DNA of 64,000 nucleotides, taken from positions 4,748,341 to 4,812,340 of the forward strand of contig NZ_CP074126.1 of NCBI RefSeq assembly GCF_018282095.1. Direction: 5' to 3'. Each line of letters starts with the position of its first letter. Positions within the stretch are counted from its first letter, which is position 1. The translations under genes and the position numbers were made by a program. The notes beneath the pieces are model-generated. The model ran no database searches, had not been told where the DNA came from, and saw only the letters and a program-made list of their open reading frames with translations. The DNA comes from Pseudovibrio brasiliensis. GTDB taxonomy: Bacteria > Pseudomonadota > Alphaproteobacteria > Rhizobiales > Stappiaceae. Shown here piece by piece: positions 1 to 64,000 of this stretch.

Positions 1-1477
1 TCGCATTCGCGCGGATCTCATCCTCACGACCAACAAGGATCGCTTCACCCAGTCCCTGCGCAACAAAAGCAGAGGCTGCACGAATAACTGCTGGCTCTTC
101 ACCTTCCGCGAAAACAATCCGTTTCGGGTTCTGGCGAACCTTGGAGATAATTCGCTGCAACGTACCAGCGATTGGGTCACGACGGCCCTGAAGCTGTGCA
201 CCATAAGCATCCATGTCCACGATCGGGCGATGTGCCACACCGCTATCCATAGCTGCTTGCGCAACAGCCTGCGGAATCCGGGAGATCAAGCGCGGGTCAA
301 ACGGCACCGGAATGATGTATTCGGGACCGAAACGAGGACGGCTACCACGATAAGCCGCTGCAACTTCATCTGGAACATCTTCACGAGCCAGATCGGCAAG
401 TGCCTGAGCACATGCAATCTTCATCTCATCATTGATGGTTGTCGCATGAACGTCCAACGCACCGCGGAAGATATACGGGAACCCGAGAACGTTGTTCACC
501 TGGTTTGGGTAGTCAGAACGTCCGGTCGCAACAATCGCATCAGGGCGAACTTCCTTGGCTTCTTCCGGGGTAATCTCCGGGTCAGGGTTCGCCATCGCAA
601 AGATGATTGGGTTCGGCGCCATGGATTTGACCATGTCAGGCGTCAGAGCACCCTTCACGGATACACCAAAGAACACATCCGCTCCATCCAAGGCGTCTTC
701 AAGCGTGCGCTTGTCGGTCTTTACAGCATGAGCGCTCTTCCACTGGTTCATACCAGCTTCACGGCCCTGATAAATCACGCCTTTCGTATCGCAAAGCAGC
801 ACGTTCTCATGTGGAACGCCCATCGCTTTCACCAACTCAATACACGCAATACCCGCCGCGCCCGCGCCATTACAGACAACCTTCACGTCTTTAATGTCGC
901 GATCCGTCATATGAACCGCGTTGATCAGGCCAGCTGCTGCAATAATAGCAGTGCCGTGCTGATCATCGTGGAACACTGGAATATCCATGATCTCACGAAG
1001 GCGCTGCTCGATGATAAAACAATCAGGCGCCTTGATGTCCTCAAGGTTGATGCCACCAAAAGAAGGGCCGAGGTGCTTAACGGAGTCGATGAACTCTTCA
1101 ACGTTCTGGGTATCCACCTCAAGGTCGATGGAATCCACATCTGCAAAGCGCTTGAAGAGGACAGACTTACCTTCCATCACGGGCTTGGACGCCAAAGCAC
1201 CAAGGTTACCAAGGCCAAGAATTGCGGTACCGTTGGAGATAACAGCAACCATGTTGCCTTTGGTGGTGTAATCGTAAGCCCGGCTTGCGTCTTCTGCGAT
1301 TGCCAGCACAGGAACAGCAACGCCAGGGGAGTAGGCCAGGCTCAGATCGCGCTGAGTAGCCATTGGCTTGGTTGGCGAAATTTCAAGCTTGCCCGGTTTT
1401 CCTTCATTATGGAAGGCTAACGCGTCTTGGTCAGTAAAGCTGACCTGCGAGCTTGCTGTTTTATCAGTGGTTGGCAT
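1..1477 (-). CDS. maeB: NADP-dependent malic enzyme, MaeB type (3' end beyond window)
   Basis: Decarboxylates malate to pyruvate with NAD(P)+ reduction in the cytosol, linking the TCA cycle to pyruvate and NADPH. Translating the minus strand from the ATG at 1477 gives MPTTDKTASSQVSFTDQDAL, then the malic-enzyme signature AYSPGVA, a long NGTAILGLGNLG stretch, and an NAD(P)-binding GAGAAGIACIEL near 826-870. Towards the left edge the frame reads QNPKRIVFAEGEEPAVIRAA, which is the start of the phosphotransacetylase-like C-terminal domain of the large (about 760-residue) MaeB class. About 490 codons are visible and the gene runs off the left edge in frame. It is divergent from mutS. The PTA-like domain is usually regulatory (acetyl-CoA inhibition), which is family knowledge and not visible here. 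Confidence 0.95.
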   Translation of the reverse strand, partial: MPTTDKTASSQVSFTDQDALAFHNEGKPGKLEISPTKPMATQRDLSLAYSPGVAVPVLAIAEDASRAYDYTTKGNMVAVISNGTAILGLGNLGALASKPVMEGKSVLFKRFADVDSIDLEVDTQNVEEFIDSVKHLGPSFGGINLEDIKAPDCFIIEQRLREIMDIPVFHDDQHGTAIIAAAGLINAVHMTDRDIKDVKVVCNGAGAAGIACIELVKAMGVPHENVLLCDTKGVIYQGREAGMNQWKSAHAVKTDKRTLEDALDGADVFFGVSVKGALTPDMVKSMAPNPIIFAMANPDPEITPEEAKEVRPDAIVATGRSDYPNQVNNVLGFPYIFRGALDVHATTINDEMKIACAQALADLAREDVPDEVAAAYRGSRPRFGPEYIIPVPFDPRLISRIPQAVAQAAMDSGVAHRPIVDMDAYGAQLQGRRDPIAGTLQRIISKVRQNPKRIVFAEGEEPAVIRAASAFVAQGLGEAILVGREDEIRANA

Positions 1478-1617
1478 GCGAAAAATTCCTCACCCTCAAG
1501 CGCAGTGTTCTTTTCAAATATCACTGGACGACATTATCCCCGTAAATTCGCGTTCTCAAGCTGTGAACTAAACGGACACGGGTGAAACACATAGAACCAT
1601 TTGCTAGTGTCTGCGCC

Positions 1618-4353
1618 ATGACTACAGCAGATATTGAAAAGCCTTCCCCAGCAAAAGGCCGCGTCACACCCATGATGGCGCAATATATTGAGATCAAGAC
1701 AGCCAATCCGGATAGCCTCCTATTCTACAGAATGGGCGACTTTTACGAGCTGTTCTTTGAGGATGCAGAGATTGCATCCCAGTCCCTCGGAATTACGCTC
1801 ACCAAGCGCGGCAAGCACAATGGCGACGATATTCCGATGTGTGGCGTTCCTGTGCATGCTGCTGACGACTATCTGCAAAAGCTGATTGGCCTTGGCCACC
1901 GTGTTTCTGTCTGTGAGCAGACGGAAGACCCGGCAGAAGCCAAAAAGCGTGGTTCCAAATCTGTTGTTCGCCGCGACGTCGTGCGTCTTGTAACCCCGGG
2001 TACGATTACCGAAGATCGCCTGCTGGATGCAAAGCGCAACAACTTTCTCGCCTCCCTTGCCCGGGTCAAAGGCGGCAGTGCTGCTGACGGCAATCTTTAC
2101 GGCCTTGCGTGGATCGATATGTCCACCGGCATGTTCCGTGTGGCCGAGAGTGATGATGTGCGCCTTGCTGCTGATCTGGCGCGTATTGATCCTTCCGAAC
2201 TTGTGCTGGCTGATGCCTTGCTGCAAGAAACCGAGTTGCGAGCGACAGTCGAAGGACTTGGCGCTGCCCTTTCTCCTGTTCCGCGCACCTTCTTTGATGG
2301 CGCAAACGCTCAGGATCGTCTCTCCACCTACTTCTCCGTGGGCACGCTGGACGGTTTCGCCCACTACACCCGTGCTGAGCTGATCGCCGCCAGTGGTATT
2401 CTGGCCTACATCGACAAGACCCAGCTGGGAGAGCGCCCTCCTCTGGATCCGCCAGTGAAGGAAGCTGCGGCTGGCCAGTTGCTGATCGATCCGGCAACCC
2501 GCGCCAATCTGGAGCTGACCCGCACCCTTTCCGGCGAGCGTCGTGGCAGCCTGCTGTCTGCTATCGACAAAACCGTGACTGGTGCAGGTTCTCGCCTGCT
2601 GGCTAGCCGTCTGGCTGGCCCCCTTACGGATCCGGAACAAATCCGTCATCGTCAGGATACCATTGCGTTCTTCGCTTCGGACACCATGCAGCGTGAAGAT
2701 ATCCGCGGCCTGTTGAAGTCCGCGCCGGATATGTCCCGCGCCCTGTCCCGTCTTGCTGTGGACCGTGGTGGCCCGCGTGATTTGCAGTCCATCGCGTTTG
2801 CGATGAAGTCCGCACGTGAAATCGCTGGCTTGCTCGCATCCGGCGGTGCTTATCCGCAGGAAGTTGGCTTTGCCGTGCAAAAGCTGGAACAAGCGCCGCA
2901 TGCACTGGGCGAAAAGCTTGGCATCGCAATCGCTGAAGAGCCGCCGCTCCTCAAGCGCGATGGTGGCTTCGTCGCGCCGGGCTACAATCCGGACCTTGAT
3001 GAGCTGAAAGCCCTGCGTGATCAAAGCCGTAAGGTCATCGCTCAGATGCAGGCTGATCTGGCGGAAGAGCTTGGCATTCGCTCGCTCAAGATCAAGCACA
3101 ACAACGTGCTGGGCTGGTTCATGGAAGCTCCGACAGCCCAGTGTGATCCGATGAAGGATGATCCTGCCCGCTTTATCCATCGTCAGACCATGGCCGGCGC
3201 TATGCGCTTCACCACCACCGAACTGGCGGATCTGGAAAGCAAGATCGCCAGCGCCGGTGAACGCGCTTTGGCAATCGAGCTGGAAATCTTCAATGAACTG
3301 ACCAAAGCCGTCGTTGCTGCAGGTGGTCTCATCAAAGCTGCTGCAGAAGCACTGGCTATTCTCGATGTATCCACCTCGCTTGCTGTTCTGGCAGAGGCGG
3401 AAAACTACTCTCGTCCAACCGTTGATGGCTCGCTGGCCTTCACCATCGAAGGTGGACGCCACCCTGTGGTTGAGCAAGCTTTGCGCAAAACCGGCGAACC
3501 GTTTGTGGCAAACAACGCCAACCTCGGTCCAGAAGAATCCTATGAAAACGGCCAGATCTGGCTGATTACTGGTCCCAACATGGCCGGTAAATCCACCTTC
3601 TTGCGCCAGAATGCTTTGATTGCCGTGCTGGCACAGATGGGTAGTTTCGTTCCTGCAACGAATGCTCACATCGGCGTCGTTGACCGCCTGTTCTCCCGTG
3701 TTGGTGCAGCAGATGACCTTGCCAGAGGCCGCTCAACCTTCATGGTCGAGATGGTGGAAACCGCTGCGATCCTCAATCAGGCAACCGACCGTTCGCTTGT
3801 TATTCTCGATGAAATCGGCCGCGGAACGGCAACGTTTGACGGCCTCTCCATCGCATGGGCGGCTATCGAGCACCTGCACGAAACAAACCGATCCCGCTCA
3901 CTCTTTGCGACCCACTATCATGAAATCACAGCGCTTTCGCAGCGTTTGGAGCGTCTCAACAACGCAACCGTTCGTGTGAAGGAATGGAAGGGCGACGTTG
4001 TCTTCCTGCATGAGATCGTCGAGGGTGCTGCAGACCGGTCCTACGGTATTCAGGTAGCAAAGCTTGCTGGCCTGCCGAAAACCGTTGTCAGCCGTGCGCA
4101 AAAGATCCTGAAACAGTTGGAAGAGCAAGACACCAACAAGCCTTCAGAAAAGCTGTTGGATGACCTCCCGCTCTTTGCCTCTTTCTCTCAGCCACTGGAA
4201 ACTATTCCGGAGCCGGAAGAAGAAGAGAACTATGTGTCCAATGAGCTGGCGGAACTACTGGATAGCTTCGATCCGGACGATATGACACCTCGTCAAGCGC
4301 AGGAAGCACTCTACGCTCTCAAGCAAAAGCAGAAAGAGCTGAGCTCGAATTAA
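1618..4353 (+). CDS. mutS: DNA mismatch repair ATPase MutS
   Basis: Recognises base mismatches and small loops and recruits MutL. The ATG at 1618 gives 911 residues starting [14 protein letters not shown]; an in-frame GTG at 1582 would add 12 residues but is less likely, because the MMAQYIEIK alignment block follows closely after 1618. The mismatch-reading Phe-x-Glu motif sits in MGDFYELFF near residue 42. The C-terminal ABC ATPase has Walker [10 protein letters not shown] at about 652 and Walker B/signature [15 protein letters not shown] near 727, followed by the helix-turn-helix and a tail. Length and motifs are complete. It is monocistronic: divergent from maeB, with a hairpin terminator after the stop. 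Confidence 0.97.
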
Positions 4354-4384
4354 TTTCGGGTTTGAAAAGCACAAACAGTTTTAG

Positions 4385-4413
4385 CACCGCTGGAGATTTC
4401 CGGCGGTGTTTTC
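4385..4413 (+). terminator. Intrinsic terminator after mutS
   Basis: CACCGC (4385-4390) pairs with GCGGTG (4403-4408), with an inner GGA/TCC extension, followed by TTTTC. It lies about 30 nt after the mutS stop. Confidence 0.7.
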
Positions 4414-4886
4414 ATGTGAAACCCGATAATCGGGACGAGCAAGGCGGCAGGCAATACCTGCGCATTGAGTTAGTAATAGAGTCTTCGGCATTGGCTACGC
4501 GCCTTGCCCGGGCATTTTGGTATGGCCAACATCGCCTCTTATCCTGAAAGACACGATAGCCGGTTTCCCGGAAGGATAGTGGCTTTGCTCAGATAAGTTT
4601 CCGTATCCGAACAGGTCCTCTACCCCTGACATGTGCTGCTCTGACCAGCAAATGCCACTGCGTGATGCCCTTCAGGCTTGGGCCCTTCCTCTCAGACCAT
4701 GCAGTCACGCCTGAAAATCGGTGCCACCGGACCCTTGCAAGATGCGTTACCCCTCACAAAAGCCCCACCCAGCCCACGACACACCGACGGACGGCCCGCC
4801 AGCAGCCCGTCACGTGGGCATAGAAGAAGCATAGGCGCTCCCGAACCAAGGGGGATAAGTTTTTTGAGACCAAGAGCCGCTACACT
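4414..4886. other. Geneless stretch between mutS and the dioxygenase gene
   Basis: Nearly 500 bases without a supportable gene. Two overlapping open frames on opposite strands (4678-4941 plus, 4692-4919 minus) are rich in Pro, Gly, Ser and Arg, have no recognisable domain and no convincing ribosome binding site, and look like readthrough of GC-rich non-coding DNA. Several short complementary segments suggest it could be transcribed as a structured RNA or be repeat debris. I could not match it to 6S RNA, tmRNA, RNase P RNA or SRP RNA. Confidence 0.4.
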
Positions 4887-5017
4887 CGGTGTCTTCCCGG
4901 CCCCCGAGCCGGGATCCATACCCCCTTGCCTTACTATTTAACGAAGACCTCAGCCAATCTCTGATACTGGGGTTATAGGTCCCGGGTCTACGCTTCGCTT
5001 CGCCCGGGAAGACACCG
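4887..5017. repeat. Paired-hairpin palindromic repeat element
   Basis: A perfect 14-bp inverted repeat, CGGTGTCTTCCCGG at 4887-4900 and its complement at 5004-5017, bounds a 131-bp unit. Each end also folds on itself: TCCCGG (4895-4900) with CCGGGA (4909-4914), and TCCCGGG (4980-4986) with CCCGGGA (5003-5009). This two-hairpin mirror layout resembles BIME/REP-type or small MITE-like intergenic repeats. No transposase is present. Family membership would need other copies in the genome. Confidence 0.6.
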
Positions 5018-5047
5018 TGAAACGTACTTTACGCCATTTCTGCGTCG

Positions 5048-5824
5048 CTACCTGTTACGAAACCGAAATGCACTCATGCTGATGGAGCGGTAGGTGAAGC
5101 TCTCATGCAGCTTTTCGCCATAGGCATGCTCACCCGCAGCTCCATAGGCCACAAGAAGCGGAAGGAAGTGCTCATCGGTCGGCAAAGCCTTCTGATAGTA
5201 TTTGTGATTGCCGGAGGAAAGCAGAGCGCAGGTTTCGCCTTGTTCAACGAGCTCAGTGATCCAATGGTCAAACTCCAGAGCCCAGTCCGGCGCGTCATCG
5301 CTGCCGCTGACTTCAGAGAAGTTATGCGTCAGCGCGCCACTTCCGATGACAAGGATGCCCTCTTCCGCCAACGGAACCAAAGCCCGCCCCAGATTGAAGC
5401 TTTCCTCGCTACCATAGGAGTACGGCAGGGAGACCTGAACCACGGGCACATCTACATCAGGAAACGCCAGAGACAAAGGCACCCAGGCCCCGTGATCCAA
5501 TCCCCACGTGTCATCCTCCCGCACATTCAGGCCGTAGCGCGTAATGGCCTCATGCACGCGGGAAACAAGCCAGCTTTCAGCGTTCGCTTCGTATTGCATC
5601 TCATAGAGTTGGCGCGAAAAACCGCGAAAGTCATGAATGGTTTTCAACGGCCCGGCAGCATTGATGCTCAGTCGCTCTGTTTGCCAATGGGGCGAAATAA
5701 TAAGCAAAGCCTTTGGCTTACCCTCTGATTTCGCGAGGTTTTTGAGAAACTGATGAGCTTCCAGCTCAGGTCTTATTGCGAGATCTGGTGCTCCATGTGG
5801 TAAAAAGAGAGGCGATTGTTTCAT
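5048..5824 (-). CDS. ygiD: DODA-type (LigB-fold) extradiol ring-cleavage dioxygenase
   Basis: A 258-residue cytosolic metal enzyme of the class III extradiol dioxygenase family, resembling E. coli YgiD, which is a zinc- or iron-dependent 4,5-DOPA dioxygenase. Metal-ligand histidines are visible in FLPHGAPD (His10), ISPHWQTE (His46) and GALTHNF (about 165). The family length (about 260) matches. The stop lies close to the palindromic repeat; the start at 5824 is divergent from dut across a 0.2-kb gap. The natural substrate is not deducible from sequence. No pathway partner lies next to it. Confidence 0.85.
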   Translation of the reverse strand: MKQSPLFLPHGAPDLAIRPELEAHQFLKNLAKSEGKPKALLIISPHWQTERLSINAAGPLKTIHDFRGFSRQLYEMQYEANAESWLVSRVHEAITRYGLNVREDDTWGLDHGAWVPLSLAFPDVDVPVVQVSLPYSYGSEESFNLGRALVPLAEEGILVIGSGALTHNFSEVSGSDDAPDWALEFDHWITELVEQGETCALLSSGNHKYYQKALPTDEHFLPLLVAYGAAGEHAYGEKLHESFTYRSISMSAFRFRNR

Positions 5825-6038
5825 GTGAAACGCTTTTTTGTTTCGGTTTGTTGATGAATTTCCTGTCTCTTCCAGTGTATTGCATCAATGAAACCTAACC
5901 AATCTCAGTAAAGCTGATAGGACTGTTCACTAAAACAAGCATTATCCATTCGCTCAGCCCAACGGAATTTCACGCGACCTCTGGAAGAAGCATGAAACAC
6001 CTGCTAGATAGAGAAGCTTTTTATCAATGGGCCTCTTC

Positions 6039-6485
6039 ATGACACGAACACTGAAAATTACGCGCCTTCCCCATAGCGAAGGATTGGAGCTTCCTGCTTA
6101 CCAAAGCGCAGAAGCTGCCGGACTGGATCTGCAGGCTGCCAATGAAGAGGCAATCACGCTGCAACCGGGCCAGCGCACCATGGTGCCAACAGGCCTTTCC
6201 ATCGCGCTGCCATCTGGCCACGAAGGTCAGGTCCGCCCTCGTTCCGGTCTTGCTGCCAAGCATGGTGTGACCGTTCTGAACACGCCCGGCACTGTTGACG
6301 CGGACTATCGCGGTGAAGTGAAGGTCATTCTCATCAATCTGGGTGAGGAAGCTTTTGTGATTGAGCGCGGCATGCGCATCGCACAGATGGTTGTTGCGCC
6401 AGTGACACAGGTGCAGATCGAAGAAGTGAAAGAGCTGGAAATCACCGAGCGTGGCGCTGGCGGGTTTGGTTCTTCAGGCCTCTAA
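6039..6485 (+). CDS. dut: Deoxyuridine 5'-triphosphate nucleotidohydrolase (dUTPase)
   Basis: Hydrolyses dUTP to dUMP and pyrophosphate, keeping uracil out of DNA and supplying dTMP synthesis; it works as a cytosolic homotrimer. The five conserved motifs are present: AGLDLQAA near the N terminus, RPRSGLA, the catalytic [16 protein letters not shown], and the mobile C-terminal [10 protein letters not shown]. The ATG at 6039 gives 148 residues ([10 protein letters not shown]); an in-frame ATG at 6027 would add MGLF and cannot be excluded. The stop is 20 bp before the HAD phosphatase start, so the two genes are probably co-transcribed. In many Hyphomicrobiales dut lies beside coaBC; here coaBC is far away at the right edge. 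Confidence 0.95.
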
Positions 6486-6504
6486 AGGAATACAGGGAAG
6501 TAAT

Positions 6505-7182
6505 ATGAAGCCGGAATTGGTGATTTTTGATTGTGATGGCGTTCTCGTCGACACCGAAACCATAGCGAATGAGGTCCTCTCCGGCTTCATGAAGGAAATC
6601 GGCCTCGATTTCTCGCCTTTGGACTGTCACCACCGCTTCACCGGCACCGCGATGGACACTATCAAGGAAGAAGCTGAACGTCTGAGTGGCAAAAAACTGC
6701 CCGATGATTGGGCTGCGCAGGTGCGCAAAGCCGATCTGGTTGCGTTCGAAGCTGGCATTGAGCCAATTCCGGGCATTCTGGATGTGGTGGCGCACCTGAA
6801 GGCAGAAGGTATCCCATTCTGCGTCGGCTCTTCCGGTCGCTACGAAAAGATGCAGATGACCCTTGGTTCTTCCGGTCTTTGGGAAACCTTCAAGGATGTC
6901 CTCTACTCCGCGCAGGACTGCAAAATGGGCAAACCAGCGCCGGATATCTTCCTCTACGCCGCAAAAGGCATGGGCTACAAGCCAGAGCAATGCGTGGTGA
7001 TTGAAGATAGTATTGCGGGCATCAAGGCCGCAAAAGCCGCAGGAATGCGCGTCTTCAACTACACCGGCGATGCAAATGCAGACATCGAACAAGCCAAAAC
7101 GCTTGGTGCGGTCACCTTCGGCCACATGTCTGAACTGCCAGCGCTTCTGGGCCTCAAATCCCTGGATGAAACCGCAGTTTAA
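6505..7182 (+). CDS. HAD-superfamily hydrolase (phosphatase/phosphoglucomutase-like)
   Basis: A 225-residue HAD subfamily IA enzyme. Motif I is FDCDGVLVDTE near residue 8, with nucleophile Asp and acid/base Asp; motif II is in CVGSSG, motif III uses the Lys of KMGKPAPD, and motif IV is VIEDSIAGIKAA. The helical cap between motifs I and II is the type found in phosphoglycolate phosphatases and beta-phosphoglucomutases, so it acts on a small phosphorylated metabolite, but the substrate cannot be named. The ATG at 6505 with AGGGAAG just upstream is preferred over the longer frame from 6451, which overlaps dut. Probably in one operon with dut. Confidence 0.88.
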   Translation: MKPELVIFDCDGVLVDTETIANEVLSGFMKEIGLDFSPLDCHHRFTGTAMDTIKEEAERLSGKKLPDDWAAQVRKADLVAFEAGIEPIPGILDVVAHLKAEGIPFCVGSSGRYEKMQMTLGSSGLWETFKDVLYSAQDCKMGKPAPDIFLYAAKGMGYKPEQCVVIEDSIAGIKAAKAAGMRVFNYTGDANADIEQAKTLGAVTFGHMSELPALLGLKSLDETAV

Positions 7183-7230
7183 AGACTGCGTGTTTCAAGC
7201 CATGTTCGATTCCTGCAAAAGACGATACTA

Positions 7231-7404
7231 ATTCCGCAATCAAGTAGAAACGAATTCTAAGAAATGCGGAATATTTATCTCTTGTTTCTACATCTGGCAG
7301 TTTTCAGGGTTTTTGAAACCTCGAAAAGCCTCGATACACTTCCTACATTTCAGTGAGGATTTTGATGAGCCCGCCTTCGGGATTCTGACGTGGGGACAGG
7401 GCTC
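7231..7404 (+). promoter_or_regulatory. Structured leader upstream of cysK
   Basis: The gap before cysK holds several self-complementary pairs. ATTCCGCA (7231-7238) pairs with TGCGGAAT (7265-7272), with TAGAA/TTCTA nested inside. GTAGAAAC (7244-7251) pairs with GTTTCTAC (7284-7291), which would exclude the first fold. GGTTT/AAACC lies near 7308-7320, and GAGCCC (7367-7372) pairs with GGGCTC (7399-7404). Overlapping alternative stems are typical of attenuators or riboswitch-like leaders, but the first stem could equally terminate the HAD gene. No known riboswitch consensus was recognised. Confidence 0.4.
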
Positions 7405-7438
7405 AATCTCACTGGATAATTGCATAAAGGGGATTTCG

Positions 7439-8404
7439 ATGAGCACTTCCAAGCCGGGTCGTGGAAAAATTTACTCTTCCATCACTGAGACTATCGGAAA
7501 CACACCAATCGTACGTCTGGATCGCTTGGCGAAAGCTCACGGCGTAAAAGGCAATCTGCTGGCCAAACTTGAGTTCTTCAACCCAATCTCCAGCGTGAAA
7601 GACCGCATCGGCGTGGCAATGGTTGAGGCGATGGAAGCGGCAGGTAAGATTATTCCTGGCAAAACCACTCTGATCGAGCCCACATCAGGCAACACCGGCA
7701 TCGCGCTGGCATTCGTTGCAGCTGCGAAAGGCTACCGCCTGATCCTCGTAATGCCAGAGACCATGTCTATCGAGCGCCGCAAGATGCTGAAGCTTCTCGG
7801 CGCTGAGATCGACCTGACTGAAGGTCCAAAGGGCATGAAAGGCGCTGTTGCACGCGCTGAAGAGCTTCTGCAGGAGATCCCGGATGCTGTGATCCCACAG
7901 CAGTTCGAAAACCCGGCCAACCCTGAGATTCACCGCAACACCACTGCGGAAGAGATCTGGAACGACACCGATGGCAACGTTGACGTATTCGTATCCGGCA
8001 TCGGCACCGGCGGTACCATCACTGGTACTTCTCAGGTCCTGAAAGAGCGTAACCCAGCGCTTCACGTAGTTGCTGTTGAGCCTGCTGACAGCCCGCTCCT
8101 GTCTGGTGGCCAGCCGGGTCCGCACAAAATTCAGGGCATCGGTGCTGGCTTCGTACCTGGCGTGCTCGACACGGCTGTTTATGATGAAGTCGTCACCGTT
8201 TCCAACGAAGACTCCTTCGCGCTTTCTCGTGAAGTTGCGAAGACGGAAGGTGTTCCAGTCGGTATCTCTTCCGGTGCAGCGCTGAAAGCAGCGATCGAAG
8301 TTGGTAAGCGTAATGAGATGGCTGGCAAAAACATCGTCATCATCATCCCAAGCTTCGCAGAGCGCTATCTCTCCACTGCTCTGTTCGAAGGTCTGGAAGC
8401 GTAA
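7439..8404 (+). CDS. cysK: Cysteine synthase A (O-acetylserine sulfhydrylase)
   Basis: PLP enzyme making cysteine from O-acetylserine and sulfide. The ATG at 7439, preceded by AAAGGGG, gives 321 residues, the normal family size; the frame stays open upstream to 7313 but that extension has no family similarity. The PLP lysine lies in [11 protein letters not shown], the substrate loop is [11 protein letters not shown], the phosphate-binding glycine loop is [10 protein letters not shown], and the C-terminal SSGAAL binds the PLP ring nitrogen. Monocistronic, with a strong terminator following. An upstream structured leader suggests regulated expression. Confidence 0.96.
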
Positions 8405-8432
8405 GTTCTGGCAACAGTCCGAAACAAATTAA

Positions 8433-8455
8433 GGGAGGCATTGGCCTCCCTTTTT
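8433..8455 (+). terminator. Intrinsic terminator after cysK
   Basis: GGGAGGC (8433-8439) pairs with GCCTCCC (8444-8450) over a four-base loop and is followed by TTTTT, 28 nt after the cysK stop. Confidence 0.85.
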
Positions 8456-8516
8456 CATGCGTAATACTATTTCGAATGCGAATCTAAACTCATTTCGAGT
8501 CTGAATCGAATAAGTG

Positions 8517-9842
8517 TCACTCTGGCGGTGTGCCGTTCTTATCCAGCACTTCACCTGCAAGATAAAGCGAGCCGCCAAACAGAATGCGCGGTGCCTCTTC
8601 CTCATCTAATGACCGCCCGACAACCTCAGAGATTGCATCTTCCAGTGTCTCATGAGACGAGGCAGACAGACCTGCAGCCTGTGCAATCTCGGCAAGCTCC
8701 TCCGGAAAACGTCCTGCAGCCGTGGTTGTTAGCGGCACGCACATCACGTGCTTTGCCAGCCCCTCAAACTGCTGGAAGAAGCCTTCAGGATCCTTCGTGT
8801 TCATCATACCCATCACCAGAAAGGTTGGGCGCGAGGCCTTGTCAGTCAGGTCCGCAAGAAACGCTGAGATCACTTTTGCAGCACCGGGGTTGTGTCCCCC
8901 ATCCACCCAGATCTCTGTGTTCTCCGGCAGTCTCTCAAACAGCTTGCCTTCATAAAGCGGCTGCATACGAGCAGGCCAGTTGATGGAGCGCAGCGCCTTA
9001 TCACAGGCCGCCCGCGACTCTTCACTCTCCAGCAGGCCCGCAGCGCGCAAAGCAGCCAAAGCAAGGCCAGAGTTGGAAAGCTGATGGAAACCGGCAAGCT
9101 TTGGCGGAGAAAGGTCCAGCAGACCAAACTCGTCCTGATAGACAAGCCGCCCGCCTTCTTCCCAGGCAGAAAATTCCTGTCCCTGGAACCAGATCGGCGC
9201 ACGCACCCTGCCCGCCTTGTTCTCAATCACATCCCGAATAGTATCTGCCTGAGGCCCAACCACAACAGGACAACCCGGCTTGATAATACCGGCCTTTTCC
9301 ATGGCAATGCCTTCAAGGCTGTCACCCAGAAAATTCTCGTGATCCTTAGAAACCGGTGTGATGATGCTCACCAGCGGCTTTTCAATAACGTTGGTGGCAT
9401 CCAGAACACCACCAAGACCAACCTCCAGAACCAGATAATCAGCTGGATTGTCAGCAAACAGGCAGAACGCAACGGCGGTCGTCGCTTCAAAGAACGTCAG
9501 TTCATGACCATCATTGGCTTTCTCAACGCGCTTAATCGCCTCCAGCAGCGGTTCATCTTCAACAAACCGCCCTGTCGCTCCCAGCCGAACCCGCTCGTTA
9601 AAGCGAACCAAATGTGGTGAGGAGTAAACATGAACCGTCTTGCCTTGTGCTTCCAGAAGCGCGCGAATGGAGGCACCCGTGGAGCCTTTGCCATTGGTGC
9701 CTGCCACATGGAAAGTCGGCGGAATGCGCTTCTCAGGGTTTCCCAGCGCCTTGAGAACCCGATGCATGCGATCAAGGGACAAATCAATCTCGTCCGGATG
9801 AAGTTTCATCAAGCGATTAAGGGCAATATCGATCTTGTTCAT
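8517..9842 (-). CDS. folC: Bifunctional folylpolyglutamate/dihydrofolate synthase
   Basis: Adds glutamate to dihydropteroate and to folates in an ATP-dependent Mur-ligase-type reaction. The start at 9842 (MNKIDIALNRLMKLHPDEID) gives 441 residues; 15 more in-frame codons exist upstream but lie outside the family alignment. The P-loop is HVAGTNGKGSTGA, then the folate-binding segment YSSPHLVRFNERVRL and the ligase motif WVDGGHNPGAAKV. It is the last gene of trpA-accD-folC on the minus strand, an arrangement common in alphaproteobacteria. Confidence 0.95.
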   Translation of the reverse strand: MNKIDIALNRLMKLHPDEIDLSLDRMHRVLKALGNPEKRIPPTFHVAGTNGKGSTGASIRALLEAQGKTVHVYSSPHLVRFNERVRLGATGRFVEDEPLLEAIKRVEKANDGHELTFFEATTAVAFCLFADNPADYLVLEVGLGGVLDATNVIEKPLVSIITPVSKDHENFLGDSLEGIAMEKAGIIKPGCPVVVGPQADTIRDVIENKAGRVRAPIWFQGQEFSAWEEGGRLVYQDEFGLLDLSPPKLAGFHQLSNSGLALAALRAAGLLESEESRAACDKALRSINWPARMQPLYEGKLFERLPENTEIWVDGGHNPGAAKVISAFLADLTDKASRPTFLVMGMMNTKDPEGFFQQFEGLAKHVMCVPLTTTAAGRFPEELAEIAQAAGLSASSHETLEDAISEVVGRSLDEEEAPRILFGGSLYLAGEVLDKNGTPPE

Positions 9843-9937
9843 AGGCTCTGCACCTGCTGGGAATTCAATAAAGAAAAAGCCCGGCACAGTATGCCGGACT
9901 TTTCAAAACAAGTCGTAAGTCCATAACCCGTATGGAT

Positions 9938-10858
9938 TTAGGAAGTCGCTGCAACCTCAGTACCTGCTTCTGGCTCTGCTGGCTTTTCATCAAGCACTGG
10001 CAGCTGAGCGTCACGCTTCATCAGCAGGTTACATAGGTTAGAAATGGTTTCTTTCAGCTCGTGACGGTGCACAACCATGTCGACCATGCCGTGATCACGC
10101 AGATACTCAGAGCGCTGGAAGCCTTCTGGCAGCTTCTCACGAATGGTCTGCTCAATCACGCGCTGGCCAGCAAAGCCGATCAGAGCATTTGGCTCAGCAA
10201 TGTGCACGTCACCCAGCATCGCGTAGGAAGCTGTCACACCACCGGTCGTTGGGTTGGTCAGCACCACGATGTAAGGCAGGCCTGCTTCACGAAGCATCTG
10301 CACGGTTACGGTTGTGCGTGGCAGCTGCATCAGGGAAAGGATGCCTTCCTGCATGCGTGCACCACCAGATGCAGCAAACATGACGAAAGGTGTTTTGTGC
10401 TCAACAGCATATTCCATGCCGCGGATGATAGCTTCACCAGCTGCCATTCCCAGAGAACCACCCATGAAGGCGAAGTCCTGCACAGCAGTGGTCATGTCGT
10501 AGCCGTTCACCTTACCGTTTGCGACCACAACAGAGTCGGTCATGTCGGTCTTGGCTTTGGCGTCCTTCAGGCGGTCAACATACTTGCGCTGATCGCGGAA
10601 CTTGAGAGGATCGACAGTAACTTCCGGAGTTTCGATCTTGGTGTACTCACCTTTGTCGAAGAAATACTCCAGGCGCTTCTTGCTGGAGATGCGCATGTGG
10701 AAGTTGGAGTTCGGCACAACCCACTGGTTTGCCTCAAGGTCGCGATGGAACACCATCTCGCCTGTTTCAGGGCACTTGATCCAAAGGTTTTCCGGTACTT
10801 CGCGCTTTTCGAGAAAGCTGCGGATTTTCGGCCGTACTACGTTGTTAATCCAGTTCAC
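9938..10858 (-). CDS. accD: Acetyl-CoA carboxylase carboxyltransferase subunit beta
   Basis: The AccA/AccD complex transfers CO2 from carboxybiotin to acetyl-CoA, giving malonyl-CoA for fatty-acid synthesis. The 306 residues show the crotonase-type fold with oxyanion glycines in [13 protein letters not shown] and [12 protein letters not shown], and [16 protein letters not shown]. The N terminus ([19 protein letters not shown]) has one Cys where E. coli AccD has four zinc-ligand cysteines; this loss is usual in alphaproteobacterial AccD. Starts at the ATG at 10858. Lies between trpA and folC, likely co-transcribed. Confidence 0.96.
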
Positions 10859-10930
10859 GGGCAGCCGCCTGTCTTTAATTTCATCTTTGGTTTTTAATGG
10901 CCATTAAACGGGCCATACGTAAAGCAATAC

Positions 10931-11761
10931 TTATTTCCGAGCTTTTTCTACACCCACACGTAGTGAGCTCACAAGGTCGGTAACAGCAGCTTGTGTCTGA
11001 TTTGTGGCTTTACCATTCTCATCAAGGCTCTTGCGAATTGCCTCAACAAGGATGGAGCCAACCACCACACCATCAGCGTGTTTGCCAATTTCCTCAGCCT
11101 GTTCAGCAGTTTTAATGCCGAAGCCAACAGCAATAGGAAGGTCTGTGTGGGATTTAATTCGTGTAACCGCCTGTGCAACGGCGGTTGTGTCTGCAGCAGC
11201 AGATCCGGTAACACCAGTAACGGACACGTAGTAAACGAATCCGGAGGTGTTCGCCAGAACGGTTGGCAGGCGTTTGTCGTCAGTTGTTGGTGTGGTCAGG
11301 CGAATGAAGTTTACACCGCCCTCAATTGCCGGAATGCAGAGTTCGTCATCTGCTTCAGCAGGCACATCCACAACGATCAGACCATCAACACCAGCTTCGC
11401 GCGCTTCTTTCACAAACGCCGCGCTGCCGCGTACATAGATCGGGTTGTAATAACCCATCAGAACGATTGGGGTGTCATTGTCCTTTTTACGGAACTCACG
11501 CACCATCTGAAGGGTCTTGTCCATAGTGTGACCATGCGCCAAAGAGCGCTGTGTCGCCAGCTGGATCGGAACACCTTCAGCCATTGGGTCGGAAAACGGC
11601 ATGCCAAGCTCAATAACATCACTGCCTGCTTCCGGAAGAGCATCCAGAATAGCTTGTGAGGTGGCGAGGTCCGGGTCTCCAGCCGTAATAAAAGTTACGA
11701 GTGCAGGACGTCCTTCAGCCTTGAGCTTTGCGAAGCGTCGATCAATACGAGTTTCAATCAT
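10931..11761 (-). CDS. trpA: Tryptophan synthase subunit alpha
   Basis: Cleaves indole-3-glycerol phosphate to indole and glyceraldehyde 3-phosphate and passes indole to TrpB. The 276-residue TIM barrel has the catalytic Glu in [15 protein letters not shown] and catalytic Asp in LIVVDVP, and the phosphate loop [10 protein letters not shown]. There is no trpB directly upstream; instead the promoter region and first 13 codons are present twice (see repeats at 11721 and 13438). Heads the trpA-accD-folC run. A TTGACA-type promoter lies about 75 bp upstream. Confidence 0.96.
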
Positions 11762-11982
11762 TCATCCGACCATCTGATGTATTGGGGCAAGCCCCACCAA
11801 TCAATCAGCAAGGATGTAGGGGTGCAACTAGCCCCATGTCAATAAACACAGCGCAAATAGAATGCGTTTCTGGCGATTTTTATGAGAAATAGACAACAGC
11901 TCCAGAGAATATCCAGCGATATAGACTCGTGAAGGCGGTGATTAACCATTGCGTCAATCAAACTATTGCCTTTTCTGATCTT
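11721..11982. repeat. Direct repeat copy 1: trpA 5' end plus upstream region
   Basis: These 262 bp recur at 13438-13699, an exact offset of 1717 bp, with three mismatches by eye (all near the right end, 11939-11952). This copy covers trpA codons 1-13 (to 11761), the leader and the putative promoter. Beyond 11982 the copies diverge for 34-35 bases, then share a GAAAACAAAAAGCCGC-like tract (12017-12032 versus 13735-13750), so the duplicated unit was probably about 310 bp. Together with copy 2 it brackets the pyruvyltransferase-like gene. Confidence 0.97.
11783..11842 (-). promoter_or_regulatory. Putative trpA promoter and leader hairpin
   Basis: On the minus strand a perfect TTGACA (plus 11837-11842) lies 17 bases from CTACAT (plus 11814-11819), a weak -10; an 18-base spacing gives TACATC. 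Downstream, TGGGG/CCCCA (11783-11796) can form a small hairpin in the leader before the trpA start. The same elements exist in the second repeat copy, shifted by 1717 bp (13500-13559). Confidence 0.5.
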
Positions 11983-12119
11983 TCGCTCGGGCCAAGAGGC
12001 CCCACGAAGGGGATCTGAAAACAAAAAGCCGCTGGTCTATTAGTCTCTTATCCGGAGTAGAGCGTATATATTTACAACATGGCTACCACTAAGGGGTCAG
12101 ATATGTAACATTTTAAACC

Positions 12120-13121
12120 TTATTTAGGGGGATTGGGAAATATTCGATCTGCTGATTGATCAGACATCCAATCGAATAGCTTTTCATATTCGTGTCTATA
12201 ATTTTCTACTTGAGATAACAATAGTGAGAATTCTTTCGGAGATGTTGCTGTTGGGATATCGGCATTTGCACTCTCAATAAGACCTCTGATCTTATGAGAA
12301 TTCCCTTCGCTTGCAATAAAAGGCGTTCGAGCTTTACAAGCTGCGTAAACTGCATGATGCTGCCCGGTAATAATATATTCGTAACCAGACATCTTCTGAA
12401 TCATATCTTCCCAACGGGTCTCACGCATAGACAAGTAATCAGCGTGCGGAAATAAATCGTCATTGCGTACAAATATATCGGTTTCGGGACAACGAAAATC
12501 AGTATAAGCAACACCTGATCGATTCAGCTTGTCATTCTTTTCGACTGTAGGTCCCCAAAAAAAAGCAGCGTCAATGCAGACCGTTGCCTCAATGCCATGT
12601 TTTTCGCGAAGATCTCTCTCACTCAACTTCTCGCGTACTTGGACGCCGGAAAGTTGTCTAAGGACGGAATCGTACTCATTGCAATTATCCTGCCAGACCG
12701 AGTTCACTAGATATGCAGGAATACCAGCCTCTACGGCCTTCTGCAAAACACCCATCTTTTTGCGAAAATTCTCACTAGAGTGATGCATAGATCCCTCACC
12801 GTTCACAACGACAGCGTCATAGGGTTCCCTGAAAGTTGCCAATCTCCAGCCTTTAATTTTTGCAGTTTCTCGCAATGCCATCACTACTGCCGCACATCCA
12901 CAATGGAGGCTTGAATGATTTCCTAGTAAGCGTACGACAGGTGCCCCTTTCCTATCTTTACGTAATAAGACTCGTTCATATTCGAACCCAAACTCTTTTT
13001 CTTCCCTAAGCCCCGCCTTTATCCGCAGATGCTTCCAATAATTTTTAAACTCTTGAACCACGAGTACTTCCCTATCAAACGTGCGTTTCAATAAACCTTG
13101 GTCACGCCCCAAATGACTCAA
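12120..13121 (-). CDS. Polysaccharide pyruvyltransferase-family protein
   Basis: A 333-residue protein resembling the PF04230 family, whose members add pyruvate ketals to exopolysaccharide or cell-surface sugars; many relatives have other GT-B-like transferase roles. Supporting blocks are NHSSLHCGCAAVVMALRE near the N-terminal third, DAVVVNGEGSMHHSS, a central PAYLVNSVWQ, and a C-terminal ITGQHHAVYAACKARTPFIASEGNSHKI that matches the family's His-containing donor-site region. The DNA is visibly AT-richer than its neighbours (a sampled 60-base line has 43% GC against 55% in trpS) and the gene sits between two direct repeats, so it is probably acquired. No other polysaccharide gene is nearby. 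Acceptor and donor are unknown. Confidence 0.75.
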   Translation of the reverse strand: MSHLGRDQGLLKRTFDREVLVVQEFKNYWKHLRIKAGLREEKEFGFEYERVLLRKDRKGAPVVRLLGNHSSLHCGCAAVVMALRETAKIKGWRLATFREPYDAVVVNGEGSMHHSSENFRKKMGVLQKAVEAGIPAYLVNSVWQDNCNEYDSVLRQLSGVQVREKLSERDLREKHGIEATVCIDAAFFWGPTVEKNDKLNRSGVAYTDFRCPETDIFVRNDDLFPHADYLSMRETRWEDMIQKMSGYEYIITGQHHAVYAACKARTPFIASEGNSHKIRGLIESANADIPTATSPKEFSLLLSQVENYRHEYEKLFDWMSDQSADRIFPNPPK

Positions 13122-13437
13122 TTATTGTTCTGATCGCGAGCTAGTTCTTCGCTGCATCCATGCTTGTTATTCATCGGTCCACTTATGCAATGCAACGGGT
13201 GTTCAGGTACCGTGATCGGACCCTCAACCTTGAGAGAGCGAAGAAAAAGATGGCTGAATAGCCTCGATAAGCGCCGTATTTGGCATGCTCGAAACGTAGT
13301 TTCCTTTGTTGTCCATTCGGGCGTATGCAGTGAAAAACGGTCGTGCACCACACTGTATTAAGACCTGTTGCCTTAAAACCGGTCGGAAATTATCCGGAAA
13401 TTGTGGAGATTCTCATGATCGTGCCTGCCAATTTGAA
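13122..13437. other. Cassette segment between pyruvyltransferase-like gene and repeat copy 2
   Basis: About 315 bases with short open frames on both strands (13118-13351 minus, 13164-13361 plus, 13306-13494 plus). None shows a recognisable domain or a good ribosome binding site. It could be leader sequence of the pyruvyltransferase-like gene or debris of whatever brought the cassette in. Confidence 0.4.
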
Positions 13438-13478
13438 TTGAGCTTTGCGAAGCGTCGATCAATACGAGTTTCAATCAT
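13413..13478 (-). pseudogene. Truncated trpA 5' fragment fused to cassette sequence
   Basis: In repeat copy 2 the trpA start codon (13478) and 13 codons are intact, then the reading frame runs into cassette DNA and stops: [13 protein letters not shown] followed by NSNWQARS and TGA. It keeps the trpA leader and start site, so it may be translated as a 21-residue peptide ahead of the pyruvyltransferase-like gene, but has no enzyme function. Confidence 0.8.
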
Positions 13479-13699
13479 TCATCCGACCATCTGATGTATT
13501 GGGGCAAGCCCCACCAATCAATCAGCAAGGATGTAGGGGTGCAACTAGCCCCATGTCAATAAACACAGCGCAAATAGAATGCGTTTCTGGCGATTTTTAT
13601 GAGAAATAGACAACAGCTCCAGAGAATATCCAGCGATATAGACTCGTGAAGGCGGCGATTAACCAATACGTCAATCAAACTATTGCCTTTTCTGATCTT
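13438..13699. repeat. Direct repeat copy 2: trpA leader duplicate
   Basis: Second copy of the 262-bp repeat (see 11721-11982). Its right side continues into the trpS terminator and trpS, so this copy is joined to the original upstream flank, while copy 1 is joined to intact trpA. It carries the putative trpA promoter pointing into the cassette. Confidence 0.97.
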
Positions 13700-13734
13700 G
13701 TGAATGCGCCAATGGAAGCCGTCATAACACTCCA

Positions 13735-13768
13735 GAAAACAAAAAAGCCGCAGATGATCTGCGGCTTT
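13735..13768 (-). terminator. Second terminator downstream of trpS
   Basis: GCCGCAGAT and ATCTGCGGC form a palindromic stem at about 13747-13766. Read on the minus strand it is followed by TTTTTTGTTTT, so it stops minus-strand transcription coming from trpS. Half of this structure is repeated at 12017-12032 next to repeat copy 1. Confidence 0.75.
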
Positions 13769-13775
13769 CTGACAG

Positions 13776-13818
13776 CGTATCTCCGAAAAGTGGAATCCGG
13801 TTTTCGGATAAAGATACG
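13776..13818. repeat. Palindromic intergenic repeat, copy A
   Basis: Core CCGAAAAGTGG (13783-13793) and CCGGTTTTCGG (13797-13807) separated by AAT, with outer arms CGTATCT and AGATACG. The same core occurs at 46276-46300 and 61340-61366. Closely similar palindromes are a widespread intergenic repeat type in Hyphomicrobiales. Confidence 0.8.
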
Positions 13819-13832
13819 TGAGAGTAAAAAAT

Positions 13833-13860
13833 GAAAGCAGTTCAAATGTGAACTGCTTTC
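13833..13860 (-). terminator. Intrinsic terminator of trpS
   Basis: GAAAGCAGTTCA (13833-13844) pairs perfectly with TGAACTGCTTTC (13849-13860). On the minus strand it is followed by ATTTTTTA, 22 nt after the trpS stop. Confidence 0.85.
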
Positions 13861-13881
13861 AGTCTTGAAACTAAACGTAAA

Positions 13882-14964
13882 TTAGTTGCGGCGGCTTTCC
13901 AGGAAGCCAACAATGCGGCGTACATCATGCAGCACTGGCTCAGCGATTTCCGCAGCGCGTTCAGCACCATCACGAAGAACGGCATCAACGCTTGCAGGAT
14001 CGTTCATGATCCGGCGCATTTCATTGTTCATTGGCGCCAGCTTCTCAACCGCCAGCTCAGAAAGAGCAGGCTTGAACGCTGAGAACTGCTGACCGCCGAA
14101 CTCGCCCAGAACCTCTGCTTTGGACTTACCAGCAAGAGCTGCGTAAATGCCAACAAGGTTATCAGCTTCCGCACGACCTTCCAGACCATCCACTTCACTT
14201 GGAAGAGCCTCAGGGTCTGTCTTCGCTTTTCTGATCTTCTTCGCAATGGTGTCCTGATCATCGGTCAGGTTGATGCGGGAAAGATCAGAAGGATCAGACT
14301 TGGACATCTTCTTGTTGCCGTCACGCAGGCTCATGATACGGGTCGCAGGACCAGTGATCATCGGCTCGGTGATCGGGAAGTACAGCTCATCTGGTGCTTC
14401 GTGAGAAGGCTCAGGGTTTGGAACACCAAGACCCAGCTCTTTGATGCGATCAGCAAAGTCATTGTTGAACTTCTGCGCAATATCGCGTGTCAGCTCAAGG
14501 TGCTGCTTCTGGTCATCGCCAACCGGAACGTGTGTTGCGCGGTAGGCCAGAATGTCTGCTGCCATCAGGTTCGGATAAGCAAACAGACCAACGGAAGCGT
14601 TTTCCGCGTTCTTCCCTGCTTTGTCCTTGAACTGAGTCATACGCTTCAGCCAGCCCATACGAGCGATACAGTTGAAGATCCATGCCAGTTCAGCATGTTC
14701 TTTCACCTGACTCTGGTTGAAGATGATCGACTTCTTCGGATCAACACCGGCTGCGAGGTAAGCAGCTGTTACTTCGCGGGTCTGCTGCGTCAGCTCGGCA
14801 GGATCCTGCCAGACTGTGATCGCGTGCATGTCAACGATGGAGAAGATAGTCGGCATCTGGTCCTGAAGCGGAACAAAGCGGACAATCGCACCAAGGTAGT
14901 TACCGAGGTGGAGGTTTCCGGTTGGTTGAACACCGGAGAAAACGCGAGGCTGAAACGCCGTCAT
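13882..14964 (-). CDS. trpS: Tryptophanyl-tRNA synthetase
   Basis: Class I synthetase charging tRNA-Trp. The 360 residues include the HIGH-type signature [13 protein letters not shown] near residue 14, the [12 protein letters not shown] region, and the KMSKSDPSD loop that binds ATP. Length is typical of the alphaproteobacterial enzyme. It is the last gene of the tim44-mltA-smr-xre-glnD-murJ-trpS minus-strand run, 162 bp after murJ, and is followed by two terminators. Its position next to trpA may be coincidental, but both respond to tryptophan supply. Confidence 0.96.
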
Positions 14965-15126
14965 AACAAATATCCCTAGGCTTGGGCCTGTTGGAAGGGC
15001 CAGTGGGTTGCGCGAGCATAGATTGAATGGGTGACAAACAAACTAGGACAGCCCGCGCAGAGTAAGCCCGGTGGTTATGACTGCGCTTTTGCGTATGCGC
15101 AAGTGCTTTGCAAAGCCGGAAAGCCG

Positions 15127-16680
15127 TTATCGCCGCAATTTCTGCAATTGTGCGCGAAAATCTACAGTGCCGGTCAACTGCACCAGAATTCCAAAGGAAA
15201 CCAGTCCGATAGCGACCAGAATGACAAGCTCACTGGCGCGTACCACAAACAGGTTGGAGGCCGACAGCGGCTCCAAAACAAGCGTGCCGCCATAAACCAC
15301 AACGCCCATTAATGCGCTGGCAAAGCCCAATAGCGGAATTCTCCTCATCAATGCGCTGTCGATGACGAAGTGACCACGTCGCCAAAGCACAAACGCCAGC
15401 AAGCTGGTGTTGACCCACCCTGCAGCCGTCGTGCCGATTGCAATGCCAACGTGTTTGAAGGCTGGGAACAGCAGGATCGACAGAGCAACGTTCACCACCA
15501 TACCCACGGCAGCAAAGTACATTGGTGTCTTGGTATCTTCCCGCGCAAAGAAGCCTGGAGACAGCACCTTGTTCAGCACAAATGCTGGCAAACCAACGGC
15601 AAATGCCATCAATGCCAGCGCCGTTTGCTCAACAGCGGCATCCGTAAACTGACCACGCTGAAACAGCACAGCAATTACAGTGTCGGGAATAATCACGAGA
15701 GCAACAGCAGCCGGAAGCGTCAGCGCAAGAGCAAATTCCATGGATCGATTCTGCGTATGATAAACCAGCTCCTCCTGCCCGGAACGCAACTGGCGCGTCA
15801 GGCTCGGCAATAGAACCACACCAATAGCGATGCCTACCACGCCCAGAGGCAGCTGATAGATCCGATCCGCGTAGTAAAGGTATGAATTTGCGCTGCTTTC
15901 CAGCGATGCGATGATTGTACCAACCGTAATGTTAATCTGGGTAATCCCTCCGGCAATCACACCGGGAACCCCCAGCACCAACAGGCGCTTAACACCAGGC
16001 GTCCAGCGCGGCCGCATAATCGGAACACTGAACCCCAGCCGCTTCATGCCGATGGCAACAACAGCCAGCTGAACAACGCCAGCAACGGCGACGCCAACCA
16101 CTAGCAACACGCCGGTGGTCTGGTTCGGTTCCATGCCGTAAAACCCGATGCCAGCCAGCACTGCCATCATCACCACATTGAGCATGACGGGTGCCATCGC
16201 AGCAGCCAGAAACCGCTGAAATGTATTGAGAATTCCGCTGATAAAGGCGAGCAGTGACATAAATAGCAAATACGGGAAAGCAATCCGCGACATCAAGACG
16301 GTGAGGTCAAACTTTGCCGGATCAGAATAGTAGCCCGGCGCCAGCAGATGCACGAGCAATGGCATAAACACCTCAGCCAGTGCGAGGATAACAACCAGCG
16401 TCCAGAACAAAGCCGCTGCAATCTCACCCGCAAACTGCCGTGCGCCGTGCTCGCCATCCTCTTCAACAGAGCGAGCAAACAGCGGCACGAAAGCTGAGTT
16501 GAAAGCGCCCTCTGCGAACAATCTGCGGAACAGGTTCGGCAACCGAAAAGCCACTACAAAAGCATCAGCAACGGGGCCGGTGCCTACAAAGGCAGCCAAC
16601 ATCACGTCTCGCCCGAAGCCGCAAAGGCGGCTTAGCATCGTCGCGCCACCAACCGTGGCGAAGCTCTTGAAAAGGCTCAT
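15127..16680 (-). CDS. murJ: Lipid II flippase MurJ (MviN)
   Basis: Moves the peptidoglycan precursor lipid II across the inner membrane. A 517-residue MOP-superfamily protein with about 14 hydrophobic helices; the N-terminal TVGGATMLSRLCGFGRDVMLAAFVG and RLPNLFRRLFAEGAFNSAFVPLF blocks are the MurJ signature, including the conserved Arg residues of the central cavity. Starts 6 bp after the glnD stop, so translation is probably coupled. The glnD-murJ-trpS order is conserved across alphaproteobacteria. Confidence 0.95.
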   Translation of the reverse strand: MSLFKSFATVGGATMLSRLCGFGRDVMLAAFVGTGPVADAFVVAFRLPNLFRRLFAEGAFNSAFVPLFARSVEEDGEHGARQFAGEIAAALFWTLVVILALAEVFMPLLVHLLAPGYYSDPAKFDLTVLMSRIAFPYLLFMSLLAFISGILNTFQRFLAAAMAPVMLNVVMMAVLAGIGFYGMEPNQTTGVLLVVGVAVAGVVQLAVVAIGMKRLGFSVPIMRPRWTPGVKRLLVLGVPGVIAGGITQINITVGTIIASLESSANSYLYYADRIYQLPLGVVGIAIGVVLLPSLTRQLRSGQEELVYHTQNRSMEFALALTLPAAVALVIIPDTVIAVLFQRGQFTDAAVEQTALALMAFAVGLPAFVLNKVLSPGFFAREDTKTPMYFAAVGMVVNVALSILLFPAFKHVGIAIGTTAAGWVNTSLLAFVLWRRGHFVIDSALMRRIPLLGFASALMGVVVYGGTLVLEPLSASNLFVVRASELVILVAIGLVSFGILVQLTGTVDFRAQLQKLRR

Positions 16681-16686
16681 ATAAAA

Positions 16687-19533
16687 TTACTTACCTGTAA
16701 GTTTTTGAGGTCTACGGCGTGAGCTCATAGGTGCTTTTTGTGGCTTTTTACCGTCAAATGCATTTTTAAGTCTATCGCGAATGGATTCCTGTCGGCCCAC
16801 ATTGTGAACTTTCTGGCCGGTCAGATCCGTCACATAAAATACGTCCACCGCCTTCTCCCCAAACGTTCCAACATGCGCGCTGGCAATGTTCAGGTTCAAT
16901 GCGGAAATCTCAGTGGTCAGATCAGAAAGCAAACCAGGCCGATCAAGGCCGGTCACTTCAAGAACTGTGTAGTTCTCGGACCATGAATTGCTAACTAAAA
17001 CAGTGGTTTGCAGTGAAAACGCCTTACTTCGTGCAGTCGGCTTTTTCGCCAGTCCCTTCACTTCCGGCACCGGTGCAGTCCCACGCAATGCCTCTTTGAT
17101 CAGACAACAAATCCGCTCACCGCGACGTTCTTCATCATCATCTTCCGGCAACTCGCGACTGATATAGATCGTATCTAGCGCGAGGCCGTCCTTGGTGGTG
17201 TCGATGTGTGCATCCACGATGTTCGCACCAGCCGCGAAACAAGCCTGTGCAATCGTGGAAAGAAGCCTCGGGTGATCCGGCGCCAGAACGGTAATTTCTG
17301 TAACACCTTCAAAGGCATGTGGCTTTACAGCAGTCGCCAGATGCTCTTCTTCCGCATCCGTCATGCGGATCAGGTTGGCATGGTTGATCTTGCTCTTCAG
17401 ATCAACGCGCAGCCAATAAGCTGGATAGTGCCGGTTGAGGTAGCTGTCCAACTCCTCATCGGTCCAGCCGTCCAGCTTCTCAGTCAGCTCTTGCTTTGCA
17501 AAATCAACACGTTGCTGCTGACTCATGCGGCCATGACCGCCACTGAGAATGGTTTCGCTCTCATAATAGAGCGTGCGCAGCAACTGCCCTTTCCAGCCAT
17601 TGAACACATTGGGACCAACAGCCCGGATGTCTGCAACGGTCAAAATCAGCAGCAACTGTAAGCGTTCCAGACTCTGCACTTTGCGGCAGAAATCCTTGAT
17701 GGTTTTACGGTCACTCAAGTCGCGAGATTGTGCGACGGTGCTCATCTCCAGATGCTGCTCAATGAGCCAGGCCACCGTATCGGTTTCGGCAGGAGAAAGG
17801 CCCAGACGCGGACAAATCTTGCGCGCTATCTTCGCTCCAGCAATGGAATGGTCCTCAGGCCGTCCCTTCGCCACATCATGCAAAAGCATTGCAACATAAA
17901 GAACTTTTCGGCTGTGAACCGACTTGATGAGGTCCGTCGCCAACGGATGGCTATCCCCGCCCATCCCGCGCTCAATTTCGGAAAGCACACCAATGGATCG
18001 GATGAGATGTTCATCAACGGTGTAGTGGTGATACATGTTGAACTGCATCATCGCCACGACCTTCCGGAACTCCGGCAGGAACTGCCCGAGAATGGAAGAC
18101 TCGTTCATCGCGCGCAAAACGGTTTCCGGATCACTGCGACTGGTTAGGATCTTCAGGAACAGTCTGTTCGCCTGTTCATTCTTGCGGAAGTCAGCATTGA
18201 TCAAACGGCGGGATCGACGAACCAGTTTCAGCAATTCCGGATGCATATCCAGATTAGTTTTGTCGATCAGATAGAAAACACGGATCAGATTGACCGGGTC
18301 TTTTTCAAAGATATCCTCCTTCGCCGCAACGATGCGTCCATTCTCAACGAGGAAGTCCCTGGTACCCTTGATAGATCGCCGTTTATGCTTGCTGCCCGGG
18401 ACAAAACTCCCCAAAAACCGCGAGATACTCGGAGCCGACTTCACATGCTGCTCTTCCAGTGCTGCTGCAAAAATACGGGTCAGATCACCGACATCTTTTG
18501 CAACAAGGAAGTAGTGCTTCATGAAACGCTCAACAGCGCGCATGCCAGGGTGGTCCATGTAACCAAGCCGGTCAGCGATTTCTCGTTGCACATCAAAGCT
18601 CAAGCGCTCTTCTGGCCGGTTTGTCAAAAAATGCAGGTGACAGCGCACAGCCCAGAGAAAGTCCTGACTCTTTCGGAACCGATTCAATACACGCCGGGAG
18701 AAGACCCCCTTCTCAACCAGCCCTAAGCCATTGGGAACACGATAGAAATACTTGGCGATCCAGAACAGCGTGTTCAGATCACGCATCCCGCCCTTGCCTT
18801 CTTTGACATTCGGCTCCACCAGATAGCGTGAAGCACCATGCCGCTCATGCCGATCATCTCTCTCTGCGAGCTTAGCCGCGATGAACTCTGGCCCGGAACC
18901 TGAAACGATCTCCTTATCGAAGCGCTTGGTAAGCTCTTGAAATAACTCAAGATCACCCCACACATACCGCGCTTCCAGAATGGCAGTTCGTACGGTCATA
19001 TCTTCCCGGCACTGCTTGATGGTCTCATCAAGGTTACGGGTGGAGTGGCCGACCTTCAGGCCCATGTCCCAGAGCATGTAGAGGATGAACTCAACGACCT
19101 GATCACCCCAGGGCGTTTGCTTGTAAGGCCAGAGGAAAAGCAGATCTACATCTGAGTGTGGCGCCAGCGTTCCGCGACCATAACCGCCAACAGCGATCAC
19201 ACTAATACGTTCGGACTTCGTTGGATTTTCAACGGGATAGACGTGTGTAACTGCAAAATCATAGATCACCTGAATGATCATATCTTGCACGCAAGACAGG
19301 CGCTCTGAACAACGGCGTCCCTGCCCGTCATCCATCAGGAGCTTTTCGATTTCCTTGCGGGCTTCTTTGTGAGTGGACTTCAGCTTGGTCAGTACTTCAC
19401 TGCGCAGCTTAAAGCTGCTGCCGTCGCCATCGTACTTTTCAACCAGCTTGTTTAGTTCGTTGAGAAGCGATTTGGGATCAACCAGTTGATCCACTTTGAG
19501 TTCTTCAGGCGTCATATCAGCAGTCCACTTCAA
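16687..19533 (-). CDS. glnD: Bifunctional uridylyltransferase/uridylyl-removing enzyme GlnD
   Basis: Nitrogen sensor that uridylylates PII proteins (GlnB/GlnK) when glutamine is low and removes UMP when it is high. The 948 residues show the nucleotidyltransferase motif GGYGRGTLAPHSDVDLLF at 116-133, the linking helical region, the HD domain with LLHDVAKGRPEDHS around 551-563, and two C-terminal ACT domains (ITVLAPDHPRLLSTIA, then TVLEVTGLDRPGLLSDL) that bind glutamine. An internal Met (19515, MTPEEL) is an alternative start. Forms an operon with murJ. Confidence 0.96.
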   Translation of the reverse strand: MKWTADMTPEELKVDQLVDPKSLLNELNKLVEKYDGDGSSFKLRSEVLTKLKSTHKEARKEIEKLLMDDGQGRRCSERLSCVQDMIIQVIYDFAVTHVYPVENPTKSERISVIAVGGYGRGTLAPHSDVDLLFLWPYKQTPWGDQVVEFILYMLWDMGLKVGHSTRNLDETIKQCREDMTVRTAILEARYVWGDLELFQELTKRFDKEIVSGSGPEFIAAKLAERDDRHERHGASRYLVEPNVKEGKGGMRDLNTLFWIAKYFYRVPNGLGLVEKGVFSRRVLNRFRKSQDFLWAVRCHLHFLTNRPEERLSFDVQREIADRLGYMDHPGMRAVERFMKHYFLVAKDVGDLTRIFAAALEEQHVKSAPSISRFLGSFVPGSKHKRRSIKGTRDFLVENGRIVAAKEDIFEKDPVNLIRVFYLIDKTNLDMHPELLKLVRRSRRLINADFRKNEQANRLFLKILTSRSDPETVLRAMNESSILGQFLPEFRKVVAMMQFNMYHHYTVDEHLIRSIGVLSEIERGMGGDSHPLATDLIKSVHSRKVLYVAMLLHDVAKGRPEDHSIAGAKIARKICPRLGLSPAETDTVAWLIEQHLEMSTVAQSRDLSDRKTIKDFCRKVQSLERLQLLLILTVADIRAVGPNVFNGWKGQLLRTLYYESETILSGGHGRMSQQQRVDFAKQELTEKLDGWTDEELDSYLNRHYPAYWLRVDLKSKINHANLIRMTDAEEEHLATAVKPHAFEGVTEITVLAPDHPRLLSTIAQACFAAGANIVDAHIDTTKDGLALDTIYISRELPEDDDEERRGERICCLIKEALRGTAPVPEVKGLAKKPTARSKAFSLQTTVLVSNSWSENYTVLEVTGLDRPGLLSDLTTEISALNLNIASAHVGTFGEKAVDVFYVTDLTGQKVHNVGRQESIRDRLKNAFDGKKPQKAPMSSRRRPQKLTGK

Positions 19534-19573
19534 AAGTCAGCACACTGACTTTACAGAGCTTTGCTTGTTTAGA

Positions 19574-19945
19574 CTAGATATTGTCGCGAGAGCTAACCAC
19601 TCTTAGTTGGTGAATGAGGTGCTCAAGGGATTCCTCGGAAAGACCGTTGATCTTGGAAGCCAGCATGTTGGTCAGCTCGGTCGCCCGAGGTGTCAGGCCG
19701 CCTGTATCGATGGTGATCTTCGGATTGGAAAGTTCCGCAAGCCGTTGAAGTTCCTCAGCTTCATCCCAGATCACATTGAAGTAGGTGATGATGCGTTGAA
19801 CCATGTACCAGGTCGGGGTACCACGCTTGCCGTGTTCAAGCGCGCTCATGTAGGCTGAGGAAACCGAAAGGGCCTCCGCCATCTCCTTCAGGGTAATGTT
19901 CTGCTTTGCCCGCAGCTCCCTAACCTTGGCTCCAAAAGGTGTCAT
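19574..19945 (-). CDS. XRE-family helix-turn-helix regulator
   Basis: A 123-residue DNA-binding protein. Residues about 5-60 form a Cro/CI-type HTH: VRELRAKQNITLKEMAEALSVSSAYMSALEHGKRGTPT. The C-terminal half (ELTNMLASKINGLSEESLEHLIHQL) is helical and probably dimerises. It follows smr by 18 bp and precedes glnD by 40 bp, so it probably belongs to the cell-envelope/nitrogen operon. Its targets are unknown. Similar small XRE proteins sit next to the Smr gene in other alphaproteobacteria. Confidence 0.85.
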   Translation of the reverse strand: MTPFGAKVRELRAKQNITLKEMAEALSVSSAYMSALEHGKRGTPTWYMVQRIITYFNVIWDEAEELQRLAELSNPKITIDTGGLTPRATELTNMLASKINGLSEESLEHLIHQLRVVSSRDNI

Positions 19946-19963
19946 CCTGCTGAAATTCCTAAG

Positions 19964-20635
19964 CTATTTCTTGCGCTTGCGGATGCGAACGTAAAGCGCA
20001 CCGCTGCCCCCATGCGAAACGTGAGCTTGGTCGAAGCCTACCACACAGCTGCGCATATCAGGAAGAGAAAGCCACTGCGGCACCATTCTGCGCAGAACAC
20101 CGCGATCATCGCCGTATGGACTATGCGAGTTATCCAGCCCCTTACCGGTGATCACCAGCACCAGTGAATAGCCCATGGCCTGCGATTGATAGATGAACGA
20201 AGTTAAGCGTTGGTGCGCCTGATATTGGGTCAAACCATGAAGGTCGATCCGCGCATCGATATAGCCCTTCCCTCCGCGAACAACTTTCTTGCGCTCTTTC
20301 TTGTTCAGCGGTGAAAGTGGCGGAATTGGTGGCACAACTGGTGTCGGCGGAGTGTAGTCCGGAGCCGTCTTCCCTTTGTAACCACGCGACTTTTTCGCCT
20401 GAGGCTTCGGCGGAGAAACAAGTTGCGGTTTCAGCTCCGGCTGAGGTGCTTCAGCGGTCTGTGCTTTGATAAGTGGTTGATCTGGTTCGGAAAGCTGCGT
20501 TGTGTCTTCCAGCAGGTCGGAAAGGCGCTCTTGATGCCATGGAGTCAGAGTGGCTTTCACCCTGTTCCACAAGCGCTTATCTGCTTCCGTCAGCTGCTTT
20601 GTCTTGGCTCGCTTTGTGCGATCACCATTCGTCAT
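19964..20635 (-). CDS. Smr (small MutS-related) domain protein
   Basis: A 223-residue protein with a charged, Pro/Lys-rich N-terminal half (PKPQAKKSRGYKGKTAPDY) and a C-terminal Smr domain from about 130: DARIDLHGLTQYQAHQRL, LVITGKGLDNS, GVLRRMVPQWL and GGSGALYVRIRK. The DLHG and TGKG motifs are the Smr signature. Smr domains have nicking-endonuclease or RNA-cleaving activity in characterised relatives; the role here is unknown. It lies 23 bp after mltA. Confidence 0.9.
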   Translation of the reverse strand: MTNGDRTKRAKTKQLTEADKRLWNRVKATLTPWHQERLSDLLEDTTQLSEPDQPLIKAQTAEAPQPELKPQLVSPPKPQAKKSRGYKGKTAPDYTPPTPVVPPIPPLSPLNKKERKKVVRGGKGYIDARIDLHGLTQYQAHQRLTSFIYQSQAMGYSLVLVITGKGLDNSHSPYGDDRGVLRRMVPQWLSLPDMRSCVVGFDQAHVSHGGSGALYVRIRKRKK

Positions 20636-20658
20636 CTATCCGATCCGTCCACGATCAA

Positions 20659-21765
20659 TTATTCTTTTGGAACAAGGAGATAGAATTCCGCACGGTGACG
20701 GATATTCCCGGCAATTGCACCTGCCTCTGCACCACTTCCAACATAGATATCACCGCGCGCCGGGCCTTTGATGGCTGACCCGGTGTCTTGGGCAACCATA
20801 AGCTTGGCGAAGCGATCACCTAATTTGTCGTAGGTCCTTAACTCACTAGAGACAAAAATTAAACTGCCATATGTGTGCAGATCATCATCAACTGCCAGTG
20901 ATCTCAGGTCCGTAAGCGCTGTTCCTGCACCTCCAATGGCGGCAACCTCAGCGTTTTCAGGAGATTGTAACTCAAAGAAGATGTAGGATTTATTGTGCCG
21001 AAACACGTCTTTTTGCTGAGATGGATTTGCGGATAACCACGCCCGAAGTGCATCCATGCCCATGTTTTCGCGGGTGATTTCGCCCCGCTCAATGAGGACA
21101 CGGCCAATCGCAGTGTAGTCATGGCCGGACTTGCCAGCAAACGCTAGGCGGCGCAGCTCGCCATTGGTCAGACGAACCCGGGCAGATCCCTGAACAGCTG
21201 TAAAAAATGCATCTATCGGGTCTTTCACCCAAAGCACTTCAAGGCCCATTCCATCCAGCGCGCCGTCCATAACATCCCCGCGGGTCGGCATCACTTTCAG
21301 GTTCTTCGGATAACCGTGAAGGGGGACAACATATTCGCCAGTGCGAACAAGCGAGCCTTCCAGCTCCGGCATGTAATAGCCGGTCACAAAACCATCGTCA
21401 TCAACGCGGCGGAACGTGAAGTGTTGTTCCAGAAAGGCTTTTGCCTCTCGTCCGTCGTTTGCGTTGATTTTGCGCGATTTTGCGCAGATAGCGCGTAATT
21501 TTGCGTCGCTAATGCCAAACGCTTTGGTCGGCAGCGTTCGGCCCTCGCTTCCCTCGCAATGCGCTACAAATGCGGAAAGGGCCGCAGAGTGATCATCTGC
21601 AGCCCATCCTTCGATTTCGTTGGGATCAAGTGGCCCGGAGAGCTTCGCGCTTCGCATGGTCCTATGGTCATTTCCTAGGGTAGCTGTAGCAGCAGAACTT
21701 ATCCCCGCCGCGACGGTGAGAGTCATAATGAACCTCACTACGCCGCGAGAGAAAGAAAACGTCAT
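20659..21765 (-). CDS. mltA: Membrane-bound lytic murein transglycosylase A (MltA)
   Basis: Periplasmic or outer-membrane enzyme cleaving the MurNAc-GlcNAc bond with 1,6-anhydro product formation. The 368 residues begin with a signal peptide (VRFIMTLTVAAGISSAATATLG), without an evident lipobox, then the MltA domain (FVTGYYMPELEGSLVRTGEYVVPLHG) and the C-terminal 3D domain with the catalytic Asp in VAQDTGSAIKGPARGDIYVG. The start codon overlaps the Tim44-like stop (ATGA), indicating translational coupling. Confidence 0.93.
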   Translation of the reverse strand: MTFSFSRGVVRFIMTLTVAAGISSAATATLGNDHRTMRSAKLSGPLDPNEIEGWAADDHSAALSAFVAHCEGSEGRTLPTKAFGISDAKLRAICAKSRKINANDGREAKAFLEQHFTFRRVDDDGFVTGYYMPELEGSLVRTGEYVVPLHGYPKNLKVMPTRGDVMDGALDGMGLEVLWVKDPIDAFFTAVQGSARVRLTNGELRRLAFAGKSGHDYTAIGRVLIERGEITRENMGMDALRAWLSANPSQQKDVFRHNKSYIFFELQSPENAEVAAIGGAGTALTDLRSLAVDDDLHTYGSLIFVSSELRTYDKLGDRFAKLMVAQDTGSAIKGPARGDIYVGSGAEAGAIAGNIRHRAEFYLLVPKE

Positions 21766-22508
21766 GCAGATTCAGTTGCAACCAGTTTCCAGTTTGGATC
21801 GTTCACGCCGGTCACGCGAGCGAAGGTCCAGATGTCGGTCAGCTCGCTCACCGCTGTTGGGTCACCATCCACGATACGGTTTTCAGAATCCCGTGTCGCG
21901 GTGATCAGCTGGCTCTTGAAGCGAACGGTCACTTCAGCAAGGCTGTCTTTTTGGTTGAACACGGCTTCCACAATGTCAGCCTTGTCGATACCCACAAAAG
22001 TGGACTCAACACGCTCATTGCGGCTTTCACGGTCATCAATCGCTGCAGAGAAACCGGTGAATACCTCAGGAGAAAGCAGGTCTTTGAGCGTACGGCGATC
22101 ACCCTGAGCAAACGACATCAGAATGATTTCGTAAGCGCCACGGGCACCCTCTACGAACTCTTTTGGATTGAAAGACGGCTCAGCTTTCCAGATTTCGCGC
22201 AGGCCGTGGTTCAGATCAGTGCCCTTCTTGGCAACTTTGTCGATCTCGGACTCAATCTGTTCGCGAGCTTCACGCTCAGCGCGCTCAGGGTCCTGGTGAA
22301 CATGTTCACTGCCTGGAAGAGGAATAACATTGTCCTCATTCTCAGGTGCCTGAGTTTTTTGAGAGTCTTGTTTTTGCTGGGCAGAATACGGGTCAAAAGG
22401 TTGACGCTCGTTACCGGTGCGATTGCCCAAAACGGAGCGTAACCGCAGGAAAATAACAACTGCCGCAATAAGGAAGATGATGTTGTAGACGTCGAATATT
22501 TCGTTCAT
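21762..22508 (-). CDS. Tim44/TimA-like membrane-anchored protein
   Basis: A 248-residue protein with one N-terminal membrane helix (YNIIFLIAAVVIFLRLRSVLG), a charged linker (PFDPYSAQQKQDSQ) and a C-terminal Tim44-like domain from about 100 (FVEGARGAYEIILMSFAQGDRRTLKDLLSPEVF). Bacterial Tim44-like proteins resemble the mitochondrial import component; in alphaproteobacteria they are linked to the inner membrane, but their job is not settled. First gene of the minus-strand run; divergent from fxsA, as in many alphaproteobacteria. Confidence 0.9.
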   Translation of the reverse strand: MNEIFDVYNIIFLIAAVVIFLRLRSVLGNRTGNERQPFDPYSAQQKQDSQKTQAPENEDNVIPLPGSEHVHQDPERAEREAREQIESEIDKVAKKGTDLNHGLREIWKAEPSFNPKEFVEGARGAYEIILMSFAQGDRRTLKDLLSPEVFTGFSAAIDDRESRNERVESTFVGIDKADIVEAVFNQKDSLAEVTVRFKSQLITATRDSENRIVDGDPTAVSELTDIWTFARVTGVNDPNWKLVATESA

Positions 22509-22802
22509 TCCGAGTACCGACCGGTCCTTTACTCGTTGGCTGCCTGGCGCCGATGATCAAATGCTTTAGATATCTAGATAAGGTGCTCTAACTCATTTTT
22601 ACAGGCTCTGTCACTAATTTAAGGTTTCTATCAGCAACATCCAGCTATTTCGTGTTCATCCCAACGCCTTTTTAAGGTCTTAACACGCAAGTATAAGCTT
22701 AAATCAGTCATTGCAATTCTGCAGAAACAACCCACTATATGAAAGATCACTTCAAATTGAGGTGATCAACAAACATAATAGACCTGAACCAACGCGGACG
22801 CT

Positions 22803-23333
22803 ATGCCACTCGGACTTATCATTCTTGCCTGTTTCATTCTGCTGCCAACTATTGAGATCTATCTCTTTATTGAAGTCGGAAGTGTCATTGGCGCAATCCC
22901 AACAATCCTGCTGACTGTAGCTTCCGCAGCTGCCGGCACGTATATGCTGCGCCAGCAAGGCCTGTCATTGCTCATGCGCATGCGCGCTGAAATGGATGCT
23001 GGCCGGGTTCCAAGTCACGAGATGATGCATGGCGCCATGATCGTCTTTGCAGGCCTGATGTTGTTGATCCCTGGCTTCTTTACGGATGCGATCGGTCTTT
23101 TGCTGTTTATCCCGCCGTTACGCGAAGTAATCGGCAACTATCTGGCTCGTCACGTGAAAGTGCAGAACATTCATGTAAATCCGGGTTACCGTCGTCAGGA
23201 TGGAACTGTGGATCTGGATGAAGATGAGTGGAGCTCCTCCCGCCACGGCGAGCAGGACTGCCCTTCCCGTCCACGCTCCAATAATCCGGACCAGATCAGC
23301 CCATGGTCTGACGACGACGACAAGCGTCGCTAA
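22803..23333 (+). CDS. fxsA: FxsA-family inner-membrane protein
   Basis: A 176-residue membrane protein of the FxsA family, named for an E. coli protein that relieves F-plasmid exclusion of phage T7; the cellular role is unclear. Hydrophobic helices lie at about 2-22, 25-45 and 75-100 (AMIVFAGLMLLIPGFFTDAIGLLLFIPPL), with the characteristic LPTIEIYLFIEVG and PGFFTDAIG blocks. The C-terminal tail is polar. Divergent from the Tim44-like gene. In many alphaproteobacteria secB follows fxsA; here a convergent hydrolase gene starts 10 bp after its stop. Confidence 0.92.
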   Translation: MPLGLIILACFILLPTIEIYLFIEVGSVIGAIPTILLTVASAAAGTYMLRQQGLSLLMRMRAEMDAGRVPSHEMMHGAMIVFAGLMLLIPGFFTDAIGLLLFIPPLREVIGNYLARHVKVQNIHVNPGYRRQDGTVDLDEDEWSSSRHGEQDCPSRPRSNNPDQISPWSDDDDKRR

Positions 23334-23343
23334 TCAGCAAAGC

Positions 23344-24543
23344 TTATTGGAGAGCCGCCTGAACGGAATCCGGGCTCTCCAACAGTGTCGCGACCAACGC
23401 CAGCAGATATGTAATGTTCAGCTCCTGCTCATCATTCCACGTGGTTGAGAAACACCAACTGTTGCCTTCGTCATCTTCCAGCGCATACGTCATGTTGAGC
23501 ACGCCGATCTCGCTGCCGCCCTTATAAGCGTAGGCCACCCAGTTATCCGGCTCCGCCACGCCCGGGTTCACGAAAATCCCTTTGATATCCTTCACTTTCC
23601 TCACGATCTTGCAAAGCTCGCGATTGGAAATGTACCACTCGATACCTTCCGTCAATGGCACGGAAACTTTGTCGATTGGGGGCAACTGAGCAGGCAGTGC
23701 CGCAAGAATGCGTGCACGTTCTTCTGGTTCGGCCTGACGATAAGCCTCTGCGGTTTTCTCATCGGCTTTTAAGTGAAACAGTTGCTGCGTAGTCAGCGCC
23801 GGTGAGGTTTCTCCCGGCAGCATCACGTTTTCCTGTCCTACCAGATCCATCAGCAAGTCCGTGGCGGTGTTGTCAGAGATCTCGATCATGTTGCGGGCCA
23901 CATCCAGCAAAACGAACTTCTTGCCGACCGGCTCGTTCTGCATCGTTCCACCCGGATACGAGATATGCCGTTGTTCCAGCGTGATTTTCTCCTGCCAGCT
24001 CAGGTCTCCATCTCTCACCCGCTGTGCCAGCTGATCCAGCACATAAAGCTTGAAGGCAGACCCGACGGCGAGCCGGTCATCACTGTTATGCTCTGCATGC
24101 ACCTTGTCGTTCTGCATCAGCAAAAAGCTCTGTTTAGGCGCTTGCTGCTTCATGTGGTCCAGCAAGTCTTCATGCTTCACGTCCTTCACCAGCGCAAAAC
24201 GAAACAGCAGACCCGTCAGCTGACCATCCTTGTTCTGCTTTAAAAGCGTTGGGATTGTGTAGGACTTCGTCTCGACAAGAAACTTATGCGGATCCTGTGT
24301 TGGCACCACATCAACCGCCGGGCCATAAATCGAGCGCTGTTCTGAAAGGATGGAAACCAGCAGCTCTTTTGGAATCTTCTTGTAGACCTCTGGCGCAAAA
24401 TCATCGGCGTCAAAATCAGGTCCATTCCAGACTTTCTTGAGTACGTCCACCGGGCTCTTCGCCTCTTGCGCACCAGCAGAACCCGAGGCCACTACAAATA
24501 CCAGCAGAGCGCATAACGCCTTAAAATAACTAAGCAATTGCAT
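23344..24543 (-). CDS. Periplasmic class A beta-lactamase-like serine hydrolase
   Basis: A 399-residue exported protein. The start at 24543 gives a signal peptide MQLLSYFKALCALLVFVVASGSAGAQ. An N-terminal DUF-like region of about 120 residues precedes a beta-lactamase/transpeptidase fold with the nucleophile motif SAFK (VGSAFKLY), an SDN motif (IEISDNTATDLL) and KGGSE in place of KTG. The combination matches the class A serine hydrolase family. The class A Glu166 region is not clear, so penicillinase activity is uncertain; an esterase or peptidase role is possible. Convergent with fxsA. Confidence 0.8.
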   Translation of the reverse strand: MQLLSYFKALCALLVFVVASGSAGAQEAKSPVDVLKKVWNGPDFDADDFAPEVYKKIPKELLVSILSEQRSIYGPAVDVVPTQDPHKFLVETKSYTIPTLLKQNKDGQLTGLLFRFALVKDVKHEDLLDHMKQQAPKQSFLLMQNDKVHAEHNSDDRLAVGSAFKLYVLDQLAQRVRDGDLSWQEKITLEQRHISYPGGTMQNEPVGKKFVLLDVARNMIEISDNTATDLLMDLVGQENVMLPGETSPALTTQQLFHLKADEKTAEAYRQAEPEERARILAALPAQLPPIDKVSVPLTEGIEWYISNRELCKIVRKVKDIKGIFVNPGVAEPDNWVAYAYKGGSEIGVLNMTYALEDDEGNSWCFSTTWNDEQELNITYLLALVATLLESPDSVQAALQ

Positions 24544-24762
24544 CTCCAGAATATCTACTCGAAGTATATGCATCCTAGGCACATAAAAACTAACATTACC
24601 TTAGGTGAAGAAGCGGCCGGTCACGTCAAAACAGCTCCTCGTGTGCTCTCAAAGACCCTGCCGGTAACCAACAAATAAAGTTGAAGAGAACCACGCTAGT
24701 ATTCGCGCCCCTTAAAACTTATAATTGCACGAATTAATTAGTGTATTTGTGGGCGGGATTAC

Positions 24763-25809
24763 ATGGCGGCGCATCAAACCTCCAGTCGAGTGGATTGGGT
24801 CGACTACGCGAAAGGCTTCTGCATCTTTCTCGTGGTGATGATGCATTCAACCTTAGGGGTTGGCAGCGCCATCGGCGAAATGGGGTTCATGGGCGACATT
24901 GTTGCCTTTGCTAAGCCCTTCCGTATGCCGGACTTTTTCATGATCTCCGGCCTCTTCCTCGCGCTGACGCTAGACCGGGACTGGCGCCTGTATCTTGACC
25001 GTAAAGTGGTCCACTTCTTCTACTTCTACATCCTCTGGCTCACCATCCAGTTTGGCATGAAGGCGCCCTCGTTCGCTGCCGAGTTTGGTTGGGATGGGGT
25101 GTTGATGCACTACGCCCTCGCCTTCGTGCAACCCTTCGGAACCCTCTGGTTCATCTACGCTCTGCCGGTCTTCTTCGTCATCACCAAGCTGCTGCATTCG
25201 CTGAAAGTGCCTTGGCAGGTAACCATGCTGGTCGCTGCGGGCCTTCAGATCAGTCAGGTACACACGGGTTCCGTGCTGATTGACGAAACCGCCTCCCGCT
25301 TCGTGTTCTTTTTCGCAGGCTATGTGTTCGCGCAAAAGATCTTCGTGATTGCTGATTGGGTGCGCGAAAACACCATGAAAGGCCTGGCCTTTGTCTTCGT
25401 CTGGGCTGTGGTCAATGGCCTCTTCGTCGGCTATGGCTACGCCGACCTACCCTTCGCCTCACTGGCGCTCGGCGGGCTGGGCGCATTAGCGGTGATCACC
25501 GTCTCTGCGCTGCTGTCCAAAGTTAAGGCGCTGGACCTGCTCCGTTACATGGGCAAGAACTCCATCGTGATCTACCTGTCCTTCTTCTTCCCGATGGCTG
25601 TGTCCCGCACCATCCTGTTGAAGCTGGACATCATTGAAGACGCTGGCCTGATCTCGCTGATCGTCACCTGCACAGCGACCATTGCACCAATGATCCTGTT
25701 CTGGCTGATCAACAAACTCGGCTACGGCCAGTTCCTGTTCAAACGACCAGCATGGGCCTACATCGCAGAAATGCCACGTGCCAAAAGCCCTGCACCCTCA
25801 CCAACCTAA
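24763..25809 (+). CDS. Membrane acyltransferase family 3 (OafA/ExoZ/OpgC type)
   Basis: A 348-residue protein with about ten membrane helices. The N-terminal block RVDWVDYAKGFCIFLVVMMHST carries the conserved Arg/Asp and His typical of acyltransferase-3 enzymes, which transfer acetyl or succinyl groups to surface sugars, often on the periplasmic face. The short sequence FRMPDFFMISGLFLAL also fits. The acceptor is not deducible. It has its own terminator and is divergent from the serine hydrolase gene. Confidence 0.85.
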   Translation: MAAHQTSSRVDWVDYAKGFCIFLVVMMHSTLGVGSAIGEMGFMGDIVAFAKPFRMPDFFMISGLFLALTLDRDWRLYLDRKVVHFFYFYILWLTIQFGMKAPSFAAEFGWDGVLMHYALAFVQPFGTLWFIYALPVFFVITKLLHSLKVPWQVTMLVAAGLQISQVHTGSVLIDETASRFVFFFAGYVFAQKIFVIADWVRENTMKGLAFVFVWAVVNGLFVGYGYADLPFASLALGGLGALAVITVSALLSKVKALDLLRYMGKNSIVIYLSFFFPMAVSRTILLKLDIIEDAGLISLIVTCTATIAPMILFWLINKLGYGQFLFKRPAWAYIAEMPRAKSPAPSPT

Positions 25810-25835
25810 GCGCACTGCTAAATGCTGATTTTGTG

Positions 25836-25869
25836 AGCCCTCGAAGCATCTGCTGTCGGGGGCTTTTTC
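25836..25869 (+). terminator. Intrinsic terminator after the acyltransferase gene
   Basis: AGCCCTCGA (25836-25844) pairs with TCGGGGGCT (25856-25864) with one G-T pair, followed by TTTTTC. Confidence 0.8.
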
Positions 25870-25985
25870 TATCAAGCCACAGCACGGCCAATTTTAGCGG
25901 TTGGGTTCAGAAGGTTTTTCCGGTCTTTGCTTAGTGTTTCCCGTGAAACAGCTATTCGCGTGACAAGATCAGGGAAGACATATCC

Positions 25986-26762
25986 ATGAAACTCGGGGCT
26001 CTCAGGGTTCTGCCGCTACTTCTCATTTTGATCGCCATCGGCTGGCTGGAGTTGCGCCCCTTCCCGGCTGTCGCGCAAAAAGAGGACAAAGCCCGGCAAA
26101 TCCTCCACGAGACCATCGAGAAGTTTCAGGACATCAAGCAGATGACGTTCACGGTCTATGCCAGTGAAGAACGCATCTTCAAAGACATGGTGCCGCTCAA
26201 CTTCGTCTTCGAATATACAGTCAACATCCTTGGTCAGGGCGATCTCAAAATTGACCTTCCGCGCCCGAACGGCGTCAGCGAAATCTACCTTGATGACGGC
26301 ATCATCACCTACTTCGACAAAACCCGGAACATCTACACCCAGGGCGACTTCAACGGCACCGCCTCAGAGCTGATAGAAGTCCTGCGTAATGACTTCCAGC
26401 TCACCCTGCCCGGGATTGATCTGGTCAACCCGGAGCTGGATAAGATGGTCGATGAGCTGACAACTCGCTCCGTCTATGTAGGCCGCGAAGTTCTGCCCGA
26501 AGGCGTCGCCCATCATCTCGCCTTCTTTAACGACGAAGTAGATTGGCAACTATGGATCTACGAAGACACCGGTCTGCCCGGCTATCTCATTATCACCTAT
26601 AAGGAAATCGGCGGTCTACCTCAAACGCACCTGTCATATCGGGGATGGAACCTTGATCCTCAGTTGCAGCCGGAAGACTTCAGATTCCAGGCACCAGAGG
26701 ATGCGGAACGCTTCAGCCTGCCCGCCCTTTCAGCAGTAGAAAACGGAGGGAACTCAAGATGA
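25986..26762 (+). CDS. LolA-like periplasmic protein (DUF2092 type)
   Basis: A 258-residue protein with an N-terminal signal/anchor (VLPLLLILIAIGWLELRPFPAVAQ) and a beta-rich mature part resembling LolA-fold lipoprotein-localisation proteins: ILHETIEKFQDIKQMTFTVYASEE near the start, KIDLPRPNGVSEIYLDDGIITYFD, and HLAFFNDEVDWQLWIYEDTGLPGYLIITYK. It probably binds a hydrophobic ligand in the periplasm, but this is inference from fold resemblance. Its stop overlaps the next start (ATGA), so the two products are likely made together. Confidence 0.7.
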   Translation: MKLGALRVLPLLLILIAIGWLELRPFPAVAQKEDKARQILHETIEKFQDIKQMTFTVYASEERIFKDMVPLNFVFEYTVNILGQGDLKIDLPRPNGVSEIYLDDGIITYFDKTRNIYTQGDFNGTASELIEVLRNDFQLTLPGIDLVNPELDKMVDELTTRSVYVGREVLPEGVAHHLAFFNDEVDWQLWIYEDTGLPGYLIITYKEIGGLPQTHLSYRGWNLDPQLQPEDFRFQAPEDAERFSLPALSAVENGGNSR

Positions 26763-27238
26763 GTTGCTCCACCATCCACCTCTTCGGTCACGCCACCAGA
26801 ACACTGGCAACACTGGCCCTCCTCTCCGGCTTCAGTTTCTCTGCAGCTCAGGCACAGGAAACCCCACCATCACCCAAACAGGCCACGCCTGCTGAGGTCG
26901 TTGAGTGTGAGGAAGACTTCATGAAGCGTGAGGGCAAGACGGATCTGGGGACCTCCCAATACCGCGAAAAGATCCGCGATCTTTGCAACAAATCCGTCCT
27001 CGGTGCGCAAAAATCTGAGAGTGGCAACGAACCTGCCACCAACGACTACTACTTCAGCGGCGACAACAGCGGCTTTGTCTATGACCTCAGTGATGAATGC
27101 CAGCAAGTGCGCATTCAGGATGAGCTCATCTTCATCTGCCCGGAAGGCAAATACAAACCCACCATCCGCAACAACCGCACCGGCTTCATGCCCTACACCG
27201 AGCCTACCGAACCCATCCGCCCTGGCGAAAAGCCATGA
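26759..27238 (+). CDS. Small secreted protein of unknown function
   Basis: A 159-residue protein not recognised. It has a signal peptide ending in FSFSAAQAQ, then a mature region with four cysteines (VVECEEDF, IRDLCNKS, DECQQV, FICPEG) that could form two disulfides, and a Pro-rich tail (PYTEPTEPIRPGEKP). Translationally coupled to the LolA-like gene through a 4-bp overlap, so it probably works with that protein in the periplasm. Confidence 0.7.
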   Translation: MSCSTIHLFGHATRTLATLALLSGFSFSAAQAQETPPSPKQATPAEVVECEEDFMKREGKTDLGTSQYREKIRDLCNKSVLGAQKSESGNEPATNDYYFSGDNSGFVYDLSDECQQVRIQDELIFICPEGKYKPTIRNNRTGFMPYTEPTEPIRPGEKP

Positions 27239-27333
27239 GGAAAATCTCGGTTTAGCGCCCTGTTCGCTCGCGGCACTTGGCAGCCTGCCTCATGACCCAA
27301 CTACAGGGTTGCCCTATCGACTGGTTTGGACTT

Positions 27334-28104
27334 CTACGCCTGACAGAATGCTTTTCGCGTAGCCTTCAACATCATTCGTCGGGGCAAAATTGCTGATAAA
27401 ATCAACAGCATACGTTCTGTAGGCGTCGTAATCGTAAGACGGTGTGGAGGCTTGACTAACATGCAAGCACGAACGACTAAATTCGCAAATCGCTCCGGGT
27501 CATTTCCGCTTTCTTCGCTTCTCGCCATACTGTTAATTGCACGTGTTGTGGAAGGTTCGTAAGGGTCGTTGTCGGATGGGCTTCGCCTTCTCGCTGCACC
27601 AAAATCAGTTCGATGATCTCCCGGTTCCACCAGCATAACGTGGAGCCCGAAAGGGGCGACCTCCATTGATAAGGCCGCCGCATAGTTCGCAATCGCAGCT
27701 TTCGATGCGCTGTAAAGTGCTTGAAAAGGGATTGGGAGCCGTGATGCAATAGAGCCAATAATCACAATCGTTCCTGATCGCCTTTTTCGCATATCAGGAA
27801 GAAAGGCGCGTACCATTCTATCAACGCCGAGTAGGTTGGTATCGATCTGTCGAGCGGCCTCGGAAGCAGCTGTCATTTCGATAGGTCCAGCGATGCCAGA
27901 ACCCGCATTCAATATCAAACAGTCGGGGACAAGGTTGATGCGGTTGCGAAGCGCAATCACAGAATCTTCGTCGCACACATCAAGTTCTTCTAGGGTGCCT
28001 CCTTGGCGAGATGTACCAATCGCTTGCCATCCGTTTACTGTAAAAGCTTTTAACATTGCGGCACCCAGCCCTTTGGAGGCACCGGAAATTAAAACAGAAT
28101 TCAT
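27334..28104 (-). CDS. Short-chain dehydrogenase/reductase
   Basis: A 256-residue classical SDR. The start at 28104 follows GGAGAATT on the minus strand; 14 upstream in-frame codons are excluded because they overlap the operator region. Cofactor motif SGASKGLG lies near residue 7; NAG (LILNAGSGIAGP) and the catalytic Ser plus YSASK are present. The C-terminal half carries a long tail (PTERMLLILSAILPRRMMLKA). Divergent from a TetR regulator with shared operators, so it is probably the regulated target. Substrate unknown. Confidence 0.88.
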   Translation of the reverse strand: MNSVLISGASKGLGAAMLKAFTVNGWQAIGTSRQGGTLEELDVCDEDSVIALRNRINLVPDCLILNAGSGIAGPIEMTAASEAARQIDTNLLGVDRMVRAFLPDMRKRRSGTIVIIGSIASRLPIPFQALYSASKAAIANYAAALSMEVAPFGLHVMLVEPGDHRTDFGAARRRSPSDNDPYEPSTTRAINSMARSEESGNDPERFANLVVRACMLVKPPHRLTITTPTERMLLILSAILPRRMMLKATRKAFCQA

Positions 28105-28127
28105 GAGCAATTCTCCAGACTTCAAAT

Positions 28128-28191
28128 ATGTTATCAATGGTAACATTGGTTGAGGCTATTTGGTCAAGTGGAAAGTTATCAATGGTAACAT
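28128..28191. promoter_or_regulatory. Two-copy TetR-type operator between SDR and tetR
   Basis: The 19-base near-palindrome ATGTTATCAATGGTAACAT at 28128-28146 is repeated as TTATCAATGGTAACAT with a slightly different edge at 28173-28191, 45 bp apart. The second copy contains the tetR start codon (28182), so binding would block both the divergent SDR promoter and tetR translation or transcription start. Confidence 0.75.
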
Positions 28192-28793
28192 CGAGGCAAG
28201 AAAAACAAACTCCGGGCGCATCTGAGTATCATCACGGACGATTGCGTGAGGCGCTTCTGGATGCTGTCGAAGCTCAGTTGCCTGAAAAAGGGCCTGAGGG
28301 GGTGAGCTTGCGGGCTGCAGCCAAAAATGCAGGTGTCTCCTCTGCTGCGGCTTTCAGGCACTTTAAAGACAAGCGAGCTGTGATGACGGCCGTTGCTGTC
28401 CGCGCCCATCGTGGAATGGCGGATCATATGGAAACCGCAGCCACTGAAGCGCGCAGTGCGGGGCTCTCGGTATTTTCCGCTAAGGGGCGGGCCTATCTGG
28501 ACTTTGCTCTTTCAGAGCCTGCCAAGTTCAAAACAATGTTCCGTACGGCATTGTTGGATGAGACCGATGTCGATTTAGTCGAAGCAGAGGCACGCATGAC
28601 GCGTCTATTGCTTAACGACGCTGGTGAAGATGAAAAACACACTGAAATCCCAGCTAAATCCCTGCTTGCGTGGGGAGCCGTGCATGGCCTAGCAATGCTC
28701 TCGATTGAAGGTGGGCTACCAAACACAGCCACAAAGGATAGTCGCTCAGCAATTCTGGAAGCATTAGAGCTGTTAGAACCACAGGATGAGTGA
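28182..28793 (+). CDS. TetR/AcrR-family transcriptional regulator
   Basis: A 203-residue regulator. The N-terminal HTH is YHHGRLREALLDAVEAQL...SLRAAAKNAGVSSAAAFRHFKDKRAVMTAVA, with TetR-type spacing; the C-terminal ligand-binding domain resembles the TetR_C_33/WHG type (FALSEPAKFKTMFRTALLDE). The start at 28182 is chosen because the operator overlaps it; an earlier in-frame ATG at 28128 lies inside the first operator. It probably represses the divergent SDR gene and itself. The inducer is unknown. Confidence 0.88.
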   Translation: MVTSRQEKQTPGASEYHHGRLREALLDAVEAQLPEKGPEGVSLRAAAKNAGVSSAAAFRHFKDKRAVMTAVAVRAHRGMADHMETAATEARSAGLSVFSAKGRAYLDFALSEPAKFKTMFRTALLDETDVDLVEAEARMTRLLLNDAGEDEKHTEIPAKSLLAWGAVHGLAMLSIEGGLPNTATKDSRSAILEALELLEPQDE

Positions 28794-28880
28794 GAGTAAC
28801 TTCATTTTTGTGAGGTGGAAGTTGTGAGCCAGGTTGCCAGAGGCCGGTCCAACCCCACCCTCCGTTAAAACATCATTGAA

Positions 28881-28902
28881 AAAGGGTTAATAGCCCTTTC
28901 TT
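28881..28902 (+). terminator. Possible terminator between tetR and polA
   Basis: AAAGGG and CCCTTT flank a short loop and are followed by CTTTG. The stem is short (6 bp), so this is tentative. Confidence 0.4.
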
Positions 28903-28920
28903 TGTGCGCAATTGACGGGC

Positions 28921-31863
28921 ATGATCCAGCCCATGTCGACACAATCCATTGCCCCAGCTCTCACAGAGAACGATCACCTCATCCTGATCGATGGCTCTAC
29001 CTTCATTTTCCGCGCGTATCACGCGCTGCCGCCGCTTACTCGCAAGCCCGACGGACTGCCCGTTGGTGCGGTTTCCGGCTTCTGCAACATGCTCTGGAAA
29101 ATGATGCAGGAAGGCCCGACCAAGGAAGAAGGCGACGAGCCAACACACTTCGCCGTGATTTTCGATAAGTCCGGCAAAACCTTCCGCAACGACTTCTACC
29201 CGGAATACAAGGCCCACCGCCCGCCGCCGCCAGAAGATCTGCGCCCGCAGTTTGGCCTGATCCGTCAGGCAACGCGCGCATTCGGCGTGCCTGCCATTGA
29301 GCAGCAGGGATATGAGGCCGACGATCTGATCGCCACCTACGCCCGTCAGGCAGAGGCACAAGGCGCGCGCGTCACCATCGTCTCCGGCGATAAAGACCTG
29401 ATGCAGCTTGTCACTGACAAGATCGGCATGGTCGATACTATGAAGAACAAGATCATTGGCAAGCCTGAAGTCTTTGAAAAATTCGGTGTTGGTCCGGAAA
29501 AGGTCGTCGAAGTGCAGTCGCTGGCAGGCGATAGCGTCGATAACGTGCCAGGCGTTCCGGGCATCGGCCTGAAAACCGCCGCTCTGCTCATCAACGAGTT
29601 CGGTGATCTGGATACTCTTCTGGAACAAGCCGAAACCATCAAGCAGAAGAAGCGCCGCGAGAACCTCATTGAGTTCGCTGAGCAGGCCCGCATCTCCAAG
29701 CGCCTTGTACAGCTGGAAGAAGCCGTGCCGGTGGAAACTCCGGTCGAAGACTTCTCCGTTTGTGACGTTGACGGCGCACAGGCTGTCGGCTTCCTCAAAG
29801 CCATGGGCTTCACCAGCCTCACCAAGAAAGTGGCAGATAAAACCGGCGCCGTGCTGGAAAATATCGAAGCCGCTGATGTTGTGATCGAGGGCTGGGAAAG
29901 CACTGCAAAACCGGCAGAACAAGCTGAGGATTCTGCGGGAGAACTTGAGGGTAAAGCATGGACCGCCGCTCCTCTGGCAGAGAAGGTTGCAGCTGAAATA
30001 TCTGTGCTTCCTATAGATAATTCCGCCTACGAAACAGTTTCCACCACTGAGCGCCTCAAAGAGTGGATAGCGCAGGCCTATGACGTGGGCTACGTGGCTG
30101 TGGACACCGAGACAGATGCCCTCAACGCCATGGAAGCTGGCCTTGTCGGCGTCTCCCTCTCCTGCACTCCGGGCAAGGCCTGTTACATCCCGCTGGCGCA
30201 CACCGATGGTGAAGCGGATCTGTTTGGCGGCAACAACCTTGTAGAGGGCCAGATCCCGCTTCAGGAAGCCATCGCCCTGCTCAAGCCAATGCTGGAAGAC
30301 CCGGCTGTCCTCAAAATCGCGCAGAACATGAAGTACGACTGGCTCGTGCTCAAGCGCTACGGCGTGGAAATGGCGCCGTTTGATGACACCATGCTGCTCT
30401 CCTACGCGCTCGACGCGGGCATGGGCGGCAATGGTATGGACGAACTCTCCCAGCGCTGGCTCAACCACACGCCAATCCCGTTTAAGGAAGTGTGCGGCTC
30501 CGGCAAATCCCAGATCTCCTTCGACAAGGTGCCGCTGGACAAAGCCACCGCCTATGCGGCGGAAGATGCGGATGTTACCCTGCGCCTCTGGAAAATCCTC
30601 AAACCACGCCTCGCTGCTGAGGAAATGACCGTGGTCTATGAGCGTCTGGAGCGCCCAATGGTGGCAACGCTGGCCAAAATGGAGCGCCGCGGCATCTCCA
30701 TCGACCGTCAGATGCTCTCCCTGCTCTCCGGTGAGTTCGCGCAAGGCGCAGCTGCGCTGGAAGCTGAGATCCATGATAAAGCGGGTGAAATCTTCAACGT
30801 CGGCTCGCCAAAGCAGCTGGGTGAAATCCTGTTCGGCAAAATGGGCCTGCCGGGCGGCAAAAAAACCAAAACCGGTGCTTGGTCTACTTCGGCTTCCGTG
30901 CTGGATGATCTGGCCGCCCAAGGCCATGAGCTGCCAAGCAAAATCGTAGAGTGGCGCCAGCTGAGCAAGCTGAAATCCACCTACACCGACGCCCTGCCAA
31001 GCTTCATCAATCAGGAGACCGGCCGCGTCCACACCTCGTTCTCTCTGGCGTCCACCTCCACGGGCCGTTTATCCTCCTCCGAGCCAAACATCCAGAACAT
31101 CCCGGTGCGTACCGCTGAGGGTCGCAAAATCCGTCAGGCGTTCATCGCTGAAAAGGGCAAGATGCTCATTTCTGCCGATTACAGCCAGATCGAACTGCGC
31201 GTGCTCGCTCACATGGCCGATATTCCGCAGCTCAAACAGGCATTTGCTGATGGGCTCGACATTCACGCCATGACAGCAAGCGAGATGTTCGGTGTACCGA
31301 TTGAAGGCATGGACCCAATGGTCCGCCGCCGCGCCAAGGCGATCAACTTCGGCATCATCTACGGCATTTCCGCGTTTGGCCTCGCCAACCAGCTGGGCAT
31401 CGCACGTGGAGAAGCTGGCGACTACATCAAAACGTATTTTGAGCGCTTCCCCGGCATCAAAGAGTACATGGAAGAAACCAAAAAGTTCGTCCATGCAAAT
31501 GGTTACGTTGAAACCATCTTTGGCCGCCGTGCTCACTATCCGGATGTAAACACCAAAAACCCGAACATGCGCCAGTTCTACGAGCGTGCAGCCATCAACG
31601 CCCCAATTCAGGGCTCAGCGGCAGATATCATCCGCCGCGCCATGGTGCGTATGGATGAGGTTCTGGAAACGGCAAATCTGGACGCGCAAATGCTGCTGCA
31701 GGTGCACGACGAATTGATCTTTGAACTGCCTGAGGATCAGGTGGAAGAGACCAAAAAACTCGTCATCGCCACCATGGAAAAAGCAACAGAACCCGCCCTC
31801 CAGCTCTCGGTCCCTCTCAAAGTGGAAGCCGAAGCCGCCACCAACTGGGAAGAGGCGCACTAG
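28921..31863 (+). CDS. polA: DNA polymerase I
   Basis: Fills gaps and removes RNA primers during repair and lagging-strand synthesis. About 980 residues with three modules: N-terminal 5'-3' exonuclease (LILIDGSTFIFRAYHALPPL; EADDLIATYA; SGDKDLMQLV; GDSVDNVPGVPGIG), a 3'-5' proofreading domain with intact VAVDTETDAL near 392, and the polymerase with motif A SADYSQIELRVLAHMA (about 752), motif B RRRAKAINFGIIYGIS (about 803) and motif C LLQVHDELIFE (about 925). The start may be ATG 28921 or 28933; a TTG at 28912 is also in frame. Neither ATG has a strong ribosome binding site. Confidence 0.95.
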   Translation: MIQPMSTQSIAPALTENDHLILIDGSTFIFRAYHALPPLTRKPDGLPVGAVSGFCNMLWKMMQEGPTKEEGDEPTHFAVIFDKSGKTFRNDFYPEYKAHRPPPPEDLRPQFGLIRQATRAFGVPAIEQQGYEADDLIATYARQAEAQGARVTIVSGDKDLMQLVTDKIGMVDTMKNKIIGKPEVFEKFGVGPEKVVEVQSLAGDSVDNVPGVPGIGLKTAALLINEFGDLDTLLEQAETIKQKKRRENLIEFAEQARISKRLVQLEEAVPVETPVEDFSVCDVDGAQAVGFLKAMGFTSLTKKVADKTGAVLENIEAADVVIEGWESTAKPAEQAEDSAGELEGKAWTAAPLAEKVAAEISVLPIDNSAYETVSTTERLKEWIAQAYDVGYVAVDTETDALNAMEAGLVGVSLSCTPGKACYIPLAHTDGEADLFGGNNLVEGQIPLQEAIALLKPMLEDPAVLKIAQNMKYDWLVLKRYGVEMAPFDDTMLLSYALDAGMGGNGMDELSQRWLNHTPIPFKEVCGSGKSQISFDKVPLDKATAYAAEDADVTLRLWKILKPRLAAEEMTVVYERLERPMVATLAKMERRGISIDRQMLSLLSGEFAQGAAALEAEIHDKAGEIFNVGSPKQLGEILFGKMGLPGGKKTKTGAWSTSASVLDDLAAQGHELPSKIVEWRQLSKLKSTYTDALPSFINQETGRVHTSFSLASTSTGRLSSSEPNIQNIPVRTAEGRKIRQAFIAEKGKMLISADYSQIELRVLAHMADIPQLKQAFADGLDIHAMTASEMFGVPIEGMDPMVRRRAKAINFGIIYGISAFGLANQLGIARGEAGDYIKTYFERFPGIKEYMEETKKFVHANGYVETIFGRRAHYPDVNTKNPNMRQFYERAAINAPIQGSAADIIRRAMVRMDEVLETANLDAQMLLQVHDELIFELPEDQVEETKKLVIATMEKATEPALQLSVPLKVEAEAATNWEEAH

Positions 31864-31944
31864 CGCCTCTTTTCCTTCGGGCAAGGCAGTTAGCCCCTGC
31901 GATCAGTGAGCCCCGGGTCAACAAACCACCACCCCGGGCCTCTC

Positions 31945-32775
31945 TTATTTAGGGACTGCCTTATAAACCGCAGGCTTCAACGAAACGCCCTGCTCCAATG
32001 GAGACCTCAATTCAAAGAACGACGGTCCCTCTGAGAAGTTATAGACCCGCACAAGCACAAAACGCTCTGGCTCATCCTTGGAGAACCTCAACTCATTCTC
32101 AGAAAGGTAAAATGGCGTTTCACGGTTGCCATTCGTGGTTTTCACCTCAATAAGTCGTTCAGACCCATCGAGCTCGTAAGACCGGATGTCATAACCCAGC
32201 CCATCGCCTTCTTCTTGAGAAACCCAACAGACCTTTTCCGCTAAATCTGGCCTGCCAGCTGCCTTAAGCCGTCGCTTTTCAAGCTGAAACACATAGGCCT
32301 CACCTTGCTGACCAAGCTCCCGATTACTCGCATCCCGCTCCGCATAATCCAACTTCTGCGCCCGGCGAACCGTACTTCGAGGTTTTGTCAGTTCAATCGT
32401 GGTAGCTCGAGATGGAGGCGGAGCAATGTATCCCTCTACCTCTTCATCAAGCTCCAGTCGTGTTTCTGGGGCGGGCAGAAAATCAACCTGTTGCTGTGCA
32501 TCTAAGTGTCGTTGAACGGTATCTTTGAGAGATTTTTGATAGTGTTTGGCTGGACTTAAACCAGTGTTCCATAAATGGCCCAGAGCTTCCAAAACAGCGC
32601 TTACGTTTTGCTGTTTTCGTCCAATAGCCTTTTCAGATCTTGGTATTGAGCGCGCAAGACTTCTCTGCCGAGCAGCTTTGTTGAAGCTTTGCCCCTGAAG
32701 TTCCAGCTTCAACATCTCAAAATAGTCAGCGACAAGAAGATCATTCTCCTCGTCGGTCCAATCGTTCGCGCCCAT
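31945..32775 (-). CDS. DUF3883 PD-(D/E)XK nuclease-like protein with N-terminal helical domain
   Basis: A 276-residue protein. The N-terminal 70 residues (WTDEENDLLVADYFEMLKLELQGQSFNKAARQRSL...AIGRKQQNVSAVLEALG) match a helical module found at the start of many HNH and restriction-like proteins. The C-terminal domain from about 150 (LGQQGEAYVFQLEKRRL, GDGLGYDIRSYELDGSERLIEVKTT) has the Asp and Glu-x-Lys spacing of PD-(D/E)XK nucleases and matches DUF3883. It has no methylase or helicase partner, so it looks like a solitary defence or repair nuclease; function is inferred. Confidence 0.7.
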   Translation of the reverse strand: MGANDWTDEENDLLVADYFEMLKLELQGQSFNKAARQRSLARSIPRSEKAIGRKQQNVSAVLEALGHLWNTGLSPAKHYQKSLKDTVQRHLDAQQQVDFLPAPETRLELDEEVEGYIAPPPSRATTIELTKPRSTVRRAQKLDYAERDASNRELGQQGEAYVFQLEKRRLKAAGRPDLAEKVCWVSQEEGDGLGYDIRSYELDGSERLIEVKTTNGNRETPFYLSENELRFSKDEPERFVLVRVYNFSEGPSFFELRSPLEQGVSLKPAVYKAVPK

Positions 32776-32850
32776 AAAAAACTCAAATCAAACAATGTTT
32801 GAACCGAGATTATCATGTTCAATCTGCAACTTTAAGTGGGCTTTGTCGCG

Positions 32851-33375
32851 CTATCTCTCATCCCGCACATACAGCTGATGCGGAAGCTCGTCTTCGATGA
32901 AATTCTTGAGGTAACGAAAGCCAGCACGTTGGGAACAGCGGATGGCGGAGGTGTTTTCTGGTCTGTGGCCAACGCAGAACAGCCTGTCTTTGGAGCTGAC
33001 GAGCGGTATCACATAATCAATCGCTGCAGTCAGCATGGCAGGCCCCAGTCGTTGGCCGAGAACGGCAGGATCGCCGATGTAGTAATCAAAGCTAACTCCA
33101 GCAGTCAGGCCGATTGTACCGCGACCGTAATCAGGAAAGCTTTGGTTGAGATACCATTGCAGATAACCAAAAGGAGCGCCCTCTTGCTCTGCAATCAAGC
33201 AATGGGTTGGGTGGTCACTGGAAACGCGGCAGGCATAGCGCTCTGTCACTTGTTCAAGTGTGCTCGGTTCACGCTCATAAAAGGGCCGCAGATGGGGCTG
33301 GTTGAGCCATCCATGCAGCAAAGGCATATCCGAAACAGCAAGCGATCTAACAGTGATGCTCTGCACCTCGCTCAT
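32851..33375 (-). CDS. GNAT-family N-acetyltransferase
   Basis: A 174-residue acetyl-CoA-dependent transferase. It resembles the aminoglycoside 6'-acetyltransferase/siderophore acetyltransferase branch (Acetyltransf_8-like): ITVRSLAVSDMPLLHGWLNQPHL at the N terminus, LIAEQEGAPFGYLQWY, a pyrophosphate-loop region around GDPAVLGQRLGPAMLTAA, and PENTSAIRCSQRAGFRYLKNF near the end. The substrate is unknown; antibiotic resistance cannot be claimed. A terminator separates it from the M2 peptidase upstream on the same strand. Confidence 0.85.
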   Translation of the reverse strand: MSEVQSITVRSLAVSDMPLLHGWLNQPHLRPFYEREPSTLEQVTERYACRVSSDHPTHCLIAEQEGAPFGYLQWYLNQSFPDYGRGTIGLTAGVSFDYYIGDPAVLGQRLGPAMLTAAIDYVIPLVSSKDRLFCVGHRPENTSAIRCSQRAGFRYLKNFIEDELPHQLYVRDER

Positions 33376-33404
33376 CCCAAAAGCCTCCGTTTTCCAAACA
33401 AAAC

Positions 33405-33430
33405 AAACCCCGCCATGAAAGACGGGGTTT
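33405..33430 (-). terminator. Intrinsic terminator after the M2 peptidase gene
   Basis: AAACCCCG (33405-33412) pairs with CGGGGTTT (33423-33430); on the minus strand it is followed by TTTGTTTTGTTT. Confidence 0.8.
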
Positions 33431-33485
33431 GATAATATCCGGCGGACTTGTAGGGCATCAAGGCCGGCAGGATTACCTTGCTGGT

Positions 33486-35294
33486 CTACCAGCCGCAGGA
33501 TTTGCCTTTGTTCTGCTCATCCAGATAGGCTTTGAGCGGAGCAAAATACTCAAGAATGGCGGTCGCATCAGCTTCACGGCTGCCGGTGAAGGCCTCCAGA
33601 CTGTCTTGCCACGGCAGGGCAGAACCTGTTTCCAGCATCGCGTTGAATTTCTTGCCAACTTCCTTGTTGCCATAGATGGAACACGCCGCCAGCGGCCCTT
33701 CCCACCCAGCAATGCGACAAGCCTCGCGATAGAACTGGAACTGGAAGATATGCGCGAGGAAGTAACGGGTGTACGGCACATTGTTCGGAATGTGATACTT
33801 GGCACCCGGATCAAACGCATCCGCTGCACGCTCAACCGGAGCAGCAACACCTTGATACTTCTCACGAAGCTCCCACCAGCCATCATTGTAGGTCTCTGGC
33901 GTCAGCTCACCGTTGAACACCTTCCAGCGCCACTGATCCACCAGCAGGCCAAACGGCAGAAACGCGATCTTATCCAGAGCCTGCGCCATCAGAATGTTGG
34001 TGTTCACCTCCTCTGAAGCATCCAGAGGCAGAAGGCCAATCTGTTTCAGATATTTAGGCGTGATGGAAAGGCTCACCATATCACCGATCGCCTCATGGAA
34101 CCCGTCATTCGGGTCATCCTGATACATGGGTGATTGGTGGTTATAGGCACGCTGGTAGAAGTTGTGCCCCAGCTCATGGTGAACGGTGTTGAAGTCCTCC
34201 CCCGTCACCTCAGTGCACATCTTGATGCGCAGATCCTCTTTGCCGTCTACATTCCACGCAGATGCATGACACTGCACATCTCGGTCGCGCGGCTCGGTGA
34301 TCAAAGAGCGCTCGTAGAAGGTCTCAGGCAGCGGGTCAAAGCCAAGCGAGGTGAAGAACCCTTCTGCAGTCTGCACCATTTTCAGTGGCGTATAGTTCTG
34401 CTCTTCCAGAAGTTTGGTCAGGTCATACCCCTGATCGTCGCCTTCTGCCGCTACCAGCGGATAGATGTTCCCCCAAGACTGCGCCCACATGTTACCCAGC
34501 AAATGCGCAGGGATTGGCCCATCTGCGGGCACTTTATCGGCACCGTAATGATCCACCAGCTTGCCGCGCACATAGCAATGCAGGCTGTCATAAAGCGGCT
34601 TCACCTCACCCCACAGGCGATCAACATCCTGCCGGAAATCATCCGGATCCATATCATATTTGGAACGCCACATGGAGCCGGTGTCGTTAAAGCCAAGCTC
34701 CTGAGAGCCTTGGTTCGCGATACCAACCATATCCGCATACATGTCCTTCATGGGCGGAGAAACGGTGCGCCAGCCTTTCCAAACCTCCAGCAATTTGTCG
34801 TAGTCACGGCTGGTTGCCATGATGCGGCTCAGCTTGGAAAGAGACAGCTCCTCACCGTCAATCTCGTACTTGCCCGTACCATAGATGGTTTCCATCTCGG
34901 TATTGATCTGAGCAAGCTTCTTGATCTTGTCGGGATCCTTTTCTGGTGCTGGCAGCGTCAGATTCAGCTTCAAAAGCTTCATCTTGCGGGCAAGATCTGG
35001 TGGAAGATCAAGTCCATCAAACTGTTTTGTCTGGTTGGCGAGTGAAACGTAAAGTTTCGTGGTCCGCTCAGACATCAAAGCGTTCAGCCAGTTGGTGTCA
35101 TAAGTGATGAAGTTGGCATTCACCCACGCAATGCGGCCAGCTTCCTCTCCAATCTCCTGAATGGCTATTTCTGAAGACTCGATGAATGCTTTCGCATCCT
35201 CAACCGTAACAGCCTTCTCCCCCTCAGCCTGCGCTGCACTCAACGGAATGAGCGCAAGCGAAAGTGCAGGCAACACAGATAAAAAACGCTTCAT
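33486..35294 (-). CDS. M2-family peptidyl-dipeptidase (ACE-like)
   Basis: An exported zinc dipeptidyl carboxypeptidase related to angiotensin-converting enzyme. The ATG at 35294 gives 602 residues with a signal peptide MKRFLSVLPALSLALIPLSAAQA. The zinc motif HELGH lies at about 373-377 (NTVHHELGHNFYQRAY), with the third ligand Glu in GFHEAIGDMVSLS. The chloride/substrate region VPYTRYFLAHIFQFQFYREAC is present near the C terminus. It acts in the periplasm, probably on small peptides as nutrients; no partner gene is adjacent. Confidence 0.93.
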   Translation of the reverse strand: MKRFLSVLPALSLALIPLSAAQAEGEKAVTVEDAKAFIESSEIAIQEIGEEAGRIAWVNANFITYDTNWLNALMSERTTKLYVSLANQTKQFDGLDLPPDLARKMKLLKLNLTLPAPEKDPDKIKKLAQINTEMETIYGTGKYEIDGEELSLSKLSRIMATSRDYDKLLEVWKGWRTVSPPMKDMYADMVGIANQGSQELGFNDTGSMWRSKYDMDPDDFRQDVDRLWGEVKPLYDSLHCYVRGKLVDHYGADKVPADGPIPAHLLGNMWAQSWGNIYPLVAAEGDDQGYDLTKLLEEQNYTPLKMVQTAEGFFTSLGFDPLPETFYERSLITEPRDRDVQCHASAWNVDGKEDLRIKMCTEVTGEDFNTVHHELGHNFYQRAYNHQSPMYQDDPNDGFHEAIGDMVSLSITPKYLKQIGLLPLDASEEVNTNILMAQALDKIAFLPFGLLVDQWRWKVFNGELTPETYNDGWWELREKYQGVAAPVERAADAFDPGAKYHIPNNVPYTRYFLAHIFQFQFYREACRIAGWEGPLAACSIYGNKEVGKKFNAMLETGSALPWQDSLEAFTGSREADATAILEYFAPLKAYLDEQNKGKSCGW

Positions 35295-35309
35295 GAGAGC
35301 CTCCCCCAA

Positions 35310-35698
35310 CCATGGCGTACTTAAGAGATTTCAAATGTATTTCTTATGCATAATCTCTCTGTTATGCCGTAACGGTAAGGGTTTTATCCTGTAAGTCTAG
35401 CCCGTTTATCCGCGATATTTCTCCTATTTTGGCGATAAAATCGCAAAATTATTGCACGTGCATTGGTGTGGGATTGCAACCATTTAGCTCTCTTCAGCAG
35501 CTCTACGGATATTCCTGAAGCTGGCTAATCATTGCGGTTTAGCACATCGTTTTGGGTGCTCAATGGTCACCATCGTGAATCACCAAAAGCAAGCGTTCTG
35601 TCGCTCCGGCAAAACGATCACGCAGCGTTCACGTGCCTGCCTATATGTGCTGCGTTCAAAGCCCTCAGGGTCACGATCCCTCTTAATCTGAGTAGAAC
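35310..35698. other. Intergenic region between M2 peptidase and amine oxidase
   Basis: About 390 bases between divergent genes, holding both promoters. A perfect 10-base palindrome TGCACGTGCA (35453-35462) and a small GCGAT/ATCGC hairpin (35432-35444) are visible; either may be an operator. No gene is supported. Confidence 0.4.
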
Positions 35699-37027
35699 AT
35701 GACAGAGATCTCCAGACGACAGCTCCTGCTCTCCGCCGCTGCCTTTTCCGCTGCTCCCCTCTTCATCGGACGCGCACAGGCAACAGATACGGATGTGGTA
35801 GTCATCGGAGCGGGTGCCGCTGGCATCTCTGCTGCACGGGCGTTGAAGAGCCGCGGCTACTCAGTCATCATCATTGAGGCATCGGGACGTATCGGCGGAA
35901 GAATTCTGACCGATAACGAAAGCTTCGGCGTTCCCTTCGATATGGGCGCCTCTCGCCTTCATAACCGAGGAAACAACCCCTTCGCAGATTACGGCCTCGC
36001 CAACGGCTTTGATATCTACCGCGCACCTGAAGAAACCCTCATGTATGTTGGCGACAGGCCGATAAATGACTCTGAACAAGCTGCGTTTCTTCAAGCACAA
36101 CGCAAAGCCCTCCGTGCCATGTGGCGTGCTGGCCGCGATGAACTGGACGTCTCTCCCGCTTCCGTTATTCCGGATCTGGGGGATTGGGGCTTGACCGTGG
36201 ATTTCCTCATCGGCGCCTATGAAATCGCTAAGGATCTCAACAGCTTCTCCTGCGTGGATTGGTACACCGCAGCAGGCGGCAGTGACTTCTATTGCAGACA
36301 AGGCACCGGCACCCTGTTTCAGCACTCTGCCCGTGATGTTGCTGTACAAACCGATGTAACGGCAGAGAAAATCCGTTGGGATGGGCAAGGCGTGACCATC
36401 GAAACCAGCGAAGGCACCATCACAGCAAAAGCGGTTGTCGTCACCGTCTCAACAGGTGTGCTGGCCTCTGGTGATATTGAGTTCGATCCTCCGCTCCCGG
36501 TAAGAAAACAGGAAGCAATTCAAGAGCTTCCAATGGGCCACTATTTCCATGTGGGGCTGCAGATGAGCAAAAACATCTTCGGCACCGGAGCTGATGCCTA
36601 CTTCAACTACAAAGTGGATGAAGAAGTTGACGGCTCTCCCAAAGCCTTCGGTGCGCTCACCAACGCAGGCGGAACAGATCTTTGCTATTTCGATATGGGC
36701 GGAGACTTCGCCAAACACCTGCTCGAAGCAGGCAACAACGCAGCCTATGACTTTGTCGCTTCAGAACTGAAACGGATGTTTGGCAACCACATCGAAAAAT
36801 ACATCATAGAATCCAATAGCTACGACTGGCTGCACGATCCTTACACCTATGGCTCTTATGCTGCAGCCAAGCCTGGTGGGTTCTGGGCCAGAGATGAGAT
36901 GCGTGAAAGCACTGCCGACCGCATCTGGTTCGCAGGTGAGGCCATGAGCGATGATGACTGGTCCACCATCGCTGGCGCCCACAAATCCGGTCTGATCGTT
37001 GCAGAAGAAATCTCAGAGGTTCTTTAG
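35699..37027 (+). CDS. Tat-exported FAD-dependent amine oxidase
   Basis: A 442-residue flavoprotein. The N terminus ISRRQLLLSAAAFSAAPLFIGRAQA is a twin-arginine signal, so it is folded with FAD and exported to the periplasm. The FAD-binding Rossmann motif is VVVIGAGAAGISAARAL, followed by EASGRIGGRILT; the C-terminal flavin-contact region is IWFAGEAMSDDDWSTIAGAHKSGLIVA. This is the monoamine-oxidase/NAD(P)-independent amine oxidase family. The amine substrate cannot be named. Confidence 0.88.
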   Translation: MTEISRRQLLLSAAAFSAAPLFIGRAQATDTDVVVIGAGAAGISAARALKSRGYSVIIIEASGRIGGRILTDNESFGVPFDMGASRLHNRGNNPFADYGLANGFDIYRAPEETLMYVGDRPINDSEQAAFLQAQRKALRAMWRAGRDELDVSPASVIPDLGDWGLTVDFLIGAYEIAKDLNSFSCVDWYTAAGGSDFYCRQGTGTLFQHSARDVAVQTDVTAEKIRWDGQGVTIETSEGTITAKAVVVTVSTGVLASGDIEFDPPLPVRKQEAIQELPMGHYFHVGLQMSKNIFGTGADAYFNYKVDEEVDGSPKAFGALTNAGGTDLCYFDMGGDFAKHLLEAGNNAAYDFVASELKRMFGNHIEKYIIESNSYDWLHDPYTYGSYAAAKPGGFWARDEMRESTADRIWFAGEAMSDDDWSTIAGAHKSGLIVAEEISEVL

Positions 37028-37151
37028 AGACCTGACGGCCCAAGGCGATCTCATAGCCCCATAATTTCTGGATAGGATCAAACTACGGATTTTGTAGTGT
37101 TGCAGGACCTGAAGACCAACTACTCAGCCATCATTTCCTGTAGGAGCACAC

Positions 37152-37748
37152 ATGACCAAAGTTCTGATCCTGTACTATTCCACCTACGGGCATATAGAAA
37201 CGCTCGCCGATGCGATGGCTGAAGGCGTTGAAGCGGCTGGAGCAACGGCAACAATCAAGCGTGTACCAGAGTTGACGCCGGAAGATGTCGCGCGGGCACA
37301 CAACTTCAAACTGGATCAACCAGCTCCCATCGCTGAGCCAAATGAGCTGGCCGGTTATGATGCCATCATCTTTGGCACTCCAACCCGCTTCGGCAACATG
37401 GCTTCCCAAATGCGCAGCTTTTTGGATCAGACTGGTGGCCTATGGGTTCAGGGCAAACTGGCAGGTAAGGTCGGCAGCGTGTTTACTTCCACCGGAACCG
37501 GTTCAGGCAACGAAACAACCATCAGCTCGTTCTGGACCACCCTCGCCCATCAGGGAATGGTCATCGTCGGGCTGCCATACACCTGCCCTGAAATCTCTGA
37601 CATTTCTGAGGTGCTGGGCGGTTCGCCCTATGGAGCAGGAACTATTGCTGGGGGTGATGGGTCGCTGAAACCAAAGGAAAAGGAGTTGAACATGGCCCGC
37701 TACCAAGGAAAGCACGTCGCAGAAATCGCGAAAAAGCTCAGTGCCTGA
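37152..37748 (+). CDS. wrbA: NAD(P)H:quinone oxidoreductase WrbA
   Basis: A 198-residue flavodoxin-like FMN enzyme that reduces quinones by two electrons, avoiding semiquinone radicals. The flavin phosphate loop is [15 protein letters not shown], the second loop [24 protein letters not shown], and the third [27 protein letters not shown]. An AGGAGCACAC sequence precedes the ATG. It is followed by a SoxR-box-controlled pump, consistent with a redox-stress neighbourhood. Confidence 0.95.
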
Positions 37749-37875
37749 CACTCTTTCAAGATCGTCGCCAGGTCAGAAGATGAAGCATTGAAGCTGGCTT
37801 GTCTTTGAGTGCTCTAAATCCAAAATGATCTGCATTTACACTCCAACCTCTGATAAGATTTCTCGAAAATTGTCC

Positions 37876-37906
37876 TTGACCTCAACTTAACTTGAGGAGC
37901 TAGAAC
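37876..37906 (+). promoter_or_regulatory. SoxR box and MerR-type promoter upstream of the MFS pump
   Basis: CCTCAACTTAACTTGAGG (37880-37897) differs by one base from the classic SoxR operator of soxS. It sits between a -35 TTGACC (37876-37881) and a -10 TAGAAC (37901-37906) with the elongated 19-bp spacer that MerR-family activators need. The start would fall about 58 nt before the pump ATG. SoxR itself is not in the window. Confidence 0.85.
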
Positions 37907-37970
37907 GCCCCAAAACACCAGCAAAAAATATAAGAATCCGCTGGTTAGATCGTTCTTGAAAGGAACTGAA

Positions 37971-39419
37971 ATGCAAGAACCGGGCGCAAGCGCAAACAGC
38001 AGTTGGGCTGAACTATTCACGGGCAAGCAAGCTGTTGCTTCATTGGTCCTTTCTGGTGGGATCGCGCTGCACGCCGTGAATACCTACATCTCCGCAACCA
38101 TGCTCCCCTCCATCACCGCAGATATCGGCGGGTTGGACTATTATGCGTGGAACACCAGCCTTTTCATTCTCGCGGCAATCCTCAGTGCAGCCGTGGCAGG
38201 CAAGGTGCTGCAACGTATTGGTGCCCGGCATTCATTCTTTCTGGCAGCTCTTGTGTTCATGACAGGCAGTGCGCTGGCAGCCATCGCCCCCAATATGGGT
38301 GTAATGCTTTTGGGGCGGTCTGTTCAAGGGGCTGGCGGCGGCCTCATCTTCACCCTTTGCTACTCCATGATCGCATTCATGTATCCGGAACGCCTCTGGT
38401 CCCGCGCCTTCGCGCTTCTTTCTGGCACATGGGGCATCACGACCTTGTTCGGCCCCGCCATTGGCGGCATTTTTGCTGAACTTGGCGTCTGGCGAGCCGG
38501 TTTTGGTGTGTTGGTTCCGGTGACGATCCTTTACATCATGGCCACGCTCGCCCTTTTGCCAAAGCATCAGGAAAATGGCGGCTCAGAGCACCTAATCCCG
38601 TTTGGTCAGCTGGCTCTTCTTGCAGGTTCCGTGCTCGTGCTCTCCATCACCAGCGTGTTTGAAGGCATCATCTGGAGCATTCTCGGCTTCGCTCTTTCCA
38701 TCGCAATGATCCTCACCCTGATGAAGCGCGAGAAGAAGGCAGCAACCCGCCTTTTTCCAAAAGGAGCCTTGGAGTGGGGCTCGCCATTGTTCTTTGTTTT
38801 TGCCAGCATGGCGCTCTTGATCCTCTGCGTGAACACGGAATTCTTCATGCCGTTTTATCTTCAGAAACTGTTCGCTGTTTCTCCGTTATGGGCTGGATAC
38901 ATTGCAGCAACGGTTTCAATTGGGTGGGCGTCCATGGAGGTCTATAGCGCCCGCTTTACCGATCAGGCCATGCGCCGCGTCGTGAACATCGGCCCTGTTC
39001 TCATGGCCATTGGCTTAATGACACTGGCCGTTATTCTGCCGATTGGCACCGCAGGAAACCTGATGGCGCTAGTGGTAATCACCCTCGCTCTCATTTGCAT
39101 CGGGGCTGGCATAGGCATCGGCTGGCCGCATCTGGGCGTGTTCGCGCTTCACTTGACGCCGGATGACGACAAGGAAAATGCTGCCTCCGCACTCGCAACC
39201 GTGCAGACCTTTGCAGTCGCATTCGGGACTGCACTCGCTGGTCTCATTGCCAACTCAACTGGCTTTAACAGCACTGTTGGCACCGCAGGCATCGCCAACT
39301 CAGCCTTCTGGCTCTTCTCCAGCTTCGCTGTTTTCGGTGTTCTCGGATTTTTCAGTGCGCGCAAAATCACCAAGTGGCACGCCAGCCACGGTATGGAAGA
39401 GCCGCAAGTTCAAACTTAA
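37971..39419 (+). CDS. MFS drug:H+ antiporter-type transporter (DHA2-like)
   Basis: A 482-residue inner-membrane transporter with about 14 helices, typical of the EmrB/QacA branch. The start at 37971 follows AAAGGAACTG; a TTG five codons upstream is rejected. Characteristic blocks are VNTYISATMLPSITADIGG in helix 1, GARHSFFLAALVFMTGSALAAIAPNM (motif A-like region), and GRSVQGAGGGLIFTLCYSM (motif C-like). The promoter contains a SoxR box, so expression is probably induced by redox-active compounds, which the pump may expel. Confidence 0.88.
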   Translation: MQEPGASANSSWAELFTGKQAVASLVLSGGIALHAVNTYISATMLPSITADIGGLDYYAWNTSLFILAAILSAAVAGKVLQRIGARHSFFLAALVFMTGSALAAIAPNMGVMLLGRSVQGAGGGLIFTLCYSMIAFMYPERLWSRAFALLSGTWGITTLFGPAIGGIFAELGVWRAGFGVLVPVTILYIMATLALLPKHQENGGSEHLIPFGQLALLAGSVLVLSITSVFEGIIWSILGFALSIAMILTLMKREKKAATRLFPKGALEWGSPLFFVFASMALLILCVNTEFFMPFYLQKLFAVSPLWAGYIAATVSIGWASMEVYSARFTDQAMRRVVNIGPVLMAIGLMTLAVILPIGTAGNLMALVVITLALICIGAGIGIGWPHLGVFALHLTPDDDKENAASALATVQTFAVAFGTALAGLIANSTGFNSTVGTAGIANSAFWLFSSFAVFGVLGFFSARKITKWHASHGMEEPQVQT

Positions 39420-39581
39420 GGCTTTGAAGAGAAATAGTTTTAGAGCGCCAATATAGTCCTCGTTTCACCTAAAGATCTAGAAATGCTTGCTTAAGGCAAT
39501 CATTAGATTGCAGATTGCCGTAAACGTAAGTTGGCAATCTCACTGTGATACCACCCTCAGAACAATATGAGGAGAAGTGTC

Positions 39582-40286
39582 ATGTTGAGGAAACTTGGCG
39601 CAGAATTTGTAGGAACCTTTGCTCTGGTCTCCGCGGTGTGCGGCGGGGCATTGGTTTCTTACGCACCGGTTGAATGGTATGGCGGATCTGGCCTGCTGGG
39701 TGTGGCTTTTGCTGTTGGTCTTTCGGTTGTTTGTATGGCCTACGCTTTTGGCAATGTCTCAGGTGCTCATTTCAATCCATCGGTGACCATCGGCCTCTGG
39801 GCCGCTAAGCGGTTCCCAACCGCAGATGTGATCCCCTACATCATCGCTCAGGTCATTGGCGGTACGGCCGCTGCCTTCGTGTTCTGGACCATTCTCGCGC
39901 ATGGCCCCGGTGATCCTCCAGGCTTCGCCTCCAACGGCTATGGAGAACACTCCAACGGTGGTTTCTCTGAAATCGCAGTAGCGATTACGGAAATCACCGT
40001 GACGGCTATGTTCCTGATCGTGATCATCGGCGCGACGTCGAAGAAAGCGCCTGCAGCTCTTGCGCCACTCGCCATTGGCCTCATGCTGGCCTGCATGCAC
40101 ATCATCGCAATCCCGATTTCCGGCGCATCCTTGAACCCGGCCCGCTCCACCGCAACGGCTATCGTCAACGGTGGTTGGGCTCTCGAGCAGCTCTGGATGT
40201 TCTGGATTGCCCCAATTGTGGGCGCTTTAGTTGGAGCAGCAGTCTGCTGGATCATCGGCACCTGTGGGCGGGAAGAAACCGACTAA
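39582..40286 (+). CDS. aqpZ: Aquaporin (AqpZ-like)
   Basis: A 234-residue six-helix water channel. The start at 39582 follows GAGGAG; a second in-frame ATG (39567) overlaps that site. The first half has SGAHFNPSVTIGLWAAKRFP, so the first NPA box reads NPS, and the second half keeps NPARS (SGASLNPARSTATAIVNGG). The selectivity-filter residues (Phe, His, Thr/Arg) appear in the normal context. It is likely a water channel like AqpZ. Monocistronic between the MFS pump and the TonB-dependent receptor. Confidence 0.92.
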   Translation: MLRKLGAEFVGTFALVSAVCGGALVSYAPVEWYGGSGLLGVAFAVGLSVVCMAYAFGNVSGAHFNPSVTIGLWAAKRFPTADVIPYIIAQVIGGTAAAFVFWTILAHGPGDPPGFASNGYGEHSNGGFSEIAVAITEITVTAMFLIVIIGATSKKAPAALAPLAIGLMLACMHIIAIPISGASLNPARSTATAIVNGGWALEQLWMFWIAPIVGALVGAAVCWIIGTCGREETD

Positions 40287-40399
40287 CCAGCAGAATTTAC
40301 AGCACAATTCAGCCCTGCTCACGTTTGAAAAGATGTGCGCAGGGCCAATTACATCTGCTCATTAAATCCCCAGCTAGGGAAAACCCCTCAATTAAAACT

Positions 40400-40414
40400 T
40401 GACTATTATACTCA
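40400..40414 (+). promoter_or_regulatory. Possible iron-responsive (RirA-type) operator before the receptor gene
   Basis: TGA, nine bases, TCA matches the loose RirA/IRO consensus TGA-N9-TCA, 107 bp before the receptor start. The pattern is short and could occur by chance. Confidence 0.3.
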
Positions 40415-40520
40415 TATTTATAAAACACAGCTAGAAACAACGTTTGCAAAATGCAGACTCAAGCTAGCTAAAGCAGCGTCTCAGCCAGCCACTCCCATAC
40501 AAATTCAGACTGAGGCGATC

Positions 40521-42608
40521 ATGTCTAATTCGCGCTACTCCCGTGCGGCCCTCCTGGCCAGCACGACCCTCTCGCTCGCCCTGATTTCTGCAGCTGTTTC
40601 AGCGCAGGAAGCCACACAACCTGCTGAAGTTGAGAGCCCAGCAACAATGCTGGATGAAATCATCGTTTCTGCAGGTAAGGAAAAAGTGGCGATTGATACG
40701 CCTCAGGCAGTCTCCTCCGTTTCACAGGAACAGATTGAAGCATCTCAGAGCAACACTCTGGGGGAGATTTTGAACACGGTGCCAGGCGTTACAACCATCA
40801 ACGCCGATAATGCACTGGGCCAGTCTTTGAATATTCGCGGTATCGGTGGTGCGTTCGCCTCTGATGAAAACCGTATGATTATGCAGATTGATGGGGTTAC
40901 ATCATTCTTCGAGATGTACCGGGCAGGCTCATTCTTCTTCGACAGCGAGCTGTTAAAGGAGGTTGAAGTACTCCGTGGTCCAGCCTCCTCTACACTGTTC
41001 GGTTCAGGTGCAATAGGTGGTGTTGTTAGCGCACGGACGAAGGATGCGAGCGACTTCCTTGAAGGCGATGACAAACTGGCAGTTCGCACTAAAGCTCTTT
41101 GGGATTCAAATGGCAATGGCGCTCGCGGTACCGTCACTGTTGCTGCACGGCCTCTGGAAGATCTGGAGATGTTGCTGAATCTAAACTACGGCCGTGACGG
41201 TGATTATGATGGTGCCGGCGGCCAGGAGCTTGGCAACTCTCGTATGACAGACCTCTCAGGTCTTGCTAAGCTCAAGTACAGCTTCGGAGCTAACAAAGAC
41301 CAGTCGCTTACTGCGAGCTATTTCAACGTCGAAAAATCTGGCAAAGGTCTCTATGACCAAATTACGTTCAGCCCGGGTTTTGGTTACGCAGATCAGGTTA
41401 CAAATGAGCAGCAGGCTGTGCTTGCCTACGAAAATGCGTTTTCTAATAATGACTTGTTAGATCTCAAGGCGCAGATTTCATGGAGTCAGACACAGCGTGA
41501 GCTGGATGACATTACTTACCGGAGTACTCGACCAGGAAGCGTACCAGCACCATTGGGCACTGAGGCGGAGTATGTCTACAACACGTGGCAGGCAAAGCTG
41601 GAAAATACCTCAGAAGTGCAGTTCTCAGAAAGTTTGGATGCCTATTTCACCTATGGTGTTGAAGGCAAATACCATGAGCGCCTTAATCCGCGTTTGAACC
41701 CAGACGGTAGCGTAACTCCTGGCTCGTCATCCCATCCAGAGGGTGAGTCTCATTCAGTTGGTATTTTCGGGCAAGCTGAGTTTGTAATTAATGAGCGCCT
41801 TACACTCATTCCTGGGATGCGTGTTGACCACTCTCGCTTGAAACCAGGCAATGGAGTTGCTCTTCGGAAGGATTTGGATGAAACGGCGTATTCTCCAAAA
41901 CTTGCAGCGATTTACGAGCTGACTGAATGGGTGAATGTGTTCGGTTCGGTATCGCATACCGAGCGCATGCCAGTACTGGATGAAGTGTTTTCTGGTGATG
42001 GTTTTACAGATCTTGGAAAAGAAAAATCCAACAACTTTGAAGCAGGTCTTGGGTTTAAGTTCAATGATGTGCTGCTAGCAAATGATAGCCTTCGCTTCAA
42101 AGTGACAGGCTTCTATAACAACATCGATAACTACCTTTACTCTTCTAGGGATCATGCGACGGGCAAAACAATCACGACAGCGATTGATGAAGCACGGATC
42201 AAAGGTGTGGAGCTGGAAGCTGGATACTCTTCAGAGAGATGGTATGGAAACCTGGGCGCATCTCTGACGCGCGGTGACAACCTTTCTGATGATGAGCATC
42301 TGGAAAGTGTGGCCGCTGATAACCTTTTTGTCTCAGTAGGCTATAAGTTCACAGACTATAATCTGGATGTTTCCTGGCGTTCTGATCTGTATGCTGAGCA
42401 AGATCGCGTGAATGATGCTGCTGACGCATCCCCGGGATACGCACTGCATAGTGCACGTTTGGCATGGAAACCTGAAGATGGCTTCCTTGCTGGCTCTGAA
42501 GTTCGTGCAAGTGTAACCAACATCTTTGATCAAAAATACACAGCGCATCTAAGCGAGACTGAAGGCAAAGGCCGTTCCTTCAAGCTTAGTTTGGCGAAAA
42601 CATTCTAA
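40521..42608 (+). CDS. TonB-dependent outer-membrane receptor
   Basis: A 695-residue receptor. The start at 40521 gives a signal peptide MSNSRYSRAALLASTTLSLALISAAVSAQ; the frame extends upstream to 40335 but without receptor similarity. A TonB box-like segment (LDEIIVSAGK) is followed by the plug (VSSVSQEQIEASQSNTLGEILNTVPGV, NIRGIGGAFASDENRMIMQIDGV, EVEVLRGPASSTLFGSGAIGGVV) and a 22-strand barrel ending in Phe (FKLSLAKTF). The class resembles heme/hemoglobin or siderophore receptors, but the ligand is unproven. It has its own terminator; no transport partner is adjacent. Confidence 0.9.
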   Translation: MSNSRYSRAALLASTTLSLALISAAVSAQEATQPAEVESPATMLDEIIVSAGKEKVAIDTPQAVSSVSQEQIEASQSNTLGEILNTVPGVTTINADNALGQSLNIRGIGGAFASDENRMIMQIDGVTSFFEMYRAGSFFFDSELLKEVEVLRGPASSTLFGSGAIGGVVSARTKDASDFLEGDDKLAVRTKALWDSNGNGARGTVTVAARPLEDLEMLLNLNYGRDGDYDGAGGQELGNSRMTDLSGLAKLKYSFGANKDQSLTASYFNVEKSGKGLYDQITFSPGFGYADQVTNEQQAVLAYENAFSNNDLLDLKAQISWSQTQRELDDITYRSTRPGSVPAPLGTEAEYVYNTWQAKLENTSEVQFSESLDAYFTYGVEGKYHERLNPRLNPDGSVTPGSSSHPEGESHSVGIFGQAEFVINERLTLIPGMRVDHSRLKPGNGVALRKDLDETAYSPKLAAIYELTEWVNVFGSVSHTERMPVLDEVFSGDGFTDLGKEKSNNFEAGLGFKFNDVLLANDSLRFKVTGFYNNIDNYLYSSRDHATGKTITTAIDEARIKGVELEAGYSSERWYGNLGASLTRGDNLSDDEHLESVAADNLFVSVGYKFTDYNLDVSWRSDLYAEQDRVNDAADASPGYALHSARLAWKPEDGFLAGSEVRASVTNIFDQKYTAHLSETEGKGRSFKLSLAKTF

Positions 42609-42706
42609 GCCTCTTTTCGGTGCGCTGTGAGTGCGGCGTGTCTGGCAATGCTGGTGAGACAGATTTGCCTGAATGAGGCCAGGCCCTTTGTGGCGGAGGG
42701 CTGGAG

Positions 42707-42743
42707 ACGGCGGGGAAGCAATTCTCCGCCGCTTTCTTTTTTT
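42707..42743 (+). terminator. Intrinsic terminator after the TonB receptor gene
   Basis: GGCGGGGAA (42709-42717) pairs with TTCTCCGCC (42722-42730) around a GCAA tetraloop, then CTTTCTTTTTTTC. It lies about 100 nt after the stop. Confidence 0.85.
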
Positions 42744-42793
42744 CAGCGTATGGCTGAAAAATTAGGGCCATTTTAGGCCGTGACGAGAGCCGC

Positions 42794-43624
42794 TTAGCCG
42801 TGCTCTGTTTCCAGCATCTCGGCCCAGGTCTTTGGAGTGTCGCCGTTAAGTGGGTTTTTCTTGGAGCGTTTGTATTTGATGGTCTCAAAGTGCATGCTCA
42901 GGGTATCAGCCAGCAACATGCGCCCGATCAGGCCTTCACCAAATCCAACAATCTCTTTGATCACCTCAAGAGCCTGAAGCGTGCCAACAAGGCCGGTCAA
43001 TGCACCCAACACACCTGCTTCAGTACAGGTAGGGATGGAACCAGCTTCAGGGCGTTTCGGGAAAAGGCAGCGGTAGGTTGGGTTAATATAGTTGCCGTCA
43101 TCATCCTGCACGAAGGGTTTCAGCAGTGTAACAGATCCGTCAAACTGCCCCACAGCAGCGGTAACCAAAGGACGCCCGGCATAAAAACACGCATCCGAAA
43201 CGAGGTAACGGGTAGCAAAGTTATCAGAGCCATCAACGACGATATGGTAGTCATTGATCAGCGCCATTGCGTTCTGCCCGTTGATGCGGGTCGGATGCGG
43301 AACAACGCGCACATTCGGGTTCAGGCGCGCAATCGCTTCCGCCGCGCTGGCAACCTTAGGCTCCCCCAGTTTTTCAGTATCATGGATGATCTGACGCTGA
43401 AGATTGGAGAGAGACACAACATCATCATCAACAATGCCGATGGTGCCGATACCCGCCGCTGCAAGGTATTGCAGAACCGGAGCACCAAGTCCCCCTGCTC
43501 CAATCACCAGAACACGCGCAGCTTTTAGTTTTTGTTGTCCTGGGCCGCCCACATCGCGCAGCACGATATGACGAGCGTAACGTTCCAGTTCAGAAGCGGT
43601 AAGGGAAAGCAAGTGGGACTCCAA
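42794..43624 (-). CDS. moeB: MoeB/ThiF-type adenylyltransferase
   Basis: Activates the C-terminal Gly of a sulfur carrier (MoaD for molybdopterin, or ThiS) by adenylation. The 276 residues carry the E1-like nucleotide motif VLVIGAGGLGAPVLQYLAAAGIG, the Arg finger region LSNLQRQIIHDTEKLGEPK, the catalytic GSDNFATRYLVSDAC loop and TCTEAGVLGALTGLVG. The two CxxC zinc pairs of E. coli MoeB are not evident, as often in this group. It lies 5 bp after hrcA on the same strand, so it may be co-transcribed with it. Confidence 0.93.
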   Translation of the reverse strand: MESHLLSLTASELERYARHIVLRDVGGPGQQKLKAARVLVIGAGGLGAPVLQYLAAAGIGTIGIVDDDVVSLSNLQRQIIHDTEKLGEPKVASAAEAIARLNPNVRVVPHPTRINGQNAMALINDYHIVVDGSDNFATRYLVSDACFYAGRPLVTAAVGQFDGSVTLLKPFVQDDDGNYINPTYRCLFPKRPEAGSIPTCTEAGVLGALTGLVGTLQALEVIKEIVGFGEGLIGRMLLADTLSMHFETIKYKRSKKNPLNGDTPKTWAEMLETEHG

Positions 43625-43628
43625 TAGT

Positions 43629-44747
43629 TTAGCCGAGCAGGCGGCTCACCAGTCGGGCTGTGTAATCCACCATGGGAATGACACGCGCATAGTTGAGGCG
43701 AGTCGGCCCGATAACACCAAGAACGCCCACAACGCGCTGTTCACTATCGCGGTATGGGGAAACGATCAAGGAAGAACCGGAAAGCGAGAACAGCTTGTTT
43801 TCCGAGCCGATAAAAATACGTACGCCTTCACCGCCCTTGGCAAGATCCAACAGCCGGATCAGCTCGCTTTTGTTCTCAAGGTCATCAAATAACAGACGAA
43901 TACGCTCCAGATCCTCCTTCGCGCCCACGTTTTCCAGCAGGTTGGAGCGCCCCCGTACGATAAGCGTACCAGGATCATTCTTGTCTCCGCCCCAAACGGC
44001 AACACCTGCATCCACCACCTTAGAGGTGAGTGTATCCAGCTCCGCCTGAAACTCGTTTCGCTGCCGAACAAGCTCAGATTGAGCCTCGGCAAGAGTGCGA
44101 TTGCGGATGATGGAGTTCAGATAGTTAGAAGCTTCTGTGAGAGCGGAAGGTGGCAGGCCAGCTGGCAGATCAACAACGCGGTTTTCAACCGATCCATCCT
44201 CGCTCACCAGCACGACAAGCGCTTTCAGCGGCTCAATCTGCACAAACTCGATATGGCGAAGCGTGGTGTCGGTCTTGTTGGAAAGGACAACCCCTGCCCC
44301 TCGGCTCAAACCAGAGAGCATCTGGCTGGCTTCCGTCAGCACTTGTTCCGGTGTTTTATCTCCGCCCTTGGCCTTCACCTGCACAGCAATTTGCTGGCGC
44401 TCTTCCTTGGTCAGGTCTCCCACTTCAAGGAAACCATCCACGAACAGCCGCAATCCCGACTGTGTTGGCAGACGGCCAGCACTGGTGTGCGGAGAATAGA
44501 GCAACCCATGATGCTCCAGATCGGCCATCACATTGCGTATGGAGGCTGGAGAAAGGGGCTGTGAAAGGCCGCGTGCAAGGTTGCGGGAGCCGAGCGGCTC
44601 GCCAGTATCCAGGTAGTTCTCGACAATACGCCGGAAGATCTCGCGGGAACGCTCATCAAGATCCTCAAGAGGGACAGAAGGAGGAACGCTCGTCACGGTA
44701 TCGGTACTCCACATCAACAGCAGGTTTCGGGCAAAGCCCATGTTCAA
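43629..44747 (-). CDS. hrcA: Heat-inducible transcription repressor HrcA
   Basis: Represses heat-shock operons by binding CIRCE operators with help from GroEL. The 372 residues begin with a winged-helix domain ([28 protein letters not shown]...[16 protein letters not shown]) and continue with the HrcA regulatory domain ([77 protein letters not shown]). Start at 44747; an alternative Met at 44714 (MWSTDT) is possible. No CIRCE element was seen in the 158-bp gap to rph, and grpE, its usual neighbour, is not beside it. Confidence 0.95.
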
Positions 44748-44905
44748 TCCCTAGCACAGGACAATTGAACAGCCAAAACTCATTTTTAGCAGAAAATCGG
44801 CTCTCAAACCAAAACCAGCCTTTGCGCTAACAGCAATCCGCAGCTAAAAGATCCGCAATACCATTTGTGAGATTATAGCCATTAAGCAACCCGAGGGAGC
44901 TTACC

Positions 44906-45625
44906 TTGAACCGTCCATCCAAACGTACACCTGAAGAAATGCGCGCAGTCAGCCTGGAGCGCGGTGTTGCCAAACATGCCGAAGGCTCCTGCCTGATCAA
45001 ATTCGGCGATACTCACGTTCTGTGTACAGCAAGTTTGGAAGAGCGTGTTCCGCCGTGGCTTCGTGGCCAGAACCGTGGCTGGGTCACCGCAGAATACGGC
45101 ATGCTGCCACGTGCAACCCACGACCGTATGCGCCGTGAATCCTCCGCTGGCAAACAGTCTGGCCGTACTCAGGAAATCCAGCGCCTCATTGGCCGTTCTC
45201 TGCGTGCTGTTGTGGATCTGGGTGCACTGGGCGAGCGTCAGATCACCGTTGACTGTGATGTCATTCAGGCCGACGGCGGCACCCGCACAGCGTCCATCAC
45301 CGGTGCATGGGTTGCTCTGCACGACTGCCTGAAATGGATGGAAGCGCGCGACATGGTCAAAACCGATAAGGTTCTGAAAGACCACATCGCAGCAATCTCC
45401 TGCGGTATCTATGAAGGCACTCCGGTTGCTGATCTGGACTACGCAGAAGATTCTTCTGCTGACACCGATGCAAACTTCGTCATGACCGGCAAAGGCGGAA
45501 TCGTAGAAATTCAGGGCACTGCTGAAGGCGAGCCATTCTCTGAAGAAGAACTCGGCCAGCTCATGGGCCTTGCAAAACAGTCTATTTCCAAACTGGTTGA
45601 GCTGCAGAAGCTGACGGTGCTCTAA
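44906..45625 (+). CDS. rph: Ribonuclease PH
   Basis: Phosphorolytic 3'-5' exoribonuclease trimming tRNA precursors; a hexameric ring of RNase PH folds. It starts with a TTG at 44906, preceded by GAGGGAG at a good distance; there is no better ATG. The 239 residues hold [65 protein letters not shown] and the C-terminal [21 protein letters not shown]. Its stop overlaps rdgB by one base (TAATG), so translation is coupled. Confidence 0.95.
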
Positions 45626-46266
45626 TGCAGGCAGAAACAACAGAAAGTCGCCGTCTGGAACCTGGCAAGCTCGTGCTTGCCAGCCACAACAAAGGCAAAC
45701 TGCGCGAAATTCAGGACATGCTTGCCCCGCACGGCTTTGAGGTTCTCTCCGCTGGTGATCTGGATTTGCCAGAACCGGTAGAAGATGGCGACACGTTTGA
45801 AGCAAACGCTGCGATCAAAGCACTTGCTGCGGCAACGGCCACTGGCCTGCCAGCTCTTGCAGATGACAGTGGTTTTTGTGTAAACGGCCTGAACGGCGAT
45901 CCGGGTATCTACTCCGCACGCTGGGCAGGACCGGGCAAAGACTTCGGCGTTGCCATGCAGTCCGTGCAGGACAAGCTGATAGAAACTGACGCAACAGATC
46001 GCACCGCTTACTTCGTAGCTGTGCTGTGTATGGCCTGGCCGGACGGTCACACCCAGTTCTACCGCGGTGAAATCCACGGCGAGCTGGCTTGGCCACCACG
46101 CGGTCTGGAAGGTTTCGGCTACGATCCAATGTTCGTACCAGAAGGGTTCGACAGAACCTTCGGCGAAATGGACAAACAAGAAAAACACACAACGAAGGAA
46201 GGCGAGGCCCTGTCTCATCGCGCCCGCGCCTTTGTTAAGTTTCAGAAAGAGTGCTTGCCGGCGTAA
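45625..46266 (+). CDS. rdgB: Non-canonical purine NTP pyrophosphatase (RdgB/HAM1)
   Basis: Hydrolyses dITP and dXTP to monophosphates, keeping deaminated purines out of DNA. The 213 residues include the nucleotide loop [14 protein letters not shown], the catalytic [25 protein letters not shown] and [20 protein letters not shown]. It follows rph with a one-base overlap. The rph-rdgB-hemW order is typical of alphaproteobacteria; here a palindromic repeat lies between rdgB and hemW. Confidence 0.95.
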
Positions 46267-46275
46267 TACGCGTTC

Positions 46276-46300
46276 CCGAAAAGTGGCTTCCAGTTTTCGG
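46276..46300. repeat. Palindromic intergenic repeat, copy B
   Basis: CCGAAAAGTGG followed by a short loop and AGTTTTCGG, with GTTC/GAAC outer arms, just 10 bp after the rdgB stop. Second copy of the family seen at 13783 and 61340. Confidence 0.75.
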
Positions 46301-46344
46301 ATAAGAACTCGTGCAAATGAGCTGGCAAACGCAAAGGAAAAAGA

Positions 46345-47508
46345 ATGACTGTGTCATCGGTTGGCGGCTTTGGGATTTACGTGCATTGGCCATTTTGTCT
46401 GGCAAAATGCCCGTATTGCGACTTCAACTCCCACGTACGCCATCAGCCGGTCTCACAGGAGCATTACGCCAAAGCTCTGGCAACAGAGCTGGCACGCTAT
46501 GCGGAGATGGTGCCGGGCCGTACGGTCGACTCCATCTTCTTCGGTGGCGGCACACCTTCTCTCATGGAGCCCAAAACCGTTGAGACCATTCTCAACGAGG
46601 TTGCCCGCCTCTGGCATCTGCCGGATACCGCTGAAATCTCCATGGAAGCCAACCCAACCAGCGTAGAAACAACCCGCTTTGTAGGCTACAGATCTGCAGG
46701 CGTAAATCGCCTTTCTGTTGGCATTCAGGCGTTGGATGACAAAGAGCTGAAGATCCTTGGACGTCAACATTCTGTTTCGGAAGCAATTCAAGCCGTTGAA
46801 ATTGCGCGCAAAACATTCCCGCGCATTTCGTTTGACCTGATCTACGCCCGTCCAAACCAAACCTTGAAGGCATGGGAGCAGGAGCTTAACCAAGCCATCG
46901 ATCTGGCAGCTGACCACCTGTCTATGTATCAGCTCACCATCGAAAGTGGCACCATGTTCCAGCGCCTCTACGCAGCTGGAAAGCTGGAGATGCTGGACCC
47001 AGATCTGGCCGCTGACATGTTCGATCTGACACAGGAAATTACTGCTGCCCGCGGTTTGCCTGCCTATGAGGTCTCAAACCATGCCGCACCTGATGCTCAG
47101 TGCCTGCACAACCTCATTTACTGGCGCTACGGCGATTATGTCGGCGTTGGTCCCGGGGCTCATGGTCGTTTGACACTGGAAGACGGCACGAAGCTGGCAA
47201 CCTCGACGGAAAAGCACCCGGAAACATGGCTGGGGCTGGTTGAAACCAACGGCCACGGCGCTATTTCTGAAGATAGACTTGTTCGTGATGAGCAAGGCGA
47301 TGAGCTGTTGCTGATGGGTATGCGGTTGCATGAAGGCATCGACGTACCCCGTTATGAACAGCTCTCTGGTCGTCAGTTCAATCCGCAACGCCTGCTGAAC
47401 CTGCAGGAAAACGGAATGGTGGAATGGGTGAGCAACACCCGCCTGCGTGCAACGCAAACAGGCTTTCCTCTACTGAATGCCGTAATTGCTGAGCTGGCTT
47501 CCGATTAG
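46345..47508 (+). CDS. hemW: Radical SAM heme chaperone HemW
   Basis: Binds heme and an iron-sulfur cluster and is thought to insert heme into target enzymes; formerly annotated as a HemN-like coproporphyrinogen oxidase. The 387 residues have the radical SAM cysteines C18, C22 and C25 in HWPFCLAKCPYCDF, FFGGGTPSLM, and the HemN C-terminal part (YEVSNHAAPDAQCLHNLIYWRYGDYVGVGPGAHGR). The extra N-terminal Cys of true HemN is missing, favouring HemW. The ATG at 46345 follows GGAAAAAG; it is the third gene of rph-rdgB-hemW. Confidence 0.94.
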   Translation: MTVSSVGGFGIYVHWPFCLAKCPYCDFNSHVRHQPVSQEHYAKALATELARYAEMVPGRTVDSIFFGGGTPSLMEPKTVETILNEVARLWHLPDTAEISMEANPTSVETTRFVGYRSAGVNRLSVGIQALDDKELKILGRQHSVSEAIQAVEIARKTFPRISFDLIYARPNQTLKAWEQELNQAIDLAADHLSMYQLTIESGTMFQRLYAAGKLEMLDPDLAADMFDLTQEITAARGLPAYEVSNHAAPDAQCLHNLIYWRYGDYVGVGPGAHGRLTLEDGTKLATSTEKHPETWLGLVETNGHGAISEDRLVRDEQGDELLLMGMRLHEGIDVPRYEQLSGRQFNPQRLLNLQENGMVEWVSNTRLRATQTGFPLLNAVIAELASD

Positions 47509-47597
47509 CATTCCCAAATAAATTTCATTAGCAATTTCAACTTAGTGAAATAATTGCATTCGAATTACTCGATTCGATTGGGGTATTATTTTACATA

Positions 47598-47612
47598 TTG
47601 TGCAATGCAACA
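47598..47612. promoter_or_regulatory. TGC-rich motif resembling a PhaR operator
   Basis: TTGTGCAATGCAACA, about 230 bp before phaZ. PhaR proteins of PHA metabolism bind TGC-rich near-palindromes of this kind in related bacteria, so the site may control phaZ. This is a motif resemblance only. Confidence 0.4.
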
Positions 47613-47718
47613 TGGTCGGTTACACTTACAATCACTTTGGCAGCGGTGAAGAACCTATTGATCTTCAATGCAAGTTAAGGTTGGTTTGTATTTCTCCATG
47701 AGTCTATGTTGCTGAAAA

Positions 47719-47742
47719 GGTATAGGGCTGCCTATACTTTTG
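47719..47742 (+). terminator. Terminator-like hairpin upstream of phaZ
   Basis: GTATAGG and CCTATAC form a 7-bp stem with a GCTG loop followed by TTTT. It is 210 nt after hemW, so it may end a hemW transcript or act in the phaZ leader. Confidence 0.5.
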
Positions 47743-47842
47743 CGGTGCAGCACTTCGGGCTAAAGTGTATTCGTGCTGCGGAAATCAAAAAACTACATGA
47801 ACGAGAGTTGGCTGAAGCGAACGTCTGGGGAGGAAACATTCT

Positions 47843-49402
47843 GTGCTGTTCTACCATTTGTATGAAATGAACCATGCAGCGATGTCCCCTGTCCGGGCTG
47901 CAGCGGATATGACACGGTTGTATTTTCAAAATCCGCTGAACCCGATGGCGCACACGCAAGTTGGCCGCACAGTCGCCGCATCCTGTGAGATGCTGGAACG
48001 TGTGACCCGCCGCTATGGCAAGCCGGAGTTTGAGCTCTACACCACTGTTGTTGATGGTGAAGAAGTCGACATCACGGAAGAAGTCATCTGGTCCAAACCG
48101 TTTTGTGACCTGCTGCACTTCAAGCGAGATCTGCCGAAAAGCAGAAAAGACGACCCGAAAATCCTGATCGTCTCCCCAATGTCTGGTCACTACGCGACAC
48201 TGCTGCGCGGTACTGTGGAGGCTCTTCTGCCAAATCTGGATGTTTACATCACAGATTGGGAAGATGCCCGTCAGGTGCCGATTGCGGATGGCCGTTTCGA
48301 TCTGGACGATTACATCGAATACATCATGCAAATGCTGCATTATCTGGGGCCAAACACGCACGTTCTTGCTGTGTGTCAGCCATCAGTCCCAGTATATGCT
48401 GCCGTCTCTCTGATGGAAGAGAACGGAGACAAATGCGCTCCGGCAACCATGACGCTGATGGGTGGTCCAATCGACACCCGCGAAGCGCCAACTGCCGTGA
48501 ATGATCTGGCCGTCGAAAAAGGCATCGACTGGTTCAAGCGCAATGTCATCATGGAAGTACCCTTCCCGCACAAAGGGTTCACGCGCCAGGTTTATCCGGG
48601 CTTCCTGCAGCTCTCTGGCTTCATGAGCATGAACCTAGACCGCCACATGGTCGCTCACCGTGACTTCTTCCAACACCTGATTGAAGGTGATGGTGACAGC
48701 GCTGAAAAGCACCGGGATTTTTATGACGAGTATCTCGCTGTCATGGACCTGACCTCCGAGTTCTACCTTCAGACGGTCGAGACGGTCTTTATCGAGCATT
48801 CTCTGCCAAAGGGCGAGATGATGCATCGTGGCAAGATGGTCGATCCGAAAAAAATCACCGGCACCGCGCTCTTCACCGTTGAAGGTGAAAATGACGATAT
48901 TTCTGGCGTTGGCCAAACGCAGGCCGCGCAAAAACTGGCCGAAAACATTCCGTCCAGTCGCCGCTTACACTACATCCAGCCGGGTGTTGGCCACTACGGT
49001 GTCTTCAACGGTTCAAAGTACCGCTCCGAAATTGCTCCACGGATCGTAAAGTTCATTCAGAACAATCCAATCAACGTTCGTGCTGAGCAAGCCACCAAAC
49101 GTGCTGCCAAGAAAGCGCTTCGTGACAACCCTTCTGAGAAGTTTGCAGGTGATCCACTGCGCGAAATCCTGCTGGCTGAGCCAAAAGGTGCCGCCGACGA
49201 TTTGCAGCTGATCAGCGGTGTTGGGCCGAAACTGGAGCGTGCGCTGAACGGCGCTGGCATCTTCCACTACTGGCAGATTGCAAACCTGACAGAAGATCAG
49301 GCAGCCGCTCTGGATGACCGTCTGGACATCCGTGGCCGCATGGTTCGCGACAATTGGGTTGAGCAGGCGCGTCGCCTCAATGATTCAGTGCATTCTAATT
49401 GA
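47843..49402 (+). CDS. phaZ: Intracellular polyhydroxyalkanoate depolymerase with C-terminal HhH extension
   Basis: Degrades stored poly-3-hydroxybutyrate granules inside the cell. The start is a GTG at 47843 with GGAGG upstream, giving MLFYHLYEMNHAAM, the family N terminus. The catalytic Cys of this class is C178 in AVCQPSVPVYA; the alpha/beta-hydrolase Asp/His regions follow (LFTVEGENDDISGVGQT, GVGHYGVFNGSKYR). The enzyme normally ends near 420 residues, but this 519-residue protein continues with a charged linker and a helix-hairpin-helix module from about 450 (DDLQLISGVGPKLERALNGAGIFHYWQIANLT). No phaC or phasin gene is adjacent. Confidence 0.92.
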   Translation: MLFYHLYEMNHAAMSPVRAAADMTRLYFQNPLNPMAHTQVGRTVAASCEMLERVTRRYGKPEFELYTTVVDGEEVDITEEVIWSKPFCDLLHFKRDLPKSRKDDPKILIVSPMSGHYATLLRGTVEALLPNLDVYITDWEDARQVPIADGRFDLDDYIEYIMQMLHYLGPNTHVLAVCQPSVPVYAAVSLMEENGDKCAPATMTLMGGPIDTREAPTAVNDLAVEKGIDWFKRNVIMEVPFPHKGFTRQVYPGFLQLSGFMSMNLDRHMVAHRDFFQHLIEGDGDSAEKHRDFYDEYLAVMDLTSEFYLQTVETVFIEHSLPKGEMMHRGKMVDPKKITGTALFTVEGENDDISGVGQTQAAQKLAENIPSSRRLHYIQPGVGHYGVFNGSKYRSEIAPRIVKFIQNNPINVRAEQATKRAAKKALRDNPSEKFAGDPLREILLAEPKGAADDLQLISGVGPKLERALNGAGIFHYWQIANLTEDQAAALDDRLDIRGRMVRDNWVEQARRLNDSVHSN

Positions 49403-49467
49403 ATGTAAGTGAATATAACCAATCGTCTAATAAAATTTCATTCTATATCTTGAAAAGAAAATAGAAC

Positions 49468-49503
49468 CACCCCATCTCAAGTCTGTTGATTTGAGAAGGG
49501 GTG
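49468..49503 (+). promoter_or_regulatory. Hairpin enclosing the DUF2852 ribosome binding site
   Basis: CACCCC-A-TCTCAA (49468-49480) pairs with TTGAGA-A-GGGGTG (49491-49503), 12 pairs with one A-A mismatch and a 10-base loop. The 3' arm contains the GAAGGGG ribosome binding site for the ATG at 49510. It may hide the site until unfolded (thermometer- or factor-controlled), or be a phaZ terminator, as ATTTTAA follows. Confidence 0.65.
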
Positions 49504-49509
49504 ATTTTA

Positions 49510-49923
49510 ATGAATGTAAATGCAATAAAACCCTCCTGGAATCCTCTAAGTATTGCACTTATGGTTCTGGGATTCGTAGTTTTCTGGCCTCTTGGTCTTG
49601 CTATGCTTGCCTACATCTTGTGGGGCGACAACTTTAATGGCTGGAAGCGTGAAGCTAAATGCCAGTGGAATCGTAGCAATCTGAAAAATGCGATGGATAA
49701 TATGCAAACTGCGACCCGCAGCGGTAACGCTGCATTTGACGACTACCGTGAAAAAGAGTTGAACCGCCTGGAAGAAGAGCGCAGAAAGCTCGACAGCATG
49801 CGTCAGGAATTCGATGATTACATGAACGACCTGCGTCGGGCTAAAGATCAGGAAGAATTCGACCGGTTCATGAGAAACCGTCACAACCGCCCAAGCGAAC
49901 CTTCAGCAGGTGAAGCAATCTAA
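49510..49923 (+). CDS. DUF2852-family membrane protein
   Basis: A 137-residue protein found mainly in alphaproteobacteria. One membrane segment (ALMVLGFVVFWPLGLAMLAYILWGD) is followed by a conserved polar stretch (KREAKCQW), then a long charged coiled coil (YREKELNRLEEERRKLDSMRQEFDDYMNDLRRAKDQEEFDRFM). Function unknown. The start at 49510 is preferred over the in-frame GTG at 49501, because GAAGGGG lies at the right distance. Own terminator after it. Confidence 0.88.
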   Translation: MNVNAIKPSWNPLSIALMVLGFVVFWPLGLAMLAYILWGDNFNGWKREAKCQWNRSNLKNAMDNMQTATRSGNAAFDDYREKELNRLEEERRKLDSMRQEFDDYMNDLRRAKDQEEFDRFMRNRHNRPSEPSAGEAI

Positions 49924-49952
49924 TGGGTCTTAAAGGTTCATAACAAGCATCC

Positions 49953-49982
49953 GGTGCTCTGTCTTGGCAGGGCACCCTTTTC
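49953..49982 (+). terminator. Intrinsic terminator after the DUF2852 gene
   Basis: GGTGCTCTG (49953-49961) pairs with CAGGGCACC (49968-49976) with one G-T pair, then CTTTTC. Confidence 0.8.
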
Positions 49983-50098
49983 TGCGTTTGAACTATGTTG
50001 CAAGACTTCAGCGCACTAAAGTAAATGGCACTGGTTGACTTTCAAATCACCCTTTTCTCTGTAATAACGAGAGCGATCAGTGCAATTTTTGAGGTGAC

Positions 50099-50842
50099 AT
50101 GGGGTTCTTTGCGATAAAGGTTTTGCCGGAGTTTATTGAGGTGGATCTGGGCCATAAGCCCCTGCAGATCCGCCTGAAACGAAACTCAAGAGCAAAGCGC
50201 TACATCCTCAGAATTCCACCGGGAGACCCAACCCCGGTTATCACTGTTCCAGCTCGAGGCAATCTGAAAACAGCTCAGGACTTTGCCAATCGGCAAGTTG
50301 GCTGGCTCAAGCAACGATTAGGCTCTCGCCCAGACTCCATCAAGTTTGAAGAACATGCCCGTATCCCGATCAGAGGGGTGCTGCATACCTTGCGCTCCTC
50401 AGGCAAACTGCGCGGTTTGGCCCAGATTGATATGGAAGAGGAAACCGAAGAGCCACTGCTGCTGCTCCCCGGTGAAACGCAAAGCTTCCATCGCAAAACC
50501 AAAGACTTCCTGCGCAAACTAGCCAAGGGTGACATTGAAGGCCATGTTCGGCACTTCACCAAACAGCTCGGCCGCAACTATCACAGCATCACACTGCGAG
50601 ATACCAAAAGCCGTTGGGGCTCCTGCTCCCACGATGGTAAGCTGTCCTTCTCATGGCGCCTTGTGATGGCCCCGCCTGATATTCTTGAATATGTGGCCGC
50701 TCATGAGGTCGCCCATCTTGTAAAGCTGGACCACTCACCAGAGTTCTGGCGCATATGTGAGGAGTTGGCTCCTCATACCAAGCAAGCCCAACGCTGGCTC
50801 AAAGAGCACGGCTCGCAGCTACACCTGTACGGGCAAGAGTAA
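50099..50842 (+). CDS. YgjP-like (M48-related) metallopeptidase
   Basis: A 247-residue soluble protein of the YgjP/DUF45 family. The zinc motif is in YVAAHEVAHLVKLDHSPEFW, with two His and the catalytic Glu and a third ligand His/Glu in LDHSPEFW; SRWGSCSHDGKLSFSWRLV is the family core block. The N-terminal part (LQIRLKRNSRAKRYILRI) is also typical. Cytosolic; substrate unknown. It ends 2 bp before the convergent PBP gene. Confidence 0.9.
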   Translation: MGFFAIKVLPEFIEVDLGHKPLQIRLKRNSRAKRYILRIPPGDPTPVITVPARGNLKTAQDFANRQVGWLKQRLGSRPDSIKFEEHARIPIRGVLHTLRSSGKLRGLAQIDMEEETEEPLLLLPGETQSFHRKTKDFLRKLAKGDIEGHVRHFTKQLGRNYHSITLRDTKSRWGSCSHDGKLSFSWRLVMAPPDILEYVAAHEVAHLVKLDHSPEFWRICEELAPHTKQAQRWLKEHGSQLHLYGQE

Positions 50843-50844
50843 GC

Positions 50845-53247
50845 CTACCCACCTCCGAATAGCCTTCCAAGCAGATCCAAAGGGCTGGTGCTGTTGTTGA
50901 TTTGCCGCGGTGGAGCGGTAGTAGCCTGCACAGCTGGCCGCGGTGGCTGTGGCTGCTGAGGAGCAGTCACAAAAGTTGGCTGACGCCGTGCTGGTGCTGT
51001 ACCTGGCTTTTGCAATGGAGATGTCTCCGCAAGGTTGATCGGCACGCCCGGCAACCGCGCAATCGGAATGTTCTGATGCTGCGTTTCCATTATCCAGGCC
51101 CAGATCTCTGCTGGCAGCGTCCCTCCACTCACCTTCTTCATCGGCTTGTTGTTGTCATTTCCAAGCCAGACAGCAGTGGTCAGTGAACTCGTGTAACCAA
51201 TGAACCAAGCGTCTTTATAGCCCTGCGTGGTCCCGGTTTTGCCACCAGCTGGGCGCCCTGCTAACAATGCGCGCTTACCTGTGCCCCCATAAATAGTTTG
51301 GGCCATCATGCTGTTGATTTCGCTGAGCTTATCGCCCCGAACAACGCGCCCTGTCCCATCACCTGAACGCCGGTAAAGCACTTCACCCTTCTCATTGCGG
51401 ATCTGCCGAACCACATGCGGAACCACACCATATCCACCATTGGAAAATGGCACATACGCTGCAGCAATCTCTAAAGGCGTAACCTCAGAGGTTCCCAGTG
51501 CAATTGAAGGGTTAGACTTCAATGAGGACGTAATGCCCAACCGCCGCGCAGTTCGCGCCACATTCGCAGGCCTCACTTCATGCGCAAGCTTGGCAGCAAC
51601 TGTGTTGATGGAAAACGCCAGCGCTTGTGTCAGCGTCACATCACCATAGTAGCGCTTGGTGTAGTTCTTTGGTGTCCAACCGCGATACGTCACGCGCGCA
51701 TCACGGCGAATGGTATTCGGCCCAAGTCCACGCTCCAGTGCTGCCAGATAAACAAACGGCTTAAAGGCAGAACCGGGCTGTCGGCGCGCATAAACCGCAC
51801 GGTTGAACTGGCTCTTCCGATAATCAACCCCGCCCACCAGAGCGCGGATCGCACCACTGCGATTGAGTGTAACCACAGCCCCCTGGGTCACGTTAAATTC
51901 TTGACGAGACTCAGCAATGCGTGAGGTAAGCGCTGTTTCTGCTGCCTGCTGCATGTCCCAGTCGATCGTCGTGTCGACAATAATGTCTTCACCGATAGAT
52001 CCCACATAGCCCGGCAGCAATTCCATTACATAATCAGCTACATAATTGCCGCTGCTGCTGTTGTGGCTGGTGACCACATGTGCCGGATTAAACAGAGCAT
52101 TCTTGGCGTCATCTGCCGTGATGAAACCCGCGCTATGCATAGCTGCAATAACAACCTGCGCGCGCCCTTCTGCCAACTGAGCGTTACGCGTTGGAGCATA
52201 CTTACTCGGCGCTTTCAGCAGTCCTGCAATGGTTGCAGCCTCTGCCAGATTGATCAGGTGTGCCGATTTGCCAAAGTAAACCCGGGCTGCCGCATCTACA
52301 CCATAGGCTCCAGCGCCGAGATAGACCCGGTTTAGGTACATCTCCAGAATTTCTTCTTTGCTGTAGTTCCACTCCAGCCATAGGGCCATCACCACTTCCT
52401 GCATCTTGCGCTGCATGGTGCGTTCAGGCTTCAAAAACAGGTTCTTAGCGAGCTGCTGTGTGAGAGTGGACCCGCCCTGAACGGTACGCCCGCTGGTGTA
52501 GTTTACAAACGCGGCACGGGCGAGGCCGATTGGATCGATCCCAAAATGATACTTGAACCGCCGGTCTTCAATCGCCATCACAGCATCAGGCAAGTACTTC
52601 GGCAGTTGCTCCAGCCGAACGGCCTCGCCGCCCGTGTCTCCACGGTTTGCGATCAAAGTTCCGTTTGCAGAAACAATGCGCACATTCGGTGGCCGCTGCG
52701 GCACAGCCCACTCTGAGGCTGGCGGCAAATGTGCAGCGTAATAAGCAAGAATACCGCCAACAACAACGATGCCCCAAATGCCGAGAACCACGCTCCAATA
52801 CATGCAGAAGCGCAGCGACTTCCACATAAACCGCCGGAACTTATTCTGACCTTTGGGCTTTCCGAAGGATGTCGCAGCATCCAGTGCTGCCAATGTCTGC
52901 TGCTTCGCCTTCCGGCTCGGCTTCTTCGCAGGCCGTTTAGCTGAGGTGCTTTGCGTTTGCCGTGGCCTCTGCGGTGCAGGTTTTCTGCTCGGCGCTGAGG
53001 GAGCTTGTGGTGAAGGACGTGGTCGTGGCGACGCCTGCTTGTTCGTGGCGGCGACTTTGTTTGGACGGCGGATGTAATCCTCGTCGTCTTCAGGTCGCAG
53101 CGCTACACCTTGCAGGCGAGGACGCTGTGATTGTGGAGGGCGTTTAGGCTGACTGCCACCGGGATGCTGAGGCGGTCTGCCGGAAGGGCGTTGCCCGGGG
53201 CGCACAGGCCTCCGTTTTCTGCCATTTCCATTTTGGCCAGTCGCCAT
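50845..53247 (-). CDS. Class A penicillin-binding protein (PBP1A family)
   Basis: A bifunctional peptidoglycan synthase. The 800 residues begin with a Pro/Arg/Gln-rich cytoplasmic tail of about 140 residues (RPSGRPPQHPGGSQPKRPPQS), then a membrane helix (FCMYWSVVLGIWGIVVVGGILAYYA). The GT51 glycosyltransferase has MAIEDRRFKYHFGIDPIGLARA and GGSTLTQQLAKNLFL; the transpeptidase has SAFK (QPGSAFKPFVY), SINT and KTGTTQ. The long basic tail is unusual for PBP1a but seen in alphaproteobacteria. The C-terminal tail is Pro/Gln-rich (TAPQQPQPPRPAVQ). Acts in cell-wall synthesis at the inner membrane. Confidence 0.94.
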   Translation of the reverse strand: MATGQNGNGRKRRPVRPGQRPSGRPPQHPGGSQPKRPPQSQRPRLQGVALRPEDDEDYIRRPNKVAATNKQASPRPRPSPQAPSAPSRKPAPQRPRQTQSTSAKRPAKKPSRKAKQQTLAALDAATSFGKPKGQNKFRRFMWKSLRFCMYWSVVLGIWGIVVVGGILAYYAAHLPPASEWAVPQRPPNVRIVSANGTLIANRGDTGGEAVRLEQLPKYLPDAVMAIEDRRFKYHFGIDPIGLARAAFVNYTSGRTVQGGSTLTQQLAKNLFLKPERTMQRKMQEVVMALWLEWNYSKEEILEMYLNRVYLGAGAYGVDAAARVYFGKSAHLINLAEAATIAGLLKAPSKYAPTRNAQLAEGRAQVVIAAMHSAGFITADDAKNALFNPAHVVTSHNSSSGNYVADYVMELLPGYVGSIGEDIIVDTTIDWDMQQAAETALTSRIAESRQEFNVTQGAVVTLNRSGAIRALVGGVDYRKSQFNRAVYARRQPGSAFKPFVYLAALERGLGPNTIRRDARVTYRGWTPKNYTKRYYGDVTLTQALAFSINTVAAKLAHEVRPANVARTARRLGITSSLKSNPSIALGTSEVTPLEIAAAYVPFSNGGYGVVPHVVRQIRNEKGEVLYRRSGDGTGRVVRGDKLSEINSMMAQTIYGGTGKRALLAGRPAGGKTGTTQGYKDAWFIGYTSSLTTAVWLGNDNNKPMKKVSGGTLPAEIWAWIMETQHQNIPIARLPGVPINLAETSPLQKPGTAPARRQPTFVTAPQQPQPPRPAVQATTAPPRQINNSTSPLDLLGRLFGGG

Positions 53248-53472
53248 AACTCCAAATCACCCCGATACTAATCACTAAACGCAGGCGATGGTGATCAGAT
53301 AAGACTGAGCATGCCTGAACAAACACAGGCCACAGACTGCTTGGGAGAGAGACTGTAACCTGGATACAAAACACGAACGACTTTAAGGAAACAGGCTTAA
53401 TTCTGTGTTAAACCATTCACGTGAATTGCGAGGATCAGTAACCAAATCTGCAGAGCTTTTATCGATATCAAC

Positions 53473-53501
53473 GCAAACAAAAAGGGCGGAAAACCGCCCT
53501 T
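53473..53501 (-). terminator. Intrinsic terminator of olsB
   Basis: AAGGGCGG (53482-53489) and CCGCCCTT (53494-53501) pair around AAAA; on the minus strand it is followed by TTTTGTTTG. About 25 nt after the olsB stop. Confidence 0.85.
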
Positions 53502-53526
53502 CATTGAATGAGCCGCTTTTGAGAAC

Positions 53527-54468
53527 CTAGCTGGAATACCGGCTGGCATCCTCGCCATAGTAATTCACGTAGCGCGAGTTCAGCTTAGAGACCGGCATGA
53601 TGATCAGCACATCAGTGGTTCCAAACTGATGGTCAATCACAGCACCATCACCGATAAAGGCACCAAGACGCAGATAACCCTTAATGAGCGGTGGCAATGA
53701 ACGCAGCGCAGCTCGCTGATCTACTTGATCTTTTGAAATGCGGTTCATGTCCACATACTGGTCAGGAAGCGCTGAAACGCGCCATTCTTCAGGAGCACCT
53801 GCAAAATGGTGCAGGAAAGAGAGTTGCTCTGCGAGGAGATCAGGATCGGTGCCCTCAATCGAAGCACAACCAATCATTACATCCACATTATGCATCAGCA
53901 CATAAGACCAGATGCCATGCCACAGCAGTTCAACGGTCTTCTTGGTGCGATAAGGCTTCAAAACACAGGAGCGACCAAGCTCCATGAAGTTCAGATCACT
54001 GTGACGATCCAAAATTCCCTGAATATTAAACTCACCAGCTGTATAGAAACCACCGTTCAACTCTGCCAGTTCCTGACGGAGAAGGCGATATGTGCCAACA
54101 ATCTGAGGTTTCAGTTTGGAGAACGGTTTATTGCGAACCTGACTGTTGTGATCCACTACCAGCAAATGATCGCAGATTTCGTCGTAACTGTCGCGATCAA
54201 GGCGGCTCAGTTGCGTTTGAGCATCTGCAATTGCAGACATCTCTTCGTAAAACACTTCGTAGCGCAAACGCTGAGACATCTTGAGTTCTTTGGTGCCATT
54301 GGAAAGGCGAACTTCAAGCGGTCCAATCTTACCGAGGCTTTGTCCTGCCTCCGGCATTTTTCCCAGCATTGCCTGTGGGATCCACCGTGGCGCAGGTCGC
54401 CCTGCAAGCTTGTTCGGTGTGATTTTTCTTAGGACTTTCATAGGGGAAAGATGTCCAGATCCAGCCAT
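53527..54468 (-). CDS. olsB: L-ornithine N-alpha-acyltransferase (OlsB), ornithine-lipid synthesis
   Basis: Transfers a 3-hydroxyacyl chain from ACP to ornithine, the first step of phosphorus-free ornithine-lipid synthesis, at the inner membrane. The 313 residues match the GNAT-like OlsB/hemolysin-like family: LEVRLSNGTKELKMSQRLRYEVFYEEMSA, DEICDHLLVVD, GTYRLLRQ, ELGRSCVLKPYRTKKTVELLWHGIW, and IGCASIEGTDPD. The C terminus (PPLIKGYLRLGAFIGDGAVIDHQFGTTDVLIIMP) is typical. olsA is not adjacent. Such lipids can matter in phosphate limitation. Confidence 0.9.
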   Translation of the reverse strand: MAGSGHLSPMKVLRKITPNKLAGRPAPRWIPQAMLGKMPEAGQSLGKIGPLEVRLSNGTKELKMSQRLRYEVFYEEMSAIADAQTQLSRLDRDSYDEICDHLLVVDHNSQVRNKPFSKLKPQIVGTYRLLRQELAELNGGFYTAGEFNIQGILDRHSDLNFMELGRSCVLKPYRTKKTVELLWHGIWSYVLMHNVDVMIGCASIEGTDPDLLAEQLSFLHHFAGAPEEWRVSALPDQYVDMNRISKDQVDQRAALRSLPPLIKGYLRLGAFIGDGAVIDHQFGTTDVLIIMPVSKLNSRYVNYYGEDASRYSS

Positions 54469-54729
54469 ACTATAAATATCTCATATTGCTTAGGTGTTTA
54501 AAAAACATTGCAATAATGAGAACGCCTTTCTGAATTTGCACCAATCGAGTAACCCATGTCAATTTTGGGTAGTCAATCTATGATATAAGCTCGTTTTAGG
54601 ACAGTTGAGTGACACAACACCAACATTTATCCGCTTAAGCGTGCCCATATCTGCTAAACCATGCTGTCACCACAGTTAACCTGAGTATAACAACCACCTC
54701 TTGATATTGAACAGGCTAAATATACCAAG

Positions 54730-56976
54730 CTATCCCTTAGCATACCGCTTTAGCACAGCTTCGAGATCCTGCTTTTTCAGGGGTTTGCTCAAAAATCCAT
54801 CTGCACCAGCTTTCAGGGCCTCTTCTTTTGCCTCCGGCATAACATCCGCTGAAACAACATAAATCGGAACCTGGGCCGCAGAGTTATCCTCTCTGCCTCT
54901 AATTTGGGAAATCGCTTCCAGTCCATCAAGGTCCGGCATGTGAAGATCCATCAGAACCACATCAAATGTTCCGGTTGCGCTGAGAGTTACAGCCCTGTGA
55001 CCGTCTTCAGCGAGCTCCGCGTGGTGCCCCAGTTTGCCTAGCAGCACCTTGATTAGCATCCAATTGATCGGATTGTCTTCTGCCACAAGAACATTGAGAT
55101 GAGGCGCGCGCTCTTGCGATTCTGTCGTCTGCTTGATTTCCTCTGGAGCTGCACTGCGTTGCCCATCCGTTTCTTCCACTTCGGGACCAAGCGCAATCAC
55201 GCGCAACAAAGACGTGCGGCGTACAGGACGTGTCAGGTAGCCAGAAAACTCGCCAGTTTTGATATCGGCAATGCGAGCTCGTTCCTGAGGTTTGATGAAT
55301 ACAATGATCTCAGGAGCATGAGTAGAATGCTGCTGATAGAAGTCACGAATACGCTCAACATACTCTTCGCCAACCAACAGGCGATCAAGCTGGGCTCTAA
55401 ACAGATTTGCTTCCAAGTCTTCTGTATCAAGTACTCGGGTATGAGCAAAACCATTACTAATCAGAGTTCTCTGAACCAGATCAGCTTCAATATGATTACT
55501 GGTCAGGATTGCAATGTGCTCTGAATGTTCTTCAATAGCCTCGTCGACAATCTGATCGAGCGGCATTTCAAGAAGAAATGTCGAACCACATCCGAGCTGG
55601 CTTTGAACAGTCAGTGAGCTGCCCATCAGTTCTGCAAGTCTCTTGGAAATCGCCAGTCCTAATCCGGCACCATCAAACTTGCGGTCGCGCCCATATTCAC
55701 CTTGTTCAAACTCCCGGAAGATGCGCGCTGCAGTGACGTCATCCATTCCAGGGCCAGTGTCTTTTACTGCAAATTCTAATAGATGATTGCCAGCAGAATC
55801 CTGCGACACCTGCAAGACCAGTGAAATACCGCCCTGCTCCGTGAACTTGATCGCATTGCCAACCAGATTATAGAGCACCTGCTGAAGCCGTGCTGGATCG
55901 CTCTGGATCACCCCCGGGACTTCCGGTGCAATGTAAGAACCGATCTGAAGCCCTTTGGCATGAGCCTTGGGAGACAGCAGCTCCACCACACGCTCGACCA
56001 ACGGTGTCAGTTCTACCGCTCCGGTCTCCAGCTCCAGTTTTCCGGCTTCGATCTTTGAGTAATCAAGAACCTCATCAATTAGCATGAGAAGCGTTGAGCC
56101 GGATGTTTTGATAGCGTTGATGTAGTTTTGCTGCTCTGCAGTTGTTGAAGTGTCGTCAAGCAAATCGGCCATGCCCAGTACGCCGTTGAGAGGCGTTCGG
56201 ATTTCATGACTGACCATTGCGAGGAACCGGGATTTAGCTTCACTGGCATTCGCGGCATGGTCCCGGTCTGCACGTAGCTTTTGCTCTGCGTGCCGCCGGT
56301 CTGTGACATCCGTGAGGATCCATTGGATGATCGGAGCGCCTCCGCTGCCGTCACGAATACTCAAACGCAGCAGAGAATACCAACGAGTGCCATGCTTTGT
56401 GCGCAAGGCAACATCTTCCGTTGTTCCTGCCGCACTTTCTTCAAGTTCCGGAGTGAAGTCTTCCGCGTAAGGCAAGTGAATGGCTTTGCCCACCTCAATG
56501 CCAAATCCAGCAGGAAAATTCCGCTTACCCGCATCATTGATGGAGAGCACGAGACCGCTGCTGTCACAGCGGATAACAATTGCGCCCAGCGCATCCAGAA
56601 TGGAACGGTGCCGATCATCGGCTTCACGCAGCTGCCAATCCGCATCACTGGCCAGTTCAGAAGGATCTTCCAGCTGCTCCACCTCACTTTGGATTTGGGC
56701 AGCTTTCCAGCTTTGTGCAATCACATCACTTGCAGGAAAACGGCGGAACAGAACTGCACCTGCACCGAAGGCAAGCACCACCACATAGAGGCTTTGCGCA
56801 GAACGCCAATCTGTCAGAAGCAACGCGATTGCGAGACAAACAACGCCAACGAAGATGGAGAGGCTCTTGAGAATAAAAGAGGACTGCTCAGAGACTTCTG
56901 TTTGCTTGATCAGAGACACGCGAGCCTGAGTAACAACGTGGGTGCTCTCCTCGGTTTTTAGTCTCCGCTTCAACAC
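54730..56976 (-). CDS. Hybrid sensor histidine kinase/response regulator
   Basis: A 748-residue membrane kinase. Two hydrophobic helices (about 35-54 and 62-78) are followed by a PAS-like domain (about 120-230, SILDALGAIVIRCDSSGLVLSIND), the dimerisation domain with phospho-His H257 in MVSHEIRTPLNGVLG, and the ATPase (NLVGNAIKFTEQ, KDTGPGMDD, GAGLGLAISKRL). A middle receiver-like region (HIAILTSNHIEADLVQ) has lost recognisable acidic residues; the C-terminal receiver has VLVAEDNPIN and phospho-acceptor Asp in VVLMDLHMPDLDG. No HPt or DNA-binding partner is adjacent. The signal is unknown. Confidence 0.92.
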   Translation of the reverse strand: MLKRRLKTEESTHVVTQARVSLIKQTEVSEQSSFILKSLSIFVGVVCLAIALLLTDWRSAQSLYVVVLAFGAGAVLFRRFPASDVIAQSWKAAQIQSEVEQLEDPSELASDADWQLREADDRHRSILDALGAIVIRCDSSGLVLSINDAGKRNFPAGFGIEVGKAIHLPYAEDFTPELEESAAGTTEDVALRTKHGTRWYSLLRLSIRDGSGGAPIIQWILTDVTDRRHAEQKLRADRDHAANASEAKSRFLAMVSHEIRTPLNGVLGMADLLDDTSTTAEQQNYINAIKTSGSTLLMLIDEVLDYSKIEAGKLELETGAVELTPLVERVVELLSPKAHAKGLQIGSYIAPEVPGVIQSDPARLQQVLYNLVGNAIKFTEQGGISLVLQVSQDSAGNHLLEFAVKDTGPGMDDVTAARIFREFEQGEYGRDRKFDGAGLGLAISKRLAELMGSSLTVQSQLGCGSTFLLEMPLDQIVDEAIEEHSEHIAILTSNHIEADLVQRTLISNGFAHTRVLDTEDLEANLFRAQLDRLLVGEEYVERIRDFYQQHSTHAPEIIVFIKPQERARIADIKTGEFSGYLTRPVRRTSLLRVIALGPEVEETDGQRSAAPEEIKQTTESQERAPHLNVLVAEDNPINWMLIKVLLGKLGHHAELAEDGHRAVTLSATGTFDVVLMDLHMPDLDGLEAISQIRGREDNSAAQVPIYVVSADVMPEAKEEALKAGADGFLSKPLKKQDLEAVLKRYAKG

Positions 56977-57040
56977 TGCTTTTGCTCCAGCCGAACTATT
57001 TCGGAAATTCAGTAAAATTCAATTGGTAGGATATAACAGA

Positions 57041-58567
57041 TTATGCTGCTGCCAAATAGGCCGAAGAGCGCTTGAAACTCAATGCTTCAGCCAGATGAAT
57101 CCTCTGCACCTTATCCGAACCATCCATATCTGCGATTGTGCGAGAGAGTTTTAAAACGCGATGATAGCCTCTCGCAGACAGACCAAACTGGATGGAAGCC
57201 TGCTCAATCAATTCCATGCTGCCATTATCAAGTGCAACAATCTGTTCGATGATCCGCGCACTTGCATGAGCGTTTACAGTTATGTCCAGTCCCAACGATG
57301 CATAACGTGCCTGCTGAATAGCCCGTGCTCTTGCCACGCGCTGGGCCACAGTCTCGGAGCTTTCCGAAGTTGTTGGACTGATCAAGTCCTTTGCTGAAAC
57401 TGCTGGCACATGCAACTGCAAATCCATGCGGTCGAGGAAAGGTCCGGATATGCGAGATTGATAGGAACTGGCGCATTTATCACCACGTCGGCAAGTGTGG
57501 CCTGGCTCTCCGGCATAACCGCAACGACATGGATTCATCGCTGCAACGACCTGCACTTTGGATGGATAGCTAACGCGGTAGTTGGCTCGCACAATTGTTG
57601 CCACACCATTCTCGATGGGTTGCCGTAGGCTATCCAGAACGGAGCTATCAAACTCCGGCAGCTCATCCAAAAACAATACGCCGTTGTGTGCTAGTGAGAC
57701 TTCTCCGGGCTTGGCTTTTATCCCTCCACCCACCAGAGAAGCCATGGAAGCTGAATGATGTGGGGCTCTGAAAGGTCGTTGATTGCTTAAAGCGCCATCT
57801 TCCAGCTCTCCTGAAATCGAAGCGATCATGGATACTTCCAGCAGTTCCCGAGCAGAAAGCGGAGGGAGCAACGAAGGCAATCTACTGGCCAATAAGGTTT
57901 TCCCGGAACCCGGAGGCCCAACCATCAAAAGGTTATGAGAACCCGCAGCAGCAATCTCCAAAGCACGCTTTGCCGTCTCCTGACCGCGAATATCCGCTAG
58001 ATCCAAAGAACTGGCGGTAAGTGGTGAACTACGCGGTTTCGGATCGGATAGTGTTATCTCCCCTTTCAGTGCGCGGTAAAGCTGAATCAGTGAGCTTGCC
58101 GCGATGATCTTCAGGTTTTCGTCAGCCCATGCAGCTTCGGAGCCGCAGCTTGCCGGACAAATCAACCCCTTCTTGTTGGCTACAGCGGCAATTGCGGCAG
58201 GCAGGGCTCCGTTAACGTGGGAGATACTGCCATCAAGTGCAAGTTCGCCAATAACAACAAAGCCTTCCACCGCCTCAGCAGGCAGAGCTCCCATAGCGAC
58301 CAAAAGCCCTAGAGCAATAGGTAGGTCGTAATGGGAGCCTTCCTTGGGAAGGTCAGCAGGCGCCAGGTTTACTGTTACGCGCTTGGCTGGTAGCGCCAAT
58401 CCCGAGGCAATGAGTGCGGAGCGTACCCGTTCCTTGCTTTCTGCGATTGCTTTGTCTGGCAGGCCAACAAGAGTGAAGTAGACGGAGCCGGGACTAATCT
58501 GGACCTGCACATCAACATTGGCAGCATCGACGCCCTGAAAGGAAACGGTAGAGATGCGAGAAAACAC
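57041..58567 (-). CDS. comM: YifB/ComM-family Mg-chelatase-like AAA ATPase
   Basis: A 508-residue ATPase. ComM is a branch-migration helicase aiding integration of taken-up DNA in natural transformation; in other bacteria the role is general. Start chosen at GTG 58567, preceded by AGGAG, giving MFSRISTVSFQGVDA, the family start; 23 more in-frame codons upstream lack similarity. An N-terminal Lon-protease-like domain (VQVQISPGSVYFTLVGLPDKAIAESKERVRSAL) precedes the AAA core: Walker A MVGPPGSGKTLLA, Walker B NGVLFLDELPEF, and a zinc-binding MNPCRCGYAGEPGHTCRRGDKC loop. It lies 64 bp upstream of the kinase gene on the same strand. Confidence 0.92.
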   Translation of the reverse strand: MFSRISTVSFQGVDAANVDVQVQISPGSVYFTLVGLPDKAIAESKERVRSALIASGLALPAKRVTVNLAPADLPKEGSHYDLPIALGLLVAMGALPAEAVEGFVVIGELALDGSISHVNGALPAAIAAVANKKGLICPASCGSEAAWADENLKIIAASSLIQLYRALKGEITLSDPKPRSSPLTASSLDLADIRGQETAKRALEIAAAGSHNLLMVGPPGSGKTLLASRLPSLLPPLSARELLEVSMIASISGELEDGALSNQRPFRAPHHSASMASLVGGGIKAKPGEVSLAHNGVLFLDELPEFDSSVLDSLRQPIENGVATIVRANYRVSYPSKVQVVAAMNPCRCGYAGEPGHTCRRGDKCASSYQSRISGPFLDRMDLQLHVPAVSAKDLISPTTSESSETVAQRVARARAIQQARYASLGLDITVNAHASARIIEQIVALDNGSMELIEQASIQFGLSARGYHRVLKLSRTIADMDGSDKVQRIHLAEALSFKRSSAYLAAA

Positions 58568-58725
58568 CAGACACTCCTGCAGCCACAATTTATCAGAATT
58601 GCAGTAATTAAGCAGGAACGAACGGGAAACACACAAGCCTTGAATACTCAGAAATACGAAAGCTTCCTTTAAAAGCTTCAGGTAATTTCTTGAGTTAAAG
58701 AAACGGCTGATACGATAAAAATGAA

Positions 58726-58751
58726 AAGGCCCTGTCGTGAAACAGAGCCTT
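58726..58751 (-). terminator. Intrinsic terminator of gshB
   Basis: AAGGC-C-CTGT (58726-58735) pairs with ACAG-A-GCCTT (58742-58751) with one mismatch; the minus strand continues TTTTCATTTTT. Confidence 0.75.
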
Positions 58752-58759
58752 GATCTTGT

Positions 58760-59734
58760 TTAGCTTTCCAGCTTGCTTTCAAGCACATCCCAAACCCGGG
58801 CCGCTACATCAGGGCCACCAAGTTTCTGAATGGCACGAATGCCTGTCGGTGCTGTTACGTTGATCTCGGTGAGGTTTCCGTCAATCACGTCGATGCCAAC
58901 GAGAATGAGGCCCTGTTCCTTCAGCGTTGGCCCAAGGCGTGCGCAGATTTCTCTTTCTCGCTCAGTCAGATCGCTGTCCTTCGGAGAACCGCCACGGACC
59001 ATGTTGGAGCGCAGATCGCCTTCAGCAGGCACACGGTTCACTGCACCAGCGAACTCGCCGTCCACCAGCAGAATGCGCTTATCACCGTGCTTTACATTCG
59101 GCAGGAACTTCTGAATGACCCATGGCTCGCGGAAAGTCACGGAGAAGAAGTCGTAGAGAGAGCCGTAGTTCAGATCGTCTTGCGTTACGCGGAACACCGC
59201 CGCACCGCCGTGGCCAAACAGCGGCTTCATGACGATATCGCTATGTTCTTCGCGGAAGGCATCGATTTCTTCGCGATCATGGGTGATCAGTGTTGGTGGC
59301 ATCAGATCAGCGAACTGAGTCACAAACAGCTTTTCAGGCGCATTGCGCACGGAAATCGGATCGTTCACCACAAGTGTCGTCTTTGAGAGCTTTTCGAGAA
59401 TGTGGGTCGCTGCAATGTAAGCCAGATCGAACGGAGGATCCTGACGCATCAGCACCACATCCATATCGGACATGTCAACGCGCTGTGGCTCACCAAAACT
59501 GAAGTGGTTGTCGGCTTCATCGCGCACAGTCACTGGTTCAACGCGGCACATAACCTTTTCACCCCAAAGCGCCAGCCGCTCCGGTGTGTAGTGATACAGT
59601 TCGTAACCACGATCCTGCGCTTCCAGCATCAGTGCAAAAGCACTGTCGCCTGCAATGTTGATGGTGGAGATGTGGTCCATCTGAACCGCGACTTTAAGCG
59701 GCAGCTTGGCACCAGAAGTAGCTGCTTGGGGCAT
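58760..59734 (-). CDS. gshB: Glutathione synthetase
   Basis: Joins gamma-glutamylcysteine and glycine using ATP, giving glutathione. The ATG at 59734 follows AGGAGTGCCT and gives 324 residues; 12 upstream in-frame codons are dropped. The N-terminal domain has VAVQMDHISTINIAGDSAFALMLEAQDRGYELYHY; the ATP-grasp part has MKPLFGHGGAAVFRVT, IQKFLPNVKHGDKRILLVDGE and GIDVIDGNLTEINVTAPTGI. Typical alphaproteobacterial context with yraN and rsmI upstream. Soluble and probably tetrameric, as in family members. Confidence 0.95.
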   Translation of the reverse strand: MPQAATSGAKLPLKVAVQMDHISTINIAGDSAFALMLEAQDRGYELYHYTPERLALWGEKVMCRVEPVTVRDEADNHFSFGEPQRVDMSDMDVVLMRQDPPFDLAYIAATHILEKLSKTTLVVNDPISVRNAPEKLFVTQFADLMPPTLITHDREEIDAFREEHSDIVMKPLFGHGGAAVFRVTQDDLNYGSLYDFFSVTFREPWVIQKFLPNVKHGDKRILLVDGEFAGAVNRVPAEGDLRSNMVRGGSPKDSDLTEREREICARLGPTLKEQGLILVGIDVIDGNLTEINVTAPTGIRAIQKLGGPDVAARVWDVLESKLES

Positions 59735-59851
59735 AGGCACTCCTAAAATAACGCAGGGGTAGAAATCCACGTAAATAATAATGGATGTTAGCCGCAGATA
59801 TGTGGGTCAGAAAGCAATTTGTCTACATTTTTGCGATAAAATATTTGTTTC

Positions 59852-60259
59852 CTAAAAAATTTCAGCTTCGAAAAGATTAGGAAAATGCTGGGCTTCCCCA
59901 TGCTTTGGCAGAATAACCGCATCAAATCTCAAGGTTTTTCCCACCACTTCATGGTGGTGAGAAACCCATTCCCGCGCGGCATTGGCGATCCGTCGTTGAG
60001 AGCGTTGCGTGATTGCATATAAGCCATCATCCACACCCCGCCGTGCCTTCACCTCCACAAACACGATTGTCTGGTCCTGTTCGGCGATCAGATCTATCTC
60101 GCCTTGCTTGGTTTTGTAGCGTCTTTCCAGAATCTGCCAGCCCGCCTGACGAAGCAGCATCTCAGCCTTTAACTCCGCTTGCAGCCCTTTGCGGTAGGCC
60201 GCCTGCTTCTTGAGAAGGTTGCTCTTAGTCGCTCTCGGTGTCTTCTGCGGATCCTGCAT
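59852..60259 (-). CDS. yraN: YraN family (UPF0102) putative endonuclease-fold protein
   Basis: A 135-residue protein with a restriction-endonuclease-like fold: GLQAELKAEMLLRQAGWQILERRYKTKQGEIDLIAEQDQTIVFVEVKARR, with the acidic and Lys residues of a PD-(D/E)XK core. Function is unknown. The start at 60259 overlaps the rsmI end by 35 bp, an unusually long overlap that suggests the start might be a later codon. The rsmI-yraN pair is conserved across many bacteria. Confidence 0.9.
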   Translation of the reverse strand: MQDPQKTPRATKSNLLKKQAAYRKGLQAELKAEMLLRQAGWQILERRYKTKQGEIDLIAEQDQTIVFVEVKARRGVDDGLYAITQRSQRRIANAAREWVSHHHEVVGKTLRFDAVILPKHGEAQHFPNLFEAEIF

Positions 60260-61145
60260 TTTTCAGCTCCATCGCACGGGCATAAATCGTTTTTCGATCC
60301 ACCCCGGTTGCTTTGGAGACTTTCTTCGCTGCTGCGCTCACTGGCATTTCTTTCAATGCCTCCAGCAGCAGCACGTCTGCATCAACCTCGGTCAGTTCCT
60401 GCTCTTCAGGTGGTGAGACAAGAATAACAATTTCTCCCTTGGGGCGATCCCCTGAGAAGAAATCACTCAGTTCTGCAAGGGTTCCTCGCTGAAAGGTCTC
60501 AAACCGCTTGGTCAGCTCTCGCGCCACAACAGCCTGTCGCTTCCCAAGAATTTCATTCATATCAGCAAGCGAAGCCCCAACTCTGTGCGGGCTTTCATAA
60601 AACACCAGTGTTGCTGGAATATCCTTCAATTCCTCAAGACGCTTCTTCCTGCCGTGGGTCTTGTTTGGCAGAAAACCGGCGAACAAAATCGTATCAGACG
60701 GCAGACCAGCTCCGACCAGACCACTCAGCATGGCAGAGGCACCAGGGATGGGAACTACTTTGTGCCCCTGCTCAACCACGTCCCCCACAAGACGGAAGCC
60801 TGGATCGGAGATCAGCGGTGTCCCGGCATCCGAAACCAGAGCCACTGCACGACCCGCCTCAAGCGCTTCCATAATCTTCGGACGCTGCTTCTGGGCGTTG
60901 TGCTCGTGATAGGTCATCATCTGCGTGCGGATGCCATAGCGTTGCAGCAAAACACCCGTCACGCGGGTATCTTCACAGGCAATAAGATCGCAGGCTGCAA
61001 GGGTTTCCAGCGCACGGATGGTGATGTCCTGCAGGTTGCCGATTGGCGTTGAGACGATGTGCAGGCCCGGTTCAATCCGTTTAGCGATTAGCGAATGCTC
61101 GCCTACGTAGTATTTCCGCTCAGATGCAGCTTCGGAATGATCCAT
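60225..61145 (-). CDS. rsmI: 16S rRNA (cytidine-1402-2'-O)-methyltransferase RsmI
   Basis: Methylates the ribose of C1402 in 16S rRNA, tuning the P site. The start at 61145 (MDHSEAASERKYYVGEHSL) follows GAGGCG; 19 upstream codons are excluded. The 306 residues contain the tetrapyrrole-methylase-fold blocks GLHIVSTPIGNLQDITIRALETL, CEDTRVTGVLL, SDAGTPLISDPGFRLV and PIPGASAMLSGLVGAGLPSDTILFAGFLP. Divergent from the LpoA-like gene. Confidence 0.95.
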   Translation of the reverse strand: MDHSEAASERKYYVGEHSLIAKRIEPGLHIVSTPIGNLQDITIRALETLAACDLIACEDTRVTGVLLQRYGIRTQMMTYHEHNAQKQRPKIMEALEAGRAVALVSDAGTPLISDPGFRLVGDVVEQGHKVVPIPGASAMLSGLVGAGLPSDTILFAGFLPNKTHGRKKRLEELKDIPATLVFYESPHRVGASLADMNEILGKRQAVVARELTKRFETFQRGTLAELSDFFSGDRPKGEIVILVSPPEEQELTEVDADVLLLEALKEMPVSAAAKKVSKATGVDRKTIYARAMELKNAGSAEDTESD

Positions 61146-61202
61146 GGTCGCCTCGTGAAAGCTCCAGAATGGAGCAAGTTTTGCACAGTAGAGAGTGCAC
61201 AT

Positions 61203-61502
61203 CTAACCAACAAACCGCAAAATGACTAATTACAACGGGGAGTTTTTGACAGAATCCTTAAAAAAATCGCGGATTTCCTTGGGTTGAGGCTGTATTAACT
61301 GCGGTGGATCTGTAGAAATAAACCAAATGACAGCCTCTCCCCGAAAAGTGGGAACCGGTTTTCGGGCAGGGATAGGCGCAAAACAATCGATTAGAGCTGA
61401 GTGCATGCGGGCATGCGGTGAACTCTAAATGTAAATTGCCGGATTTCATTCCTTGTTAAACGAGGGATTGATTTTACGGCCTTCGGAATAGATGGGGCAT
61501 CC
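61203..61502. other. Intergenic region between rsmI and the LpoA-like gene
   Basis: About 300 bases holding divergent promoters and the third copy of the palindromic repeat. No gene is supported. Confidence 0.5.
61340..61366. repeat. Palindromic intergenic repeat, copy C
   Basis: CCCGAAAAGTGGG and CCGGTTTTCGGG with a two-base gap, the third member of the family at 13783 and 46276. Confidence 0.8.
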
Positions 61503-62735
61503 ATGAGCTTAGGATCAGCCACACTGCGTGGAATGAGCTTCCGCAAACTTGTGACAGGGGCTGCACTTGGCATCTCGGTCCTGTTGGCTGGCTGTGTTAA
61601 TTCACCTAACTTCTCATCGGTGAACACTCCTCTTCAGCCTGACTTGAACCCCAACGGACAGCCGCAATTGGTCTCTGGTCGTGCCATCGGCAATGGCTCC
61701 GTTCGTGTCGGACTGTTGTTGCCATACTCTGGCGAAGGCCAATCTGCCGTTTCCGTGGCAACCCTCTTTGAAAATTCTGCCAAGCTGGCATTGGAAGATT
61801 TTCAGGGCGCTGACATCCAGCTCCTCGTAAAAGACACCGGTGGCACCGCTGAAGGTGCAAGCATCGCAGCACAGCAGGCAATCAGCGAAGGTGCTGAGCT
61901 GCTGATCGGCCCGGTCTTCGCGCCAGCCGTTCAGGGTGCATCCGCAGTCGCACGTCGTTCTGGTGTTCCAATTGTTGCATTCTCCTCTGATACCAACGCA
62001 GCCAAGCCAGGCACATACTTGCTCAGCTATCTGCCGGTTTCTGACGTAAATCGCATCGTTTCTTACGCAGCAGAGCAGGAACGCCGCTCCTACTCAGCCT
62101 TGCTTCCAAACAACGCATACGGCGCAGTTGCTGAAGCGGCCTTCCGTCAGGCAGTTGGGCAAACGAATGGCCGTATCATCACCATTGAGCGCTATATTCC
62201 GGGCAATGCCGAAGATATTCGTGCCCGTGTTGCCAGCCTGAGCCGCTCCATTTCTCAGGTGGACACTCTGTTTGTGCCTGAAGGCGGCGGTGTTCCTCCG
62301 TTCGTTGTTCAGGTGATGACCGAGATGGGCGCCAACCTTGGCGAAGTGAAGATGATCGGCAGTGGACAGTGGAACACGCCAGAAATCCTTCAGTCTCCAG
62401 TCATGGTCGGCAGCTGGTTCCCGGGTCCGGATAACCAGAGCTTCGAGCGCCTCGCAACCCGTTACCGCGAAACCTATGGTTCTCAGCCACCGCGTAATGC
62501 GTCGCTGGCATATGATGCAACCATTCTGGCCGCCGGGCTGGTGCGTTCCGCTGGGCCGGATCGCTTCTCCGACCGCGTGCTGACAAACCGTGACGGCTTC
62601 CTCGGCATTGATGGCATCTTCCGCTTCCAGCAGGATGGCTTAAACAACCGTGGTTTGGCTGTTTACGCTGTGACCGGCAAGCGCGAAGCAGAGCCAATTG
62701 CTCCGGCGTCGCGCAGCTTTGCAAGCCAGTTCTAA
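61503..62735 (+). CDS. LpoA/LppC-like lipoprotein (penicillin-binding protein activator)
   Basis: A 410-residue lipoprotein. The signal ends with lipobox LLAGC (Cys31 from the ATG at 61503; an alternative start at 61533 leaves Cys21). The mature part is a periplasmic-binding-protein fold: GLLLPYSGEGQSAVSVATLFENSAKLALED, LLIGPVFAPAVQGASAVARRSGVPIVAFSSD, and AYGAVAEAAFRQAV. It resembles LpoA, which activates PBP1A in E. coli; the class A PBP at 50845 would be its natural partner. A branched-chain amino-acid binding role is less likely because of the lipobox and the absence of ABC permease genes. Confidence 0.85.
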   Translation: MSLGSATLRGMSFRKLVTGAALGISVLLAGCVNSPNFSSVNTPLQPDLNPNGQPQLVSGRAIGNGSVRVGLLLPYSGEGQSAVSVATLFENSAKLALEDFQGADIQLLVKDTGGTAEGASIAAQQAISEGAELLIGPVFAPAVQGASAVARRSGVPIVAFSSDTNAAKPGTYLLSYLPVSDVNRIVSYAAEQERRSYSALLPNNAYGAVAEAAFRQAVGQTNGRIITIERYIPGNAEDIRARVASLSRSISQVDTLFVPEGGGVPPFVVQVMTEMGANLGEVKMIGSGQWNTPEILQSPVMVGSWFPGPDNQSFERLATRYRETYGSQPPRNASLAYDATILAAGLVRSAGPDRFSDRVLTNRDGFLGIDGIFRFQQDGLNNRGLAVYAVTGKREAEPIAPASRSFASQF

Positions 62736-62759
62736 GTTCCGCAAATTCTGATGTTAAAG

Positions 62760-62788
62760 AGCCTCGCTCATTTGAGCGGGGCTTTTTT
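62760..62788 (+). terminator. Intrinsic terminator after the LpoA-like gene
   Basis: AGCCTCGCTC (62760-62769) pairs with GAGCGGGGCT (62774-62783) with one G-T pair, then TTTTTT. Confidence 0.9.
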
Positions 62789-62892
62789 ATTGGCATTTTC
62801 AGATCCTTCCAATTGTGCCGGTCCCGTTGGCTCTACGGTGATTACTATGGCTTAGGTTGAGTTCGTCTCACGCCGAACAAAGGCACACAGCG

Positions 62893-63258
62893 ATGCAGGA
62901 ATTACGCTTTCATCATGTTGGCATCCCAACCAGCGAAAAGCTGCCGGAAGCGAACCACAATGAAAAACTGAAGCTGACAGCCACCGGCTATTATGATGGC
63001 CCCTACGCCATCGAGTGGATGAACTTTGACGATGACAATCCCCTTCCTGAAGTGATCAAAACAACGCCCCACGTTGCCTATGTGGTTGATGACCTGCACG
63101 AAGCCTTGAAGGGCAAAAATGTTGTTCTGCCGCCTCAAAGCCCGGCAGAGGGTGTCTGGGTTGCCTTCATTCAAGACGGTCGTAACCTCATTGAACTGAT
63201 GCAATTTGATAGGCCCGAACAGGAAATCTGGCCCCATCCGGATAAGTTCAGGCTCTGA
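62893..63258 (+). CDS. VOC-superfamily (glyoxalase-like) protein
   Basis: A 121-residue protein of the vicinal-oxygen-chelate fold. The start at 62893 (MQELRFHHVGIPTSEKL) is preferred over the longer frame from 62857, since family members begin near the RFHHVGI strand. Metal-site candidates are His6/His7 in RFHHVGIP, a mid-protein His in TTPHVAYVVDDLHEAL and the Glu of RNLIELMQF. The reaction is unknown; glyoxalase, dioxygenase and epimerase roles all occur in this fold. Confidence 0.8.
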   Translation: MQELRFHHVGIPTSEKLPEANHNEKLKLTATGYYDGPYAIEWMNFDDDNPLPEVIKTTPHVAYVVDDLHEALKGKNVVLPPQSPAEGVWVAFIQDGRNLIELMQFDRPEQEIWPHPDKFRL

Positions 63259-63398
63259 TCTTGGATCTGCGCCACCGCGATTTACCCAATGGGACGAATA
63301 GCCTTTAGGAAACTAATGAAATCCGTAGGGAAAACGGATAGAACTAGCTCAGGAAATGAGTTGGTGGGTCTACGCCCGCGCAAAAGGTGGTTTTAATA

Positions 63399-64000
63399 AT
63401 GCTTTCAGACAAGCGCATTCTTCTCATCATCACAGGCGGAATTGCGGCCTATAAATCGCTGGATCTGATCCGCCGCCTGCAGGAGCGTGGCGCAAAGGTT
63501 CGTGCGGTTCTCACCAATGGCGGTTCTCAGTTCATCACACCTCTCGCAGTTGGCGCCCTGACCGGCGACACCGTATTCACCGAGCTGTTTGACCGCGAAG
63601 CGGAGCATGATGTCGGCCACATTCGCCTTTCTCGTGAAGCTGACCTTGTGGTTGTTGCCCCGGCCACCGCAAACATCATGGCCAAGATGGCTCACGGATT
63701 GGCAGATGACCTGGCATCCTGCGTGCTTTTGGCAAACGACAAGCCGGTCCTCGTTGCCCCTGCCATGAACTCCAAAATGTGGAGCCACGCGGCAACCCAG
63801 CGCAACGTGGCGCAACTAAAAGCTGATGGCCTTCACTTCGTTGGCCCAAACGCGGGCGAAATGGCGGAAAAAGGCGAAGCAGGCTATGGCCGCATGTCAG
63901 AGCCGCTGGAAATCGTAGCTGCGATTGAAGACCTCCTTTCTCCCAAAGACCTGCCTTTGAAGGGCAAGCGTATCGTCATTACAGCTGGCCCAACGCATGA
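63399..64000 (+). CDS. coaBC: Bifunctional phosphopantothenoylcysteine decarboxylase/synthase (3' end beyond window)
   Basis: Makes 4'-phosphopantetheine in coenzyme A synthesis. The ATG at 63399 with AAAAGGTGG eight bases upstream starts MLSDKRILLIITGGIAAYKS, the flavin-binding CoaC start; the visible 200 codons include VVVAPATANIMAKMAHGLADDL, PVLVAPAMNSKMW and AGEMAEKGEAGYGRM, then the CoaB start KGKRIVITAGPTHE. The frame runs off the right edge. It would probably continue to about 400 residues. Confidence 0.95.
   Translation, partial: MLSDKRILLIITGGIAAYKSLDLIRRLQERGAKVRAVLTNGGSQFITPLAVGALTGDTVFTELFDREAEHDVGHIRLSREADLVVVAPATANIMAKMAHGLADDLASCVLLANDKPVLVAPAMNSKMWSHAATQRNVAQLKADGLHFVGPNAGEMAEKGEAGYGRMSEPLEIVAAIEDLLSPKDLPLKGKRIVITAGPTH

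What the first reader, a model, noticed from the sequence alone, without database searches (positions are those of the whole stretch)
11721..13699. Pyruvyltransferase-like gene framed by 262-bp direct repeats of the trpA 5' region
Seen directly: 11721-11982 and 13438-13699 align base for base at an offset of 1717 with only three mismatches. The repeat contains the first 13 trpA codons, its leader and its probable promoter. Copy 1 joins intact trpA and copy 2 joins the trpS flank, so a block of about 1.7 kb was inserted, or the region was tandemly duplicated and one interior replaced. A circle carrying a trpA-leader segment and the pyruvyltransferase-like gene, recombined once into the chromosome, would leave this A-X-A layout. 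I know of no described element using a trpA leader this way.
Basis: partly seen in the sequence, partly recalled or inferred. Interest (0 to 1): 0.72.

Follow-up and report, generated by a model that had tools for sequence, protein, structure and literature searches.

The report
Duplicated trpA control region around insert
A marine bacterium took up one sugar-modifying gene between two housekeeping genes where its relatives carry nothing or other genes, and the insertion doubled the stretch in front of the neighbouring tryptophan gene, so the newcomer may now be run from that copied stretch.

Summary
The repeat is real: 11721-11982 and 13438-13699 match with three mismatches. It is the only repeat of at least 45 bp found in the window, and the genome search found just these two copies. 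The genome is a Pseudovibrio. Its closest congener in the search, G006, has one copy running straight from trpA to trpS, an empty site. None of 15 congeners shows a second copy. So about 1.7 kb was inserted in this lineage.

The duplication is longer than 262 bp: copy 1 continues for about 53 bp as a different allele of the trpS-trpA spacer, most like G014, ending inside the trpS terminator stem. This favours arrival on DNA from a relative. And the spacer is a recurrent cargo site: across 16 genomes it is short in 8, holds a lipoprotein-like gene in 3, a two-gene DUF3302/HlyD-like pair in 4, and the pyruvyltransferase here.

Best explanation (inferred): one-sided homologous recombination plus one illegitimate junction, a described process. 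It left copy 2, with the presumed trpA promoter, upstream of the intact new gene. A circle is possible but not needed. Modest interest.

The parts
10931..11761 (-). trpA, intact, 276 aa
   Evidence: Pfam Trp_syntA E 6.1e-95; 99% identical to G006 trpA
11721..11982 (-). Repeat copy 1: first 41 coding bases of intact trpA plus 221 bp upstream of it
11983..12035 (.). Continuation of copy 1: diverged allele of the trpS-trpA spacer ending in half of the trpS terminator stem
   Evidence: local alignment best with G014, 0 of 500 shuffles; 11983-12045 minus strand folds no better than shuffles (z -0.34)
12120..13061 (-). Inserted polysaccharide pyruvyltransferase-like gene, 313 aa from a GTG start (open frame runs to 13121)
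   Evidence: PF04230 E 2.2e-8; 71% to Pseudovibrio sp. SCP19; AF2 pLDDT 93.2, best PDB match Pvg1p; AGGGA before the GTG
13062..13437 (.). Unmatched sequence upstream of the inserted gene, ending at the abrupt junction just after trpA codon 13
   Evidence: 13100-13440 has no match in 15 congeners; 11983-13437 has no match in the plasmid collection
13438..13699 (-). Repeat copy 2: second trpA upstream region plus truncated trpA start, upstream of the inserted gene and in the same direction
13413..13478 (-). Hybrid 21-aa open frame: 13 trpA codons running into inserted sequence
   Evidence: translation
13742..13770 (-). Intact trpS terminator-like hairpin, upstream of copy 2
   Evidence: 13-pair stem; fold of 13700-13780, z -3.6
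13882..14964 (-). trpS, intact, 360 aa
   Evidence: Pfam tRNA-synt_1b; next to trpA on the same contig in 16 of 16 Pseudovibrio

Best explanation
The trpS-trpA spacer of Pseudovibrio is a recurrent insertion site for small cargo (shown by comparison). In this strain's lineage, DNA from another Pseudovibrio-like donor, carrying a trpA upstream region next to a pyruvyltransferase gene, recombined by homology in or beside the resident trpA upstream region, and its other end joined illegitimately just after trpA codon 13 (inferred). The product keeps a full trpA with a mosaic upstream region (copy 1, with the donor allele at its far end), the new gene, and the resident upstream region plus a 13-codon trpA stub (copy 2) still attached to trpS. 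Copy 2 then points its presumed promoter at the new gene, which has its own likely ribosome-binding site, so the gene may be transcribed from a second trpA control region (inferred from layout only).
For: G006 empty site with flanks 97.3 and 97.2% identical. 0 of 15 congeners show a second copy. Spacer states in 16 genomes: 8 short, 3 lipoprotein-like, 4 DUF3302/HlyD-like pair, 1 this one. 11983-12035 is a different allele of the spacer, while the sequence after copy 2 shares an 85-bp addition with G006. The three copy mismatches fall within 13 bp at the end next to that allele (simulated chance 0.006), as a crossover boundary would give. Gene foreign in composition: lower GC and larger tetranucleotide distance than any of 304 overlapping same-size window pieces. 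Nearest protein is from another Pseudovibrio, 71%. Copy 2 lies below the trpS terminator and faces the gene. Two GTA-type genes in the genome offer a possible carrier of linear DNA.
Against: The donor was not found: no close copy of the insert in 15 congeners, the plasmid collection, 29 loci of genome contigs (best 46%) or 3 viral loci. The 53-bp stretch varies fast in the genus, so its foreign origin rests on one short alignment; the resident flank itself scores above most shuffles too (28; 2 of 500 reach it). G000-G006 divergence shows no donor tract in the trpA flank. No transcript data, and the promoter scan found nothing above chance (5 against 4.0).
Confidence: 0.5

Rival explanations
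1. Campbell-type integration: a circle carrying the trpA upstream segment and the gene recombined once with the chromosome.
For: Gives exactly A-X-A with hybrid copies; the differing allele at the far end of copy 1 fits too.
Against: Of the six ORFs of 60 aa or more in or overlapping the insert, all scanned against Pfam, only the pyruvyltransferase matched; no replication, mobilisation or integrase family. No plasmid match for 11983-13437. Requires a circle not seen.
Confidence: 0.25
2. Native tandem duplication of the trpA upstream region, later invaded or replaced inside by the gene.
For: The 218 bp at the trpA end are identical in both copies and in G006.
Against: Copy 1's continuation is not the resident allele; needs two events; no congener shows the duplication.
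Confidence: 0.15
3. A mobile element that uses trpA-leader repeats as ends and carries cargo.
For: Long direct repeats frame one gene.
Against: Only two copies in the genome; no two-copy form in 15 congeners; other cargo at this site has no repeat; no recombinase family in the insert's ORFs.
Confidence: 0.04
4. Assembly artefact.
For: No reads could be inspected.
Against: The copies differ at three places and copy 1 continues into a diverged allele, which a copied assembly error would not create; the locus lies inside a 4.8-Mb contig.
Confidence: 0.03

Closest known systems
Minimal mobile elements (Saunders and Snyder 2002, as cited in PMC3082526)
   Same: Two conserved genes with different whole-gene cassettes between them in different genomes
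   Different: Here compared between species, not strains; exchange by flanking homology not shown; this case adds a duplicated flank. Definition taken from passages of PMC3082526.
Small variable segments with flanking direct repeats (Genome Biol. 2010, PMC2884548)
   Same: Small gene segment at a variable locus flanked by direct repeats; homology-assisted illegitimate recombination proposed
   Different: 10-18% of segments there have repeats and 66-94% of those repeats are under 30 bp (sections 10 and 14 read); here at least 262 bp and including a gene's upstream region
Homology-facilitated illegitimate recombination, as proposed for Vibrio cholerae immunity-gene arrays (PMC5361080)
   Same: One homologous anchor, one illegitimate end, old sequence kept beside the new
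   Different: Here the kept sequence is an upstream region, not a gene (passages read)
Polysaccharide pyruvyltransferases (PF04230; Pvg1p 5ax7)
   Same: Pfam match and best PDB fold match
   Different: TM about 0.5, 13% identity to Pvg1p; Gln for Arg in the TGRHH motif

Membership tests
Minimal mobile element | Two conserved flanking genes | tested here: met
   trpA and trpS are neighbours in 16 of 16 Pseudovibrio genomes, gap 313-2120 bp
Minimal mobile element | Different whole-gene cassettes between them | tested here: met
   short spacer in 8, lipoprotein-like 3, DUF3302/HlyD-like pair 4, pyruvyltransferase 1 of 16; between species, not strains
Minimal mobile element | Incorporated by homologous recombination in the flanks | tested here: inconclusive
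   no donor tract seen in the G000-G006 flanks; donor-like allele at the far end of copy 1
Homology-facilitated illegitimate recombination product | One homologous and one non-homologous junction | tested here: inconclusive
   homologous side 11721-12035 and abrupt junction at 13437/13438 fit, but without the donor the junctions cannot be assigned with certainty
Homology-facilitated illegitimate recombination product | Donor molecule with one-sided homology known | tested here: not met
   insert not found in 15 congeners or plasmids; so resemblance in mechanism only, membership not claimed
Integrase- or transposase-borne element | Recombinase gene or multiple copies | tested here: not met
   six ORFs scanned, no such family; two copies only
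Polysaccharide pyruvyltransferase (PF04230) | Profile match above curated cut-off | tested here: met
   34.8 bits, cut-off 25.3
Polysaccharide pyruvyltransferase (PF04230) | Pyruvyl transfer activity | not testable with these tools
   needs an enzyme assay

The most novel reading that the evidence does not exclude
The trpS-trpA spacer of Pseudovibrio is a genus-wide cargo dock, and one-sided recombination there copies the trpA control region onto the incoming gene, so a foreign gene gets a ready promoter in the same step as it is integrated, while the resident gene stays intact.
Probability: 0.3. Interest if true: 0.45.

Novelty: new member of a known kind. Interest (0 to 1): 0.3.

Why it matters
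It is a clear snapshot of how a single gene without mobile machinery of its own can enter a chromosome next to housekeeping genes without breaking them, and perhaps gain a control region at once. It also gives a comparative site (16 species, four kinds of content) for testing homology-assisted gene gain in marine bacteria.

Tried and rejected
Insert on plasmids: 11983-13437 has no match (records very near the window's genome may be left out there). Closer relatives of the gene: the genome-contig scan gave 29 loci, best 46%, and the viral scan 3 loci, best 34%. In the genus the protein search found G008 at 45% and weak partial matches in G014 and G004. Gene remnant upstream of the insert: 13100-13440 has no match in 15 congeners; two short translations gave no Pfam match of weight (best E 0.19), and one of them only chance-level matches in congeners (E 0.27 and above) and none in plasmids. 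Three further ORFs gave no Pfam match. Leader as a known RNA: the three Rfam hits fall at 13736-13891, outside the leader, below gathering scores. The 119 leader bases next to trpA fold no better than shuffles. Strong promoter: scan not above shuffles. ATATCGCTGGATAT, conserved in the upstream regions aligned (9 congeners), occurs only in the two copies in the own genome, so it gave no regulon. PDB sequence search with a six-sequence profile found no relative; the fold search did. Donor tract in the flanks: none.

Full report
Observation. The two blocks at 11721-11982 and 13438-13699 are a real direct repeat with three mismatches. No other repeat of 45 bp or more was found in the window, and the search of the own genome returned just these two copies. 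They are not identical, and copy 1 continues into sequence that differs from that beside copy 2, which argues against an assembly copy. The locus is inside a 4.8-Mb contig of a 6.03-Mb genome in 6 contigs.

Organism. The congener G008 is Pseudovibrio exalbescens M63, by matching contig positions, so the genus is Pseudovibrio. The strain itself was not named by any search.

Comparison. In a search of 41 genomes (own included), 13 matched: the own genome, 11 of 15 congeners, each at one place only, and weakly one genome outside the genus; G001, G010, G011 and G013 did not match at this level. G006 is an empty site: trpA, one copy, trpS, with flanks 97.3 and 97.2% identical. The '100%' listed for G006 is rounded: copy 2 differs from G006 at one and copy 1 at two of 221 upstream positions. 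Within the trpA-trpS gap, a self-comparison finds a direct repeat in the own genome and in 0 of 15 congeners.

Spacer survey. trpA and trpS are neighbours on one contig in 16 of 16 Pseudovibrio genomes. Their gap is 313-405 bp in 7, 576 bp in G012, 1609-1610 bp in 3, 1819-1864 bp in 4 and 2120 bp here. The 1610-bp form carries a 361-aa lipoprotein-like ORF (my reading of its sequence; no Pfam family), found in those 3 of 16 genomes and only at this site. The longer form carries a small ORF of 116-142 aa and a 375-aa ORF in all four genomes; in G001, the one tested, these are DUF3302 (E 6e-33) and a weak HlyD_D23 match below its cut-off. In G002, G004 and G015 the cargo begins at almost the same spacer position (about 210-222) where the 262-bp identity ends here. 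trpB lies 16.4 kb away on the same strand in this genome, and trpS-trpA neighbourhood is shared by all 16, so it is not a result of this insertion.

Structure of the duplication. Copy 1 runs on for 53 bp as another allele of the spacer, down to AAAAAGCCGC in the trpS terminator stem, where the insert begins. It was aligned with nine spacers (the own copy 2 flank and G002, G003, G005, G006, G007, G009, G014, G015; G004 and the other five were not used). Scores were 24-38. G014 was best (38) and aligned over the whole stretch. For G003, G005, G006 and G014, 0 of 500 single-base shuffles reached the score; for the other five, 1-10 did. For the own flank and G006 only the last 16-21 bases aligned. 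The resident allele beside copy 2 shares with G006 an addition of about 85 bp, including the palindromic element at 13783-13807. The three mismatches between copies sit in 13 bp at the end next to the differing allele; in simulation a span that short arose in 0.6% of draws. The region is also generally more variable there, so this is support, not proof. The other junction, 13437/13438, is abrupt, within trpA codon 14.

The gene. 12120-13061 (minus) codes for a 313-aa PF04230 protein with a GTG start after an AGGGA-like site. Its nearest relative is 71% identical, in Pseudovibrio sp. SCP19; all others among the best 120 of 183 listed are below 50%. The P. exalbescens homologue (46%) sits among glycosyltransferase-like genes with a second pyruvyltransferase-like gene (most roles read by eye from the ORFs). 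The predicted structure is confident (pLDDT 93.2, pTM 0.90). Its two best PDB matches are chains of yeast pyruvyltransferase Pvg1p, followed by other GT-B-like enzymes such as SenB and UDP-GlcNAc 2-epimerases ('GT-B' is recalled). In the TGRHH motif, Arg is Gln in 2 of 55 aligned proteins (55 of the 120 listed, chosen by me), this one and SCP19; that this Arg matters in Pvg1p is recalled. GC is 43%, below all 304 overlapping window pieces of that size.

Mechanism. One homologous junction plus one illegitimate junction explains the layout. This process is described in what I read: PMC2884548 (sections 10 and 14 and passages) and PMC5361080 (passages); repeat-based duplications made by transformation are described in PMC3784515 (passages). 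A gene transfer agent is reported for Pseudovibrio FO-BEG1 (PMC3806328, passages), two for P. ascidiaceicola 5337 (PMC12424307, abstract in the search listing), and this genome has two GTA_TIM matches: a possible but untested carrier. A circle gives the same product and cannot be excluded.

Consequence. Copy 2 lies below the trpS terminator-like hairpin and reads towards the gene, with a 21-aa hybrid frame in between. No terminator-like site was found between the gene and trpA. The gene could therefore be made from the duplicated trpA upstream region and might read on into trpA. This is inference from layout; that the upstream region holds the trpA promoter is presumed from position and conservation, and the promoter scan gave no support.

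Novelty. It fits the ideas of minimal mobile elements and of variable segments with flanking repeats; the long repeat with an upstream region is a tidy but not a new kind of outcome. My literature searches did not ask for trpA-leader duplications as such, so I make no claim about what is in print.

Noticed in passing
window 13783-13807, 46276-46300, 61341-61365: A palindromic element (CCGAAAAGTGGnnnCCGGTTTTCGG) occurs three times with up to 2 mismatches; none in 100 shuffles. It resembles elements widespread in related orders (recalled).
   Followed up: partly
whole genome G000: Two GTA_TIM (gene transfer agent) matches in open frames of about 1300 aa, at C1:1654275 and C1:3111183, suggesting two GTA-like clusters.
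   Followed up: no
16 Pseudovibrio genomes: Each of 16 has two trpB-family genes over the curated cut-off, one scoring about 640-652 bits and one about 514-538 bits.
   Followed up: no
window 12120-13061: The inserted protein and its SCP19 relative have Gln where the other 53 of 55 aligned proteins have Arg in the TGRHH motif.
   Followed up: partly
window 4500-5000: About 23% divergence from G006, against 2-10% in the other 500-bp bins compared; most of it lies between ORFs of 130 aa or more.
   Followed up: no
window 11909-11922 and 13626-13639: ATATCGCTGGATAT (minus strand), conserved in the aligned trpA upstream regions, occurs only in the two repeat copies in the own genome.
   Followed up: partly
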